From: Helicobacter sp. MIT 99-5507
GTDB lineage: Bacteria > Campylobacterota > Campylobacteria > Campylobacterales > Helicobacteraceae
Reading direction: 5' to 3'
DNA length: 64,000 bases
NCBI RefSeq assembly: GCF_003364295.1
Contig: NZ_NXLO01000003.1
Coordinates: forward strand, 124,001-188,000
Shown here: piece by piece, positions 1 to 64,000 of the stretch
Layout: each line of letters opens with the position of its first letter
Position numbering within the stretch: position 1 is the first letter of the stretch
Program-made: the position numbers and the translations under genes
Notes under the pieces: generated by a model
The model's input: the letters and a program-made list of their open reading frames with translations, nothing else
The model's database searches: none
Told to the model about the DNA's origin: nothing

Positions 1-111
1 GCAAAGCTTCATTTTGCTTTTCAATGCTAATTTGCACAAACTTACTAAATATCTCAACTCTCAAATTTATATCTCTTTAAACATAGATTCTATCAATGAT
101 TATACTATATC

Positions 112-161
112 AAATATTTTAAATTACAAGATATTTTTTAAAGATAAAACTAGAATCCAAA
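112..161 (+). repeat. Direct repeat, copy A (downstream of metA)
   Basis: An AT-rich stretch of about 50 bases that matches 2539-2587 in the same orientation. By eye the copies differ at five transitions and one single-base indel. Both contain a shared core of TTTTTAA, then AGATAAAA, then TAGAATC. The two copies bracket the metY-metA block. In copy B the core could be the promoter of the TauE-like gene; copy A has no evident gene to serve. Confidence 0.6.
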
Positions 162-169
162 ATATTTTC

Positions 170-1057
170 TTAGTGCAAAATAAATGGTGTATCTTGATAA
201 ACCTTAAAATTTAGCCAATTTGCAAAAATCACACTAGCATTACTTCGCCATGAGAAATTTGGCACACAAACATCATTATAGTAATTTTGCGGTTTTAAAA
301 TAGGAAGTCCCTTTTTTAAATCACGTTTATACTCAATATCTAACGTTTCTCTTGCATATTCTGGGTGTCCTAAGATAAAATAATCCTTTTCATCTCGAAG
401 CACTGAGATTCCGCTTATATCCCCATTTAAAAGCACCTTAAGTGTTGGATTGCCCCTTACTTGCGCCTCATCAATGTGAGAGTGTCGTGAATGAGGAATC
501 TGCACGATATCATCTAAGCCATTTAGTATCAAATCTTGCTCTATAATTGTGTGTTTAAAGACCCCAAAAAGTTTAGATTTAAGAGGGATTTTCTTAATTT
601 TATGGAAATAGTTTAGTCCTGCCATCGCACCCCAGCATATATATAGTGAGCTTGTGCAATGTGTTTTTAAAAAATCCATAATCTTACACAATTCACCCCA
701 ATATTTTACCTCGTAAAAATCCAAATGTTCTATGGGCGCACCAGTGATTATAGCACCATCAAATTTACGATTACCAATCTCGCTAAAATTTACATAAAAT
801 CGCTCTAGGTGCGAGTATGGGGTATTTTGTCCCACATAGCTTTCTGTTGATAAAAGCGTGATATTTACCTGCAATGGTGAATTTGCAAGTAATGATAAAA
901 TTTGATTTTCTGTTTCAATCTTTGTTGGCATTAGATTGCAAATTAATACTTCTAAGGGACGAATATCTTGATGCTTTGCTTTATGACTACCCATTATAAA
1001 CGCACTTTGCTTAAGTAGAGAAAATGCCGGAATATCCTCTGGAATGACTAATGGCAT
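170..1057 (-). CDS. metA: Homoserine O-acetyltransferase (MetA family)
   Basis: Activates homoserine for methionine synthesis in the cytoplasm. The 295-aa length is normal for MetA. The catalytic Cys is seen at residue 141 (in YICWGAMAG) and the His/Glu pair at 231/233 (GHPEYARET). The residue that sets acyl-CoA preference, in GAPIEHLDF, is Glu110. In this family Glu at that place goes with acetyl-CoA and Gly with succinyl-CoA, so O-acetylhomoserine is the expected product. That fits metY, an O-acetylhomoserine sulfhydrylase, 101 bases upstream on the same strand. The ATG is preceded by an AAAGGAA ribosome site. The gene looks somewhat richer in G+C than its neighbours and the metYA pair is bracketed by direct repeats, which hints at acquisition (inference). 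Confidence 0.93.
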
Positions 1058-1114
1058 AAATTTCCTTTATTTAAAAATCCAAAAAAAATAATAATTTTAT
1101 TTTTAAATACTAAA

Positions 1115-1142
1115 TGTGGAATCTAAAAAATGAGATTCCACA
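1115..1142 (-). terminator. Hairpin between metY and metA
   Basis: Perfect 10-bp inverted repeat (TGTGGAATCT and AGATTCCACA) with an 8-base loop, 17 bases after the metY stop and 58 bases before the metA start. On the minus strand the stem is followed by a T-rich but broken run (TTTAGTATTTAAA). It may be a partial terminator or an RNA-stabilising hairpin that lowers metA expression relative to metY. Confidence 0.55.
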
Positions 1143-1158
1143 AATATGGAATATAAAA

Positions 1159-2457
1159 TTATTTCTCCAATGCCCTTTTCAAATCTGCAATTAAATCGCT
1201 AGGATTTTCTAGTCCTATACTTAAACGCACCGTGCTAGGCGTGATTCCAGCACTTTCTAACTCTGCTTTGCTAAGTTGTGAATGAGTGGTAGAAGCTGGA
1301 TGAATCACAAGTGATTTAGAATCTCCTATATTTGCAACAATTGAAAAAATCTCTAAGTTATTGCATAGCTTTTTTGCTTCCTCATGACTTCCTACCTCAA
1401 ATGCTATAAGCCCACTACTTGCAGAATCTTTAAAGTATTTTTTAAGCAGTAAGTGGTATTGATTATTAGGAAGCCCAGGATAAAATACTTTTTTTACTTT
1501 TGGGTGAGATTCTAGGAATTTTGCCACTTCTAGTGCATTTGCCGAATGCCGCTTAATGCGGAGCTCTAATGTTTCTAAACCTTGAATAATTATCCATGCA
1601 TTTTGCGGAGATATAGTAGCCCCTATATTTCTAAGCCACTCAGTAATAAGGCGAATGCCAAAGATAGGTAGCACACCTGCAAGACTTGCATACACAAGCC
1701 CATGATAGCTTTCATCTGGTGTATTAAATGCAGGATAGCGAGGATTATCTACAAGCAATTCATTTAAGCCATTTCGCTCGATAATAGCTCCTCCAAGTGC
1801 GCTTCCTTGTCCATTTACATATTTACTAAGACTATAAACACTAACATCCACACCATAATCAAATGGTTTATGTAAAAATGCTGTAGCCACAGTATTATCA
1901 CAGATTGTTACGATTCCATGATTTTTAGCAATTTTTACGATTTTTTCAACATCAGCAATTGCAATTTGTGGATTACTAAGACTTTCAAAGAAAATTGCCT
2001 TTGTATTACTATCAATCACCTTTTCAAGCGTGCCATCAATATCATCAATATCAAACACACGCGAAGTTACGCCAAAACGTTTAAATGTATGTGCGATTAA
2101 AGTCTGCGAACCACCATAGATTTTATTAGAATACACTATGTTATCGCCATTTTGTGCTAGATTTGCAAGTGCATAAAAAATCGCTGAGCTACCGCTAGCA
2201 GTAGCCACACCAAACGCCCCTCCTTCTACAGCTGCAAGGCGGTCACCTAGAATCTTATAAGTAGGATTTGTAAGACGAGTATAAATGTTGCCAAGCTCTT
2301 GCAAACCAAATCTAGCCGCTGCCTGCTCTAAATTCTCAAAGCTATAAGCGGTGTTTTGATATACCGGCACACTTAAAGTGCGTTGTGTATCATATGTATA
2401 ACCAGCATGAAGTGCTAGTGTTTCTTGTGTAAAATTATTATGTGTTAAATTTGCCAT
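1159..2457 (-). CDS. metY: O-acetylhomoserine aminocarboxypropyltransferase (sulfhydrylase)
   Basis: PLP-dependent enzyme of the Cys/Met metabolism family that makes homocysteine from O-acetylhomoserine and sulfide. The 432-aa length is typical of MetY and longer than the roughly 380-400 aa of MetB or MetC. The Schiff-base Lys is residue 212 in YSLSKYVNGQG; the phosphate-binding ATASGSSAI segment is near residue 86 and the DNTVATAFLHKP segment near 187. With metA immediately downstream it gives a direct-sulfhydrylation route to methionine. The ATG has an AAAGGAT ribosome site. A MetB-like cystathionine synthase is less likely, given length and the acetyl-type MetA next door. Confidence 0.93.
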   Translation of the reverse strand: MANLTHNNFTQETLALHAGYTYDTQRTLSVPVYQNTAYSFENLEQAAARFGLQELGNIYTRLTNPTYKILGDRLAAVEGGAFGVATASGSSAIFYALANLAQNGDNIVYSNKIYGGSQTLIAHTFKRFGVTSRVFDIDDIDGTLEKVIDSNTKAIFFESLSNPQIAIADVEKIVKIAKNHGIVTICDNTVATAFLHKPFDYGVDVSVYSLSKYVNGQGSALGGAIIERNGLNELLVDNPRYPAFNTPDESYHGLVYASLAGVLPIFGIRLITEWLRNIGATISPQNAWIIIQGLETLELRIKRHSANALEVAKFLESHPKVKKVFYPGLPNNQYHLLLKKYFKDSASSGLIAFEVGSHEEAKKLCNNLEIFSIVANIGDSKSLVIHPASTTHSQLSKAELESAGITPSTVRLSIGLENPSDLIADLKRALEK

Positions 2458-2487
2458 TTTGTATCCTTTGTAAAAAAAATTGATGGA

Positions 2488-2493
2488 ATTATA
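2488..2493 (-). promoter_or_regulatory. -10 element of the metY promoter
   Basis: Read on the minus strand this is a consensus TATAAT in an AT-rich upstream region with no clear -35, as is usual for Helicobacter sigma-70 promoters. The start of transcription would fall near 2481, giving a leader of about 24 bases. Confidence 0.5.
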
Positions 2494-2538
2494 ACATATA
2501 TTTTTTAAAATACAATATGTAATTTTAAAATTTATAAT

Positions 2539-2587
2539 AAATATTTTAAGTTACAAAATACTTTTTAAGATAAAATTAGAATCTAAA
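2539..2587 (+). repeat. Direct repeat, copy B (between metY and the TauE-like gene)
   Basis: Partner of 112-161. It contains TAAAAT at 2571-2576, which would serve as a -10 element for the gene starting at 2610, with transcription starting near 2583. This copy is therefore probably the functional one and copy A a relic or duplicate (inference). Confidence 0.55.
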
Positions 2588-2609
2588 TTTTGATATTTTA
2601 AGGCTTTAG

Positions 2610-3353
2610 ATGGATATTGCAATACTTGCTATTTATGGCATTGCAGCTGGGATTCTAGCTGGAATCTTTGGTATTGGCGGAGGGACATTGATCGTTCCTG
2701 CAATGATATTTTTTGGATTTGATATAAAAAATGCTATTGGAATCTCTGCAATGCAAATGATTTTTTCATCAGTATATGGAACATATCTAAACATAAAAGC
2801 AAAAATGCTAAATTTTGAAATAGCGAAATTTGTGGCAGCTGGGGGATTGCTTGGGGCTGCATTTAGTGGCTTTGTAGTTGATGCATTGCAACCTATATAT
2901 CTTGAAGTGGCATTTATTTTGATTTGTATTTATTCGCTATTTAAAAATCTAAAGCAAAAAAGTGAAATAAAATCCCAAAAAAATAATATCCCCAAAGAGT
3001 TCGTATTATTTATCGTGGGTTTTGTTACTGGAATCTTTGCTATATCTCTTGGAATTGGCGGAGGATTGATAATAGTGCCAGCAATTGCGTATTATCTAAA
3101 TATTCCAACAAAACAAATAGTGCCAGTATCGCTATTTTTTGTAATATTTTCATCATTATCTGGGACTATAAGCCTTGCAATAAATGGTTATGCTAATTAT
3201 AAAGAAGGGCTTATTGTTGGGATATTTTCTCTTATTGGCGTATATATAGGAACAAAAATCAATAAAAAAATATCAAATAGATTCCATAAAAATGCAGTAA
3301 CAATACTATATCTAATAGTGCTTGCCGTAATGATAAAAAATATCATAAGTTAG
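2610..3353 (+). CDS. TauE/SafE family anion permease
   Basis: Inner-membrane protein of 247 aa, almost wholly hydrophobic, with the internal duplication usual in this family: GIFGIGGGTLIVPAM near residue 20 and ISLGIGGGLIIVPAI near residue 145. Each repeat holds a glycine-rich loop between membrane helices. Members export sulfite, sulfoacetate or other organosulfur anions, but the substrate cannot be read from sequence. Divergent from metY, so a sulfur link is tempting but unproven. The ribosome site is weak (TAAGG). Confidence 0.85.
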   Translation: MDIAILAIYGIAAGILAGIFGIGGGTLIVPAMIFFGFDIKNAIGISAMQMIFSSVYGTYLNIKAKMLNFEIAKFVAAGGLLGAAFSGFVVDALQPIYLEVAFILICIYSLFKNLKQKSEIKSQKNNIPKEFVLFIVGFVTGIFAISLGIGGGLIIVPAIAYYLNIPTKQIVPVSLFFVIFSSLSGTISLAINGYANYKEGLIVGIFSLIGVYIGTKINKKISNRFHKNAVTILYLIVLAVMIKNIIS

Positions 3354-3389
3354 ATACAATTCCTAATTTATTTTACCTCTTATAAAAAT

Positions 3390-6203
3390 ATGGAGAATAT
3401 TTTGGAACATATTAAAATAATTGGAGCAAAAGAAAATAATTTAAATAATATTAATCTTAGTATTCCAAAAAATAAATTAGTAGTTTTTACAGGGCTTAGT
3501 GGAAGCGGAAAAAGCACTCTTGCATTTGACACACTATATGCTGAAGGACAAAGAAGATATTTAGAATCTTTATCTAGCTATGCAAGGCAATTCCTAGATC
3601 AAATTGGCAAACCAAATGTAGAAAAGATAGAAGGACTTATGCCTGCTATTGCAATTGATCAAAAAACAACATCAAAAAATCCCCGCTCAACCGTTGGCAC
3701 GATAACAGAGATATATGATTATCTTAGATTGTTATATACAAGAGTTGGTGTGCAACACTGCCATAAATGCGATAAACCAATATCTCATATGACTAGTAGT
3801 GATATTATAAATCAAGTATTATCATTAAAAGAAGGCACAAAAATCTTAATCCTTGCTCCAATATTTAAAGAAAAAAAGGGAACTTTTAGTGATGTATTAG
3901 ATAGTTTGCGTCAAAAAGGCTATCTTAGAGTAATAATTGATGGGGTATTAAGTCGCCTTGATGAACAAATAGAATTATCAAAAAATAAAAAACATACATT
4001 AAAAATCGTAGTAGATAGAGTTGTAGTAAATGAAGAAAACAAAGCAAGAATTGCACATGCAACAGAATTAGCACTAAAAGAATCTTATGGCGAGGTCGAG
4101 ATTCTACAAAATGACGAAAAAAAGCCTCTTCATTATAGTGAGCATTTTGCTTGTTTTGATTGTAAAGTAAGCTTTGAAGAATTAGAACCGCTAAGCTTTT
4201 CTTTTAATTCACCAAAAGGTGCTTGCCCTAGCTGTAATGGACTTGGACTAAATTATAGAATTGATACAAAAAAAATAATAAATCCTCACTTGCCACTATG
4301 CAAAGGTGGTATAAAAATAATCTATGGATTTAATAAAGGCTATTACAGCGAATTATTTAGAGGATTTGCAGAGAGCGCAGATATCGATATAAATGAATGT
4401 TTTGAAAATCTAAGCAAAGAACAACAAAAACAGATTCTATATGGAAGCACAAAAGAATTTAAAATTAAATGGAAAAATAGCTCTATTACTCGCATATGGG
4501 AAGGTATATTAAAAATCGCATATGATATGTTTAAAGATGAAAGAGATGGGCTTAATGACTATATGAGTGAAAAAATATGTGATACCTGCAATGGCAATAG
4601 ATTGAGAGTAGAATCTCTAAGCGTAAAAGTGGCAAATTATGGAATTGGTGAAATAATAAATATGCCAATTGAAGATGTATATAAAATATTTAGCAATGAT
4701 GATAATTTTGCATATTTAAGTGAGCAGCAAAAATTTATTGCAAAAAGTATTTTAAAAGAGATTAAAGAGAGACTTTATTTCTTATATGATGTTGGACTTG
4801 GATATTTAACACTAGGACGAGATAGTAGAACAATAAGTGGTGGTGAAAATCAGCGAATAAGAATTGCAAGTCAAATTGGTAGCGGACTAACAGGCGTTTT
4901 GTATGTCCTTGATGAGCCAAGTATCGGACTTCATGAAAGGGACACTCTAAAGCTTATAAAAACATTGCAAAATTTGCAAAAAAAGGGAAATACGCTAGTT
5001 GTAGTAGAACATGATAAAGAAACAATTAAAAATGCTGATTATATAGTAGATATAGGTCCTGGAGCAGGGAAAAATGGTGGAAATGTGATATTTAGCGGGA
5101 ATCTAAAAGATATGATGAAAGCAAAAACATTAACCGCGGAGTATATAAGTGGCAAAAAAAAGATTGAATATTTTTATAGACGAAAACAAGAAAAATGGCT
5201 TACTATCAAAAATATCAATATCAATAATATAAAAAATCTTGATGTAAAAATTCCACTATTTAATTTTGTATGTTTTAGCGGCGTAAGTGGAAGTGGCAAA
5301 AGCTCTATTGTATTGCAAACATTGCTTCCAAATGCAAAAGAGATTCTAAATAATGCTAAAAAAATAAATAAAGTAGATAATGTAACCATAGAGGGATTAG
5401 AACATTTAGATAAAGTTATATATATAGATCAAAGTCCAATTGGAAGAACCCCACGAAGCAACCCAGCAACTTATACTTGTGTAATGGATGATATAAGAGA
5501 TTTGTTTGCACAAACAAAAGAAGCAAAAATACGAGGTTACAATATAGGGCGATTTAGCTTTAATGTAAAAGGTGGCAGGTGTGAGAGATGTTTTGGTGAA
5601 GGTGAAATAAAAATTGAAATGCACTTTTTGCCAGATATTCTTGTGAAATGTGATGCATGTGGTGGAAAAAAATACAATAAACAAACACTAGAAATAACAT
5701 ACAATGGAAAAAATATCGCTGATGTGCTAGATTTAAGCGTAGATGAGGCACTTATTTTTTTCAAAAAGATTCCAAAAATCGCCCAAAAGCTAACAAGACT
5801 TCAAGAGATAGGACTTGGATATATCAAACTAGGACAAAATGCACTCTCACTAAGTGGAGGTGAGGCACAAAGAATAAAAATAGCAAAAGAATTATGCAAA
5901 AAAGACACAGGAAAAACTCTATATATACTAGATGAGCCGACTACTGGACTGCATTTTGATGATATTAATAAATTAATGAAAGTGCTTCATCATCTAACTA
6001 GCCTTGGAAATAGTGTAGTTGTAATAGAACATAATCTTGATGTAATAAAAAATGCTGATTATATTATAGATATTGGTCCAGAAGGTGGAAGTAAGGGTGG
6101 AAAAATAGTTGATTGTGGCTCGCCAGAAGATTTAATCAAAAATGTAAAAAAATCAAAAAGCTATACAGCAAAATTCCTTGCTCTTGAGTTAGGCGCTAAA
6201 TGA
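3390..6203 (+). CDS. uvrA: UvrABC system protein A
   Basis: DNA damage-recognition ATPase of nucleotide excision repair; works with UvrB and UvrC. 937 aa, normal length. Two ABC modules are visible: Walker A GLSGSGKS at residues 35-42 and GVSGSGKS near 630, with signature and Walker B stretches (SGGENQRIRIA, YVLDEPSIGLHE; SGGEAQRIKIAKE, YILDEPTTGLHF). Zinc-binding Cys pairs occur in both halves, including CERCFGEGEIK followed by CDACGGKKY. The annotated ATG has no ribosome site. The in-frame TTG at 3402 is preceded by GGAG at a 6-base spacing and gives the family-like start MEHIKIIGAKENNL, so 3402 is the more likely start. Converges on pflA with a 12-base gap. Confidence 0.97.
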   Translation: MENILEHIKIIGAKENNLNNINLSIPKNKLVVFTGLSGSGKSTLAFDTLYAEGQRRYLESLSSYARQFLDQIGKPNVEKIEGLMPAIAIDQKTTSKNPRSTVGTITEIYDYLRLLYTRVGVQHCHKCDKPISHMTSSDIINQVLSLKEGTKILILAPIFKEKKGTFSDVLDSLRQKGYLRVIIDGVLSRLDEQIELSKNKKHTLKIVVDRVVVNEENKARIAHATELALKESYGEVEILQNDEKKPLHYSEHFACFDCKVSFEELEPLSFSFNSPKGACPSCNGLGLNYRIDTKKIINPHLPLCKGGIKIIYGFNKGYYSELFRGFAESADIDINECFENLSKEQQKQILYGSTKEFKIKWKNSSITRIWEGILKIAYDMFKDERDGLNDYMSEKICDTCNGNRLRVESLSVKVANYGIGEIINMPIEDVYKIFSNDDNFAYLSEQQKFIAKSILKEIKERLYFLYDVGLGYLTLGRDSRTISGGENQRIRIASQIGSGLTGVLYVLDEPSIGLHERDTLKLIKTLQNLQKKGNTLVVVEHDKETIKNADYIVDIGPGAGKNGGNVIFSGNLKDMMKAKTLTAEYISGKKKIEYFYRRKQEKWLTIKNININNIKNLDVKIPLFNFVCFSGVSGSGKSSIVLQTLLPNAKEILNNAKKINKVDNVTIEGLEHLDKVIYIDQSPIGRTPRSNPATYTCVMDDIRDLFAQTKEAKIRGYNIGRFSFNVKGGRCERCFGEGEIKIEMHFLPDILVKCDACGGKKYNKQTLEITYNGKNIADVLDLSVDEALIFFKKIPKIAQKLTRLQEIGLGYIKLGQNALSLSGGEAQRIKIAKELCKKDTGKTLYILDEPTTGLHFDDINKLMKVLHHLTSLGNSVVVIEHNLDVIKNADYIIDIGPEGGSKGGKIVDCGSPEDLIKNVKKSKSYTAKFLALELGAK

Positions 6204-6215
6204 TAAATTTATTGC

Positions 6216-8540
6216 CTAATTTAGCAAATCTAGAGCATCGCTACATAATCTACCAAAAGAAGAATTAGAATCTATAGCCAAACATTTATCAAGCTCTATT
6301 TTTGAATTCGCACTCTCGCCTAGCTCGCTATAAGCTACACCTCTTAGATAATGCACTTTTTGAGATTCATTATTACTTAGCTCAATAGATTCTATATTTT
6401 TTAATACATCTAACATTTGAGTATATCTATAATCACTAAACAATACATCGCTATAAGCTAATTCTACAAATGGTGAATATTCATATATTTTTAGTGAATC
6501 TTGAAGATTTATTAAATCTATTGCATATCTTTGTATTGCGATATTATCATTAGATTCTATTGACCAATTTAACATATAATAATAAACATTTAGCATTTCT
6601 TTTGAATTAGGAAATAATTTTGATAATTCATCAAATAATGCAATTGCTTCATTTTTGCGATTTAGCTTTGCAAGTGATAAAAATAATATAATCCCAGAAT
6701 CTTGATATTCACCCAATTCCTTTGCGATACTAAAAGCATCTCTGCTTGAATGTGCTGCATTATTATAATCTTGCAAGGCAAAAAAGCTCTGTGATACATT
6801 ATAAAGCCAAATAAGTTTATCTTGAGTGTTTAGAGAACCTTGAAGCATTAGGTTTGATAAATCTAATGCCTTATTAAATAATGAAGATTCAAACAAACAT
6901 CTAAAAACTTGCTTTGAATTATTTGTTAGCAAAATCTCATTTTGTTGCAAGTAATAATCAACAATCTCTTTGCAGTTTTTAGAATCTTCAATAATTTTAA
7001 TATATGATTTTTTTATGTTTTCATTATTGCTATTTAGATTTGCTTTTAGAGCTAAGACATCTTTGTATAAACCCATAGCAAATAATGCATTTGCTTTTTT
7101 CTCATATGCCATACTTGATTGAGGAGTATTTGGATATGTAGCGATGATATAATCATATTGCTCTATTTGTTTTTCTAAATCACCTTCATTTAAATGAAAT
7201 AATAAATTATCATCTCTTTGTTTAATCAATGCTACATTATCAGAATCTTTAAATAGATTTAAAAATTCACTATTTATTCTATGAGCATCTTGCATCTTAG
7301 AATCTAGCTCATACCATAAGCTAATATCCATCATCAATTTTTCTTTAAATTCATCATTGCTTAAATAATTTAAAATACCATCTCCTGCTTTTGCAGCTAT
7401 ATCATATAGCTTCAAATCTGCCCATTTATGAAAATCTTTGTAACTAGAATCTAAATCATTTAAAAAATATTTTGGATTTGAATTTATAATCCTAGAAAAT
7501 AATATTTTAGCATTATCAAAGTCATTACTCTCTAGCTCAAAATTGCCCCAATTATATATAACATATGATGCAGTATCTAAATCTTTTGCTTCTTCGTATG
7601 CTTGTGCATATAAAGATTCTGGTCGTTTTCTATCACCATTTTTACTAAGATTCTTAGCGATACCAACAAGTGCATATTGAGCATATTTTGAAGATTGATA
7701 TTCATTTATAATCCTATCAAAATAATATCTAGCTTCATTATAAATTTTCATCTTGCTATAATTATCTGCCATAATAAATAATATTTCTGGGACACCAATA
7801 TCAGCTGGATATGCCCTAAGCCATCCTCTTGCAAGCTGCAATACATCATCTGGGATATAATTAATATTATGCATTGATTTAATCTTATACAATAATATAT
7901 CTCTTTTAAATAAGCTATTTGGGTATTCATTTAGTATTTCATCAGCAAGTTTGATAACTTCTTGATATTTTTTATTGTCATAAGTTGAACGAATATTTAA
8001 AAACAAAGCCAAATCTGGACCGACATTGTATGTTAGTGGTGAAGCATCAATATTTAGCTCTTTTATGCTAGGAAGTGTAGAATCTATAGAAATTGGGAAA
8101 TTTATCCCTCTATATGTTTTATTTGATAAAAATGGTATTTCACTATCATATCCAATAATCTGCCAAATCTTTGAAGTTTTTGGACGCTCAAGAGGAATAG
8201 GAATATTGCTTTTTAAATCAAGAAAAGTTGCAAATAATCTTTGGTCTTTTAGTGGTTTTATAAATAAATGAAATTTATTACCATTTATTTTTGAAGATAT
8301 TTCAAAAAATTCTGTTTTACTTACTGGATTGCTAGAAATAGGCGTGCTATCTATTATGCATTCAATCATAATATTTTTATTATTGATATCTTTATTTTCT
8401 TTGCAAGGAAATCTTTTGTCATGTTTTAGAGTGATGATTGAAAATCGTTTATTATTTTCAACACCATAATCTACCTCTATATTAAGAGCAAAGGCAATAT
8501 CAAAGATAAAAATAAAGATAAAAAGTTTATATAATCCCAC
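6216..8540 (-). CDS. pflA: Flagellar motor protein PflA (TPR-rich, periplasmic)
   Basis: 774 aa with an N-terminal signal peptide (about residues 1-19, ending near AFA-L) followed by a beta-rich segment and then a long helical region made of tetratricopeptide-like repeats, for example around residues 180-340 and 440-770. PflA ('paralysed flagella') is a periplasmic part of the Campylobacter and Helicobacter motor that works with PflB to scaffold the wide stator ring. The assignment rests on length, signal peptide plus TPR layout, and position: the gene follows nuoN, as in H. pylori. It overlaps the 3' end of nuoN by 14 bases, so it is very likely translated from the nuo transcript. A generic TPR protein cannot be excluded from sequence alone. 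Confidence 0.8.
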   Translation of the reverse strand: MGLYKLFIFIFIFDIAFALNIEVDYGVENNKRFSIITLKHDKRFPCKENKDINNKNIMIECIIDSTPISSNPVSKTEFFEISSKINGNKFHLFIKPLKDQRLFATFLDLKSNIPIPLERPKTSKIWQIIGYDSEIPFLSNKTYRGINFPISIDSTLPSIKELNIDASPLTYNVGPDLALFLNIRSTYDNKKYQEVIKLADEILNEYPNSLFKRDILLYKIKSMHNINYIPDDVLQLARGWLRAYPADIGVPEILFIMADNYSKMKIYNEARYYFDRIINEYQSSKYAQYALVGIAKNLSKNGDRKRPESLYAQAYEEAKDLDTASYVIYNWGNFELESNDFDNAKILFSRIINSNPKYFLNDLDSSYKDFHKWADLKLYDIAAKAGDGILNYLSNDEFKEKLMMDISLWYELDSKMQDAHRINSEFLNLFKDSDNVALIKQRDDNLLFHLNEGDLEKQIEQYDYIIATYPNTPQSSMAYEKKANALFAMGLYKDVLALKANLNSNNENIKKSYIKIIEDSKNCKEIVDYYLQQNEILLTNNSKQVFRCLFESSLFNKALDLSNLMLQGSLNTQDKLIWLYNVSQSFFALQDYNNAAHSSRDAFSIAKELGEYQDSGIILFLSLAKLNRKNEAIALFDELSKLFPNSKEMLNVYYYMLNWSIESNDNIAIQRYAIDLINLQDSLKIYEYSPFVELAYSDVLFSDYRYTQMLDVLKNIESIELSNNESQKVHYLRGVAYSELGESANSKIELDKCLAIDSNSSFGRLCSDALDLLN

Positions 8541-10026
8541 TCATAACTTCTTTAAAATTAAAAAGATAATTATAAATTATATCAATAAAACCTTCTACAA
8601 AAAATATTCCAAATATTGTTACAAATAATGCAATTGCAATTACGCCTACCATTGGATAAGACATATTTTGCATATATATCTTGGAATCTTGTGTAATTGG
8701 CTCTTTTAAAAACATATAAATAATAAGCTTCATATAATAATAAACAGCAATTGCACTATTTAAAAGAAGTATCAAAGCTAAGATATTATATCCCGCATTA
8801 ATAGATGAACTAATCAAATACATTTTACCCCAAAATAGTCCAAATGGTGGTATTCCACCAAGGGAAAGCATAAATATTGCAAAACTAACAGCAAGTAATG
8901 GCGATAATCTAACCAATCCACTAAATTTATCAAAAGGAAAAGAATATCTACTATCCCATTGTTTATTTTTATTATGGCTTAAATGAAGCATTCCAAATGC
9001 ACCAAGATTACTAAATAAAAATAACACCCAATACAAAAATAATGCAACCAAACTTTGAGTAGTGCCAATAAATATACAAGCAAGAACAAAAGCAGCTTGC
9101 GATATAGAGCTATATGCTAACATCCTTTGAACATCATTTTGCAGCAATGCAATAATATTTGGTATTGTTGTGCCAATTATTACAAATGCAAATAATATAT
9201 ATTTAATGATAGGAGTATCTACAAACATAAATACAGAGCAAACTCTAATAAGAACAACAAAGGCAGCAATTTTTGTAACAATTGACATATAAAATGCAAG
9301 TGGAGATGATGAGCCTTCATACACATCTGGCACCCAAGTATGAAATGGAACAAAAGATAATTTAAATCCAAGTGCTACAAATAAGAAAATAAAACCAAGT
9401 AAAACAAAATATTCTCCGCTGCCATATGCATTTATAAGTAATATGCTTTTTATTATATCGCTAATATTTATACTTCCGCTTCCTACATATACAAATAATA
9501 ATCCAAATGCAAAGATTCCGCTTCCAAGCGCGCCAAGTGTAAAATATTTGATACCAGCTTCTAGTGATTTTTCATTTTTAGCTAATGCAATAAGAGCATA
9601 TAAAGCAAGTGATGAGCTTTCTAATCCTAAAAATATTAATATCAAATTATTGCTTGATACCATAAATTGATAAGAAGCAATCATAAATAAAAATAATATA
9701 TAAAACTCACTGCATTCAAATTCACCAAATTTATCCTTAGAAATAGCTAGAAATATAAAAAGTAATGAAGATATAAGTATAATTATTTGCGATAGTGCAG
9801 ATAATCCATCAATGCTAATAAGTGAATAGAATCCAGTAATCATATTTTCTAAATCTAGTATAGATAATAAGCTAAGCAAAATAGAAATAGAGCTAATAGC
9901 AATGCATAGCCTTTTATTAAATTTATTTAAAATAATATCTATAATCAAAATTAAGATTCCACCACCTGCAATTAAGCACATTGGTAATATGCTTAAAATA
10001 TTTAGCGAACTAAAAGATAATGCCAT
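8527..10026 (-). CDS. nuoN: NADH-quinone oxidoreductase (complex I) subunit N
   Basis: One of three antiporter-like proton-pumping subunits of complex I in the inner membrane. 499 aa with about 14 hydrophobic segments. The conserved broken-helix region is seen at FHTWVPDVYEGSSSP, and the channel Lys/Glu positions lie in the preceding helices (LGLESSSLALY). The ATG follows AGGAGAG inside the end of nuoM, with one base between the genes. The 3' end overlaps pflA. Confidence 0.95.
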   Translation of the reverse strand: MALSFSSLNILSILPMCLIAGGGILILIIDIILNKFNKRLCIAISSISILLSLLSILDLENMITGFYSLISIDGLSALSQIIILISSLLFIFLAISKDKFGEFECSEFYILFLFMIASYQFMVSSNNLILIFLGLESSSLALYALIALAKNEKSLEAGIKYFTLGALGSGIFAFGLLFVYVGSGSINISDIIKSILLINAYGSGEYFVLLGFIFLFVALGFKLSFVPFHTWVPDVYEGSSSPLAFYMSIVTKIAAFVVLIRVCSVFMFVDTPIIKYILFAFVIIGTTIPNIIALLQNDVQRMLAYSSISQAAFVLACIFIGTTQSLVALFLYWVLFLFSNLGAFGMLHLSHNKNKQWDSRYSFPFDKFSGLVRLSPLLAVSFAIFMLSLGGIPPFGLFWGKMYLISSSINAGYNILALILLLNSAIAVYYYMKLIIYMFLKEPITQDSKIYMQNMSYPMVGVIAIALFVTIFGIFFVEGFIDIIYNYLFNFKEVMSGII

Positions 10027-10027
10027 C

Positions 10028-11560
10028 TTAATCTCTCCTATTTACTTTTAATATGAAATCTTTGCTTTCATTTAATATTGCTCTATTATATGTGAGAGCG
10101 ACTACTTCATTTGCTGCTACATCAATCTTATCAAGAACTGCTTTTGGATAGATTCCAAGCCAAATAATAATACATACAAGTGGAATTAATGCTATTTTTT
10201 CTCTAAGATTTATATCCTGTAATTCTTTATTTTTAGGATTTGTAATATTCCCTAAAAATACATTTCTAAATAAATTTAGCATATATACAGCACCAACTAT
10301 AATACTACTTCCAGCAAGTAATGCAATGATTACATTAACATTAAAAAATCCTAACAAACTAAGAAACTCGCCAACAAATCCCATAGTAAGCGGAAGCCCT
10401 ACGCTCCCCATCAAGGCAATGACAAAGATTATTGTAAATCTAGGCATAACACTAGCAATGCCACCATAATCTTTAATTAATTTTGTATGAGTTCTATCAT
10501 ATAAGATTCCAACCATCAAAAATAATGCTCCACTAATAATCCCATGACTTAACATAAAAAATATAGAGCCACTAATCCCTTCAACATTTAAAGCAAATGT
10601 CCCAAGCACAATAACACCCATATGAGCAATAGAGCTATATGCTATTACCTGCTTCATGTCATTTTGCACATATGCTATCATCGATGTATAAATCACCATA
10701 ATCACACATAAAATTGCAATAGGTAATATAAAAGAGATCGTTGCATCTGGAAAAAGAGGAAGCGAGAATCTAATAAATGCATACGAACCCATTTTAAGCA
10801 ATATTGAAGCAAGGATGATAGAGCCTACACTTGGAGCTTGTCCATGTGCGTATGGAAGCCAAGTATGAAATGGGAACATAGGAACTTTTACTGCAATACC
10901 AATAAAAAATGCGATAAATAATATCTGCTGTTTATCAAGACCTATATTTAAGAATCTATACCAATCAATGATACTAAAGCTCCATTTACCAGTCAAACTA
11001 TAATGCAAATAGGCACAGCACAATATTCCAAATAACATAAGGAGGGAAGCACTAAATGTATATAAGAAAAATTTGATTGCAGCATAGAGTTTTTTTTCTC
11101 CACCCCAAGCACCAATAATATATAACATTGGAATAAGAGAAAACTCCCAAAATATATAAAATAACATAACATCAAGGGCTATAAACACTCCAATCATAAC
11201 ACTCTCTAGTATCAATAATGAAACTAAAAAATGCTTAATTTTATCAACATTATTTAAATATATTATGGAAATAAGTGTCATAAATACACTTAATAAAACT
11301 AAAAATAATGAAATGCCATCAATTCCTACAAAATAACTAAATCCAATACTAGAGATAATATCTACTTGATTAACAAATCTAAATCCATTTTCTACATTTG
11401 AAGTATCAAATAAATACCATATCATAAGAGCTAAAATAAGCTCAATAATTGATACGGCGATAGCATAAATCTTAGCAAATTTTACATGAATGATATTACC
11501 ACACAATAATAAAGCTGATAATAATGGTAAAAATAAAACAATATTTAATAAATTCTCCAT
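10028..11560 (-). CDS. nuoM: Complex I subunit M
   Basis: Antiporter-like proton-translocating membrane subunit, 510 aa with about 14 helices. The family motif FHTWLPYAHGQAPS is present, followed by LLKMGSYAFIRF. A glutamate-containing helix (YIFWEFSLIPMLYIIGAWG) matches the essential Glu region of NuoM. Ribosome site AGGGA. Lies between nuoL and nuoN in the canonical order. Confidence 0.96.
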   Translation of the reverse strand: MENLLNIVLFLPLLSALLLCGNIIHVKFAKIYAIAVSIIELILALMIWYLFDTSNVENGFRFVNQVDIISSIGFSYFVGIDGISLFLVLLSVFMTLISIIYLNNVDKIKHFLVSLLILESVMIGVFIALDVMLFYIFWEFSLIPMLYIIGAWGGEKKLYAAIKFFLYTFSASLLMLFGILCCAYLHYSLTGKWSFSIIDWYRFLNIGLDKQQILFIAFFIGIAVKVPMFPFHTWLPYAHGQAPSVGSIILASILLKMGSYAFIRFSLPLFPDATISFILPIAILCVIMVIYTSMIAYVQNDMKQVIAYSSIAHMGVIVLGTFALNVEGISGSIFFMLSHGIISGALFLMVGILYDRTHTKLIKDYGGIASVMPRFTIIFVIALMGSVGLPLTMGFVGEFLSLLGFFNVNVIIALLAGSSIIVGAVYMLNLFRNVFLGNITNPKNKELQDINLREKIALIPLVCIIIWLGIYPKAVLDKIDVAANEVVALTYNRAILNESKDFILKVNRRD

Positions 11561-11570
11561 CTACAAATCC

Positions 11571-13400
11571 CTATAAAAACAACAACACTGCAAAAAGTAA
11601 AATAAATAATCCAAGCACGATTAAAAATAGCGAAGATGAGAGATTCCCATTTTGCATAAAACGAGCCTTGCCTCCATACCATAGAGTTATATTAGCAACC
11701 AAATCTACCATAAAATCAATAATCCTAATATCAACTTCTTTCCATAAAAACTTAGATAATGCATAATATGGCTTAATAATTACAATATCATACAAATGTG
11801 GAATATAATATTGATTTATAAGTAGTTTATAGATTTTTGAATCTTCTTTTATAAATCTAATCCCTTTTTTGTATATAAATATCGCAAAAAGCACACCGCA
11901 AATAGCACATAATAAAGCGATAGCAATTAACATATACAAAGTAAAAGATGAGACATTTAAAATACCTTTTGGTAAATAAAATTCTAAATAATCTCCTAGT
12001 GGATGCTCTAAGAATCCAGCAAATACTGCCAATATTGCAAGTGGCATCATAGGCAAAATCATTATTTTTGATGATTCATGTGGGTGTTCATCATGATTTT
12101 TTGGCACAAAAAATACAAGCATTAATAATCTAAAGCTATAAAATGCTGTGCAAAATGCAGCAATCAAAAGAACAATCCAAATAAAATAATGATTACTTAC
12201 AAAAGCAACTTCAAGTATTTTATCTTTTGAGAAAAAGCCAGCAAATGGGTAGATTCCAGATAGTGAAATAGAAGCTATAATCATCAAAATTGCTGTTTTT
12301 TTAAGATGATTAAACAAAGCACCCATCTTTGTAATATCCAATTTATCATTCATAGCATGCATTACATTTCCAGCACCAAGGAAAAGTAAAGATTTGAAAA
12401 ATGCATGCGTTGCCAAATGGAATAATGCAATATAATAATATCCAAGCCCAGCAGCAACAAACATATATCCAAGTTGAGAAAGCGTAGAAAATGCAATAAT
12501 TCTCTTTAAATCTTTATTGACAAGAGCCATACTTGCTGCAAACAATGCAACAAACGCCCCAAGACATGCAATAAAATTTCCAACATCAATATTATAATCA
12601 TAAATTGGATTCGCCCTAATTACCAAATACACACCTGCTGTTACCATTGTAGCAGCATGAATTAAAGCAGATACAGGTGTAGGTCCTTCCATCGCATCAG
12701 CAAGCCAAGTGTGTAGTGGAAATTGAGCAGATTTTCCCATAGCTCCAATAAATAATAAAATAGAAATCCAATACAACGCAGAATGTGAAATATCTCCAAC
12801 ACTTGAGAACACATCGCTATACTTTAAGCTACCAAATGAATAAAAAATAAGAAAGATTCCAATAAGCATTGCAAGATCTGCTATGCGATTGATTATAAAT
12901 GCTTCATTTGCAGCAAATGAAGCACTACTTTTTTTATACCAAAAACCAATAAGTAACCAAGAGCAAAGCCCAACCCCTTCCCAGCCTATAAATAACCCCA
13001 AAAAGTTATCACTCATCACAAGTATAAGCATAGAAAAAACAAAAGCACTAAGAAATACAAAAAATTTATTAAATCCTGTGTCATGTTCCATATAGCCGAT
13101 AGAATAGATAAAAACAAAAAGTGATACAATCAATACTACAAAAATCATCACCATTGTAACCCCATCTATCATAAAACCAAAGCTAGAAGAAAATGCTCCA
13201 GCAGCTATCCAACTGCTTATATTTATAGTTTCTATATTTCCATTTACTACACTTGGTGCAACAATAATGGCACATAATAATGAGAGAGAAAGTGAGGCTA
13301 TTGGAATGAGTGCTGCAATAATATTTTTTTTGCCAAGAGAAAAAAGACTAGAAAACAATGCGCCAAATAATGGAGCAAATAATATTAAACCAACTAACAT
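11571..13400 (-). CDS. nuoL: Complex I subunit L
   Basis: Largest antiporter-like subunit, which carries the long lateral helix at its C terminus. About 609 aa, multi-spanning. Motifs: WEGVGLCSWLLIGFW and HTWLADAMEGPTPVSALIHA. A TTG three bases upstream is in frame, but the GGAGGG ribosome site is spaced for the ATG at 13400. The protein continues through a hydrophilic segment to a final membrane helix (SSLFLIVLGLFILLFA). Confidence 0.96.
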   Translation of the reverse strand: MLVGLILFAPLFGALFSSLFSLGKKNIIAALIPIASLSLSLLCAIIVAPSVVNGNIETINISSWIAAGAFSSSFGFMIDGVTMVMIFVVLIVSLFVFIYSIGYMEHDTGFNKFFVFLSAFVFSMLILVMSDNFLGLFIGWEGVGLCSWLLIGFWYKKSSASFAANEAFIINRIADLAMLIGIFLIFYSFGSLKYSDVFSSVGDISHSALYWISILLFIGAMGKSAQFPLHTWLADAMEGPTPVSALIHAATMVTAGVYLVIRANPIYDYNIDVGNFIACLGAFVALFAASMALVNKDLKRIIAFSTLSQLGYMFVAAGLGYYYIALFHLATHAFFKSLLFLGAGNVMHAMNDKLDITKMGALFNHLKKTAILMIIASISLSGIYPFAGFFSKDKILEVAFVSNHYFIWIVLLIAAFCTAFYSFRLLMLVFFVPKNHDEHPHESSKIMILPMMPLAILAVFAGFLEHPLGDYLEFYLPKGILNVSSFTLYMLIAIALLCAICGVLFAIFIYKKGIRFIKEDSKIYKLLINQYYIPHLYDIVIIKPYYALSKFLWKEVDIRIIDFMVDLVANITLWYGGKARFMQNGNLSSSLFLIVLGLFILLFAVLLFL

Positions 13401-13412
13401 CAAAACCCTCCA

Positions 13413-13718
13413 CTAACCGTGCATCAAATTCAAATCATCTAAATCTAGATTCTTATGCTTTCTATACCAAAGAATAAGAAGTCCAAGCCCAACAGCAACT
13501 TCAGATGCGGCAATTGCAATGATAAAAAAAGCTATTATTTCGCCACTAATATCACTATAATATCTACCAGCACTAACAAGTCCAATATTTGCTGCATTTA
13601 AGATGATTTCTGTTGAAAAAAATATCATTAAAAGATTCTTTCTTCGCAAGATTCCAACAAGCCCAATTGCAAAAATAATAACACTTAATAACAAATAGTG
13701 ATTTAGAGATAGAATCAT
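13413..13718 (-). CDS. nuoK: Complex I subunit K
   Basis: Small MrpC-like membrane subunit of 101 aa with three helices. It carries the conserved acidic residues in the second and third helices (FFSTEIILNAANI and AASEVAVGLGL). Start overlaps the nuoJ stop by 4 bases (ATGA), indicating translational coupling. Ribosome site AAAGGAT. Confidence 0.96.
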   Translation of the reverse strand: MILSLNHYLLLSVIIFAIGLVGILRRKNLLMIFFSTEIILNAANIGLVSAGRYYSDISGEIIAFFIIAIAASEVAVGLGLLILWYRKHKNLDLDDLNLMHG

Positions 13719-14290
13719 AAATTATCCTTTATATTATCAAGCTTTGTATCATCAAATTTCATATCATCACAATTGCCACCTATATTTTTACTAACAAGTG
13801 CAATACCTGCAATAAGAGCGACAAGAAGCATTAGTGCTACTAATTCAAATGCTATTAAATAATTTGTAAATAACCCAATGCCTATACTCTCTACATTTCC
13901 ATCTATATTCATAGATTCTATTAAATTATTAACTTCATTATTATTGATACTAAGCACTCTAGGCAGCGATACAATAACTACAAGTATCAATGATACACCA
14001 AAACTAAGAAAGCATGCGATTTTCCTACTCTTATGCTTTTCTTTAATATCTTTTGCACTATCAAAAAACATCATACCAAATGCATACATAGCCATAATAG
14101 CACCTGTATAAACTGAAATTTGAACTACACCCAAGAATTCAGCCCCAAGATTAAAAAAGATTCCAGCTATAAAAATCATTCCACTTGCAAGAGCAGTCAT
14201 CGCATAAAGAATGTTTGTAGTAAATACAACGACACTAAAACAAAATATAATCAATGCACTAAATAAATAAAATGAAATAATCTCAAGCAT
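13715..14290 (-). CDS. nuoJ: Complex I subunit J
   Basis: Membrane subunit of 191 aa with five predicted helices, including GVVQISVYTGAIMAMYAFGM, which matches the conserved third helix whose pi-bulge is important in coupling. The C terminus is short, hydrophilic and acidic (DDMKFDDTKLDNIKD). Coupled to nuoK by a 4-base overlap. Confidence 0.95.
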   Translation of the reverse strand: MLEIISFYLFSALIIFCFSVVVFTTNILYAMTALASGMIFIAGIFFNLGAEFLGVVQISVYTGAIMAMYAFGMMFFDSAKDIKEKHKSRKIACFLSFGVSLILVVIVSLPRVLSINNNEVNNLIESMNIDGNVESIGIGLFTNYLIAFELVALMLLVALIAGIALVSKNIGGNCDDMKFDDTKLDNIKDNL

Positions 14291-14293
14291 AAA

Positions 14294-14905
14294 TCAACCT
14301 ACTTTCTCACTATCTACTTTTTTACTTGTCTCATCATTGCTTAGTGGAGTTGGTTTTATATTATTATCAGCATTAGGGCTTAGACTACCATATCCGCTAT
14401 ATTCATCAATCTGTCCTTTTTTAGCCAAAGCAAAAGATACTAATAAATCATCTTTTAATTTAAAATGAGCTCTTTGCTCGCTTGCATTTTCATATCTATT
14501 GCCATGCACTATTGCAAGCTCTGGACACACTTCTGCACAAAGCCCACAATAAATACATCTCCCAAAATTAATACTATAAGATTCTATATTTTTTCTACCA
14601 TCAATACCATATTTAGTATCAATTTTTATACAATTACTAACACATATTTTCTCACACAATCCACAGCCAATACATCTTTCATTTCCAGATTCTAACAATC
14701 TCATCAAATTGTGCACAGCCCTATATCTAGGAGATAGTGGAATCTTTTCAAGTGGGTATTTTATCGTTACTATTGTGCTTGGTTTAAATAACTCAAATAA
14801 AGTTAATTTTAGCCCTTTTAGCAAATCCAATGAAAATGTACGTTTTAAAAATCGCTTAAAACTTGGTGGTGGAGTTTGTGCTACTAATTTGTATTCTACT
14901 TTCAT
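14294..14905 (-). CDS. nuoI: Complex I subunit I (two [4Fe-4S] clusters)
   Basis: Peripheral-arm ferredoxin-like subunit passing electrons towards the quinone site. 203 aa. Two CxxCxxCxxxC motifs: [11 protein letters not shown] near residue 78 and [11 protein letters not shown] near residue 117, the ligands of clusters N6a and N6b. The C-terminal tail of about 40 residues is low-complexity and hydrophilic. ATG with AAAGGAT ribosome site; 10 bases after nuoH. Confidence 0.96.
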
Positions 14906-14915
14906 AATTATCCTT

Positions 14916-15896
14916 TTATACTAAAACAATACCTGTTACTAATATATTTATAATAGCTATTGGCATTAATACTTTCCAGCAAACAGACATCAGCTGATCT
15001 GGCCTAACATGTGGAAATGTAGCTCTAACCCAAACAAATAAAAATATAAAAAATGCAACTTTTAGCAAAATCGCTATACCGCCAGGAATAAAACCAATAC
15101 TATTAAATCCACCAAAAAATACGATGCTTATTATAAATGCAATACTAAACATATTAGCATATTCACCAATAAAAAACATACCCCATTTTAAGCCACTATA
15201 TTCTGTGATATAACCAGATACGATTTCTGCTTCATGTTCAAGTAAGTCAAATGGTGTCCTATTCGTCTCTGCAAAACCAGCAATCAAAAACAACAAAAAT
15301 GCTACAGGTTGGGAAAAAATAAGCCAATCAAATATAGAATTGCTTTGATAATTATTAATATCTATTAATGAAAGCGAACCAACAATCATAATTGGCGCTA
15401 AAATAGATAATCCACTTACTACTTCAAAACTAAGCAATTGAGATACGGCTCTTGCAGCCCCTAAAAGTGAATATTTATTATTAGAACTCATACCTGCTAA
15501 AAGTGGTCCATACATACCAACAGCACTTACACTTAATACAAATAATAATCCAACATTAATATCAGAAATAATTGGCTTAATAGTCTGTCCAAATAAAGTA
15601 AATTCTGGCAAAAAAGGAATCGGAGCCATTGCAATAAAAGCAGTAGCCACAGCAATAATAGGTGCTAGGATAAAAATGATTTTATTTGCATTTTTAGGGA
15701 TAATATCCTCTTTTAAAAATAGTTTAATACCATCAGCTACAATTTGCAATAATCCCCAAGGTCCAACATGTGTAGGTCCAAGTCGTTTTTGTATAAGTCC
15801 TAGAAATTTTCTATCTAGGTAAGTGCCAAATCCAGCCAAAGCAGAAAAAATAGCAAGTAATATAATAATCTTTATAATAACTTCTAAAAAACTCAC
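14916..15896 (-). CDS. nuoH: Complex I subunit H
   Basis: Membrane subunit that forms the quinone tunnel together with NuoB and NuoD. 326 aa, about eight helices. The conserved loop [17 protein letters not shown] and the N-terminal [15 protein letters not shown] are intact. Uses a GTG start that overlaps the nuoG stop by 4 bases (GTGA). Confidence 0.96.
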
Positions 15897-18151
15897 AATA
15901 AAACCCCTGCTTTAATATATTTTGTTTTTCCAAAAAACTTATCTGCATTGTTAATTTGTGGAGATATAGCAAAATATTCTCCATCCATATCAACATCAAT
16001 ATATATATTTGCTTCTATCTTGCCATATTCAGATTCTATCTTGATAATATCGCCTTCATTGCAATTTAATTTTTCTAAATATTCTTTTGAGACATAGATT
16101 CCGACATTGTAATCTAGATTCTTGCTATATTTTGTATATGGATAAAAATGCACACCAAAATCCCTCATATAAGCATTAGAATCTACATAATCAATCTTAA
16201 CAAACTTAATATCATCTATATAATAAGAGATTCTTGGGGCTATTGTTATACCTCGCAAATCAGCTCCATCATTTCCATATTTGTTATTTAATGTGATTTT
16301 GTCACTCTCAAAATCAAATCCCAAATATCTTCCTAATTGCTCTAAATAATCAATCTTATTATTTATTGGATAAAGTGGCAAAGTCTTATAATCTATATTT
16401 GTGATACTATCTTCTAATTGACTAAAATATGGCAATGCAAAATCATAACTAACGCTATCAAATACATAATCACCTTTTGCTCTAAAGCCAAGTCTATAGC
16501 CATCTACCTCATCATCAAAATCGATGGTATTGCAGATTCCATTTGCATTTGGACTAGGAGGAATAAAAATCACATCTATTTTATCTTCTATTTGAAGTGA
16601 AGCTAGAATCTTTGCTAAATAAGTAGCATTTGGATGAGCATATAAATCACTTCCAATCACTATAAGTGGCTTTGAAGAAAGCTTAGATTCTAGATTTAAG
16701 AAAGTTTCATAATCCAATTTTGCATTCATAAACAAATCATAATATTCTACATTTATATTTTTTTCTTCATCATCTTGTGTCATTTTGTGATTGATATTTA
16801 TCTTAGAATCTTCCAATACTTTTAATAATGGATTATTACAATCTAGAATCTTTAAAATAGCAAGTATTGCTGCATCATCGCTATTTGTAGCTAAATTGAT
16901 TGTAGTTACATTTTTTGATAATTTTGAAATAAGCTTATCGCTAAATGGATGAATATAAATAAAACTAGAATCTTTTTTTAGTTTTAATGTATTATTGATT
17001 TTATATCTAAGCAATGGATTCTCATTTTTTAAACTAGAGCCAATTGAAACAATCACTTTATAATTAGATATATCTTTTAGCATAGTATTTTTAGCACCAC
17101 TTCCATAATAGATGCTAATAAAATCTTTGTATTGTTTTAAAATATTATTTACTAATTTTACCCCAAGATTATTTTTTAATAATGCTAAAAATTTTGCCTC
17201 ATTATTTGTTACATTTCCGCCAACTATAATATTTTTTGCTCTCTTTATTGCATCTATTGCTACATCAAAATTATTTAAATCTAATTTTGGTGATATGTCA
17301 TATGCAAAACGACCCGCCCCGCATATAGGATTGAAATTGAAATCATTTGTAACGCGATAAATGTGATATTTGTTTTTAGAATCTTTTTTGCCTTCATAGA
17401 CGATTTTACAACCACTTGGACATAGGTTGCAAGTTGAGCTAACTTTATTTAATTCCCATGCATTGCTTGTATATTGAAAACTTTTCACACCAAGAGCCCC
17501 AACAGGACATACACTAACGCACTCACTACAATCTATACAAGGATTCTCACCTACAAAGCCTATAATACTTTTTTGTTTTCTATTCCAAACACTAAATGCA
17601 TCTTTTGGCATTCTTTCTTTCCAATATGCTGCATCAAGAGCTGGAGAATCTACTTTTACTGCTTTGATATTAGATTCGCCTAGATTATCTTTGCAGGTTG
17701 TTACACATCGCTCACACAATATACAAAGGCTAGGATCGTATTTTACATGTGACCAAGAAGCAAAAGTGTTAAAAGATGGTGAGACAAATAGATTTTGAGA
17801 ATTTACACCCATTAAAAGTGTGTAATCTTGCAATTCACATTCTCCACTTTTATCACATACACCACACTCTAGTGGGTGATTTACTACATAGCTTTTCATG
17901 ATATCTTTTCGTTCACTCTCTATTTCTTTTGTGCTTGTAATGATATTCATACCATCTTTGATTTTTGTATTGCAAGCATATGTTCGTTTTCCATCAACAT
18001 CAACCATACAAAGCTTACAGGCAAGAGTAGGAGAACATTTACTCAAATAACAAATTGCTGGAATAAAAATATTATTCTTTCGTGCAACCTCAAGAATGTA
18101 TTCACCCTCATTTGCTTCTAAATTAATATTATTAATAGTTATCTTTGCCAT
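15893..18151 (-). CDS. nuoG: Complex I subunit G (iron-sulfur)
   Basis: Peripheral-arm electron-wire subunit, 752 aa. The N-terminal ferredoxin domain has a [2Fe-2S] Cys set (CYLSKC, CKLCMV and a later C). Then come a His/Cys3 cluster (HPLECGVCDKSGEC), two ferredoxin-like sets (CILCERCVTTC and CIDCSECVSVC), and CNLCPSGC, which resembles the extra N7 site found in some bacteria. The C-terminal two thirds is a degenerate molybdopterin-oxidoreductase-like domain. Because this operon has no canonical NuoF, NuoG or its small partners may receive electrons from a protein donor such as flavodoxin or ferredoxin (inference from what is known of this phylum). Confidence 0.95.
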   Translation of the reverse strand: MAKITINNINLEANEGEYILEVARKNNIFIPAICYLSKCSPTLACKLCMVDVDGKRTYACNTKIKDGMNIITSTKEIESERKDIMKSYVVNHPLECGVCDKSGECELQDYTLLMGVNSQNLFVSPSFNTFASWSHVKYDPSLCILCERCVTTCKDNLGESNIKAVKVDSPALDAAYWKERMPKDAFSVWNRKQKSIIGFVGENPCIDCSECVSVCPVGALGVKSFQYTSNAWELNKVSSTCNLCPSGCKIVYEGKKDSKNKYHIYRVTNDFNFNPICGAGRFAYDISPKLDLNNFDVAIDAIKRAKNIIVGGNVTNNEAKFLALLKNNLGVKLVNNILKQYKDFISIYYGSGAKNTMLKDISNYKVIVSIGSSLKNENPLLRYKINNTLKLKKDSSFIYIHPFSDKLISKLSKNVTTINLATNSDDAAILAILKILDCNNPLLKVLEDSKININHKMTQDDEEKNINVEYYDLFMNAKLDYETFLNLESKLSSKPLIVIGSDLYAHPNATYLAKILASLQIEDKIDVIFIPPSPNANGICNTIDFDDEVDGYRLGFRAKGDYVFDSVSYDFALPYFSQLEDSITNIDYKTLPLYPINNKIDYLEQLGRYLGFDFESDKITLNNKYGNDGADLRGITIAPRISYYIDDIKFVKIDYVDSNAYMRDFGVHFYPYTKYSKNLDYNVGIYVSKEYLEKLNCNEGDIIKIESEYGKIEANIYIDVDMDGEYFAISPQINNADKFFGKTKYIKAGVLL

Positions 18152-18159
18152 ATATCACC

Positions 18160-18915
18160 TTAACTGACTTTATTTATAATAACTTTTTTATATCTATATC
18201 CACAATTGATATTTTCATCTATACTTAGGATACCAATCACACCACTTAAAGCAGAATCTAGAATACTCAAAGCTTTTATCTTAAAATCATCAAAACAAAT
18301 TTCAATGCAATCATTATTATTTATTTTCCAAGCCCTTGCAAATTCCTGTGAAAATCTCAACAATGGTTTTTGTGCCGATAATACAGAATCCACATACACT
18401 ATACAACCATTATTTTCAGGAAGATGGCTGATTTTTTCTATATTTGAGATTCTATTTTTTATTGTATAGATTCTATTTGTATCACTTCCTAAAAATGCGA
18501 TATTTATAGATTGTGCTAAATGAGAAAAAATATTTAATATATTTTTGCTTCTTTGGTGTAAATAAAAATTACTACCAAAGAGTAATAATGACTTCTTATG
18601 TGAGTAAAAACTTTTTTTGATTTCTTGCATTTCTTCTTCAGAGATATTTGTCTCAGATGTCAAATACCCATAATCTAGTGTTTTTATATAATCTTCTAGA
18701 TTTAAACCTTTATAAAAATCATGCAAAAATAGTGCAGCTACACCCTCTTCTGTGCCAGCCTCATATCGTATATAATGCTTTACTTGCATATCAAGTAGTG
18801 GATTTATATAAATATCGCTAGTAATATTTTTTGCATAAATACCAAGTGCTATTATAAAATCAAAATCATTTAAATACTTAGTATCAAAACTAGAATCTAT
18901 ATAATCTCTTATCAT
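18160..18915 (-). CDS. Non-canonical complex I protein at the NuoF position
   Basis: 251 aa. It sits where nuoF lies in other nuo operons but has no FMN/NADH-binding glycine-rich motif and no [4Fe-4S] Cys set; only a few scattered Cys are present. Segments such as FDFIIALGIYAKNIT and LLRFSQEFARAWKIN faintly recall the C-terminal domain of NuoG-type molybdopterin folds (my impression, not shown). The positional counterpart in H. pylori is HP1265, which is also not a true NuoF. It likely forms the electron-input end of complex I. Start overlaps the preceding stop by 4 bases. Confidence 0.75.
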   Translation of the reverse strand: MIRDYIDSSFDTKYLNDFDFIIALGIYAKNITSDIYINPLLDMQVKHYIRYEAGTEEGVAALFLHDFYKGLNLEDYIKTLDYGYLTSETNISEEEMQEIKKSFYSHKKSLLLFGSNFYLHQRSKNILNIFSHLAQSINIAFLGSDTNRIYTIKNRISNIEKISHLPENNGCIVYVDSVLSAQKPLLRFSQEFARAWKINNNDCIEICFDDFKIKALSILDSALSGVIGILSIDENINCGYRYKKVIINKVS

Positions 18916-19181
18916 AATGTTTCTTCTTTAGAATCTTGCATTTTTTCTTTTTTGATTACAATGCTCCAATCTACTTCATTAAATCTAATAGAATTTAAAA
19001 GCTGAAATCCAAGCGATTTTATAGAATCATTTGCCATATTTACAATGCTCCCATCGCTTCCATCTCCACCAATTTCAAATATAAAAATACCAACTTCGCC
19101 ATCACTTAATTCATCTTTTATAATTTCATTCATTCTATTTATAAAATCATTTTTATATTGTCTTAAATCATATCTTTTCAT
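18912..19181 (-). CDS. Non-canonical small complex I protein at the NuoE position
   Basis: 89 aa if it starts at the ATG at 19181, which follows AGGATTAGGG and lies just after the nuoD stop at 19195. An upstream in-frame ATG at 19235 lies inside nuoD and is less likely. The protein begins MKRYDLRQYKND, has no Cys and so cannot hold the [2Fe-2S] cluster of real NuoE. Counterpart by position of H. pylori HP1264. Proposed role: small structural or docking subunit for the electron donor that replaces NADH (inference). Confidence 0.75.
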   Translation of the reverse strand: MKRYDLRQYKNDFINRMNEIIKDELSDGEVGIFIFEIGGDGSDGSIVNMANDSIKSLGFQLLNSIRFNEVDWSIVIKKEKMQDSKEETL

Positions 19182-19194
19182 AAAAACCCTAATC

Positions 19195-20424
19195 CTATCT
19201 ATCAATCTCACCAAATATAATATTTGCAGATCCAATTATAGTAACAACATCAGCTAGATAATGTCCTGGAAGCAAATCTTGCAATAAACCAGTATGAAAA
19301 AAGCTAGGCGTTCTTATTTTTAATCTATATGGATATGGCTCACCTGTGGAATTGATAAAAAATCCTAGCTCACCTTTTGGAGATTCTGTAGGGGCATATA
19401 CTTCGCCAATAGGTGGTCTCATGCCTTGTGTAACCAATACAAAATGCTGCATCAAAGAATAATTTTGAGTCATTATCTGTTCTTTTGGCGCAGAAATATA
19501 TGATGGAGAATCTGCCATGATTTGCGGTGGGGTATCTTTATACATTTTTATTAATTGACGCAAGATTCTGCTTGATTGTCTTATTTCTTCCATATAAAGC
19601 AAATATCTAGCATAGCTATCGCCATCTGTAGCATATGGCACATCAAATTCTACTTCATTATATAATTCATAAGGTTCTTCTTTTCTAAGATCCCATTTAT
19701 ACCCACAACATCGAAGCATTACACCACTTAAAGCCCATTTTTTTGCTAAGTCTTTTGTAACAACTCCAACATTTTCCAATCTTGCACGCCAGATTCTATT
19801 TTCACTTAAAAGTTTTTCTATCAAGCCTATTTCTTTTGGCAATCTATCAAGAAATGCACTTAGATTCTCACACCAATTTTGTGGCAAATCAAGAGGCACT
19901 CCACCTATTCTAATGCTAGAATGTGTAAGCCTAGCTCCACAATAATCCTCTATTAAATCAAGTGCATATTCTCTTTCTTTAAATCCATAAAGCATAACAG
20001 ATAAAGCACCTACATCCATACCATGCACAGAAATAAAAAATATATGTGAGATGATTCTATTTAGCTCTAAAAGCATCATCCTAATGATTTGTGCTCTTCG
20101 TGGCACTTCTAGGCCTATTAATTTTTCTACACTAAGTGCAAAAGCATAATTATTTGATGAAGCATTGATATAATCTAATCTATCAGTTGTAGGCAAAAAC
20201 TCATTATATATCATATTTTCTGCCATCTTTTCTACACCTCTATGTAGATAACCAATATCTGGTGTAGCCTTTGTTATTAGCTCACCATCTAATTCTAATA
20301 TCAATCTTAGCTGTCCGTGTGCTGATGGATGCTGTGGTCCAAAATTTAATATCATTTTATCATCATCACGTTCAAATGCGATATTTTCAAATTGTGGTTT
20401 TAATCTAGTATAAATTTGTGCCAT
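19195..20424 (-). CDS. nuoD: Complex I subunit D
   Basis: Quinone-site subunit of the peripheral arm, homologous to the large subunit of NiFe hydrogenases but without metal-ligand Cys pairs. 409 aa. The N-terminal [13 protein letters not shown] carries the conserved HxxxH quinone-site region; [16 protein letters not shown] and the C-terminal [18 protein letters not shown] are typical. Not fused to nuoC. Ribosome site GAGG. Confidence 0.97.
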
Positions 20425-20433
20425 TTTTGCCTC

Positions 20434-21189
20434 TTAGCGTCTTTTTGTAAGCTCTTTTGATTTATCAAACTTTGTAACTACAAATACCCCTTTATTTTCT
20501 TGATAAGTAATATCATGTAAAACAGATGAAACTTGCTCGCCTTTTGCCACCTCAAACCCCATATGAGCAAAATTAAAAGTATCTTTTGGATTTATATATG
20601 AAGAATCTCTATTTTCAGGACCTACTACATCTCTATATTCTTCTCCAAAAATCTTATCGATTTCATACCATTGTGCGCTTAAATCTCCATGTAATGGATA
20701 ATCTTTTCGCAATGGATGCCCACTCCAATCATCTGGCATTAATATCCTCTTTAATGCTTTATGATTATTAAACTTAATACCAAACATATCATAAGCTTCT
20801 CTCTCGCTCCAAAGTGCATTTCTGTAAATATGCGATATAGAATCTATACAATCTTTTGTATGTGTTTTTACTCGCAAACGCAACTTTTTGTCCATAGATA
20901 ATAATTGATAAAACACTTCAAAACTATCATCACTTAAATGAATGGCACTCATCTCACTTAATATATCAAAGCTAATTTCTTTTATAAACAAAAATGTATT
21001 TAAAACTTCATCTTTATTTATAAAAATTACTAAATTATCAAGCTCAACATAAGATTTTATTATATTTACTTTAGATTCTATCAAAGAAAAAACATCGCTA
21101 AATTTTGTTTCATTTGGATTTTGTTTTAGAGTATGTGGTGCTTGGTAGAATCTATTCTTATGATAAACCTTTTTTTGTATATCTTGCAT
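20434..21189 (-). CDS. nuoC: Complex I subunit C
   Basis: Peripheral-arm subunit (30-kDa family). 251 aa. The signature WSEREAYDMFGIKFNNH and the following ILMPDDWSGHPLRKDYPL are clear, around residues 125-165. The N-terminal 25 residues are basic and variable, and the C-terminal tail ends KSKELTKRR. ATG with AAGAGGAAAT ribosome site; 10 bases from nuoB. Confidence 0.95.
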   Translation of the reverse strand: MQDIQKKVYHKNRFYQAPHTLKQNPNETKFSDVFSLIESKVNIIKSYVELDNLVIFINKDEVLNTFLFIKEISFDILSEMSAIHLSDDSFEVFYQLLSMDKKLRLRVKTHTKDCIDSISHIYRNALWSEREAYDMFGIKFNNHKALKRILMPDDWSGHPLRKDYPLHGDLSAQWYEIDKIFGEEYRDVVGPENRDSSYINPKDTFNFAHMGFEVAKGEQVSSVLHDITYQENKGVFVVTKFDKSKELTKRR

Positions 21190-21199
21190 ATATTTCCTC

Positions 21200-21709
21200 T
21201 TAAATCAAACGTTTTTTTGTTTGGTGTTGCAAAGCTTTTTTGCTTCTTATGTATTGTTGTAAAACCATAACTGCATATTGCAATGTTTCTGGTCTAGGAG
21301 CACAACCTGGAAGATATATATCAACAGGTATGATTCTATCAACCCCTTGAACCGTTGCATAAGTATTAAACATTCCGCCTGTATTTGCACAGCTGCCCAT
21401 AGAAATCACCCACTTTGGTTCTGGCATTTGATCATATAATCTTCTAACAAATTCAGCATGTTTTTTTGTAACCGTACCTGCTACAATCATAACATCACTT
21501 TGTCTTGGACTTGCCCTAAAAATCGTGCCAAATCTATCAAAATCATATCTTGAGCCACCACTTGCCATCATCTCAATCGCACAGCAAGCAAGTCCATAGG
21601 TCATAGCCCAAAGTGAATTGCTTCTACCCCAATTAATAAGCTTATCAATACTTGTTAAAGTTACAGGTATATTATTGTTTTTTAAATAATCTACTTCAAA
21701 CTTTGCCAT
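21200..21709 (-). CDS. nuoB: Complex I subunit B (cluster N2)
   Basis: Holds the terminal [4Fe-4S] cluster N2 that reduces quinone. The paired Cys in [17 protein letters not shown], the Cys of [12 protein letters not shown] and that of [10 protein letters not shown] supply the ligands. The frame is open to an ATG at 21730, but the one at 21709 has an AAAAGGGG site eight bases upstream and gives the family-like start MAKFEVDYL (169 aa), so it is preferred. Overlaps the end of nuoA by 19 bases. Confidence 0.96.
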
Positions 21710-22080
21710 TGTAATGCCCCTTTTCTCCATGCATAAATAAAACCAATAGATAATAAAAATATAAATATAAGCATTTCTGCAAATCCAAACATTTCTAGAA
21801 TCTTAAAATCCACAGCCCAAGGAAACATAAAAATAATCTCAACATCAAACAAAATAAATAACAATGCCATTATATAATACCTAGATGAGATTCTATTTTG
21901 TTGTTTATTTGGGATAACGCCACATTCATATTGTGCAAGTTTTAGTTTTTCCCTGTTCTTGCTTGCAAATCTTGTGCTTAGCTTTCTTTGTATAAAAAGT
22001 GTCAAACCAAAAGCTATAAATGTAATAACAAATAGCATAAAGACACCAAAATAAGGGTATGCAAATACAGAATGCGACAT
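21691..22080 (-). CDS. nuoA: Complex I subunit A
   Basis: First gene of the nuo operon. 129 aa with three membrane helices and the conserved YECGVIP segment (residues 51-57) and [13 protein letters not shown], whose acidic residues lie near the quinone cavity. ATG preceded by GGAG. Confidence 0.96.
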
Positions 22081-22117
22081 TTAAATAACTCCACAAAAAT
22101 TTTAAAAGATGTTTCAA

Positions 22118-22123
22118 ATTTTA
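22118..22123 (-). promoter_or_regulatory. Possible -10 of the nuo operon promoter
   Basis: On the minus strand this reads TAAAAT within TCTTAAAATTTG, placing transcription start near 22111 and giving a leader of about 30 bases before nuoA. No -35 is evident; the surroundings are AT-rich. The 115-base gap 22081-22195 is the only space upstream in which the operon promoter could lie unless it reads through from the DUF2130 gene. Confidence 0.35.
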
Positions 22124-22195
22124 AGATAAAAAACTTAATAAAAACTATTTTTCAAGAAATAATGTTTCTTTTTTAATTTTTACTATTTCTAAAAG

Positions 22196-23476
22196 TCATT
22201 TTTGTTGATGGACTTCATCAAATTTTGCCTTCATTGTTGGATTGTCCTTTGTTAGTCGTTTTATGCTTAAATCTTCTGCTTTATTATTTGCTAATCGTAA
22301 ATTATTTTGCGATGATAATAATGCTTCTTTTGTTTTTTGCAAATGGTTGATTGTTTTGTCTATTTCCTCAATTGCTTTACAAAACTTTTCACTTGCAATG
22401 CGATAATTTCTAGAAAATTGATCTTTGAAATCATTTATCTTATTTTCAAAATTAGCAATATCGATATTTTGATTTTTAATAAGTATCAATTCTTTTTTGA
22501 CTTGCAAAGCATTTAGTGCTGCATTTCTTAAAAGTGTTATTATTGGGATAAAAAATTGCGGACGAATAACATACATCTTTTCATAACGATGCGAGACATC
22601 TACTATGCCAGAATTATATAGTTCATTTTCAGGCTCTAGCATGGTTACTAAGACAGCGTATTCACAATTTTTATCTCTTCTATCTTTATCTAGTTCTTTT
22701 AAAAAATCTTCATTTTTCTTTTTTGTAGCAGTAAAATTAGATTCATTTTTCATCTCAAACATGATTGATATAAACTCACTGCCATCTTTATCATAACAGC
22801 GAAAAATATAATCTCCCTTGCTACCAGAACTAGCATCATTATCTTTTTCAAAATAAGCATCTTGAAATCCTATTGCACGAAGTTTATTAAACTCTATTTC
22901 ACAATGTTGCTCTAAACTCTCGCCTATCATTTTTGTAGATAATCTTGCTTTAAAATCTTTAATCTTTGATATTTCCTCATCTTTAAATCTAAGATTCTCT
23001 TCATATTTTTCTCTTAGAGCTTGTTCTTTTAACTGATATTGCCCATTTAATTTTTGGATATGATTTTCTTTCTCTAGAATCTCTGAATCTTTTTTGCTAA
23101 TAATTTTAGTAATTTCTAGTTCTTTATCTTTGCTAAAAGATTCTAATTTATTTTTAAGTTCTAGGATTTCTTTATCTTTTTGTGAGGTAATCTCTATCAT
23201 AGCATTTTGTTTTGATAGTTGCTCTTTTGTGATTAAAGATTCTAATCTTGCTATTTCATGATCTTTTTTGTTTAATTCCTCACTAAATTGATTTTTAGAA
23301 TCTAGCTTTGCTAGCATAATTGCATTTTCTTTTTCTTTCTCTAATTGATCACTAAATGTTTTTAATTCATTTTGAAATTCTTTATCTTTAATTTGTTTTA
23401 AAATAGCAGCATAGCCAGATTCATCTACCTTAAAAACTTCACCACATTTTGGACATTTTATCTCTTTTGTATTCAT
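22196..23476 (-). CDS. DUF2130 domain protein with zinc-finger-like N terminus and coiled coil
   Basis: 426 aa of unknown function. The N terminus [19 protein letters not shown] has one CxxC pair. Residues about 25-180 are a long charged coiled coil rich in Glu and Lys. The DUF2130 core follows, with segments resembling a nuclease-like fold ([28 protein letters not shown] near 215-245, [14 protein letters not shown] near 265). Such proteins are occasionally found near restriction or repair genes; here it stands between an ABC transporter and nuo. ATG with AAAAGGAG ribosome site. Confidence 0.8.
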
Positions 23477-23501
23477 TTAAGATTCTCCTTTTAGGGGCAA
23501 A

Positions 23502-24314
23502 TCAATGCTCAACTTTATGTAAAAAATCTAATAATCTCTTGCTTTTTGGGTTATTAAAAAAGTCATTTCCATTGCCAATTTCTACTATTTTTCCATCTTC
23601 CATAAATATTGCTTTTGTAGCTATATTTTTTGCAAACCTCATCTCATGCGTAACGCAAACCATAGTCATTCCATCATTTGCAAGCTCTGTAATAAGCTCT
23701 AATACTTCACCTACCATCTCTGGATCAAGTGCGCTTGTAGGCTCATCAAAAAGTAATACATCAGGCTTATTCATCAAAGCCCTTGCAATTGCAACTCTTT
23801 GCTTTTGTCCGCCAGATAAATATGATGGAAATTCATCTTTTTTGCTACTTAATCCAATCTTGTTTAGTAAGATTAAAGCTTCATTTATGGCTTCTTCTTT
23901 TGTCATTCTTTTTAATTTTGTAGGAGCTAGGATAAGATTATCTAAGACATTTAGATTATTAAAAAGATTAAAATGTTGAAAAACCATGCCCATTTTTACT
24001 CTAGCAGAATCTAGATTCCACTTGTATTTACTATCAATCTCTTTTATTTTGCTTTTTAATGCACTTTTGCTAAGCCCTTGCAATTCATCATATAAAGTTA
24101 TATCAATATTTGAAATTCGCTTATTTTCAAACCACACTTCACCGCTACTTGGAATCTCAAGAAGATTCATGCAACGAAGTAAAGTTGATTTACCGCTTCC
24201 ACTTGGACCAATGATGACAACTCTTTCTTTAGCAAAAATATCTAGATTTATATTATCAAGCACTAATTTATTATTAAAAACTTTACTTAAACTCCTAATA
24301 CTTATCACTTGCAC
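23502..24314 (-). CDS. Polar amino-acid ABC transporter ATPase
   Basis: Cytoplasmic ATP-hydrolysing subunit of an importer of the HisP/GlnQ type. Walker [11 protein letters not shown]-loop MVFQHFNLF, signature [15 protein letters not shown], Walker [14 protein letters not shown] and switch His in CVTHEM are all intact. The frame opens at a TTG (24329), but that codon overlaps the AAAGGAA ribosome site. The GTG at 24314 is correctly spaced and is taken as the start (about 270 aa). Overlaps the permease gene end. Substrate unknown. Confidence 0.93.
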
Positions 24315-24996
24315 GCAATTTCCTTTCAAAGATTCTTACAAAATATGTAGCGATCAAAACAAGAATTAAATAACTAAGTGCCAAAAATAAATAAGGTATC
24401 ATAAATTCATAACTAGAACTTCCAATAGACCTAAATGCGTATGTCAAATCATGCACGGTTATATAATTTGCAACTGATGTTTCTTTTAATAATGCAATAA
24501 ATTCATTGCAAAGTGGAGGTAGTGAATTTTTTAATGCTTGTGGAAATACAATAAACCGCATAGCTTGTTTTTCTTTTAGCCCTAGAGCCCTAGCTGCTTC
24601 ATTTTGCCCTATATCAATACTCAAGATTCCGCTACGTACGATTTCGCTTACATATGCTCCACTATTTAATCCAAATATAAATACCGCTACAAGCAAGGCA
24701 CTGCCACCACCTAAACCAAATAAAGGCAAAATAACAAAATAAATAAATAATAATTGCACGACAATTGGTGTCCCTCTAAAGAATCCAACATAACATTTTG
24801 CTATACAAACTAGAATCTTATAAGAAATTGATTTATCTTTTTTTGTCATCAAAATTGCGACCAAAGTCCCTACAATAAGCCCAATAAAAAGTGCGCAAAT
24901 ACTTAAAACTATCGTAACACCAAGCCCTTCTAATACCAATTTATAACCATCTTTTAGTATAAATTGATTATAAAAAATCTCTATTTTATCAACCAA
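24295..24996 (-). CDS. Polar amino-acid ABC transporter permease
   Basis: Inner-membrane subunit, 233 aa with about five helices. The EAA loop ([26 protein letters not shown], near residues 125-150) that docks onto the ATPase is clear, as is the N-terminal HisM/GlnP-type [16 protein letters not shown]. Starts with TTG after AAGG at a 7-base spacing. A single permease gene suggests a homodimeric channel. Probably works with the binding lipoprotein at 25741. Confidence 0.93.
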
Positions 24997-25095
24997 ATAA
25001 CAACCTTAATTATAAGAATAACCATAAAGCAAATATATATTGTATAAAAATTATCTTTGAAAATATAAAATGATGCAGATTTTTTTGTAAGTAGA

Positions 25096-25120
25096 ATCTA
25101 TTGAGTTAAACTCAATAGAT
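25096..25120 (-). terminator. Palindromic hairpin after ferritin
   Basis: Perfect 10-bp stem (ATCTATTGAG and CTCAATAGAT) with a five-base TTAAA centre, seven bases beyond the ferritin stop. No proper T run follows on either strand, so it may act as an mRNA 3' stabiliser rather than an intrinsic terminator. Its outer arm includes the AGAATCT motif frequent in this window. Confidence 0.5.
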
Positions 25121-25127
25121 TGAAGTG

Positions 25128-25622
25128 TTATTTTCCTGTAAGACCTTTTATGTATTCATCAATTAGATACAAGCTAGTATCACTATTGCCTGCTAAGCTG
25201 ATCTTATCTTTGATGCCTCTAAATAATGTTTCTTCTTCATGTTGTTCTGCTACATACCATTGTAAAAAATTAAATGTAGAATAATCTTTTACATTTAATG
25301 CAAGTTCAACTAATTCATTTATAGATTTTGTAATTTTTAATTCATGCTCGTAAGTTTTTTCAAATACATCTAACAATGATTTAAAATTAGATTCTGGCTT
25401 TTCAATAGATTCTATTGTGAGAAGAGAATCTGTTTCGTTTAAATAAGAAATAAGTTTTGTTGCATGAGTGCTTTCCTCTTTTGCATGCTCAAATAAAAAC
25501 AATCCTGCTCCATCATATCTATGTGTATAGCACCAAGAACTCATATTAAAATACAAGTTAGATGCATATGTTTCCTTTGCTACTTGTTCGTTTAGCTTTT
25601 TTATGACTTCATTTGAAAGCAT
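25128..25622 (-). CDS. ftn: Non-haem ferritin
   Basis: Iron-storage protein that forms a 24-subunit shell and oxidises Fe(II). 164 aa from the ATG at 25622. The ATG two codons earlier abuts the AAAAGGAG ribosome site and cannot be spaced properly. With this start the ferroxidase ligands fall on the canonical numbers Glu17, Glu50, His53, Glu94 and Gln127, which supports it. Lies between the two parts of the amino-acid transporter. H. pylori's homologue is known to protect against iron stress. Confidence 0.95.
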   Translation of the reverse strand: MLSNEVIKKLNEQVAKETYASNLYFNMSSWCYTHRYDGAGLFLFEHAKEESTHATKLISYLNETDSLLTIESIEKPESNFKSLLDVFEKTYEHELKITKSINELVELALNVKDYSTFNFLQWYVAEQHEEETLFRGIKDKISLAGNSDTSLYLIDEYIKGLTGK

Positions 25623-25694
25623 TTCCATCTCCTTTTGTTTATTTTTTCGATTTATACCAACAACAAGCTTAAACTACCAAAAAAAGTAAAAAAT

Positions 25695-25709
25695 TTGTAG
25701 AATCTACAA
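25695..25709 (+). promoter_or_regulatory. Small inverted repeat upstream of the binding lipoprotein
   Basis: TTGTAG, three bases, CTACAA: a perfect 6-bp dyad between the divergent ferritin and binding-protein genes, about 30 bases from the latter's start. It could be an operator or chance. No regulator can be named. Confidence 0.3.
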
Positions 25710-25740
25710 TTATTTAAAATTTATACTCTAAGGTTGATTT

Positions 25741-26517
25741 ATGAAGATAGTTTTATTTTTTCTATCAATAATTGGAATTATATTTAGTGGTTGCAAAAGT
25801 GATAAATTGACGATGGCAACAGCTGCAAATTTTGCTCCATTTGAATATATTAGTGGTGGTGAATTTCAAGGAATTGATATTGATGTAGCAAAAATTATTG
25901 CAAGTGAATTGGGAAAGGAATTAGTGATTTCAGATATGGAATTTGACTCAGTTGTGCAATCTGTTGCTTCAAAAAATGCAGATATAGGGCTATCTGGTCT
26001 AACTATGAATGAAGCTAGAAAACAAGTAATAGATTTTAGTGATACATATTTTAATGCAGCACAAATGCTAATAATAAAAGAAAATGATAAAAGATTTGAG
26101 AATCTAAAAACAAAAGAAGATGTAATAAAAGCAATCAATAAAATAAAAGGCTTAAAAATTGGTGTCCAAGCAGGAACAACAGGAGAATTTTATTCAAAAG
26201 GTGATAAAGATTGGGGATTTGATGGTTTTAAAAATACGACAACTATTAGTTTTACAAATGGTGCTATGGCAATAACTGCTATGCTAAATAATCAATTAGA
26301 TGTAGTAATCATAGATGAAATGCCAGCAAGAGTATTGACAAAAACAAATAGTGGCATTGAGCTAATAGATATAGCACTAACTGATGAAAAATATGCTATT
26401 GCAGTAAGTAAAGGAAATAATGAGTTATTAAATAAAATAAATGAGATTCTAAGAGCAATAAAACAAGATGGAAGAATGCAAGAAATAATCAATAAATACT
26501 ATACACAAAATCAATAG
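25741..26517 (+). CDS. Amino-acid ABC transporter substrate-binding lipoprotein
   Basis: 258 aa. A lipoprotein signal precedes Cys18 (IIFSGC), so the mature protein is probably anchored in the periplasm. The rest is a family 3 solute-binding fold: ATAANFAPFEYISGGEFQGIDIDVAKII near residue 27, the ligand-site segment DIGLSGLTMNEARKQVIDFSDTY near 80, and GVQAGTTGEFY in the second lobe. Likely partner of the ATPase and permease at 23502-24996, from which it is separated by ferritin on the other strand. Ligand not predictable. Confidence 0.92.
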   Translation: MKIVLFFLSIIGIIFSGCKSDKLTMATAANFAPFEYISGGEFQGIDIDVAKIIASELGKELVISDMEFDSVVQSVASKNADIGLSGLTMNEARKQVIDFSDTYFNAAQMLIIKENDKRFENLKTKEDVIKAINKIKGLKIGVQAGTTGEFYSKGDKDWGFDGFKNTTTISFTNGAMAITAMLNNQLDVVIIDEMPARVLTKTNSGIELIDIALTDEKYAIAVSKGNNELLNKINEILRAIKQDGRMQEIINKYYTQNQ

Positions 26518-26542
26518 TTTTATGGTTTTACAACCATAAAAC
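26517..26542. terminator. Hairpin between convergent genes
   Basis: Perfect 11-bp inverted repeat, GTTTTATGGTT and AACCATAAAAC with loop TTAC, starting at the last base of the binding-protein stop codon and ending just before the end of the PiT gene. Fitted to end transcripts from both sides, though T runs are poor. Confidence 0.55.
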
Positions 26543-26544
26543 GA

Positions 26545-28113
26545 TCAAAAACTATCTGCAAAATTATTAACAACAAAAAAGCAAACAGCTGCAAATATAG
26601 CAGATACTGGGACGGTAATAAGCCACGCCATGACAATTTTTGTCAAAGCACTTCTTTTTACAAGCTCATCTTTTACACTCTTTTTCAAAGCTTTCTTTGC
26701 TTTTTTATTTAATATTGAGTTATGCTTATCTTCAACTTTTAGATTCTTTAGAATCTCTTGTTTTCTTTTTATAGATGATTTTCTAAAATCATTTAAAAAG
26801 CTTTCTACAATTGCTGCATCTTTGCCTTTGTGTGCTTGTATGATTTCTTGCTCCATTTTATTGTAATTACTCTTTAGGTATTCTCTTAAAAATCCTATAC
26901 CAAAGATAGCACCAATAGCAATATGAGTAGAGCTCACAGGAAGTCCCAAAGCAGAAGCAATCAAAACTGTAATAGAAGCAGATAAAGCTATACAAAATGC
27001 TCTTATTCTATCTAGCTCTGTTATTTCGCTACCAACCGTTTTTATTAATTTTGGTCCATACAATGCAAGACCAACTGAGATTCCAAGTCCGCCAAGTATC
27101 ATGATCCAAATAGGAGCATTTGATTTTGCATCTATTACTCCACTTATAGCTTGATTTATAGCAGCAAGAGGACCTATTGCATTTGCAACATCATTTGCAC
27201 CATGTGCAAAACTAAGTAATGCAGCAGAAAAAATAAGTGGAATTGTAAATAAATCACCTACTGCATCTTTTGTATTTTGAAGTGTATCTGCTTTTTTTGA
27301 GATGATAGGTTTTGTTAGTATAAAAATCAATATAGCAATTATGGTAGATATTAGAATCTGCGAGAGTGAATTTAAATAAATAATCTTTGAGAGTCCTTTT
27401 TGTAAGAGATAAAGACAAAAAGACCAAGACATTATAAATATTAAAATTGGTATCACTTTTTTTGCTGCTAATCTTTTATCATTTTGATATGTGATAGTCC
27501 GCTTCACAATATACAAAAACATAACAGATACAATCCCTCCTACCATAGGAGATACAATCCAACTTATGATTATTTCTAACATCACGCCCCAATGAATAAC
27601 CCCAAGACCACCTGCAGCAATTGATGAGCCTATCAATCCACCTACAATAGAATGCGTAGTAGAAACAGGTGCTCCAATAAAAGTAGCGAGATTTAACCAT
27701 AAAGCACCAGCAATAAGTGCAGCTAACATCACAGCAATAAAAGTATTTATATCACTAAAAGTATCTTGTGATACGATACCAGAACGAATAGTATCTACAA
27801 CATCACCACCTGCAATAATAGCTCCAGCTGCCTCAAATATCGCTGCAATAAATATGGCAAAGCCTAAACTCATGGTATTTGATCCTACTGCAGGACCAAC
27901 ATTGTTAGCTACATCATTAGCGCCAATATTCATAGCCATATACATTCCAAAAATGGTGCTAATCATTATTAGCATATTATTACCACTATCACTAAAAATA
28001 GTGGAGGCGATACAAGTAATGCACATAAATACCAATGCTATAGTGATTTTTCTAGCATCACTTATGCCTACTTGCATACCTTGCTCTATTTTATTAAAAC
28101 TTTTCATATCCAT
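26545..28113 (-). CDS. PiT-family inorganic phosphate transporter
   Basis: Ion-coupled phosphate permease in the inner membrane. 522 aa. Both PiT signature repeats are present: GANDVANNVGPAVGSNTM near residue 43 and AHGANDVANAIGPLAAI near 305. Each is followed by the paired motif with VSTTHSIVGGLIGSS or VSSTHIAIGAIFG. A Lys-rich cytoplasmic loop (about residues 415-480) precedes the last membrane helix. First ATG used, with AAAGGG eight bases upstream. No PhoU-like partner adjoins it. Confidence 0.92.
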   Translation of the reverse strand: MDMKSFNKIEQGMQVGISDARKITIALVFMCITCIASTIFSDSGNNMLIMISTIFGMYMAMNIGANDVANNVGPAVGSNTMSLGFAIFIAAIFEAAGAIIAGGDVVDTIRSGIVSQDTFSDINTFIAVMLAALIAGALWLNLATFIGAPVSTTHSIVGGLIGSSIAAGGLGVIHWGVMLEIIISWIVSPMVGGIVSVMFLYIVKRTITYQNDKRLAAKKVIPILIFIMSWSFCLYLLQKGLSKIIYLNSLSQILISTIIAILIFILTKPIISKKADTLQNTKDAVGDLFTIPLIFSAALLSFAHGANDVANAIGPLAAINQAISGVIDAKSNAPIWIMILGGLGISVGLALYGPKLIKTVGSEITELDRIRAFCIALSASITVLIASALGLPVSSTHIAIGAIFGIGFLREYLKSNYNKMEQEIIQAHKGKDAAIVESFLNDFRKSSIKRKQEILKNLKVEDKHNSILNKKAKKALKKSVKDELVKRSALTKIVMAWLITVPVSAIFAAVCFFVVNNFADSF

Positions 28114-28150
28114 AATTAAAACCCTTTTTGCGATGTTTATGAAGTTTTAT

Positions 28151-28156
28151 ATTATA
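28151..28156 (-). promoter_or_regulatory. -10 element of the phosphate transporter promoter
   Basis: TATAAT on the minus strand, with transcription expected near 28144 and a leader of about 30 bases. Lies in the 264-base divergent gap 28114-28377; the rest of the gap is AT-rich, holds the promoter for the plus-strand gene, and contains nothing else I recognise. Confidence 0.5.
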
Positions 28157-28377
28157 GTGAAAATAGTTAATTTATAATATGAATTTAATGTGAAAGAATT
28201 AAGAATAGATACCAATTTTGCACCTAAATAAAATATAATAATTATATTTCTAGATAAAGAATATTAATGTAAATCTCTATACCACAATAGCCATAAATCT
28301 TGTATAAATATAAAAAAATTAATAGAATCAACTATTTTTCAAAAAAAAGACAAAACAACATAGATAAGTAGGATAGT

Positions 28378-29040
28378 ATGAATATCACTCTTGATACATA
28401 TATCATTTCTGATACACATTTTGGGCAAAATTCTATAATCAAAAAAGAAAGAATACGCAATCTCATAGCAAATAATCTAGGGTATAAAAATCATTTTGAT
28501 TTAATTGTTGATAATTGGAATAAAAAAGTAAGCCAAAAAGATAGAATCTTGCATTTAGGTGATGTTTATTTTAAAGATGGATTCTCATATCTAAAAAAAT
28601 TAAATGGCAAAAAAATGCTAATAATTGGAAATAATGATATAAAAAAGCTACATAAACTAGAAAAATTTAATTTTGAAATGAAAAATAAAGTCATTTTAAA
28701 GATACCACAAAAAGAAAAAATAAGAGAGAAAATAAAACAAAAATATGGAACAATACAAGAAAAAATATATCTAAATGGAATCATCATGGATATTGATGGA
28801 GAGAGAATCTTGTTTAGTCATTTTCCAGTTTTTAATAGAAAACCAAATGATAGATTTGATGCTATTAGAGATGTGTTAGATGATTATTTTAGATTTAGTG
28901 ATTGTTCGCTAAATATACATGGACATACGCATTCAAAAGAAACAAATAATAAATTTTGTATCAATGTATCAATAGAGCAAACGATGCTCGCACCAATAAA
29001 ATTAAAAAAAATACTAAAAGATTATAGGAGTAGATTATGA
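28378..29040 (+). CDS. Calcineurin-like metallophosphoesterase
   Basis: 220 aa. Dimetal-site motifs occur in order: SDTHFG (residues 12-17), HLGDVYF (near 60), GNND (near 84), FSHFPV (near 147) and GHTHS (near 182). The protein is soluble and cytoplasmic by sequence. The substrate could be a nucleotide, nucleic acid end or phosphoprotein. The gene overlaps the next by 4 bases (ATGA), implying co-translation. ATG with TAGGA ribosome site. Confidence 0.85.
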   Translation: MNITLDTYIISDTHFGQNSIIKKERIRNLIANNLGYKNHFDLIVDNWNKKVSQKDRILHLGDVYFKDGFSYLKKLNGKKMLIIGNNDIKKLHKLEKFNFEMKNKVILKIPQKEKIREKIKQKYGTIQEKIYLNGIIMDIDGERILFSHFPVFNRKPNDRFDAIRDVLDDYFRFSDCSLNIHGHTHSKETNNKFCINVSIEQTMLAPIKLKKILKDYRSRL

Positions 29041-29594
29041 ATATTTTAGTCCCAATAATGCAAGGATTTGAAGAAATAGAATTAGTAAGTATAATAGATA
29101 CACTAAGAAGAGCTGATATAAATATCATTATTGCTAGAGATTCTAATAATGATGACGAAATGGTAATAGGAGCGCATAATATTATCATAAAATCAATGTG
29201 CAAAATCTCACAAGTCGATATAGATAGCCTAGATGGCATTGCTCTTGCAGGTGGATTTGAGGGGATGTTAAACCTAAAAAATAGCAAAGAAATAATAGAA
29301 ATATTACAAAAACTAGATAAACAAAATAAGCTTATATCTGCGATTTGTGCTTCACCTATCGTGCTAGCCCAAGCAGGAGTGCTAAAAAATCATTTTACAT
29401 GCTATCCAGGATGTGAGAGTGAAATACAAGTAGCAACAAAATATACACAACAAGCTACTTGCATAGATGAAAATATAATCACTGCAAATGGTCCAGCAAG
29501 CGGAATCTTATTTGCCCTTGAAATCATTAAAAAACTACAAGGCAAAGAAAAATACAATAAAATAAAAAGTGAAATGCTTATTGTAGAATCATGA
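29037..29594 (+). CDS. DJ-1/PfpI family protein
   Basis: 185 aa, cytoplasmic. The nucleophile-elbow Cys is residue 104 in SAICASPIVLAQAG, with the partner acid in GFEEIE (Glu12/13), as in DJ-1, YajL and ThiJ-type proteins. These act as glyoxalase or protein-repair/chaperone factors under oxidative and carbonyl stress; the exact activity here is unknown. Coupled to the metallophosphoesterase and overlapping the convergent nusA end by 6 bases. Confidence 0.88.
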   Translation: MNILVPIMQGFEEIELVSIIDTLRRADINIIIARDSNNDDEMVIGAHNIIIKSMCKISQVDIDSLDGIALAGGFEGMLNLKNSKEIIEILQKLDKQNKLISAICASPIVLAQAGVLKNHFTCYPGCESEIQVATKYTQQATCIDENIITANGPASGILFALEIIKKLQGKEKYNKIKSEMLIVES

Positions 29595-30737
29595 TTTAAA
29601 TAAAGATTCTAGTAGCTGTTTTCCGCTTTCTTTTATATCATTTTGCTGTTTTTCTACTTCTTTGATATTTTGCATACTTAAAGTATTAGGATTTGCGCCC
29701 AAATCCTCGATCTCTAGCTCCATTCCAAGTAGCATAGATGTTAGCCTTATATTTACACCATCTTTGCCTATTGCTTTTGATTTTTGATCGCTATAAAGAG
29801 ATATAATAGCCTTATTGTCTAATATTTTTACACTTACAATTTTTGCAGGTGAGAGTGCATTTGTAATAAATACTTCTGGCACACTAGAATATTCTACACA
29901 ATCTATACTCTCTCCGCATATTTTTTTACTAACAGCATTTATCCTTATACCTTTTACTCCAACGGTTGCACCAACTGGATCAATTCGTGCTGTATTTGAT
30001 GATACTGCTACTTTTGAGCGAACCCCTGGAATCCTAGAACATTTCATAATATTTACTTCACCATCTGCTATTTCTGGCACTTCTAATTTTAATAATTCCT
30101 CCAAAAACTTTGGTGTTGTCCTGCTTAACTCTATTTGGATTCCATATCTATTATCAATATAAATTCGCTTTAATATACAAGAGATACTTTGCCCTACTTT
30201 AAATACTTCACCTTTTATTCTATTTTTTCTAGGGAGTCTAGCTCTAATAGAATCTATTTCAACAATAGTATCTTCACTCTTTGAATCGATATATACAACC
30301 ATTCCATTTATGATTTTATCTACACTATTTTTTAGATTATCAAATATCTGATCTTCTATATTTTTTTCAATGCTACTTTCCAAATCTCTTAAAAGATTGC
30401 TAATTGTATTTCTATTTAATTCCAAATTATCAATACTTAACTCAAATAAAATCTCATCACCAATAGATACATTGCCATTTTTACGAGCTTGAGATATTTT
30501 TATCAATTTTTTAGAATCCTCTTCTAAAATCTCAAAATCATCATCGACAACTTTTAATTTATTGAATAATTTTATTGTTTTGTCTTTTTTGTCAAAATCA
30601 ACAACAAAATTCATATCATTATCAATGCTATTTTTTGCAAGTTTTAAAATTTTATTTTTTACTATATTTTGAATAACATCAATTTGTAATCCTTTTTCAT
30701 ATGCGATGATTTCGATAATATCTAAAATTTTATCCAA
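29589..30737 (-). CDS. nusA: Transcription termination/antitermination factor NusA
   Basis: RNA polymerase-binding factor controlling pausing, termination and rRNA antitermination. 382 aa: N-terminal polymerase-binding domain (about 1-125), S1 domain (about 135-200) and two KH domains (about 205-345, with RSKVAVSSN and ARIDPVGATVGVKGIRI, then KAIGKDGVNIRLTSMLLG). It lacks the acidic C-terminal repeats of E. coli NusA, as is common. Starts with TTG after AAGG. Not in the usual rimP-nusA-infB arrangement. Confidence 0.95.
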   Translation of the reverse strand: MDKILDIIEIIAYEKGLQIDVIQNIVKNKILKLAKNSIDNDMNFVVDFDKKDKTIKLFNKLKVVDDDFEILEEDSKKLIKISQARKNGNVSIGDEILFELSIDNLELNRNTISNLLRDLESSIEKNIEDQIFDNLKNSVDKIINGMVVYIDSKSEDTIVEIDSIRARLPRKNRIKGEVFKVGQSISCILKRIYIDNRYGIQIELSRTTPKFLEELLKLEVPEIADGEVNIMKCSRIPGVRSKVAVSSNTARIDPVGATVGVKGIRINAVSKKICGESIDCVEYSSVPEVFITNALSPAKIVSVKILDNKAIISLYSDQKSKAIGKDGVNIRLTSMLLGMELEIEDLGANPNTLSMQNIKEVEKQQNDIKESGKQLLESLFKS

Positions 30738-30815
30738 GATTTGAATCCTTAAAAATTAAGTATAAAACATTTAAAAAATGTGCTGATTATATCAAACTAG
30801 ACTTAAAGTTTTAAG

Positions 30816-30831
30816 ATAAATTTGATAGAAT
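30816..30831 (+). promoter_or_regulatory. Possible promoter before the HP0268-like gene
   Basis: AAGATAAATTTGATAGAATC holds two -10-like hexamers, TAAATT (30816-30821) and TAGAAT (30826-30831), 35-50 bases before the start codon. The string resembles the element ahead of the TauE-like gene (2569-2584). The choice between them is open. Confidence 0.35.
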
Positions 30832-30866
30832 CAAATCTTTGCAAAATGCCAATTAAGGAATAGTAA

Positions 30867-31115
30867 ATGAATTTAAAACTAGCTAGAATGAATCTAAATG
30901 ACAAGCCAAAAACAATAACACTAGAAGAAATAGAAAAACAAGTAAAAGAAAAAGGAAACACCACATTCTACCTTGATAGAGAAAATTCATTAAAAGATTT
31001 AGAAAAAATATGTGCTCATTTTGAAAAAAGTGCAAAATCAACTCATTTTCACGAGCTAAGATTTGGACTTGATAAAGATTGCATTCTTTATGAATTACAC
31101 ATTATAGATTATTAA
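30867..31115 (+). CDS. HP0268-like small protein (possible nicking nuclease)
   Basis: 82 aa, highly charged, ending LYELHIIDY. Size, C-terminal YELHI and position immediately before miaB match H. pylori HP0268, which has been reported to nick DNA and to cut RNA. The match is recalled from memory and from gene order rather than computed. Ribosome site AAGGAAT at 30855-30861. Sixteen bases from miaB, so probably one operon with miaB and the DUF374 gene. Confidence 0.6.
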   Translation: MNLKLARMNLNDKPKTITLEEIEKQVKEKGNTTFYLDRENSLKDLEKICAHFEKSAKSTHFHELRFGLDKDCILYELHIIDY

Positions 31116-31130
31116 TAAAAGATAGCAAAA

Positions 31131-32423
31131 TTGACTAAAAAATTATTTATAAAAACATTTGGCTGTGCTATGAATACGCGTGATAGTGATCATATTATCG
31201 CTGAATTGAAAGAAAAAGAAAACTACAATATAACACAAGATGCAAGAGAAGCTGATTTGATTATACTAAATACTTGCAGTGTTCGAGAAAAACCAGAAAA
31301 AAAGCTATTTAGTGAAATTGGAAGTTATGCTGCCATAAAAAAAAGAGATGCAAAAATTGGAATCTGTGGTTGCACCGCAAGTGCTCTTGGTGAAGAAATA
31401 ATCAAAAAAGCTCCAAGTGTTAATTTTGTATTAGGTGCAAGAAATGTATCAAAAATATCAAGCATTATCCACAAAGAAAAAGCTGTAGAAATCGAGATAA
31501 ATCATGATGAATCAAATTATGAATTTTGCAACAATATAGAATCTAATATAAGAGCCTTGATAAATATTTCTATTGGCTGTGATAAAAAGTGTTCTTATTG
31601 TATAGTGCCATTTACAAGAGGAAAAGAAATTTCTATCCCGCTTAATCTTATCTTAAAAGAAACAAGAGCAAGAGTAGAAAATGGTGCAAAAGAAATAATC
31701 TTGCTTGGACAAAATGTAAATAATTATGGCGCTAGATTCTCAATTCCACATGAAAAAATAAACTTTACAAAATTATTGCAGGAAATAAGCAAAATTGATG
31801 GGGTTGAACGAATCAAATTCGTATCACCGCATCCATTGCATATGGATGATGAATTTATAGAAGAGTTTGCAAGTAATAAAAAAATATCAAAATATATACA
31901 TATGCCTATGCAAAGTGGCTCAAATACTGTTTTAAAAGATATGAAAAGAGGATATACAAGAGAGTGGTTTTTAAATAGAGTAAATAAGATAAAATCTCTC
32001 TGTCCTGATGTAGGTATAGGCACAGATATAATAGTGGCATTTCCAAGTGAAAAAGAAGAAGATTTCTATGATACATTAGATATGGTAAAAAATATAGAAT
32101 TTGATACTATGTATAGTTTTATTTATTCTCCAAGAAAAGATACAACAGCATTTAATATGAAAGAGATAGATTCTAGTGTTGCTGCTATGAGATTAGAAAT
32201 ATTGCAGAATCTTCACAAGCAAATCTTAAATAAAAAAGCAAAAAATGAAATAAATAAAATCCATAAAGTTATGATTGAAAATATTAATGATAAAGGAAGT
32301 GAAGGTAGAAGCGATAATGGTAGGCTAATAAAAATAAATGATACCAATATTGCTATTGGCAATTTCTATGATGTAATCATCACAAATAATGAAAATGGAA
32401 GCCTATTTGGCAAAATAATTTAA
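31131..32423 (+). CDS. miaB: tRNA-2-methylthio-N6-dimethylallyladenosine synthase
   Basis: Radical-SAM methylthiotransferase that modifies A37 of tRNAs reading UNN codons. 430 aa. The N-terminal cluster Cys are in TFGCAMN, NTCSVRE and ICGCTAS; the radical-SAM CxxxCxxC is in GCDKKCSYC (near residue 150). A C-terminal TRAM domain follows (about 370-430). Starts with TTG and a poor ribosome site. The stop overlaps the next start by one base (TAATG). Confidence 0.95.
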   Translation: MTKKLFIKTFGCAMNTRDSDHIIAELKEKENYNITQDAREADLIILNTCSVREKPEKKLFSEIGSYAAIKKRDAKIGICGCTASALGEEIIKKAPSVNFVLGARNVSKISSIIHKEKAVEIEINHDESNYEFCNNIESNIRALINISIGCDKKCSYCIVPFTRGKEISIPLNLILKETRARVENGAKEIILLGQNVNNYGARFSIPHEKINFTKLLQEISKIDGVERIKFVSPHPLHMDDEFIEEFASNKKISKYIHMPMQSGSNTVLKDMKRGYTREWFLNRVNKIKSLCPDVGIGTDIIVAFPSEKEEDFYDTLDMVKNIEFDTMYSFIYSPRKDTTAFNMKEIDSSVAAMRLEILQNLHKQILNKKAKNEINKIHKVMIENINDKGSEGRSDNGRLIKINDTNIAIGNFYDVIITNNENGSLFGKII

Positions 32424-33091
32424 TGATATTTAATAAAGATTCTAGAAGAGCATTTAAACGTAAAATAATACTTTTATTTGCTCCACGGCTTGTTTGGATA
32501 TTTCTTTGGATTTTGTATTTAAGCTGCAAAAATAGATTTTATATTCATGATGATATAAAAAAGGGCAATGCTATACTTGCTTTTTGGCATGGTGAATTTT
32601 TAATGCTTCCATTTTTGTATAAAAAAATGCGAGATAAACCAAAAATATTTGTAATTTCAAGCGAGCATTTTGATGGTGAATTGATGGTAAAACTATATGG
32701 ATATTTTGGATTTAAAACTATTCGAGGCTCTAATACAAGAGGTGGAAGAAGGGTTTTGATACAATCATTTAAAAAGCTAGAAGATGGATATGATGTTGCA
32801 ATAACACCTGATGGTCCAAAAGGACCTTATCATAGTATAGCAGATGGTGTTGTAGCTATGAGTCAAAAAACCGGCATTGCAATAGTGCCTGTTAGAACTA
32901 TACCAAATAGATTTTATGAGCTAAAAACTTGGGATAAATTTAGAATCCCAAAATTATTTTCTAAAATAATATATATCTCAATGCCAAGTTTTCATATATC
33001 AAAAGATTTAAACTTAGAAGACGCAAAAGAATTAGTATATAAACAAATGACAAAAGACCCAAATATAGTTTTTAAATATGAGGGTTTTTAA
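32423..33091 (+). CDS. DUF374 lysophospholipid acyltransferase-like protein
   Basis: 222 aa. An N-terminal hydrophobic helix (about residues 13-33) is followed by the acyltransferase-like core: FWHGEFLMLPF (the His of an HxxxxD-like site), TIRGSNTRGGRRVL and ITPDGPKGPYHSIADGV, typical of DUF374. Relatives include LpxL/LpxJ-type acyltransferases of lipid A synthesis, so an acyl transfer to lipid is likely but the substrate is unknown. Same gene order (small gene, miaB, this gene) as in H. pylori HP0268-0270. Confidence 0.82.
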   Translation: MIFNKDSRRAFKRKIILLFAPRLVWIFLWILYLSCKNRFYIHDDIKKGNAILAFWHGEFLMLPFLYKKMRDKPKIFVISSEHFDGELMVKLYGYFGFKTIRGSNTRGGRRVLIQSFKKLEDGYDVAITPDGPKGPYHSIADGVVAMSQKTGIAIVPVRTIPNRFYELKTWDKFRIPKLFSKIIYISMPSFHISKDLNLEDAKELVYKQMTKDPNIVFKYEGF

Positions 33092-33167
33092 GAATATAGT
33101 TTAGTTATTTTATAAGTTTAAGATTGTAGAATCTAATGAATTAAATATTTATTTTAAAGGCTATTTA

Positions 33168-34079
33168 TTGTCATTATTTAGCAGAATATATCAAAAAGTT
33201 ATTATATCAATTGACTTAGATGAAAAAACTTGTAGAGTTATAGTATCTAATAATTCACAACAAGAAGAAAAAACATATAAAACTATTAATGCAGATTTTC
33301 CCATAGAAGCAGCAAAATACATACAAAGGATACAAAATAAACACCCATATACATATGTATCTACTATGATTAGGGGACAACAACAAGGGCTATTAAATGG
33401 TAATAAAATAGATATATTTGATAAATTTGGACTTGATATAAATTCTTTAAGAATAATGCTAGTAAATAATCAATGGTTTGTTTATGTAAGCAAAAAAAAT
33501 CTACAAGATTATAAAAATAAATTTAGCAAAATAAATGGATTGGACTTTGTTTTTTCACCATTTATTATAATCTTTGAAAAAATAAAAGATAGTCTAGATA
33601 GCGCAAAAAAGCTATATATATTACAAGAAAAAGGCTCTAGTAGTTTGCTTATTGCAGACAGAGATAATATATATTTTGGAGAATATATAGTATTTGAACA
33701 AGATAGATTCTTAGATGAAAATAAAGAAGATGATGACAAGAATGATAAAGAAATAGAATTTGATGTCATTGATGAAATTGATGAAAATATAATTATAAAA
33801 GATTTTGATAAAAATGGCTATGAACAATCACAAAATAATCTTAGTGAATTATCTATTGCAAACCACATGATAGAACTTATCACAAAAACTTTAAATAGCT
33901 TTTATCAAGATAGCAGATATGCAAGTGATTTTATAGATGAACTTTTGATATTTGATGGATATGGAATAAGTGATAATGCAAAATCTCATCTAAAAAATAA
34001 TACCATGCTTGAAACTCAATTTATACGAATAGATGTATGCAAGGAAATAGAAAAGCTAACAAAGATGGAATTACAATAA
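33168..34079 (+). CDS. PilM/GspL-like actin-fold protein (hypothetical)
   Basis: 303 aa, no membrane helix. The N terminus KVIISIDLDEKTCRVIV resembles the phosphate-1 strand of actin-like PilM and GspL. The C terminus (SDFIDELLIFDGYGISDNAKSHL, then FIRIDVCKEIEKL) resembles the end of the same fold. The middle (about 180-215) is very acidic. The nucleotide-binding residues are not clearly conserved. Together with the next two genes it repeats the PilM-PilN-PilO order. Starts with TTG after AAAGG. Not recognised as a named Helicobacter protein. Confidence 0.6.
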   Translation: MSLFSRIYQKVIISIDLDEKTCRVIVSNNSQQEEKTYKTINADFPIEAAKYIQRIQNKHPYTYVSTMIRGQQQGLLNGNKIDIFDKFGLDINSLRIMLVNNQWFVYVSKKNLQDYKNKFSKINGLDFVFSPFIIIFEKIKDSLDSAKKLYILQEKGSSSLLIADRDNIYFGEYIVFEQDRFLDENKEDDDKNDKEIEFDVIDEIDENIIIKDFDKNGYEQSQNNLSELSIANHMIELITKTLNSFYQDSRYASDFIDELLIFDGYGISDNAKSHLKNNTMLETQFIRIDVCKEIEKLTKMELQ

Positions 34080-34088
34080 AGGACAATA

Positions 34089-34607
34089 ATGGCTCTAAGA
34101 TATAGCTTTACAACTCCAAGGCCAAAATATATAGTATCAAAGCTAACAAAAATATGGATATTTTATATAGTGCTTAGTGTTGTTATTATATATTTTGGTG
34201 GAATCTATCTAAAAATAGAAGTTGATATATTGCATAATAATACACAAGTTATAGAAAACAATATGAATATGCAAGATAAAAAAATAGCCCTTATAAATAA
34301 AAACATAGAGCGTCTAAAATACGAGGCAAATCTAAATAATATAAATAAAAACTACAATAGTGAGGTGCAAAAATCATTATTAAATTTATTTGCACTAATA
34401 CCTGATCAAATAACAATAACACAAATAAAACTTGAAGAAGAAAAGCTAACACTAAAGGGTATAACACCGACTAGAGAGCTGTATTCTTTCTTGTTGCAAG
34501 CACCACTAAGATCAATCTTTACAACAAGTAGAGTTGATTTTTTTTCACTACCAAATGGGTGGTTTAATTTCACATCAATTAGCGTATTAAATAAAGAGAC
34601 AAAATGA
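34089..34607 (+). CDS. PilN-like bitopic membrane protein (hypothetical)
   Basis: 172 aa. A short basic cytoplasmic N terminus precedes one membrane helix (about residues 25-45), a coiled coil (about 50-90) and a small periplasmic alpha/beta domain whose core LLNLFALIPDQITITQIKLE, then LTLKGITPTRELYSFLL, follows the PilN pattern closely. Ten bases after the PilM-like gene and 4 bases overlapping the next (ATGA). Confidence 0.6.
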   Translation: MALRYSFTTPRPKYIVSKLTKIWIFYIVLSVVIIYFGGIYLKIEVDILHNNTQVIENNMNMQDKKIALINKNIERLKYEANLNNINKNYNSEVQKSLLNLFALIPDQITITQIKLEEEKLTLKGITPTRELYSFLLQAPLRSIFTTSRVDFFSLPNGWFNFTSISVLNKETK

Positions 34608-35134
34608 AATTTTTTAATTTTTTAAATGATATTGATTGGAGCAAAAATATAATATTATTTATAGTATATATATTGATTATATTATTTTGCCTAGCATTTT
34701 ATTTTATACCAATTATGCAAAATCATAAGATTAAAACTCTAGATTACAAACGAATACAAAGCCTTGATACTGCAATCACTAACAATGAAAATGCTCTACA
34801 ACAAGATTTGGATTCTATATTAAGCAAAAATGATCATCACAATATAAGAAACAAGATTGATATGCAGAAATTAGAAAAATATATAAAAACATATATAAAT
34901 AATGCAGTCATTCTTGATAATGGAATACAAGATTCTGCTAATAATATAAAAATACAAAATATTTCAATACAAGGATATACAAAGCATACAAAAGAGATTG
35001 TGGATTTTATTAATAATCTAGAGAATCTAAATAATAATATAAGAATAGGATTCCCAATTGATATAGCAAAACAAGGAGATAATCTAAAAGTAAATCTCTA
35101 TATAAATATCTATTATAGCGATTATAAATTATGA
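34604..35134 (+). CDS. PilO/GspM-like bitopic membrane protein (hypothetical)
   Basis: 176 aa. A membrane helix at about residues 17-36, a helical stalk, then a periplasmic domain with IQNISIQGYTKHTKEIVDFINNLENL, a pattern seen in PilO and GspM. Abuts the convergent polA end with no spacer. With its two neighbours it would form an inner-membrane alignment platform of a type II secretion or type IV pilus kind; no secretin, pilin or traffic ATPase gene is in this window. Confidence 0.55.
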   Translation: MKFFNFLNDIDWSKNIILFIVYILIILFCLAFYFIPIMQNHKIKTLDYKRIQSLDTAITNNENALQQDLDSILSKNDHHNIRNKIDMQKLEKYIKTYINNAVILDNGIQDSANNIKIQNISIQGYTKHTKEIVDFINNLENLNNNIRIGFPIDIAKQGDNLKVNLYINIYYSDYKL

Positions 35135-37768
35135 TTATTTTAGTTCAGACCAACGTTTGCCTATACTTATGCCACATTTAAGTGGAACTCTAAGCGTATA
35201 AATATTATTCATAATCTCTAGTATTTCTTTGCTTGCACTATCTACTTCGCTATCTTTTACTTCAAATATCAATTCATCATGCACTTGTAATAATAATTTT
35301 ATATCTCTATTTTTGAATCTATCAAAACATTTATTCATAGATAATTTTATCAAGTCAGCTGCACTACCTTGAAAAATTGAATTTACACCTTCTCTAAGAA
35401 ATGCCAATTTTTCATATTCTGCAATATTATGAAAATCAAAATTTCTAGTTCTACCAAGCAAGGTAAGGGCATATCCATTGTTAAAAATAAAATTTTCCTC
35501 TTTTTGGAGATAATCCCGCACTGTTGGAAAACTCTCAAAATAGCTATCTATGTATTCCTTACTTTTAGATTGTGATATTTTGAGAGTTTGAGCAAGTTTT
35601 TTTGCACCCATTCCATAAATCAAACCAAAATTAATACTTTTTGCAATATTTCTTTTTTCTTTAGCTTCATCTTGCCCAAATATTTTTATTGCAGTTTCTA
35701 AATGTATATCTTTATCATTTATAAAAGATTCTAATAGATTTGGATCCTGTGAAAAATGGGCTAATAATCGCAGTTCAATCTGTGAATAATCTGCGGAAAT
35801 GAGACTATATCCTTCCCTTGCAATAAAACCATATCGTATTCTTCTTCCAATAGAAGTTTTAACAGGGATATTTTGCAAATTTGGATTTCTTGAGCTAAGA
35901 CGACCTGTGCTAGTTCCTGTTTGCATAAATGAAGTGTAGATTCTGCGATTTATGTTTAGATTTATTATTGGTATTACATAAGTGTTTAAAAGTTTATTTA
36001 ATTCACGATGCTCTAATATGCAAGGGATAATAGGATGAGAATCTATTAAAGATTCTAATGTTTTTTCATCAGTGCTATATCCGCTTTTTAAGATTCTGCC
36101 TTTTTTTAGATTAAATTTATTAAATAGCACATCGCCTAATTGCCTTGTAGAATTGATATTAAATTCATTGCCTGCGATACTATAAATCTTGCTGCTTATA
36201 TCTTTAATCTTAGATTCTAGCTCTAATTTTAATTGATGAAAAAAATCTAAATCTATACCTATTCCATTGCCTTCCATTTCTATCAAAACTTTGATAAATG
36301 GAAACTCTACATTTCTTGCAATATCTAGGAGATTCTTATTTAATGTATTCATAAAATGATGATACAAAGCCAAACTGCATATAGAATCTTGTGCTCCATA
36401 TTTTGTCGCTATATCAATTTGGACACTAGCAAATGTATCACCTTTATTTACAATATCTTCAAACTTAGTAGTAACATAATCAAAATTTTTCTTTGTTTGA
36501 TAATCAAGGTTTAACATACCTGATGGATTCTCTAGCCATGCAAGTATCAATGTATCGCTATAATCAGTGATCTCTAAATCAAAATTTCTTTTTATTACAG
36601 CTATATCAAATTTTAGATTATGTCCTATTATATGATGTTTAAATAATTTTTCTAATGCTTTTTTTGCATCACTAATAGATATTTGCTCTTCTACACCAAG
36701 ATAAAAATGATTAAGCGGCACATAATAACCAACATCTAAAGAATAAGCAAAAGAAAATCCGACAATATCACTACTCTTTACATCAAGAGAATTAGTCTCT
36801 GTATCAAAAGCAACAATACTATTTTTATCAATTGAATCTATAATCTTATGCAATTCTTTGGTATCTACAATTTTTATACATTCAAAATTTAATAAAGATT
36901 TATTTTTTGTGATATGCAAATCTTTTTTTATTTTTGATAGGATATTTATATCATAGCTTTTTAGCTCATCTTCTATCAAAAATAGTGGATTAGTTGCTGG
37001 TTTTAAAGTAGATTCTAAATCAAAAGAATCCAATAAATCATCTCTTAATCTTACAAGCTCTTTACTTTGATAAGCAGAATCTTTGCCTTCAATAATCCTA
37101 CTAATCAATTTTGGCGTTAGAAAATTTTTTAGTGAATGGATATTATTATACACTCCATCAAGTGAGTTAAAATTGCTAATTAATTTTTGTGCAGTTTTTG
37201 TACCAATGCCTTTTATGCCAGATACATTATCACTTGAATCTCCAACCAAACTTTGATAATCAACAAATTGCTCTGGATATACACCAAATTTCTCAAAACA
37301 TTCTTCTTTGTATATGCTTTTCTTTTTTATTGGATCATATATATAAGTATTAGAATCTATTAATTGATATAAATCCTTATCAACACTAACAATTCTAATA
37401 TTTACATCTTTTACAATAGATTTAATAGAAGCTATGGCATCATCAGCCTCATATCCATTAATAGATATATAAGGCAAATTCATTTTTTTTATCCATTCAA
37501 TTGCGATTTGAATCTGCAAAGATAAATCTATATCTATTTCTTTACGATTTGCTTTATAATCACTTGCAATATCTTTTCTTTTTTTATCGCCCTCACCTTC
37601 TAATGCAAAAATGATATAGTTAGAATCATCATTATATAGCTGATTGATGAGATTTGCAAAGCCAAGCAAAACACCGCTTGGCTTACCATCTTTGCTTTTT
37701 AATTTTGGCATCGCATAAAAATTTCGAAAAAAATATCCAAAAGTATCGATAATAGATAGAGTTTTCAT
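35135..37768 (-). CDS. polA: DNA polymerase I
   Basis: 877 aa, full length. N-terminal 5'-nuclease domain (about 1-280; YIIFALEGEGDKKRK, GYEADDAIAS, VSVDKDLYQL, GDSSDNVSGIKGIGTKTA). 3'-5' exonuclease domain (about 300-480) with its acidic ligands present: Asp322/Glu324 in FDTETNSLD, GHNLKFD, and YGAQD. Polymerase domain with DYSQIELRLLAHFSQD and LLQVHDELIFEV. Repairs gaps and removes RNA primers. Proofreading motifs look intact, which is not true of every Helicobacter PolA by report. Ribosome site GGAG. Confidence 0.97.
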   Translation of the reverse strand: MKTLSIIDTFGYFFRNFYAMPKLKSKDGKPSGVLLGFANLINQLYNDDSNYIIFALEGEGDKKRKDIASDYKANRKEIDIDLSLQIQIAIEWIKKMNLPYISINGYEADDAIASIKSIVKDVNIRIVSVDKDLYQLIDSNTYIYDPIKKKSIYKEECFEKFGVYPEQFVDYQSLVGDSSDNVSGIKGIGTKTAQKLISNFNSLDGVYNNIHSLKNFLTPKLISRIIEGKDSAYQSKELVRLRDDLLDSFDLESTLKPATNPLFLIEDELKSYDINILSKIKKDLHITKNKSLLNFECIKIVDTKELHKIIDSIDKNSIVAFDTETNSLDVKSSDIVGFSFAYSLDVGYYVPLNHFYLGVEEQISISDAKKALEKLFKHHIIGHNLKFDIAVIKRNFDLEITDYSDTLILAWLENPSGMLNLDYQTKKNFDYVTTKFEDIVNKGDTFASVQIDIATKYGAQDSICSLALYHHFMNTLNKNLLDIARNVEFPFIKVLIEMEGNGIGIDLDFFHQLKLELESKIKDISSKIYSIAGNEFNINSTRQLGDVLFNKFNLKKGRILKSGYSTDEKTLESLIDSHPIIPCILEHRELNKLLNTYVIPIINLNINRRIYTSFMQTGTSTGRLSSRNPNLQNIPVKTSIGRRIRYGFIAREGYSLISADYSQIELRLLAHFSQDPNLLESFINDKDIHLETAIKIFGQDEAKEKRNIAKSINFGLIYGMGAKKLAQTLKISQSKSKEYIDSYFESFPTVRDYLQKEENFIFNNGYALTLLGRTRNFDFHNIAEYEKLAFLREGVNSIFQGSAADLIKLSMNKCFDRFKNRDIKLLLQVHDELIFEVKDSEVDSASKEILEIMNNIYTLRVPLKCGISIGKRWSELK

Positions 37769-37944
37769 TTTGCTATTTCTCCATTTTTTGGCAAAGATTC
37801 TAGCACAAATTAGAATCTATATAATTAAATAATACAGGACATAAATAACACTAGATTCTAGTTTAAACTTTTATTTTTAGGTTTTTATAGGATTTTAAAT
37901 ATTTTATTAAGAAGATAGCTTATTTATTTACAAATGATAATTAC

Positions 37945-38694
37945 TTAAATATCTAGGATAATCTCTACAGGGCAATGATCGCTTCCATAAATCTCACTAT
38001 AAATATTAGCTTCTTTTAGATTATCTTTTAAAGAATTGGACAATAAAAAATAATCAATCCGCCAGCCAATATTTTTAGCACGAGAATTTGCCATATAAGA
38101 CCACCAAGTGTAAGCATCGCTTTTATCTGGATATAAATATCTATAACTATCAATAAATCCAGAATCTAATAAAATACTGAATTTTTCTCTCTCTTCTTTT
38201 GTAAAACCTGCATTTTTTGTATTTTGCTTTGGATTTTTTAAATCAATCTCTTTATGTGCAACATTTAAATCACCACATATAACAACAGGTTTTTTAAGCG
38301 ATAAAAGATAAGTTCTAAAATCATCTTCCCACTCCATTCTATAATCTAATCTAGTAAGTTCTCTTTGAGAATTTGGAGTATATACATTTACCAAATAAAA
38401 TTTATCAAATTCAAGTGTGATTACACGACCTTCATTGTCATGTTTATCAATATTAATACCATAAGATTGTGAGATTGGTTTTATCTTAGAGAGTATTAAA
38501 GTCCCAGAATAGCCCTTTTTGATGGCGCTATTCCAAAAACTATAATAATTAGGAAAATCAAAGCTAGATTGCTCTTGTTGCATTTTTGTTTCTTGAATGC
38601 AAAATAAATCAGAATCTACGCTATCAAAAAAATCTTGGAATCCTTTATTCATACAAGCACGAAGTCCATTAACATTCCAAGATATTAATTTCAT
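37945..38694 (-). CDS. xth: Exodeoxyribonuclease III (AP endonuclease)
   Basis: Base-excision-repair nuclease, 249 aa. Catalytic motifs: ISWNVNGLRA, CIQETKMQ (metal-binding Glu), CGDLNVAH (active Asp/Asn), GWRIDYFL and SDHCPVEI (active His). Three bases after the fusA stop, so it may be co-transcribed from the end of the ribosomal super-operon. The ribosome site within the fusA tail is weak (AAAGG, spaced 12). Confidence 0.95.
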   Translation of the reverse strand: MKLISWNVNGLRACMNKGFQDFFDSVDSDLFCIQETKMQQEQSSFDFPNYYSFWNSAIKKGYSGTLILSKIKPISQSYGINIDKHDNEGRVITLEFDKFYLVNVYTPNSQRELTRLDYRMEWEDDFRTYLLSLKKPVVICGDLNVAHKEIDLKNPKQNTKNAGFTKEEREKFSILLDSGFIDSYRYLYPDKSDAYTWWSYMANSRAKNIGWRIDYFLLSNSLKDNLKEANIYSEIYGSDHCPVEIILDI

Positions 38695-38697
38695 AAA

Positions 38698-40776
38698 TTA
38701 TGATTGCCTTTTTTCTATAATACCTTTTGCGATATTTGCAGGCACTTCACCATAGTGATCAAATTCCATGCTATAGCTTCCACGACCTTGAGTAGCAGAT
38801 CTTAAATCAGTAGAATATCCAAACATTTCAGCTAATGGAACAAAAGCATTAACTATTTTAATGCCCATTCTATCATCCATAGAATTAATTTGCCCTCTTC
38901 TTCTATTTAAATCACCTATAACATCACCCATATATTCTTCAGGAACTTCAACTTCAACCTTTGTAATAGGCTCTAACAATACAGGATTTGCACCTTTTGA
39001 TGCTTCTTTAAATGCCATTGATGCTGCGATTTTGAATGCCATTTCAGAACTATCAACATCATGATAACTACCATCATATAAAGTTACTTGAAAATCAACA
39101 ACTGGATATCCAGCCAATACACCAGTTTGCATTGCTTCTTGGATACCTTTATCAACTGCCGGAATATATTCTTTTGGAATAACACCGCCACTAATTTCAT
39201 TAATAAATTTATATCCACTACCTGGCTCTGTTGGCTCCATTTTGATAAATACATGACCATATTGACCTCTACCACCAGATTGTTTAGCATATTTGTATTC
39301 TTTTTGGATAGTAGATCTTATAGTTTCTCTAAATGCAACTTGTGGTTGTCCAACTTCTGCTTCAACTTTAAATTCTCTTTTCATTCTATCAACAATAATT
39401 TCTAAATGAAGCTCACCCATACCAGAAATGATTGTCTGTCCTGTTTCTTCATCAGTTTTTACTCTAAAGCTTGGATCTTCTTCAGCTAATTTTGCTAATG
39501 CTAAAGACATTTTTTCTTGGTCTGCTTTAGTTTTAGGCTCAACTGCAATCGAAATAACAGGATCTGGGAATTCCATTCTCTCTAAAATCACAGGATCTTT
39601 TTCAGAGCATAAAGTATCTCCTGTTAGCGTATCTTTTAAGCCAACAAATGCACATATTTCACCAGAATACACTTCTTTAATATCTTCTCTTTTATTAGAG
39701 TGCATTTTTAAAAGTCTTCCAACTCTTTCTTTAGTTTTCTTTGTAGAATTATAAACATAACTACCGCTCTCAATAGAGCCTCTATAAACTCTAACGAAAG
39801 TAAGCTGCCCTACAAATGGGTCTGTCATGATTTTAAATGCAAGTCCAGCAAATTCACCATCATCACCAGATTTTACTTGTATTTCTTTATCAGTTTTTGA
39901 ATCTATACCTCTAATATCTGCAACTTCTGTAGGAGATGGGAGATAATCAATAACTGCATCTAAAAGTGTTTGAACACCTTTATTTTTAAATGATGAACCA
40001 CAAAGCATAGGAACAATTGACATGCTAAGACAGCCAGCTTTTAGTCCTTTTTTAATCTCATCTTTGCTCAATTCCTCGCCATTTAGATATTTTTCCATTA
40101 AAACTTCATCTTGTTCTGCGGCTGCTTCAATCATCTTTTCTCTATATGTGCTAACAATCTCTTGCATATCATCTGGAATCTCTAAAATATCATATTTAGC
40201 GCCCATTGTTTCATCATTCCAAATATAGCTTTTCATCTCGACTAAATCAACTAAGCCTTTAAAACTATCTTCAGCACCAATTGGAAGTGCAATTGGCACT
40301 GGTCTTGATTTTAATCTTTGAGAAATTTGATTTTCAACATTATAAAAATTAGCACCGATTCTATCCATCTTATTTACAAATACTAATCTTGGCACGCCAT
40401 ATTTATTTGCCTGTCTCCAAACTGTTTCACTTTGTGGCTGCACACCACCAACAGAACAAAATACAGCTACAGCACCATCTAAAACTCTCATAGATCTTTC
40501 AACTTCTATTGTAAAATCAACATGCCCTGGAGTATCTATTAGATTGATTTGGTAATTTTTCCAAAAACAAGTTGTAGCAGCAGAAGTAATAGTAATACCT
40601 CTTTCTTTTTCTTGCTCCATCCAATCCATTGTAGCAGCACCATCATGAACTTCACCAATTTTATGGCTTACGCCTGTATAAAAAAGGATTCTCTCGGATG
40701 TAGTTGTTTTACCAGCATCAATATGAGCAGCAATTCCTATATTTCTTAACATATGTAAAGGAGTTTTTCTTGCCAT
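38698..40776 (-). CDS. fusA: Elongation factor G
   Basis: Translocation GTPase of translation. 692 aa from the ATG at 40776, which follows GGAG; a TTG four codons upstream is in frame but has no ribosome site. G motifs: [28 protein letters not shown]. The C-terminal [16 protein letters not shown] is typical. Last of the translation genes in the rpsL-rpsG-fusA block. tuf is not here but at the head of the cluster. Confidence 0.98.
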
Positions 40777-40788
40777 TTTATGCTCCAA

Positions 40789-41265
<477 letters not shown>

Positions 41266-41276
41266 TTATTTAAATT

Positions 41277-41663
41277 TTATTTCTTAGATTCTGCCTTTGC
41301 CCTTTTAGCACCATACTTACTTCTAGATACCGTTCTTTTAGCAACACCAGCTGTATCAAGAGCACCTCTAACTATATGATACTTAACACCTGGCAAGTCT
41401 TTAACTCTCCCACCTCTAACTAAAACAATAGAGTGCTCTTGCAAATTATGTCCCTCACCAGGAATATAGCTAATAACTTCTATTTTGCTTGTAAGTTTTA
41501 CTTTTGCAACTTTTCTTAAAGCTGAGTTAGGTTTTTTAGGTGAAGTTGTATAAACACGGGTACAAACACCTCTTCTTTGCGGACATTCCATCAAAGCTGG
41601 CGACTTTGATTGTTTAGAAATCTTTTTTCTTTCATTTCTTATTAACTGATTTATAGTTGGCAC
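41277..41663 (-). CDS. rpsL: Ribosomal protein S12
   Basis: 128 aa. Decoding-centre protein with the conserved [17 protein letters not shown] loop (both Lys at 43-44 are wild-type, consistent with streptomycin sensitivity at this locus) and [15 protein letters not shown]. First gene of the rpsL-rpsG-fusA block, downstream of the rpoBC terminator-like hairpin. Confidence 0.97.
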
Positions 41664-41692
41664 TACTTCTCCTTATCAAAAAATTTAAAAAC

Positions 41693-41739
41693 GCTTATTT
41701 TATATAATAGAATCTTTGACTTATCTTAATAAAATAAGC
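41693..41739 (-). terminator. Terminator or attenuator between rpoBC and rpsL
   Basis: 11-bp inverted repeat (GCTTATTTTAT and ATAAAATAAGC) with a 25-base loop, 12 bases after the rpoBC stop. On the transcribed minus strand the stem is followed by GTTTTTAAATTTTTT. It should reduce read-through from rpoBC into rpsL; rpsL may have its own promoter in or near the loop. Confidence 0.6.
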
Positions 41740-41750
41740 AGACTATAAGT

Positions 41751-50420
<8,670 letters not shown>

Positions 50421-50518
50421 TCATAATAAGTAGTTTAGATTTCTTAAATATTCTAAAATTTAATTGAAATATCTAGAACAAAATATTTAGAATATTTAAA
50501 TATCTAGTATTAAAAATC

Positions 50519-50540
50519 ATTAGAAGCAAAAGCTTCTAAT
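50519..50540 (-). terminator. Attenuator hairpin between rplL and rpoBC
   Basis: Perfect 9-bp stem (ATTAGAAGC and GCTTCTAAT), loop TTTT on the minus strand, followed by GATTTTTAA. It lies 23 bases after the rplL stop. A partial terminator here would give more L10/L12 than polymerase, as is known at the same place in E. coli. The remainder of the 151-base gap carries two copies of TAGATATTT and AT-rich sequence that might hold a secondary promoter. Confidence 0.7.
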
Positions 50541-50562
50541 ATAACAAGCATATATAGTAGAT

Positions 50563-50940
50563 TTATTTAATCTCTACTTTTGCTCCAGCTTCTTCAAGTT
50601 TTTTCTTGATATTTTCTGCTTCCTCTTTACTTACACCTTCTTTCAATGTATGAGGAACTTGCTCTGTTGCATCTTTCGCTTCTTTTAATCCAAGACCTGT
50701 AACTTCTCTTACGACTTTAATTACATTGATTTTCTTATCACCACTATCTGTGATAACAACACTAAATTCAGTTTTTTCTTCAGCTGCCGCACCAGCACCA
50801 ACTGCCGCACCAGCACCAGCAACAACAGTTGGAGCTGCACTAACACCAAATTTTTCTTCAAATTCTTTTACTAATTCTGATAATTCTAATACTGATAAAT
50901 TAGAAATAAATTCTAAAACATCTTCTTTTGTTATAGCCAT
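50563..50940 (-). CDS. rplL: Ribosomal protein L7/L12
   Basis: 125 aa. N-terminal dimerisation domain, Ala/Gly-rich hinge (about residues 37-54) and C-terminal factor-binding domain with [20 protein letters not shown]. Stalk protein recruiting translation GTPases. TAGGAG ribosome site, 31 bases after rplJ. Confidence 0.98.
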
Positions 50941-50971
50941 TTTTGTCTCCTAAATATTATTTTATAAAAAA

Positions 50972-51448
50972 TTAAGCTTCTTTGCTTTTTCTTAAATTAT
51001 CCAATCCTGTTACAAAATATCTTGCTGGAGCAGTCCATACAGATAATAACATACCTATTAATTCTTCTTTACTTGGTAATTTAGAAATTGATTCTATATG
51101 TTTAGAATCTACTACTTTACCATCAAAAAAACCAGCTTTAATAACAAATTTTTCTTTATTTGCATCTGCAAATTTTTGAGCACTTTTAGATAGAGCTATT
51201 TGATCTTTACCCCATAAAAAGATATTTGTATCTTTTAATGCAATACCTTCTATATTAGCATTTTTAAATGCAATACTTGCTAATTTATTTTTGATAACTT
51301 GAACTTTAGCACTACATTGCAAAGCATTTTTTCTTAATACTTGCAATTCTCTTACACTAAGCCCTTTATAATCACAAATAATAATATTAGAATCCAAAAA
51401 GCTAGAACTAAGTTGCTCAATAAGTTTTGCCTTATCTTGCTTTGTCAT
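50972..51448 (-). CDS. rplJ: Ribosomal protein L10
   Basis: 158 aa. N-terminal RNA-binding domain ([16 protein letters not shown] near 25-40) and C-terminal helix for L12 dimers. In many bacteria L10-L12 represses its own mRNA by binding the leader; the 96-base gap just upstream has the structure expected for such a site. Ribosome site AAGGAGG. Confidence 0.96.
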
Positions 51449-51544
51449 ATTTCCTCCTTTCAGACTAACCTATACAAGGACTTTATAAAATATAAAGAAT
51501 TAAGAAGAATCCCTTGTAGTCTTCAGTCTAAGATAAAGACTATC
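51449..51544 (-). promoter_or_regulatory. L10-type autoregulatory leader
   Basis: Between rplA and rplJ. Long-range complementary arms lie at 51510-51529 and 51462-51480 (AGACT...CTACAAGG with CCTTGTA...AGTCT). They enclose a 7-bp hairpin at 51481-51497 (CTTTATA, three bases, TATAAAG). The layout matches the L10 leader, which binds the L10-L12 complex; the match is by arrangement, not by a covariance search. Confidence 0.6.
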
Positions 51545-52246
51545 TTATTTAATATCAATCAATTCTTGAGAATCTATCTCTAAAGATGGACTCATTGTCA
51601 AAGATATAAATGTTTTTCTAATGTATTTACCTTTTGTACTAGCAGGTTTTAATTTATTGATAGTTTTTACTAACTCAACTAGATTATCTTTGATTTTATT
51701 TGCTTCAAAGCTAGCTTTACCAAGTGGAGCATGAATATTGCCTTTTTTATCAACTCTGAAATTAACTTGACCACTTTTTGCATTACTAACAGCTTTAGCG
51801 ACATCTAATGTTACAGTTCCAGTTTTTGGATTTGGCATTAATCCCTTTGGACCTAGAATCTTACCAACTTTACCAACCATAGCCATCATATCTGGAGTAG
51901 CAATAATCATATCAAAGTTTAAATTACCATTTTTAATTTCTTCAACAAGATCATCATCACCTACGATATCAGCACCAGCATTTTTTGCTTCATCAGCTTT
52001 TATACCTTTAGCAAAAACAGCAACTCTCACTGCCTTACCTGTTCCATGAGGTAAAACAACAGCACCTCTAATCATTTGATCAGCATGTCTTGGATCAACA
52101 CCAAGTTTCATAGCAATCTCAACAGTCTCATCAAATTTTGCAGAAGCTAATGACTTAACTAAAGTAGTAGCACTATCTAAATCATAAATTTTACCCTTCT
52201 CTATTTTTGTTTGAAGGTTTTGCAATCTTTTAGCAATTTTTTTCAT
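51545..52246 (-). CDS. rplA: Ribosomal protein L1
   Basis: 233 aa from the ATG at 52246, which follows GGGAG; an in-frame TTG at 52258 is upstream but overlaps that site. Conserved [23 protein letters not shown] and [20 protein letters not shown]-type segments are present. Binds 23S rRNA at the L1 stalk and in other bacteria represses the rplK-rplA mRNA. Confidence 0.97.
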
Positions 52247-52263
52247 AATAACTCCCAAAAATA

Positions 52264-52689
52264 TTAATCAACTATTTCTATGCCCATGCTTCTAGCACTA
52301 CCAGAAACAATTTTCTTAGCAGCCTCTAAATCATTAGCATTTAAATCTTCCATTTTTAACTTTGCAATAGATTCAACTTGACTTTTAGTAAGCTTTCCTA
52401 TCTTATTTTTCAAAGGATTATCAGATCCCTTTTTAATATTAGCCTCTTTTTTTATTAAATCTGTAACCGGTGGCTTCTTTGTAACAAAGCTAAAACTTTT
52501 ATCTTGATAAACAGTGATAATAACAGGGATATTAAAATCTCCCATATCTTTTGTTTTTTCATTAAAAGCTTTACAAAATTCCATAATATTTACACCTCTT
52601 TGTCCAAGAGCTGGACCAACTGGTGGTGATGGATTAGCCTTACCTGCTGGAATCTGAAGTTTTAATTCGCCTACCACTTTTTTTGCCAT
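52264..52689 (-). CDS. rplK: Ribosomal protein L11
   Basis: 141 aa, the usual length. [25 protein letters not shown] near residues 17-41 and the C-terminal [10 protein letters not shown] are typical. Part of the GTPase-associated centre. TAAGGAG ribosome site; 17 bases before rplA. Confidence 0.98.
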
Positions 52690-52700
52690 TATTACTCTCC

Positions 52701-53231
52701 TTAAACTATTTTTTCTACTTGAGAATCTGAAATCTCAATTGGTGTATTCCTACCAAAAATAGAAATATTTAACTTTAATTTTCTATGCTCCATATCATAT
52801 TCTTCAACTGTTGCAGTAAAATTTAAAAATGCTCCATCAATAATACGAACAAATTCACCAGGAGAAAAAGATACTTTTGGCTTTGGAGCAGCACGATTAG
52901 TAATCTTTTCTAAAATTAGTTCTATATCTTTTTCACTAAGTGGCGTTGGCTTCTTTGACTCACCAATAAAACGTCCTACTCTAGGCAATGATTGTATCAT
53001 ATGCCATAACTCTGTATTTAAATCTATTTTTATAAATACATAGCCTGGATATAGACTTCTTGCAGTTATTTTTCGCTTATTATTTTTAAACTCTACTATA
53101 TCTTCTGTGGGCACAACTATCTGTTCCATCTTATCTAGCATTTTAGTTTCACGAAGTAGATTCTCAATTGCTAGTTTTACTGACTTTTCACTACCAGAAT
53201 ATGTTTGAATTGCATACCATTCTAACGCCAT
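52701..53231 (-). CDS. nusG: Transcription elongation factor NusG
   Basis: 176 aa. N-terminal NGN domain ([26 protein letters not shown]) binding polymerase and C-terminal KOW domain ([24 protein letters not shown]) linking to Rho or ribosome. 12 bases after secE. AAAAGG ribosome site. Confidence 0.97.
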
Positions 53232-53243
53232 AATAAGCCTTTT

Positions 53244-53423
53244 CTATAAAATGCTAGAAGCAATAGTGCCAAAAATAACACCAATTAACGATAAAAATAA
53301 AGCAATAACACTAACAACAACAAGGACAGATATAGAAGCATTTCGAATCTGCTCTTTAGTTGGAAAAATCACCTTATCTAATTCTTCTCTTGCCATTCTA
53401 TAAAATACAAATAGCCTTTTCAT
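53244..53423 (-). CDS. secE: Preprotein translocase subunit SecE
   Basis: 59 aa, below the usual size cutoff for gene finding. The N terminus MKRLFVFYRMAREELDKVIFP is amphipathic and ends in the conserved KVxxPT-like segment. One membrane helix follows (about residues 31-55). This is the single-span type, without the two extra helices of E. coli SecE. It is the clamp of the SecYEG channel. Position between tRNA-Trp and nusG is the classic one. Confidence 0.95.
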   Translation of the reverse strand: MKRLFVFYRMAREELDKVIFPTKEQIRNASISVLVVVSVIALFLSLIGVIFGTIASSIL

Positions 53424-53499
53424 TAACTCTCCAAATCAATCTATTGAAAACATATAGTTGTATCCACAATATCTATATAATAAATATATAAAAATCAAA

Positions 53500-53575
53500 T
53501 GGCAGGCCAGGAGGGACTCGAACCCCCAACAGGCGGTTTTGGAGACCGCTGCTCTACCATTGGAGCTACTGACCT
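53500..53575 (-). tRNA. trnW: tRNA-Trp (CCA)
   Basis: Full cloverleaf on the minus strand with encoded 3' CCA. Acceptor AGGTCAG pairs with CTGGCCT; anticodon stem GCGGT/ACCGC with loop CTCCAAA gives anticodon CCA. Lies between rpmG and secE. Confidence 0.97.
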
Positions 53576-53578
53576 AAA

Positions 53579-53606
53579 ATGTATAAGGGAATATTTCCTT
53601 ATACAT
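53579..53606 (-). terminator. Hairpin between rpmG and tRNA-Trp
   Basis: 10-bp perfect outer stem (ATGTATAAGG and CCTTATACAT), extended by weak pairs. It starts two bases after the rpmG stop and ends three bases before the tRNA. No long T run follows, so it may guide RNA processing that frees the tRNA rather than stop transcription. Confidence 0.5.
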
Positions 53607-53608
53607 TT

Positions 53609-53767
53609 TTAACTCTTAAGCTTTACCTCTTTATGAATAGTATGTTTATTCAATCTAGGACAAAATTTCTTGAGCTCCAGTTTTTCTACATTTGTTTTAG
53701 CATTTTTTGTAGTGCTATAATTTATATCACCACACTCAACACATTTCAATCCAACTTTTATCTTCAT
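53609..53767 (-). CDS. rpmG: Ribosomal protein L33
   Basis: 52 aa ([19 protein letters not shown]...). The first zinc pair CVEC is intact, but the second pair is reduced to one Cys (FCPRLNKHT), so a four-Cys zinc ribbon cannot form. This half-lost state is, as I recall it, shared by Helicobacter L33. Conserved [17 protein letters not shown] is present. 12 bases downstream of tuf. Confidence 0.95.
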
Positions 53768-53779
53768 AAAGCACTTTCC

Positions 53780-54979
53780 TTATTGAAGTATTTTAGTTAC
53801 AACACCAGCACCAACTGTTCTACCACCCTCACGAATAGCAAATCTAGTTCCTTCCTCAAGAGCAATTGGATTTATAAGCTCAACTGTGATTTTAATATTA
53901 TCACCTGGCATAACCATTTCTACATTATCAGGTAAAGCAATAGAACCAGTTACATCTGTAGTTCTAACATAGAATTGTGGCCTATACCCATTAAAAAATG
54001 GTGTATGTCGTCCGCCTTCATCTTTTGATAAAACATACACTTCACCTTCAAACTTAGTATGTGGAGTGATTGAACCTGGCTTACAAAGAACCATACCTCT
54101 TTCAACTTCTTCTTTCTTAGTTCCTCTTAGAAGAACACCTACATTATCACCAGCTTCACCCTTATCTAGTTCTTTTCTAAACATTTCAACGCCAGTAACT
54201 GTAGTTTTTTGAGTATCTCTAACACCAACAATCTCTACTTCATCACCTACTTTTACAACACCTCTTTCGATTCTTCCTGTTACAACAGTTCCACGCCCAG
54301 CAATAGAAAATACATCTTCAACAGGCATTAAGAAAGTTTTTTCAGTATCTCTTTGTGGAGTTGGGATATAAGCATCAACTTCAGCCATTAATTTTAGAAT
54401 CTTTTCACCCCACTCACCAACTTGTCCTGTTTTTGCTTCTTCTAAAGCTTTTAGTGCAGAACCAGCTACTATTGGTGTATCATCACCTGGAAATTCATAT
54501 TTGCTTAATAATTCTCTAACTTCCATTTCAACAAGCTCTAATAATTCAGCATCATCAACCATATCTTGTTTATTTAAGAAAACAACGATATATGGAACAC
54601 CAACTTGTCTTGAAAGTAGAATATGCTCTCTAGTTTGTGGCATAGGACCATCAGCAGCAGATACAACAAGAATAGCACCATCCATTTGAGCTGCACCAGT
54701 AATCATATTTTTTACATAGTCAGCATGTCCTGGACAATCCACATGCGCATAGTGACGATTTTCTGTTTCATACTCAATGTGAGAAGTTGCGATTGTAATA
54801 CCTCTTTCTTTTTCTTCAGGGGCATTATCTATATTGTCATAATCTTTTAATTCAGCAAGACCTTTTAATGACAAAACAGCAGAAATAGCTGCACTTAGTG
54901 TTGTTTTACCATGATCGACATGCCCAATTGTTCCAACATTAACATGTGGTTTATTTTTAACAAATTTTTCTTTTGCCAT
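53780..54979 (-). CDS. tuf: Elongation factor Tu
   Basis: 399 aa from the ATG at 54979, preceded by GGAGAAAAAAC. The open frame runs further upstream through tRNA-Thr, but that part is not protein. G motifs: [28 protein letters not shown]. Delivers aminoacyl-tRNA to the ribosome. Encoded directly behind four tRNA genes, as in the tufB operon of enterobacteria. Confidence 0.99.
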
Positions 54980-55012
54980 GTTTTTTCTCCTTATTAAATT
55001 TACATAAAAAAC

Positions 55013-55087
<75 letters not shown>

Positions 55088-55170
55088 ATACTAAAAAATA
55101 TTTGGAAACTTTGAAAATATTATAACGAAGCGTTCAACATTTCAGCTCCCAGAATATATACTAATCTTTT

Positions 55171-55247
55171 TGGAGCGGGAGACGGGGCTCGAACCCGCGA
55201 CCCTCAGCTTGGAAGGCTGATGCTCTAGCCAACTGAGCTACTCCCGC
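55171..55247 (-). tRNA. trnG: tRNA-Gly (TCC)
   Basis: Cloverleaf with acceptor GCGGGAG, anticodon stem TCAGC/GCTGA and loop CTTCCAA, giving anticodon TCC (codons GGA and GGG). 3' CCA encoded. Confidence 0.97.
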
Positions 55248-55266
55248 ATCACTCATATTTAAACAA

Positions 55267-55352
<86 letters not shown>

Positions 55353-55402
55353 CAAAAATATTAAAACTGGTAACACACTGATAAAATATAAATTAAAGTG
55401 TA

Positions 55403-55478
55403 TGGAGCTGGTTAAGGGACTTGAACCCCCGGCCTGCTGCTTACAAGGCAGCTGCTCTACCAACTGAGCTAAACCAGC
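55403..55478 (-). tRNA. trnT: tRNA-Thr (TGT)
   Basis: First gene of the cluster. Acceptor GCTGGTT/AACCAGC, anticodon stem GCTGC/GCAGC and loop CTTGTAA, giving anticodon TGT (codon ACA and others by wobble). 3' CCA encoded. Confidence 0.97.
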
Positions 55479-55497
55479 ATAGAATCTAAAAGTCTGT

Positions 55498-55527
55498 ATT
55501 CTATCAAAATAGTTTTATAAATGTCAA
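55498..55527 (-). promoter_or_regulatory. Strong promoter of the tRNA-tuf-rpo cluster
   Basis: On the minus strand TTGACA (55527-55522) and TAGAAT (55503-55498) are separated by 18 bases. Transcription would start near 55490, about 12 bases before the first tRNA. A consensus -35 is rare in this phylum and fits a very highly expressed operon. Confidence 0.7.
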
Positions 55528-55635
55528 TAACAAAATATCTTTAATGAAATATGTATCATCTTTTATTGCTTTTAAGCAGAAACTTTTAAAAAAAGTAGAT
55601 TACTGTTTTAATTACATATATAAAAGGAGATTCTG

Positions 55636-55746
55636 ATGCATAACCCTATATGGAGTGCAGTTGGGATTATGCTGTTCATTGTTTTATCGGTAAAATTTTG
55701 GTGGTTATGGTTGATTTTATTGTTTTATTTATTGCATATATTGTGA
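55636..55746 (+). CDS. 36-residue membrane peptide, unknown function
   Basis: MHNPIWSAVGIMLF followed by a Trp- and Leu-rich stretch (KFWWLWLILLFYLLHIL). Almost the whole chain is one or two hydrophobic segments. Support for a real gene: a strong ribosome site AAAGGAGA seven bases before the ATG, hydrophobicity throughout, and a good hairpin terminator 21 bases after the stop. It has its own 5' region, divergent from the tRNA-tuf promoter. It could be an oxidase-associated small subunit or a toxin-like peptide, but I do not recognise it. Confidence 0.6.
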   Translation: MHNPIWSAVGIMLFIVLSVKFWWLWLILLFYLLHIL

Positions 55747-55767
55747 TACGAATTTTAACTTTTTCCT

Positions 55768-55790
55768 AAAGACACCTTATTGGTGTCTTT
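55768..55790. terminator. Bidirectional hairpin terminator
   Basis: Perfect 9-bp stem AAAGACACC/GGTGTCTTT with loop TTATT between the 36-residue gene (plus) and the peroxidase gene (minus). Short T-rich flanks on both sides suit termination in both directions. Confidence 0.7.
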
Positions 55791-55794
55791 AATT

Positions 55795-56817
55795 CTATTG
55801 AAACTCTGGCTTTGGTGTATCTAGAGTTTGTGCTGGAAGCATAGGATAGATTATCTCTGGCTTTGTTCCTGTTAGAGAATTGAAAAATGTTTCTATCTTT
55901 TTTGCTTCTCCATCGCTTATTTCAACCCCTAATTGAATGCTTGCCATTTCTTTTATAGCATCTTTTACATCCCAATATTGACCATTATGGAAATATGGCA
56001 TAGTTTCTAGTATATTCCTTAATGTAGGTGTTTTTACCATGCCATCTTTATTGCCACTAAATCCACCAACATTTGCAAATTTATATTCTTTTGCAACTCC
56101 AAGTGGTTGCAGTGTTCCACCTAAGTTTATATCATTATGACAAGCAACACAACCTTTATCTATAAACAATTCTAGTCCCTCTTGTTCTTGTGTGCTTAAA
56201 GCCTTAGTATTACCGCGTAAAAAATCATCATATCTAGATGGTGTAACTAAAGTTTTTTCAAATATAGCAATAGTGTCTGCAATAATATCAAAATCGATTT
56301 TTACATTATTACCATAAGCTTTTTTAAATGCTATTACATATTCTGGTATGGAAGTAATTTTTGCAATTATGACTTCTGGCTTTGCATTCATCTCTGGTGC
56401 AGCCTGCATAGGACCTTTTGCTTGATCTTGAAGGTGAGCACTTCTTCCATCCCAAAATTGTGATGAATTAAATACTGAGTTATAAACCGTTGGTGAATTT
56501 AAATGTTGTAGATTCATAGTCCATTTATGCCCAATAGCAGCAGGAACAACATCTGTTCCACCTAAGCCCAAATTATGACAAGTATTACAAGAAATTAAAT
56601 TAGAACTTGAGATTCTAGGGTCAAAATATAATTTTTTTCCTAATTCAATTTTTAATTGATTTTGTTTAGTATTACCTGTAATTTTGTCAAGTTCAGCACC
56701 AGTTGGCATAGGTTTTAACCCTGAATCTAATGCTTTTTTTACTAAATCTCCTCCACTGGCACCAAATGCAATTGTTGCCCCAAATAACATTGAACTAACC
56801 ATGATAGCAATTTTCAT
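55795..56817 (-). CDS. ccp: Di-haem cytochrome c peroxidase
   Basis: 340 aa. A signal peptide (about 1-19) directs it to the periplasm. Two c-haem motifs, CNTCH near residue 78 and CVACH near 223, belong to the low- and high-potential haems of the MauG/CcpA family. Reduces H2O2 using cytochrome c, both detoxifying peroxide and accepting respiratory electrons. TAGGAGG ribosome site five bases from the ATG. Confidence 0.95.
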   Translation of the reverse strand: MKIAIMVSSMLFGATIAFGASGGDLVKKALDSGLKPMPTGAELDKITGNTKQNQLKIELGKKLYFDPRISSSNLISCNTCHNLGLGGTDVVPAAIGHKWTMNLQHLNSPTVYNSVFNSSQFWDGRSAHLQDQAKGPMQAAPEMNAKPEVIIAKITSIPEYVIAFKKAYGNNVKIDFDIIADTIAIFEKTLVTPSRYDDFLRGNTKALSTQEQEGLELFIDKGCVACHNDINLGGTLQPLGVAKEYKFANVGGFSGNKDGMVKTPTLRNILETMPYFHNGQYWDVKDAIKEMASIQLGVEISDGEAKKIETFFNSLTGTKPEIIYPMLPAQTLDTPKPEFQ

Positions 56818-56848
56818 ACTAACCTCCTACTTTAAAAAAATAATTTAT

Positions 56849-56854
56849 ATTATA
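56849..56854 (-). promoter_or_regulatory. -10 element of the peroxidase promoter
   Basis: TATAAT on the minus strand, placing transcription start near 56842 and a leader of about 25 bases. No -35. An inverted repeat lies 17 bases further upstream (56871-56898). Confidence 0.45.
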
Positions 56855-56870
56855 TATTTTTTTATTACTT

Positions 56871-56898
56871 AAAATAATTAAATAAAATAAATTATTTT
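56871..56898. promoter_or_regulatory. AT-rich dyad upstream of the peroxidase gene
   Basis: AAAATAATT, ten bases, AATTATTTT: a perfect 9-bp inverted repeat in the 154-base divergent gap between ccp and fliQ, just upstream of the ccp -10. The spacing recalls metal- or peroxide-responsive operators (Fur, PerR, NikR types in this phylum), but none can be assigned by eye. Confidence 0.35.
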
Positions 56899-56971
56899 TT
56901 TAAGAAAGTAGAAATATTATTTTGTTAAGATTCCAAATATTTACAAAATTTAAATCAAAGATTCATAAAAA

Positions 56972-57238
56972 GTGGAAGCAAAATTTATCTCTCTAGCAAT
57001 TGAAACGTACAAAATAACACTGATTGTATCACTACCATTATTGCTTACTGGGCTGATTGTAGGACTAATAGTAAGTATATTTCAAGCAACTACACAAATA
57101 AATGACGCTACACTATCTTTCATACCAAAAATTTTAGCAATCATTGCTGTATTGATTTTTACAATGCCTTGGATGTTAAATATGATAACTGATTACACTA
57201 GAATCTTATTTAATATGATTCCGGATTTTCCATTTTAA
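56972..57238 (+). CDS. fliQ: Flagellar export protein FliQ
   Basis: 88 aa with two membrane helices and the highly conserved IVSIFQATTQINDATLSFIPKI. Part of the FliPQR export gate of the flagellar type III secretion system. GTG start, giving MEAKFISLAIETYKITL, which fits homologues; the ribosome site is poor. Placed before murB as in H. pylori. Confidence 0.95.
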   Translation: MEAKFISLAIETYKITLIVSLPLLLTGLIVGLIVSIFQATTQINDATLSFIPKILAIIAVLIFTMPWMLNMITDYTRILFNMIPDFPF

Positions 57239-57256
57239 ATATCAGACATTTTAATA

Positions 57257-58051
57257 ATGATAGAAAAAATAGTAGATTTTAAAAAATATTCAAGTATCAA
57301 AATTGGTGGAATAAAAAAGTTAAAAATAGCACAAACTATCAATGAAGCACTGATCCTATCAAAAACACATGTCTTACTTGGTAAAGCAAGCAATACACTA
57401 ATATCACCTGATGCTAAGAATCTTTTTTGTCTTGGTGATGAATTTGACTATATAAAAGAAAATGATGATTTTATAGAAATTGGTGCAAAAAGTAGTGCAA
57501 GAAAAGCCTTTTTGTATTTTAGGGAGCAGAATCTAAAAGGTGCAGAATTGTTAGGCTCAATACCTGGAAGCATTGGCGGTGTAATAAAAATGAATGCAGG
57601 CATAAAAGAATATGAAATAAAAGATTCTATTGTTTCTGTGAATATAAATGGAGAATGGATAGAATCTAATAATATAGATTTTTCTTATAGGCATAGTAAT
57701 ATTGATGGTGTAATTATTGCAACAAGATTCAAAAAAGAAAAAGGTTTTAGATTTGAATTAGAAGATTTATTTAAAGATATGAGAAAAAATCAGCCAAAAG
57801 AACCTAGCCTTGGGAGTTGCTTTAAAAATCCAAAAGAAATGCATGCAGGAAAACTTCTTGATATATCAAATCTAAAGGGATTTAAAATAGGCGACATGGC
57901 TTTTAGTAAAAAACATGCAAATTTTATGGTAAATCTCGGAAATGGAAACTTTGATGATGCGATAAAATTAATCAATCTTGCACAAAATGAAATCTATGAA
58001 AAACACAAAATAGCATTAAAAACTGAAATTATTATCATCAAGGGAGAATAA
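57257..58051 (+). CDS. murB: UDP-N-acetylenolpyruvoylglucosamine reductase
   Basis: FAD enzyme of peptidoglycan precursor synthesis. 264 aa, the short type. LLGKASNTLI and GAELLGSIPGSIGGVIKMNAG (FAD/phosphate binding) and the catalytic Ser region PSLGSCFKNP are visible, with KKHANFMVNLGN in the C-terminal substrate domain. The ribosome site is weak; 18 bases after fliQ. Confidence 0.94.
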   Translation: MIEKIVDFKKYSSIKIGGIKKLKIAQTINEALILSKTHVLLGKASNTLISPDAKNLFCLGDEFDYIKENDDFIEIGAKSSARKAFLYFREQNLKGAELLGSIPGSIGGVIKMNAGIKEYEIKDSIVSVNINGEWIESNNIDFSYRHSNIDGVIIATRFKKEKGFRFELEDLFKDMRKNQPKEPSLGSCFKNPKEMHAGKLLDISNLKGFKIGDMAFSKKHANFMVNLGNGNFDDAIKLINLAQNEIYEKHKIALKTEIIIIKGE

Positions 58052-58054
58052 ATT

Positions 58055-58507
58055 TTGAAAATCTTATTTGTATGTTTAGGCAATATATGCCGCTCACCTC
58101 TTGCTGAAGGTATCGCAAGAGAATATATAAAAAACAAGAATCTAAATATTGAAGTAGATTCTTGTGGGACTAGCGGATGGCATATAGATGAACCACCAGA
58201 TAGAAGATCTATTGATATTGCAAAAAAATATGGTATTGATATAAGCAAACTAAAAGGAAGACAAATTAGTGTTTATAGTGATGCAAATTGGGATTATTAT
58301 ATTGTGATGGATGAAAGTAATAAAAGAGATTTAATTAATATGGGATTTCAAAAAGAAAAAATCAAAAAGTTAGGAGAGTTTGGAGCAAATAATGCGGATG
58401 TGCCTGACCCGTATAACTACAAAGATATGCAAGGATTTGAAAATGTGTTTAATATGATTAATTCTTGTATAAATAATATGTTTGATTCGAAAACAAAAAT
58501 CATTTAA
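58055..58507 (+). CDS. Low-molecular-weight protein tyrosine phosphatase
   Basis: 150 aa. P-loop CLGNICRS (Cys7, Arg13) at the very N terminus and the general-acid loop DVPDPYN near residue 112 are intact. Cytoplasmic. In bacteria such enzymes oppose tyrosine kinases of polysaccharide export, or act as arsenate reductase-like enzymes; no kinase is nearby. TTG start with AGGGAG eight bases upstream, three bases after murB. Confidence 0.9.
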   Translation: MKILFVCLGNICRSPLAEGIAREYIKNKNLNIEVDSCGTSGWHIDEPPDRRSIDIAKKYGIDISKLKGRQISVYSDANWDYYIVMDESNKRDLINMGFQKEKIKKLGEFGANNADVPDPYNYKDMQGFENVFNMINSCINNMFDSKTKII

Positions 58508-58517
58508 TTATTATTTG

Positions 58518-58530
58518 TTACAAAATGTAA
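58518..58530. promoter_or_regulatory. Palindrome upstream of the formate dehydrogenase locus
   Basis: TTACA, three bases, TGTAA, followed by a second TGTAAA...TTTACA pair to 58548. The 117-base gap before the poly-ferredoxin gene is otherwise AT-rich. Possible operator; chance is not excluded. Confidence 0.3.
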
Positions 58531-58624
58531 AATTGATATTATTTACAAACAATACACATATTCATTAAATACAAGTATCAGTTACAATTACTCGCAAAAT
58601 AAATTTATTTAAGGTTTATAATGT

Positions 58625-60136
58625 ATGAATTATGATGATTTAAGTCCATTATTTACAATGCTAAATGAAACTCAAATTGAAGTATTGAAAAATGGATATG
58701 ATATTTTATTGTCAAATATCAAGCTAGATTACCAAAGCGATATTAGCGTAGATAATACAATATTAGTTGTTGGTGAAAATGAACTAGCAAATGACTTTAT
58801 AAATAAAACAAAAGATAAATTTAATATCACGCAAAAACCATATATCGAACAATATGGCGGAATAATTGGTGATTTTATATCTATAGTAGAAGATGAAGAA
58901 ATACATACTGCACAAATTGTATTTTTTATCAAGATAGAATTAGATTCTAGAATCTTAGATAAAACAACACAGCTTGGAATCCACTTTGTAAATAGCTATG
59001 AAAATATAGATTCTATGGCTAAAGAAATAGAAAATCTAATCGGTGATTTTACATACGAAAATACGATTTTATTTGATGAAAATAAATGCCAATACCATCA
59101 TAGAGATAAAACTGCAAATTCATATTGTAGCGAGTGTGAAAGTGTATGTCCAACATTTGCTATAACAAAAGATGACAAAGCAAAAGAATTGAGATTTTCA
59201 AATATAGATTGTATATTTTGCGGAAAATGCGTTGGAATATGTCCAAGTGGTGCTATGCAAAAGGCAAATGCTCCATTGATTGAGATAACAAAAGCAGCAC
59301 AGAATTATCAAGATAAGATTCCGCTTATTCTTAGCAAACAAGATATAGAATCTTTCATAGATTCTAATATTGATATAAAAGATTCTAGTGTGACACCATT
59401 TGTCCTTCCAAATATAAATATGCTAAATGAAGTGTATTTTATATCTATTTTGCAAACAACTAGCACACAATGTATTTTATATGGAAATATAGAATCTAAT
59501 TTAAAAGATTCTATTGATTTTATAAATGACTTGTATGAAAGAATATGCAACAAAAAAGCAATATATTTGCACAATGAAATCAAATCTTATAAAAACCTAG
59601 AAATAGAGAATCTTCCAAAATACCACTACATTGCAGAATCTAATGAATTTAATAGAGAAATTTTTAAAGAAAGGGTAAAATTTCTCATAAAAGATAATGA
59701 TTATGGTAATCTTGCAAATAGAGCAAGTATAAAATATACAGATTTAAAGATTGATTCAGATAATTGCACGCTTTGCATGTCTTGCGTAGAATCTTGCAAT
59801 ACAAAAGCACTCATTAACTCAAAAGATAATTTTGAATTATTATTAAATCCTTCGCTTTGCACTGCTTGCAGACTATGTGTAGATATTTGCCCAGAATCTA
59901 TAATAAAAATGCCACTTGATGGAATAAGGTTAAATAATACATTTTTCACCTATAATACAAAAGCAAAAGATGAACCATTTAAATGCGTAGAATGCGGTAA
60001 AATCTTTGCAAGTACAAAATCCATCAAAAAAGTGCAAAATTTGATGTTTCCAGTCTTTAAAAATGATGAAATCAAACAAAAATCAATTCTTTGTTGCGGT
60101 GATTGCAAAGTAAAAATAATGTTTAGAACAAATTGA
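58625..60136 (+). CDS. Multi-cluster ferredoxin-like protein of the formate dehydrogenase locus
   Basis: 503 aa, no signal peptide, so cytoplasmic. Four ferredoxin-like Cys sets: CSECESVC, CIFCGKCVGIC, CTLCMSCVESC and CTACRLCVDIC, roughly at residues 168, 196, 379 and 413. A C-terminal CVECGK...CCGDC pair could bind zinc or another cluster. The N-terminal 150 residues are unlike known domains to me. Precedes a TorD-like chaperone and the Tat-exported FdhA. Likely an electron carrier, or a factor that helps assemble formate dehydrogenase. Campylobacter has a similar ferredoxin next to selenocysteine genes, from memory. Confidence 0.78.
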   Translation: MNYDDLSPLFTMLNETQIEVLKNGYDILLSNIKLDYQSDISVDNTILVVGENELANDFINKTKDKFNITQKPYIEQYGGIIGDFISIVEDEEIHTAQIVFFIKIELDSRILDKTTQLGIHFVNSYENIDSMAKEIENLIGDFTYENTILFDENKCQYHHRDKTANSYCSECESVCPTFAITKDDKAKELRFSNIDCIFCGKCVGICPSGAMQKANAPLIEITKAAQNYQDKIPLILSKQDIESFIDSNIDIKDSSVTPFVLPNINMLNEVYFISILQTTSTQCILYGNIESNLKDSIDFINDLYERICNKKAIYLHNEIKSYKNLEIENLPKYHYIAESNEFNREIFKERVKFLIKDNDYGNLANRASIKYTDLKIDSDNCTLCMSCVESCNTKALINSKDNFELLLNPSLCTACRLCVDICPESIIKMPLDGIRLNNTFFTYNTKAKDEPFKCVECGKIFASTKSIKKVQNLMFPVFKNDEIKQKSILCCGDCKVKIMFRTN

Positions 60137-60147
60137 AGGTATATTTT

Positions 60148-60837
60148 ATGTTAAAGAAAAAACAAGATTCACAAAACAATCAAAATGAAGCAATAGAACG
60201 TGCCAGAATCTTATATTATGATTTTTTTGCTGGATTATTTTTGTATGACTTATTGATAAATAGAAAAGATTTACTATTAGAGCAAGTAAAGATTCTAAAA
60301 ACACAACCTTTAAATGATGGTGATTTAGTATTTTTTGAAGCATTAGAAAATGAAATTCAAACTAATGGAATAAAAAATATTTTATTTGAATATACTAGAT
60401 TTTTTATGCTTCCATTTGATGTAAATGAAAATGTATCAATAAATAGATTGGCAAAAAAAAGAGATAAAAACGAAAAAAAAGAAAAAAGCGCCTCCCAAAT
60501 AATTCTATATTTGTCATATTATTTAGATGGCACGATAGCAGGCAATGGCTTGTCAATAGCAAAAGAAAAAGTAAGAAAAAGTAAAGTTAGATTGAATGAA
60601 AAAGAATTTAAAGAAAATGAAGAACATATAGGTTTTCTTTTTGTATTTAGTAAATATCTGTTACAAAACAATGAAAACTCTTTGCAAAATGAAGTTTTTA
60701 AAGATTGCATAATACCAATGAAAGATAAAATTATAGAAAATATAAACAATAAATATCTAGATTCTATGTATTACAATATAGCAAATCTAATGAAGAGTTT
60801 TTTAGATTTTGAGATGGCTTTTAATGTGAAAAGTTAA
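60148..60837 (+). CDS. TorD-like formate dehydrogenase chaperone
   Basis: 229 aa from the ATG at 60148, preceded by GAAGG; an in-frame TTG at 60133 overlaps the previous gene's end. All-helical, with ARILYYDFFAGLFLYD at the N terminus and EYTRFFMLPF near residue 92, the pattern of TorD/DmsD redox-enzyme maturation proteins. Such chaperones hold the Tat signal of a molybdo-enzyme until cofactor insertion. A Lys/Glu-rich insert lies near residues 110-120. Confidence 0.8.
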   Translation: MLKKKQDSQNNQNEAIERARILYYDFFAGLFLYDLLINRKDLLLEQVKILKTQPLNDGDLVFFEALENEIQTNGIKNILFEYTRFFMLPFDVNENVSINRLAKKRDKNEKKEKSASQIILYLSYYLDGTIAGNGLSIAKEKVRKSKVRLNEKEFKENEEHIGFLFVFSKYLLQNNENSLQNEVFKDCIIPMKDKIIENINNKYLDSMYYNIANLMKSFLDFEMAFNVKS

Positions 60838-60871
60838 ATCAAGTAGAGTTTTTTTAAAAGAAGATTCTACT

Positions 60872-60882
60872 GGGTTTAACCC
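60872..60882. promoter_or_regulatory. Short GC-rich dyad before the Tat peptide gene
   Basis: GGGTT-T-AACCC, 25 bases before the start of the small Tat protein. It stands out in this AT-rich gap. A possible operator or the head of a mRNA hairpin for the fdh genes. Confidence 0.3.
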
Positions 60883-60906
60883 GCTAATTCACATAAAAGG
60901 AGAAAT

Positions 60907-61104
60907 ATGTCAAAAGAGAGACGAAACTTTCTCAAAGCTACTGCTAAAGCAGGGGCGATAACAGCAGTTGCTGGCATTGCAATAACTGCTTGTTCAAACA
61001 CAAAAGTAGAACAAAAAGAAGTAGCAAAGGGTAAGTCAAGAAAACAAGAAGTACTTTATCAAAAAAGTAAATACTGGGATTCTTATTACAAGGTAGCATA
61101 TTAA
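60907..61104 (+). CDS. Small Tat-signal protein of the formate dehydrogenase region
   Basis: 65 aa. Twin-arginine signal ERRNFLKATAKAGAIT followed by AGIAITAC; a lipobox-like Cys at about residue 29 is possible. The tail is short and basic-aromatic (YWDSYYKVAY). This is the conserved small 'formate dehydrogenase region TAT target' found next to fdhA in this phylum; it may be a membrane-associated small subunit or an assembly aid. AAAGGAG ribosome site; 28 bases before fdhA. Confidence 0.85.
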   Translation: MSKERRNFLKATAKAGAITAVAGIAITACSNTKVEQKEVAKGKSRKQEVLYQKSKYWDSYYKVAY

Positions 61105-61132
61105 AGGTTTAAAATGAAAGAAGGGAGTGAAA

Positions 61133-63949
61133 ATGAGTGATAATAGAAATATGCAAAATAGACGAGCATTTCTAAAACTTTCTTTACTTGGCTCTGCAAT
61201 AGGAGTATCTCAAGTATTAGGTAGTGAAGAAAATAGAGTTTTAAGACAGGCAACTCATCAAGAATTAAAAGAAAATTTTCCAAATTCTAAGAGAATAAAG
61301 ACAATATGCACACATTGTTCGGTTGGCTGTGGAATCATTGCTGAAGTTGTTGATGGAATCTGGGTGCGTCAAGAAGTAGCACAAGATCATCCAGTATCAC
61401 AAGGTGGTCATTGCTGCAAAGGTGCAGATATGATTGATAGAGTTAGAAGCACAACTAGACTTAGATATCCTATAGAAAAAGTAAATGGTGTATGGCAAAA
61501 AACATCATGGGACAACTCTATGGATAAAATTGCTAAAAAAATTACTGAAATTAGAGAAAAGTATGGTCCAGATAGCCTTATGCTTATTGGAAGTGCTAAA
61601 GTTAGTAATGAACAAAGCTATTATGTTAGAAAGTTTGCAGCATTTTTAGGAACAAATAATATAGATCATCAAGCTAGAATCTGACACTCTCCAACAGTCG
61701 CTGGTGTGGCGAATACATTTGGATATGGTGGAATGACAAACCATATAGCTGATATGATGAATTCTAAATTTATCTTTATCATTGGTGCAAATCCGGCAGT
61801 AAATCACCCTGTTAGTATGGTGCATTTTTTACGTGCAAAAGAAGCGGGCGCAAAAATAGTATGCGTAGATCCATATTATAGTAAAACTGCAGCAAAAGCT
61901 GATGAATTTATTAGAATAAGAAGTGGAACTGATGTAGCACTAGTTTATGGAATGATTAATGTAATAGTAGAAAATAACCTACACGATAAACAATACCTAA
62001 AAGATCGTGTATATGGCTATGAAGAAATATTTAAAGAAGCAAAAAAATATACTCCTGAAGTAGTAGCAGATATTACAGGGATTCCAAGTGAGACAATTAT
62101 TAGAATTGCAAAAGAAATGGCTAAAGCAAAACCAGCAAGCTTAGTGTGGAATCAAGGTCTAACACAACATACAGTTGGCACAAACAATACAAGAGTTATG
62201 CCTATTTTACAAATGATATTAGGAAACATAGGTAAAAAAGGTGGTGGTGTAAATATCTTAAGAGGACATGATAATGTTCAAGGTGCTAGCGATATGAACA
62301 ACCTTGCAGATTCACTTCCTGGATATTATGGACTTGGCGAAGGTCCTTGGAGACATTTTTGCAAACATTGGTATGTAGATTATGAATGGATGAAAAGTCG
62401 CTTCAAAAGTAAAGAGATGATGGAGAAAACCGGCTATGCACTATCTACTTGGCGATTTGGTGTGCTTGATGAGGAAAATTATGCAAACAATGCAGATACA
62501 CAAATCAAAGCACTTATTGTTATTGGTAATGGAATCTCAACTACAACCTTACTCGATAAAACAAAAGAAGCACTTGATAAACTAGAATTATTAGTATTTA
62601 TCGATCCTTATGTAAATGATGTAGCTGTAGTAACTGATAGAAAAGATAATCTTTTCTTATTACCTGCTGCTTCACAAATGGAAACAAGTGGTTGTGTCGC
62701 TGCTACAAATCGTGGATATCAATGGAGATATCAAGTAATCAAACCTATGTTTGAATGCAGAGAAGACCATGAGATTCTATTTGATTTAGCAGAGAGACTT
62801 GGATTTAAAGAACAATATCAAAGAGCTCTATATGAAAATGCTAAAAAAGATGGTAGAAGCGAATTTATTTGGCCTGATGATGCAACAACAGAAATGGCAC
62901 AAAGCATTAGAAGCATAGGATTGCAAGGACTTAGTGCAAAAAGATTAAAAGAGCATTGTGATAATTGGCATATGTTTGATAGCGTAACATTAGAAGGAAA
63001 AGGACCTATGAAAGGACAATATTACGCACTACCTTGGCCTTGCTGGAGTGAAAAACACCCAGGAACTCCAATAATGTATGCTGATGATTTACCTGTTATG
63101 AAAGGTGGTATGGGCTTTAGGGTAAATTGGGGCATAACTGCACCTGATGGAACAAATATGATGAGCTTAAGAGGCTTACCAGATTCCAAAATTAAAGGAC
63201 ATCCTGCTATCACTGCGGATAATATAGAAAGTGTCCTTGGTATAAAACTTACAAAAGAAGAGAAAGAAAAAGTAAAAGGCACTACATTTGCAACTGATAA
63301 TTCAAACATATTAGTTGAAAAAGCACTAGAAGCAGGAGTTTGTCCATATGGAAATGGAAAAGCTAGGATGGTTGTTTGGAATTGGTATGATAAGATTCCA
63401 CTACATAGAGAGCCTTTGCATAGCTTTAGGAATGATTTAATAAAACAATATCCAACATTCCCAGATAAAAAAGATTTATTTAGAGCAAATATAAAATATA
63501 TCTCAAGACAAACACAAAAAGATTGGAAGAGTGAATATCCGCTAAATATGCTAACAGGAAGATTAGTCGCGCATATGGGAACTGGAACTGAAACTAGAAG
63601 TGCAAAATATCTAGCTGAAATCCAACATGAAATGTTTGTAGAAATTCACCCAGATACAGCACTAAATCTAGGTGTTAGAGATGGTGATATGGTATGGGTA
63701 CATGGTACTTCTGGAACAAAGATTCTAGTAAAAGCTAGACATTCATATAGAGTTGATGAAAGTAGCGTTTTCTTGCCACAAAATTTCTCTGGTGTATATT
63801 CAGGTAAAAGCCTACTTGATAAATATCCACAAGGGACAGAACCTTATGCTATAGGTGAAGCTGTAAGCCTTATAACTAGCTATGGATTTGATTATAATAC
63901 TGCATGTCCTGAAACAAAATGTGGATTATGTAGAATTGAGAAAGCATAA
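61133..63949 (+). CDS. fdhA: Formate dehydrogenase large subunit with selenocysteine
   Basis: Periplasmic molybdopterin enzyme that oxidises formate to CO2 and feeds electrons through FdhB/FdhC to quinone. 938 aa including selenocysteine at residue 184, encoded by the in-frame TGA at 61682-61684 (context ARI-U-HSPTVAG, exactly the active-site position). Tat signal with Arg10-Arg11 (NRRAFLK). A [4Fe-4S] cluster is formed by Cys59, Cys62, Cys66 and one of Cys94/95. The start at ATG 61133 follows AGGGAG; a GTG at 61127 lies inside that site. Both halves are in the same frame and a SECIS-like hairpin follows the TGA, so this is one gene and not a broken one. It requires SelA, SelB and tRNA-Sec encoded elsewhere. 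Confidence 0.95.
61685..61722 (+). promoter_or_regulatory. SECIS-like element of fdhA
   Basis: Immediately after the TGA. An upper stem TCGC (61698-61701)/GCGA (61709-61712) encloses the loop TGGTGTG with the GGU feature of bacterial SECIS; a lower stem CCAA (61691-61694)/TTGG (61719-61722) is possible. Distance from the UGA to the loop is about 17 bases, in the usual range. Pairing was done by eye. Confidence 0.55.
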
Positions 63950-63961
63950 GGGAGGTAATAA

Positions 63962-64000
63962 ATGAGTGAATTAACTAGCGGTGGATTTAATGCTACAAAT
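63962..64000 (+). CDS. fdhB: Formate dehydrogenase iron-sulfur subunit (start only)
   Basis: Only 13 codons lie inside the window (MSELTSGGFNATN). GGAGGT five bases before the ATG, 12 bases after the fdhA stop. Named from its place behind fdhA; the Cys-rich part lies beyond the window. Confidence 0.65.
   Translation, partial: MSELTSGGFNATN

Follow-up and report, generated by a model that had tools for sequence, protein, structure and literature searches.

A PilM/PilN/PilO-like gene trio in Helicobacter sp. MIT 99-5507 is very probably the flagellar-cage operon fcpMNO

Organization of the locus

Three consecutive forward-strand genes in the window (the whole 64,000-nucleotide stretch of Helicobacter sp. 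MIT 99-5507 DNA analysed here) encode PilM-, PilN- and PilO-like proteins in M-N-O order, and are listed below with their upstream neighbours under the names argued for in this report.

30867-31115, forward strand: HP0268-family gene upstream of miaB, given for context only (Pfam PF18618, E 1.6e-27)
31131-32423, forward strand: miaB, conserved upstream gene that marks the fcpMNO site by synteny
32423-33091, forward strand: DUF374 protein gene, conserved, between miaB and fcpM (Pfam PF04028, E 1.9e-25)
33168-34079, forward strand: fcpM (PilM-like), 303 amino acids, soluble, predicted actin-like fold
34089-34607, forward strand: fcpN (PilN-like), 172 amino acids, one transmembrane (TM) segment, coiled coil and small periplasmic domain
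34604-35134, forward strand: fcpO (PilO-like), 176 amino acids, one TM segment, coiled coil and predicted ferredoxin-like periplasmic domain

The start codon of fcpM is TTG, with AAAGG upstream. An earlier interpretation made from the DNA letters (hereafter the sequence-only reading) had described tight spacing, which was correct for the ATGA overlap of fcpN and fcpO; the spacing between fcpM and fcpN is 9 bases and not the 10 given there. Its membrane topology was reproduced by Kyte-Doolittle hydropathy over 19 residues: no membrane-like segment was found in FcpM (best mean 1.16), and one each was found in FcpN (near residue 22, mean 2.24; TM at about residues 22-40) and FcpO (near residue 16, mean 3.12). 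A promoter and terminator scan returned promoter-like matches around the trio at close to the shuffle mean and one terminator-like stem inside fcpN. Comparison within the genus showed no internal stops in the three genes and dN/dS values of 0.13-0.23 for M and N and 0.18-0.38 for O, indicating purifying selection; with intact frames and such constraint, the trio is neither a set of chance open reading frames (ORFs) nor a relic.

No pilus genes adjoin the trio, which lies downstream of miaB-DUF374 (window positions 31131-35134), and the window ORFs include none recognised as flagellar. The statement that partner genes are outside the window is true of the window. Farther along, the reverse strand carries a single ORF of 2886 amino acids (41751-50411) with an RpoB-like beginning, whose length would accommodate an RpoB-RpoC fusion of the kind known in Helicobacter.

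Structure and sequence comparison of the three proteins

AlphaFold2 models were built for M and O with 32-34 relatives. The M model is actin-like (mean pLDDT 83), with an acidic insert at residues 182-220 modelled at low confidence. PilM chains filled Foldseek ranks 2-10 for this model (E 4e-10 to 3e-9); the VIA-align scores were Z 19 for FtsA and Z 16.6 and 16.5 for PilM (3jc8, 2ych). As modelled, M groups with the actin-like proteins FtsA and PilM, in agreement with the soluble, actin-fold-like protein that had been proposed. The O model (pLDDT 86) consists of a TM helix, a coiled coil and a helix-strand-strand-helix-strand-strand domain; VIA-align ranks 1-3 were PilO (Z 10.9, 10.3 and 9.8), above unrelated ferredoxin-like proteins, and the coiled coil and ferredoxin-like domain anticipated for O were thereby recovered. 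The structure search against PilM/N/O and GspL/M that had been suggested, run for M and O, returned PilM-like and PilO-like folds. Components of type II secretion (T2SS) were also matched, O by the periplasmic domains of GspM and GspL (EpsM Z 7.5) and M by the cytoplasmic domain of GspL (4pht). PilO nevertheless scores higher than GspM, the trio consists of separate genes in PilM-N-O order, and its distribution does not follow that of T2SSF and secretin.

By sequence alone the trio can barely be tied to PilM/N/O. Single-protein scans of M and O gave no Pfam or NCBIfam match at threshold, and N matched Pfam PilN below threshold (E 0.0066; 16.9 bits against a cut-off of 22.8). When all members of the M, N and O alignments were scanned against Pfam, sub-threshold PilN matches alone were relevant, with no match for M and one at chance level for O. 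The PilN-like traits of fcpN are this sub-threshold match together with one TM segment and a coiled coil read from the sequence. HMM searches of PDB sequences with the trio found no PilM, PilN or PilO, so structure comparison was needed. Aligned by hhalign to the PilM-N-like fusion encoded elsewhere in the same genome, M reached 79% probability (E 1.6e-5), N 78% (E 1.8e-5, in the TM/coiled-coil part only) and O 9%, which suggests weak homology between the trio and that fusion.

Conservation across the Campylobacterales

In a sample of 149 Campylobacterales genomes the M query was matched in 133 and the N profile in 138. The gene order (HP0268)-miaB-DUF374-M-N-O was present in most of 49 loci sampled for synteny, and miaB-DUF374-M-N-O also in most named records, which include Helicobacter (among them Helicobacter cetorum), Sulfurimonas, Sulfuricurvum and Campylobacter metagenome-assembled genomes (MAGs), the window FcpN being about 36-38% identical to that of the Campylobacter MAGs. 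In some Helicobacter, for example H. pullorum and H. rodentium, the trio stands apart from miaB.

Two families of the sample, f18 and f9, have a single protein after DUF374, of 338-344 amino acids in f18 and 521-571 amino acids in f9 (L186 982-2562, forward strand; L187, L188 and L189). In the f9 protein of genome G115 an FcpM domain comes first (hhalign E 1.2e-13), and a membrane-like segment after it. These proteins look like fcpMN and fcpMNO fusions, as known from Nitratiruptor and Arcobacter (PMC11870540), with the complete M-N-O set seemingly joined in f9.

Co-occurrence with flagellar and pilus genes

FliG was found in 144 of the 149 genomes, and the trio, separate or fused, in 142 of these 144 (G107 counted by M only); the two FliG-positive genomes without it, G042 and G052, are 58-61% complete. 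All five FliG-negative genomes (G091, G094, G113, G128 and G141) have T2SSF and secretin, and in none of them was the trio detected at its usual site, weak matches being limited to M in G094 (E 0.002) and to N in G091 (E 7e-6, away from the miaB/DUF374 site). Conversely, every one of the 12 genomes of genus g6 has an intact trio and FliG, and none has T2SSF or secretin. Fisher's exact test on the co-occurrence gave p = 2e-9, a figure that overstates the evidence because of the relatedness of the genomes and because only two families supply the FliG-negative ones, which hence represent few independent losses. Trio and pilus genes can each be present without the other, and the trio follows flagella: in the sampled genomes it occurs with them irrespective of type IV pili (T4P) or T2SS, and it does not show the consistent co-occurrence with secretin and PilC/GspF expected of a T4P/T2SS platform. 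Three of four sampled g6 members are 69-72% identical in FcpN to the named H. cetorum and the fourth 40%, and the genus fits the gastric Helicobacter clade.

The flagellar genes of the organism's own genome (G000) include FliG, MotA/MotB adjoining FliP, and an FlgY-like MgtE_N protein near purA. The sequence-only reading had regarded Helicobacter as not known for T4P or T2SS; this genome encodes a secretin, GspE, GspF, a PilM-N-like fusion, pilins and a prepilin peptidase. The secretin, pilin and GspE/GspF genes for which a genome search had been recommended were thus all found, away from the trio. The pilus-type operon of this genome (L071 6267-14949, reverse strand; contig C3 of G000, about 207266-215948) adjoins mutS2, starts about 19 kb past the window end and encodes GspF, GspE, a TPR membrane protein, a secretin, a 173-amino-acid protein in the PilP position, a 213-amino-acid protein in the PilO position and the 578-amino-acid PilM-N-like fusion; the prepilin peptidase gene lies elsewhere, apart from this operon. 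Because it already includes a PilM-N-like gene of its own, as well as genes at the PilO and PilP positions, the operon is not the trio's partner, and it rather than the trio is likely the pilus platform of the genome.

DNA uptake through ComB had also been assumed, and does not carry over to this organism, in whose own genome no TrbI/ComB10 match was found. TrbI/ComB10-type proteins occur in all 12 g6 genomes, without secretin or T2SSF. The inverse is seen in genus g1, where G000, G002 and G004 have secretin and T2SSF without a TrbI match, and G001 has both.

As a separate observation, nine scattered type IV pilin genes are present outside the window on contigs C1-C4 of G000 (loci among L193-L197 and L202-L206). 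Their first approximately 60 residues and C-terminal ends are nearly identical and the middle is hypervariable; their 5' leaders resemble one another and contain an A-run, and an inverted repeat lies immediately downstream of most copies. A tenth pilin (L206) is divergent. From these features the set resembles a pilin family subject to recombination or variation, and it is a better lead than the trio.

Comparison with the known flagellar cage

In Campylobacter jejuni, CJJ81176_0481, 0480 and 0479 have been named FcpM, FcpN and FcpO and form a flagellar cage, placed there by cryo-electron tomography (cryo-ET) of mutants, co-immunoprecipitation (co-IP) and co-occurrence; together with PflD, 34 cage units encircle the MotAB stators and contribute to keeping them loaded (PMC11870540). 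The peripheral cage is absent from the triple deletion, in which about 10% keep loaded stators, and this stator loss agrees with the lowered motility of the mutant (PMC11870540). Upstream of the fcpMNO operon is miaB, a conserved neighbour, and the operon accompanies flagellar genes whether or not T4P are present (PMC11870540). For H. pylori, two reports describe the cage around the stators as composed of PilM/N/O homologues, with PilO being HPG27_252 (PMC11237671, PMC12472139). Mutants there without PilO formed less early biofilm, and soft-agar swim halos grew larger when either PilO or PilN was lost (PMC11237671, PMC12472139).

The window trio resembles C. jejuni FcpM/N/O in gene order, upstream miaB, the predicted PilM-like fold of M and PilO-like fold of O, co-occurrence with flagella and not T4P, and the presence of fusion forms in some lineages; it differs in that the window copies are divergent. 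With H. pylori PilM/PilN/PilO it shares the same three-gene set, and an equivalent operon is conserved in the gastric-Helicobacter-like loci L072-L075; those gastric-Helicobacter-like genomes have no secretin/GspF system, whereas the window genome has both the cage operon and the pilus-type operon. Set against PilM/PilN/PilO of type IVa pili (PDB 2ych, 5eou, 2rjz and 3jc8), the trio is alike in the modelled M and O folds, gene order and membrane topology, with N linked to PilN through its weak Pfam match and topology, but it is without adjoining pilus genes, and FcpM shows no conserved glycines at the positions judged by eye to be those of the actin-type phosphate loops.

Interpretation

We consider that the trio is fcpMNO, the flagellar-cage operon of Campylobacterota, at a probability of roughly 0.94. 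Synteny, named relatives and the published papers together argue for orthology with the C. jejuni and H. pylori cage genes. The sequence-only reading was borne out where it recognised PilM/PilN/PilO-like genes in M-N-O order and a platform in the envelope with a role other than in a pilus. It had further offered a relic or an undescribed envelope machine as explanations, and neither was upheld.

That the trio might be the inner-membrane platform (PilM/N/O or GspL/M) of the genome's own T4P, T2SS or competence machine is suggested by the secretin, GspE, GspF, prepilin peptidase and pilins of this genome and by the PilM/N/O-like folds. We regard it as extremely unlikely, since the pilus-type operon has its own PilM-N-like fusion and 213- and 173-amino-acid proteins in the PilO and PilP positions, and since 12 genomes lacking secretin and T2SSF carry the trio and five genomes with both showed none at its site. 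Still less probable is a platform for an undescribed envelope machine that is neither flagellum nor pilus: nothing specific speaks for it beyond the absence of a recognised flagellar gene from the window ORFs, while the orthologues form the stator cage in C. jejuni and H. pylori, a placement that in C. jejuni comes from mutant cryo-ET, co-IP and co-occurrence (PMC11870540), and the trio co-occurs with FliG in the sampled genomes. Decay of an ancestral pilus system to a relic would account for the very weak sequence similarity to the PilM/N/O families, but it is the least probable of the readings considered given intact and constrained frames (dN/dS 0.13-0.38) and near-universal syntenic retention in flagellated Campylobacterales.

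As the flagellar cage operon, the trio would allow the window organism to build the same stator cage by analogy with its relatives. A single helix would hold each of FcpN and FcpO in the inner membrane, and the two would pair through their coiled coils and small periplasmic domains, with FcpM on the cytoplasmic face of the inner membrane. Assembly of the cage in C. jejuni depends on PflA, PflB and PflD. The cytoplasmic tail of FcpN carries the motif [YFL]S[FY]xxPxxK, in which S6 is invariant, K13 is present in 33 of 34 sequences and P10 in 31 of 34, and this conserved tail may dock on FcpM as PilN does on PilM (PDB 2ych, 5eou). Across 34 FcpM sequences there is no conserved DxG or glycine after strand 1 and after the domain-2 strand, at positions placed by eye without residue-level superposition; because of this placement we offer as a hypothesis that FcpM may be nucleotide-free, a static scaffold working without ATP. 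The further idea that cage and pilus-type platforms exchange subunits or signals, with a nucleotide-free FcpM cage coupling stator load to pilus output, is one we hold to be very unlikely.

The flagellar cage is itself already known, and the trio is a real finding that is already explained. What is settled is the nature of a conserved operon that had stood unannotated, its proteins, which have no threshold Pfam or NCBIfam name, being parts of the flagellar cage in all probability. This is useful for annotation and for the account of flagella borrowing pilus proteins, a story already published. A single Helicobacteraceae genome here holds a cage operon and a separate pilus-type operon together, and gastric-Helicobacter-like genomes keep the cage operon only.
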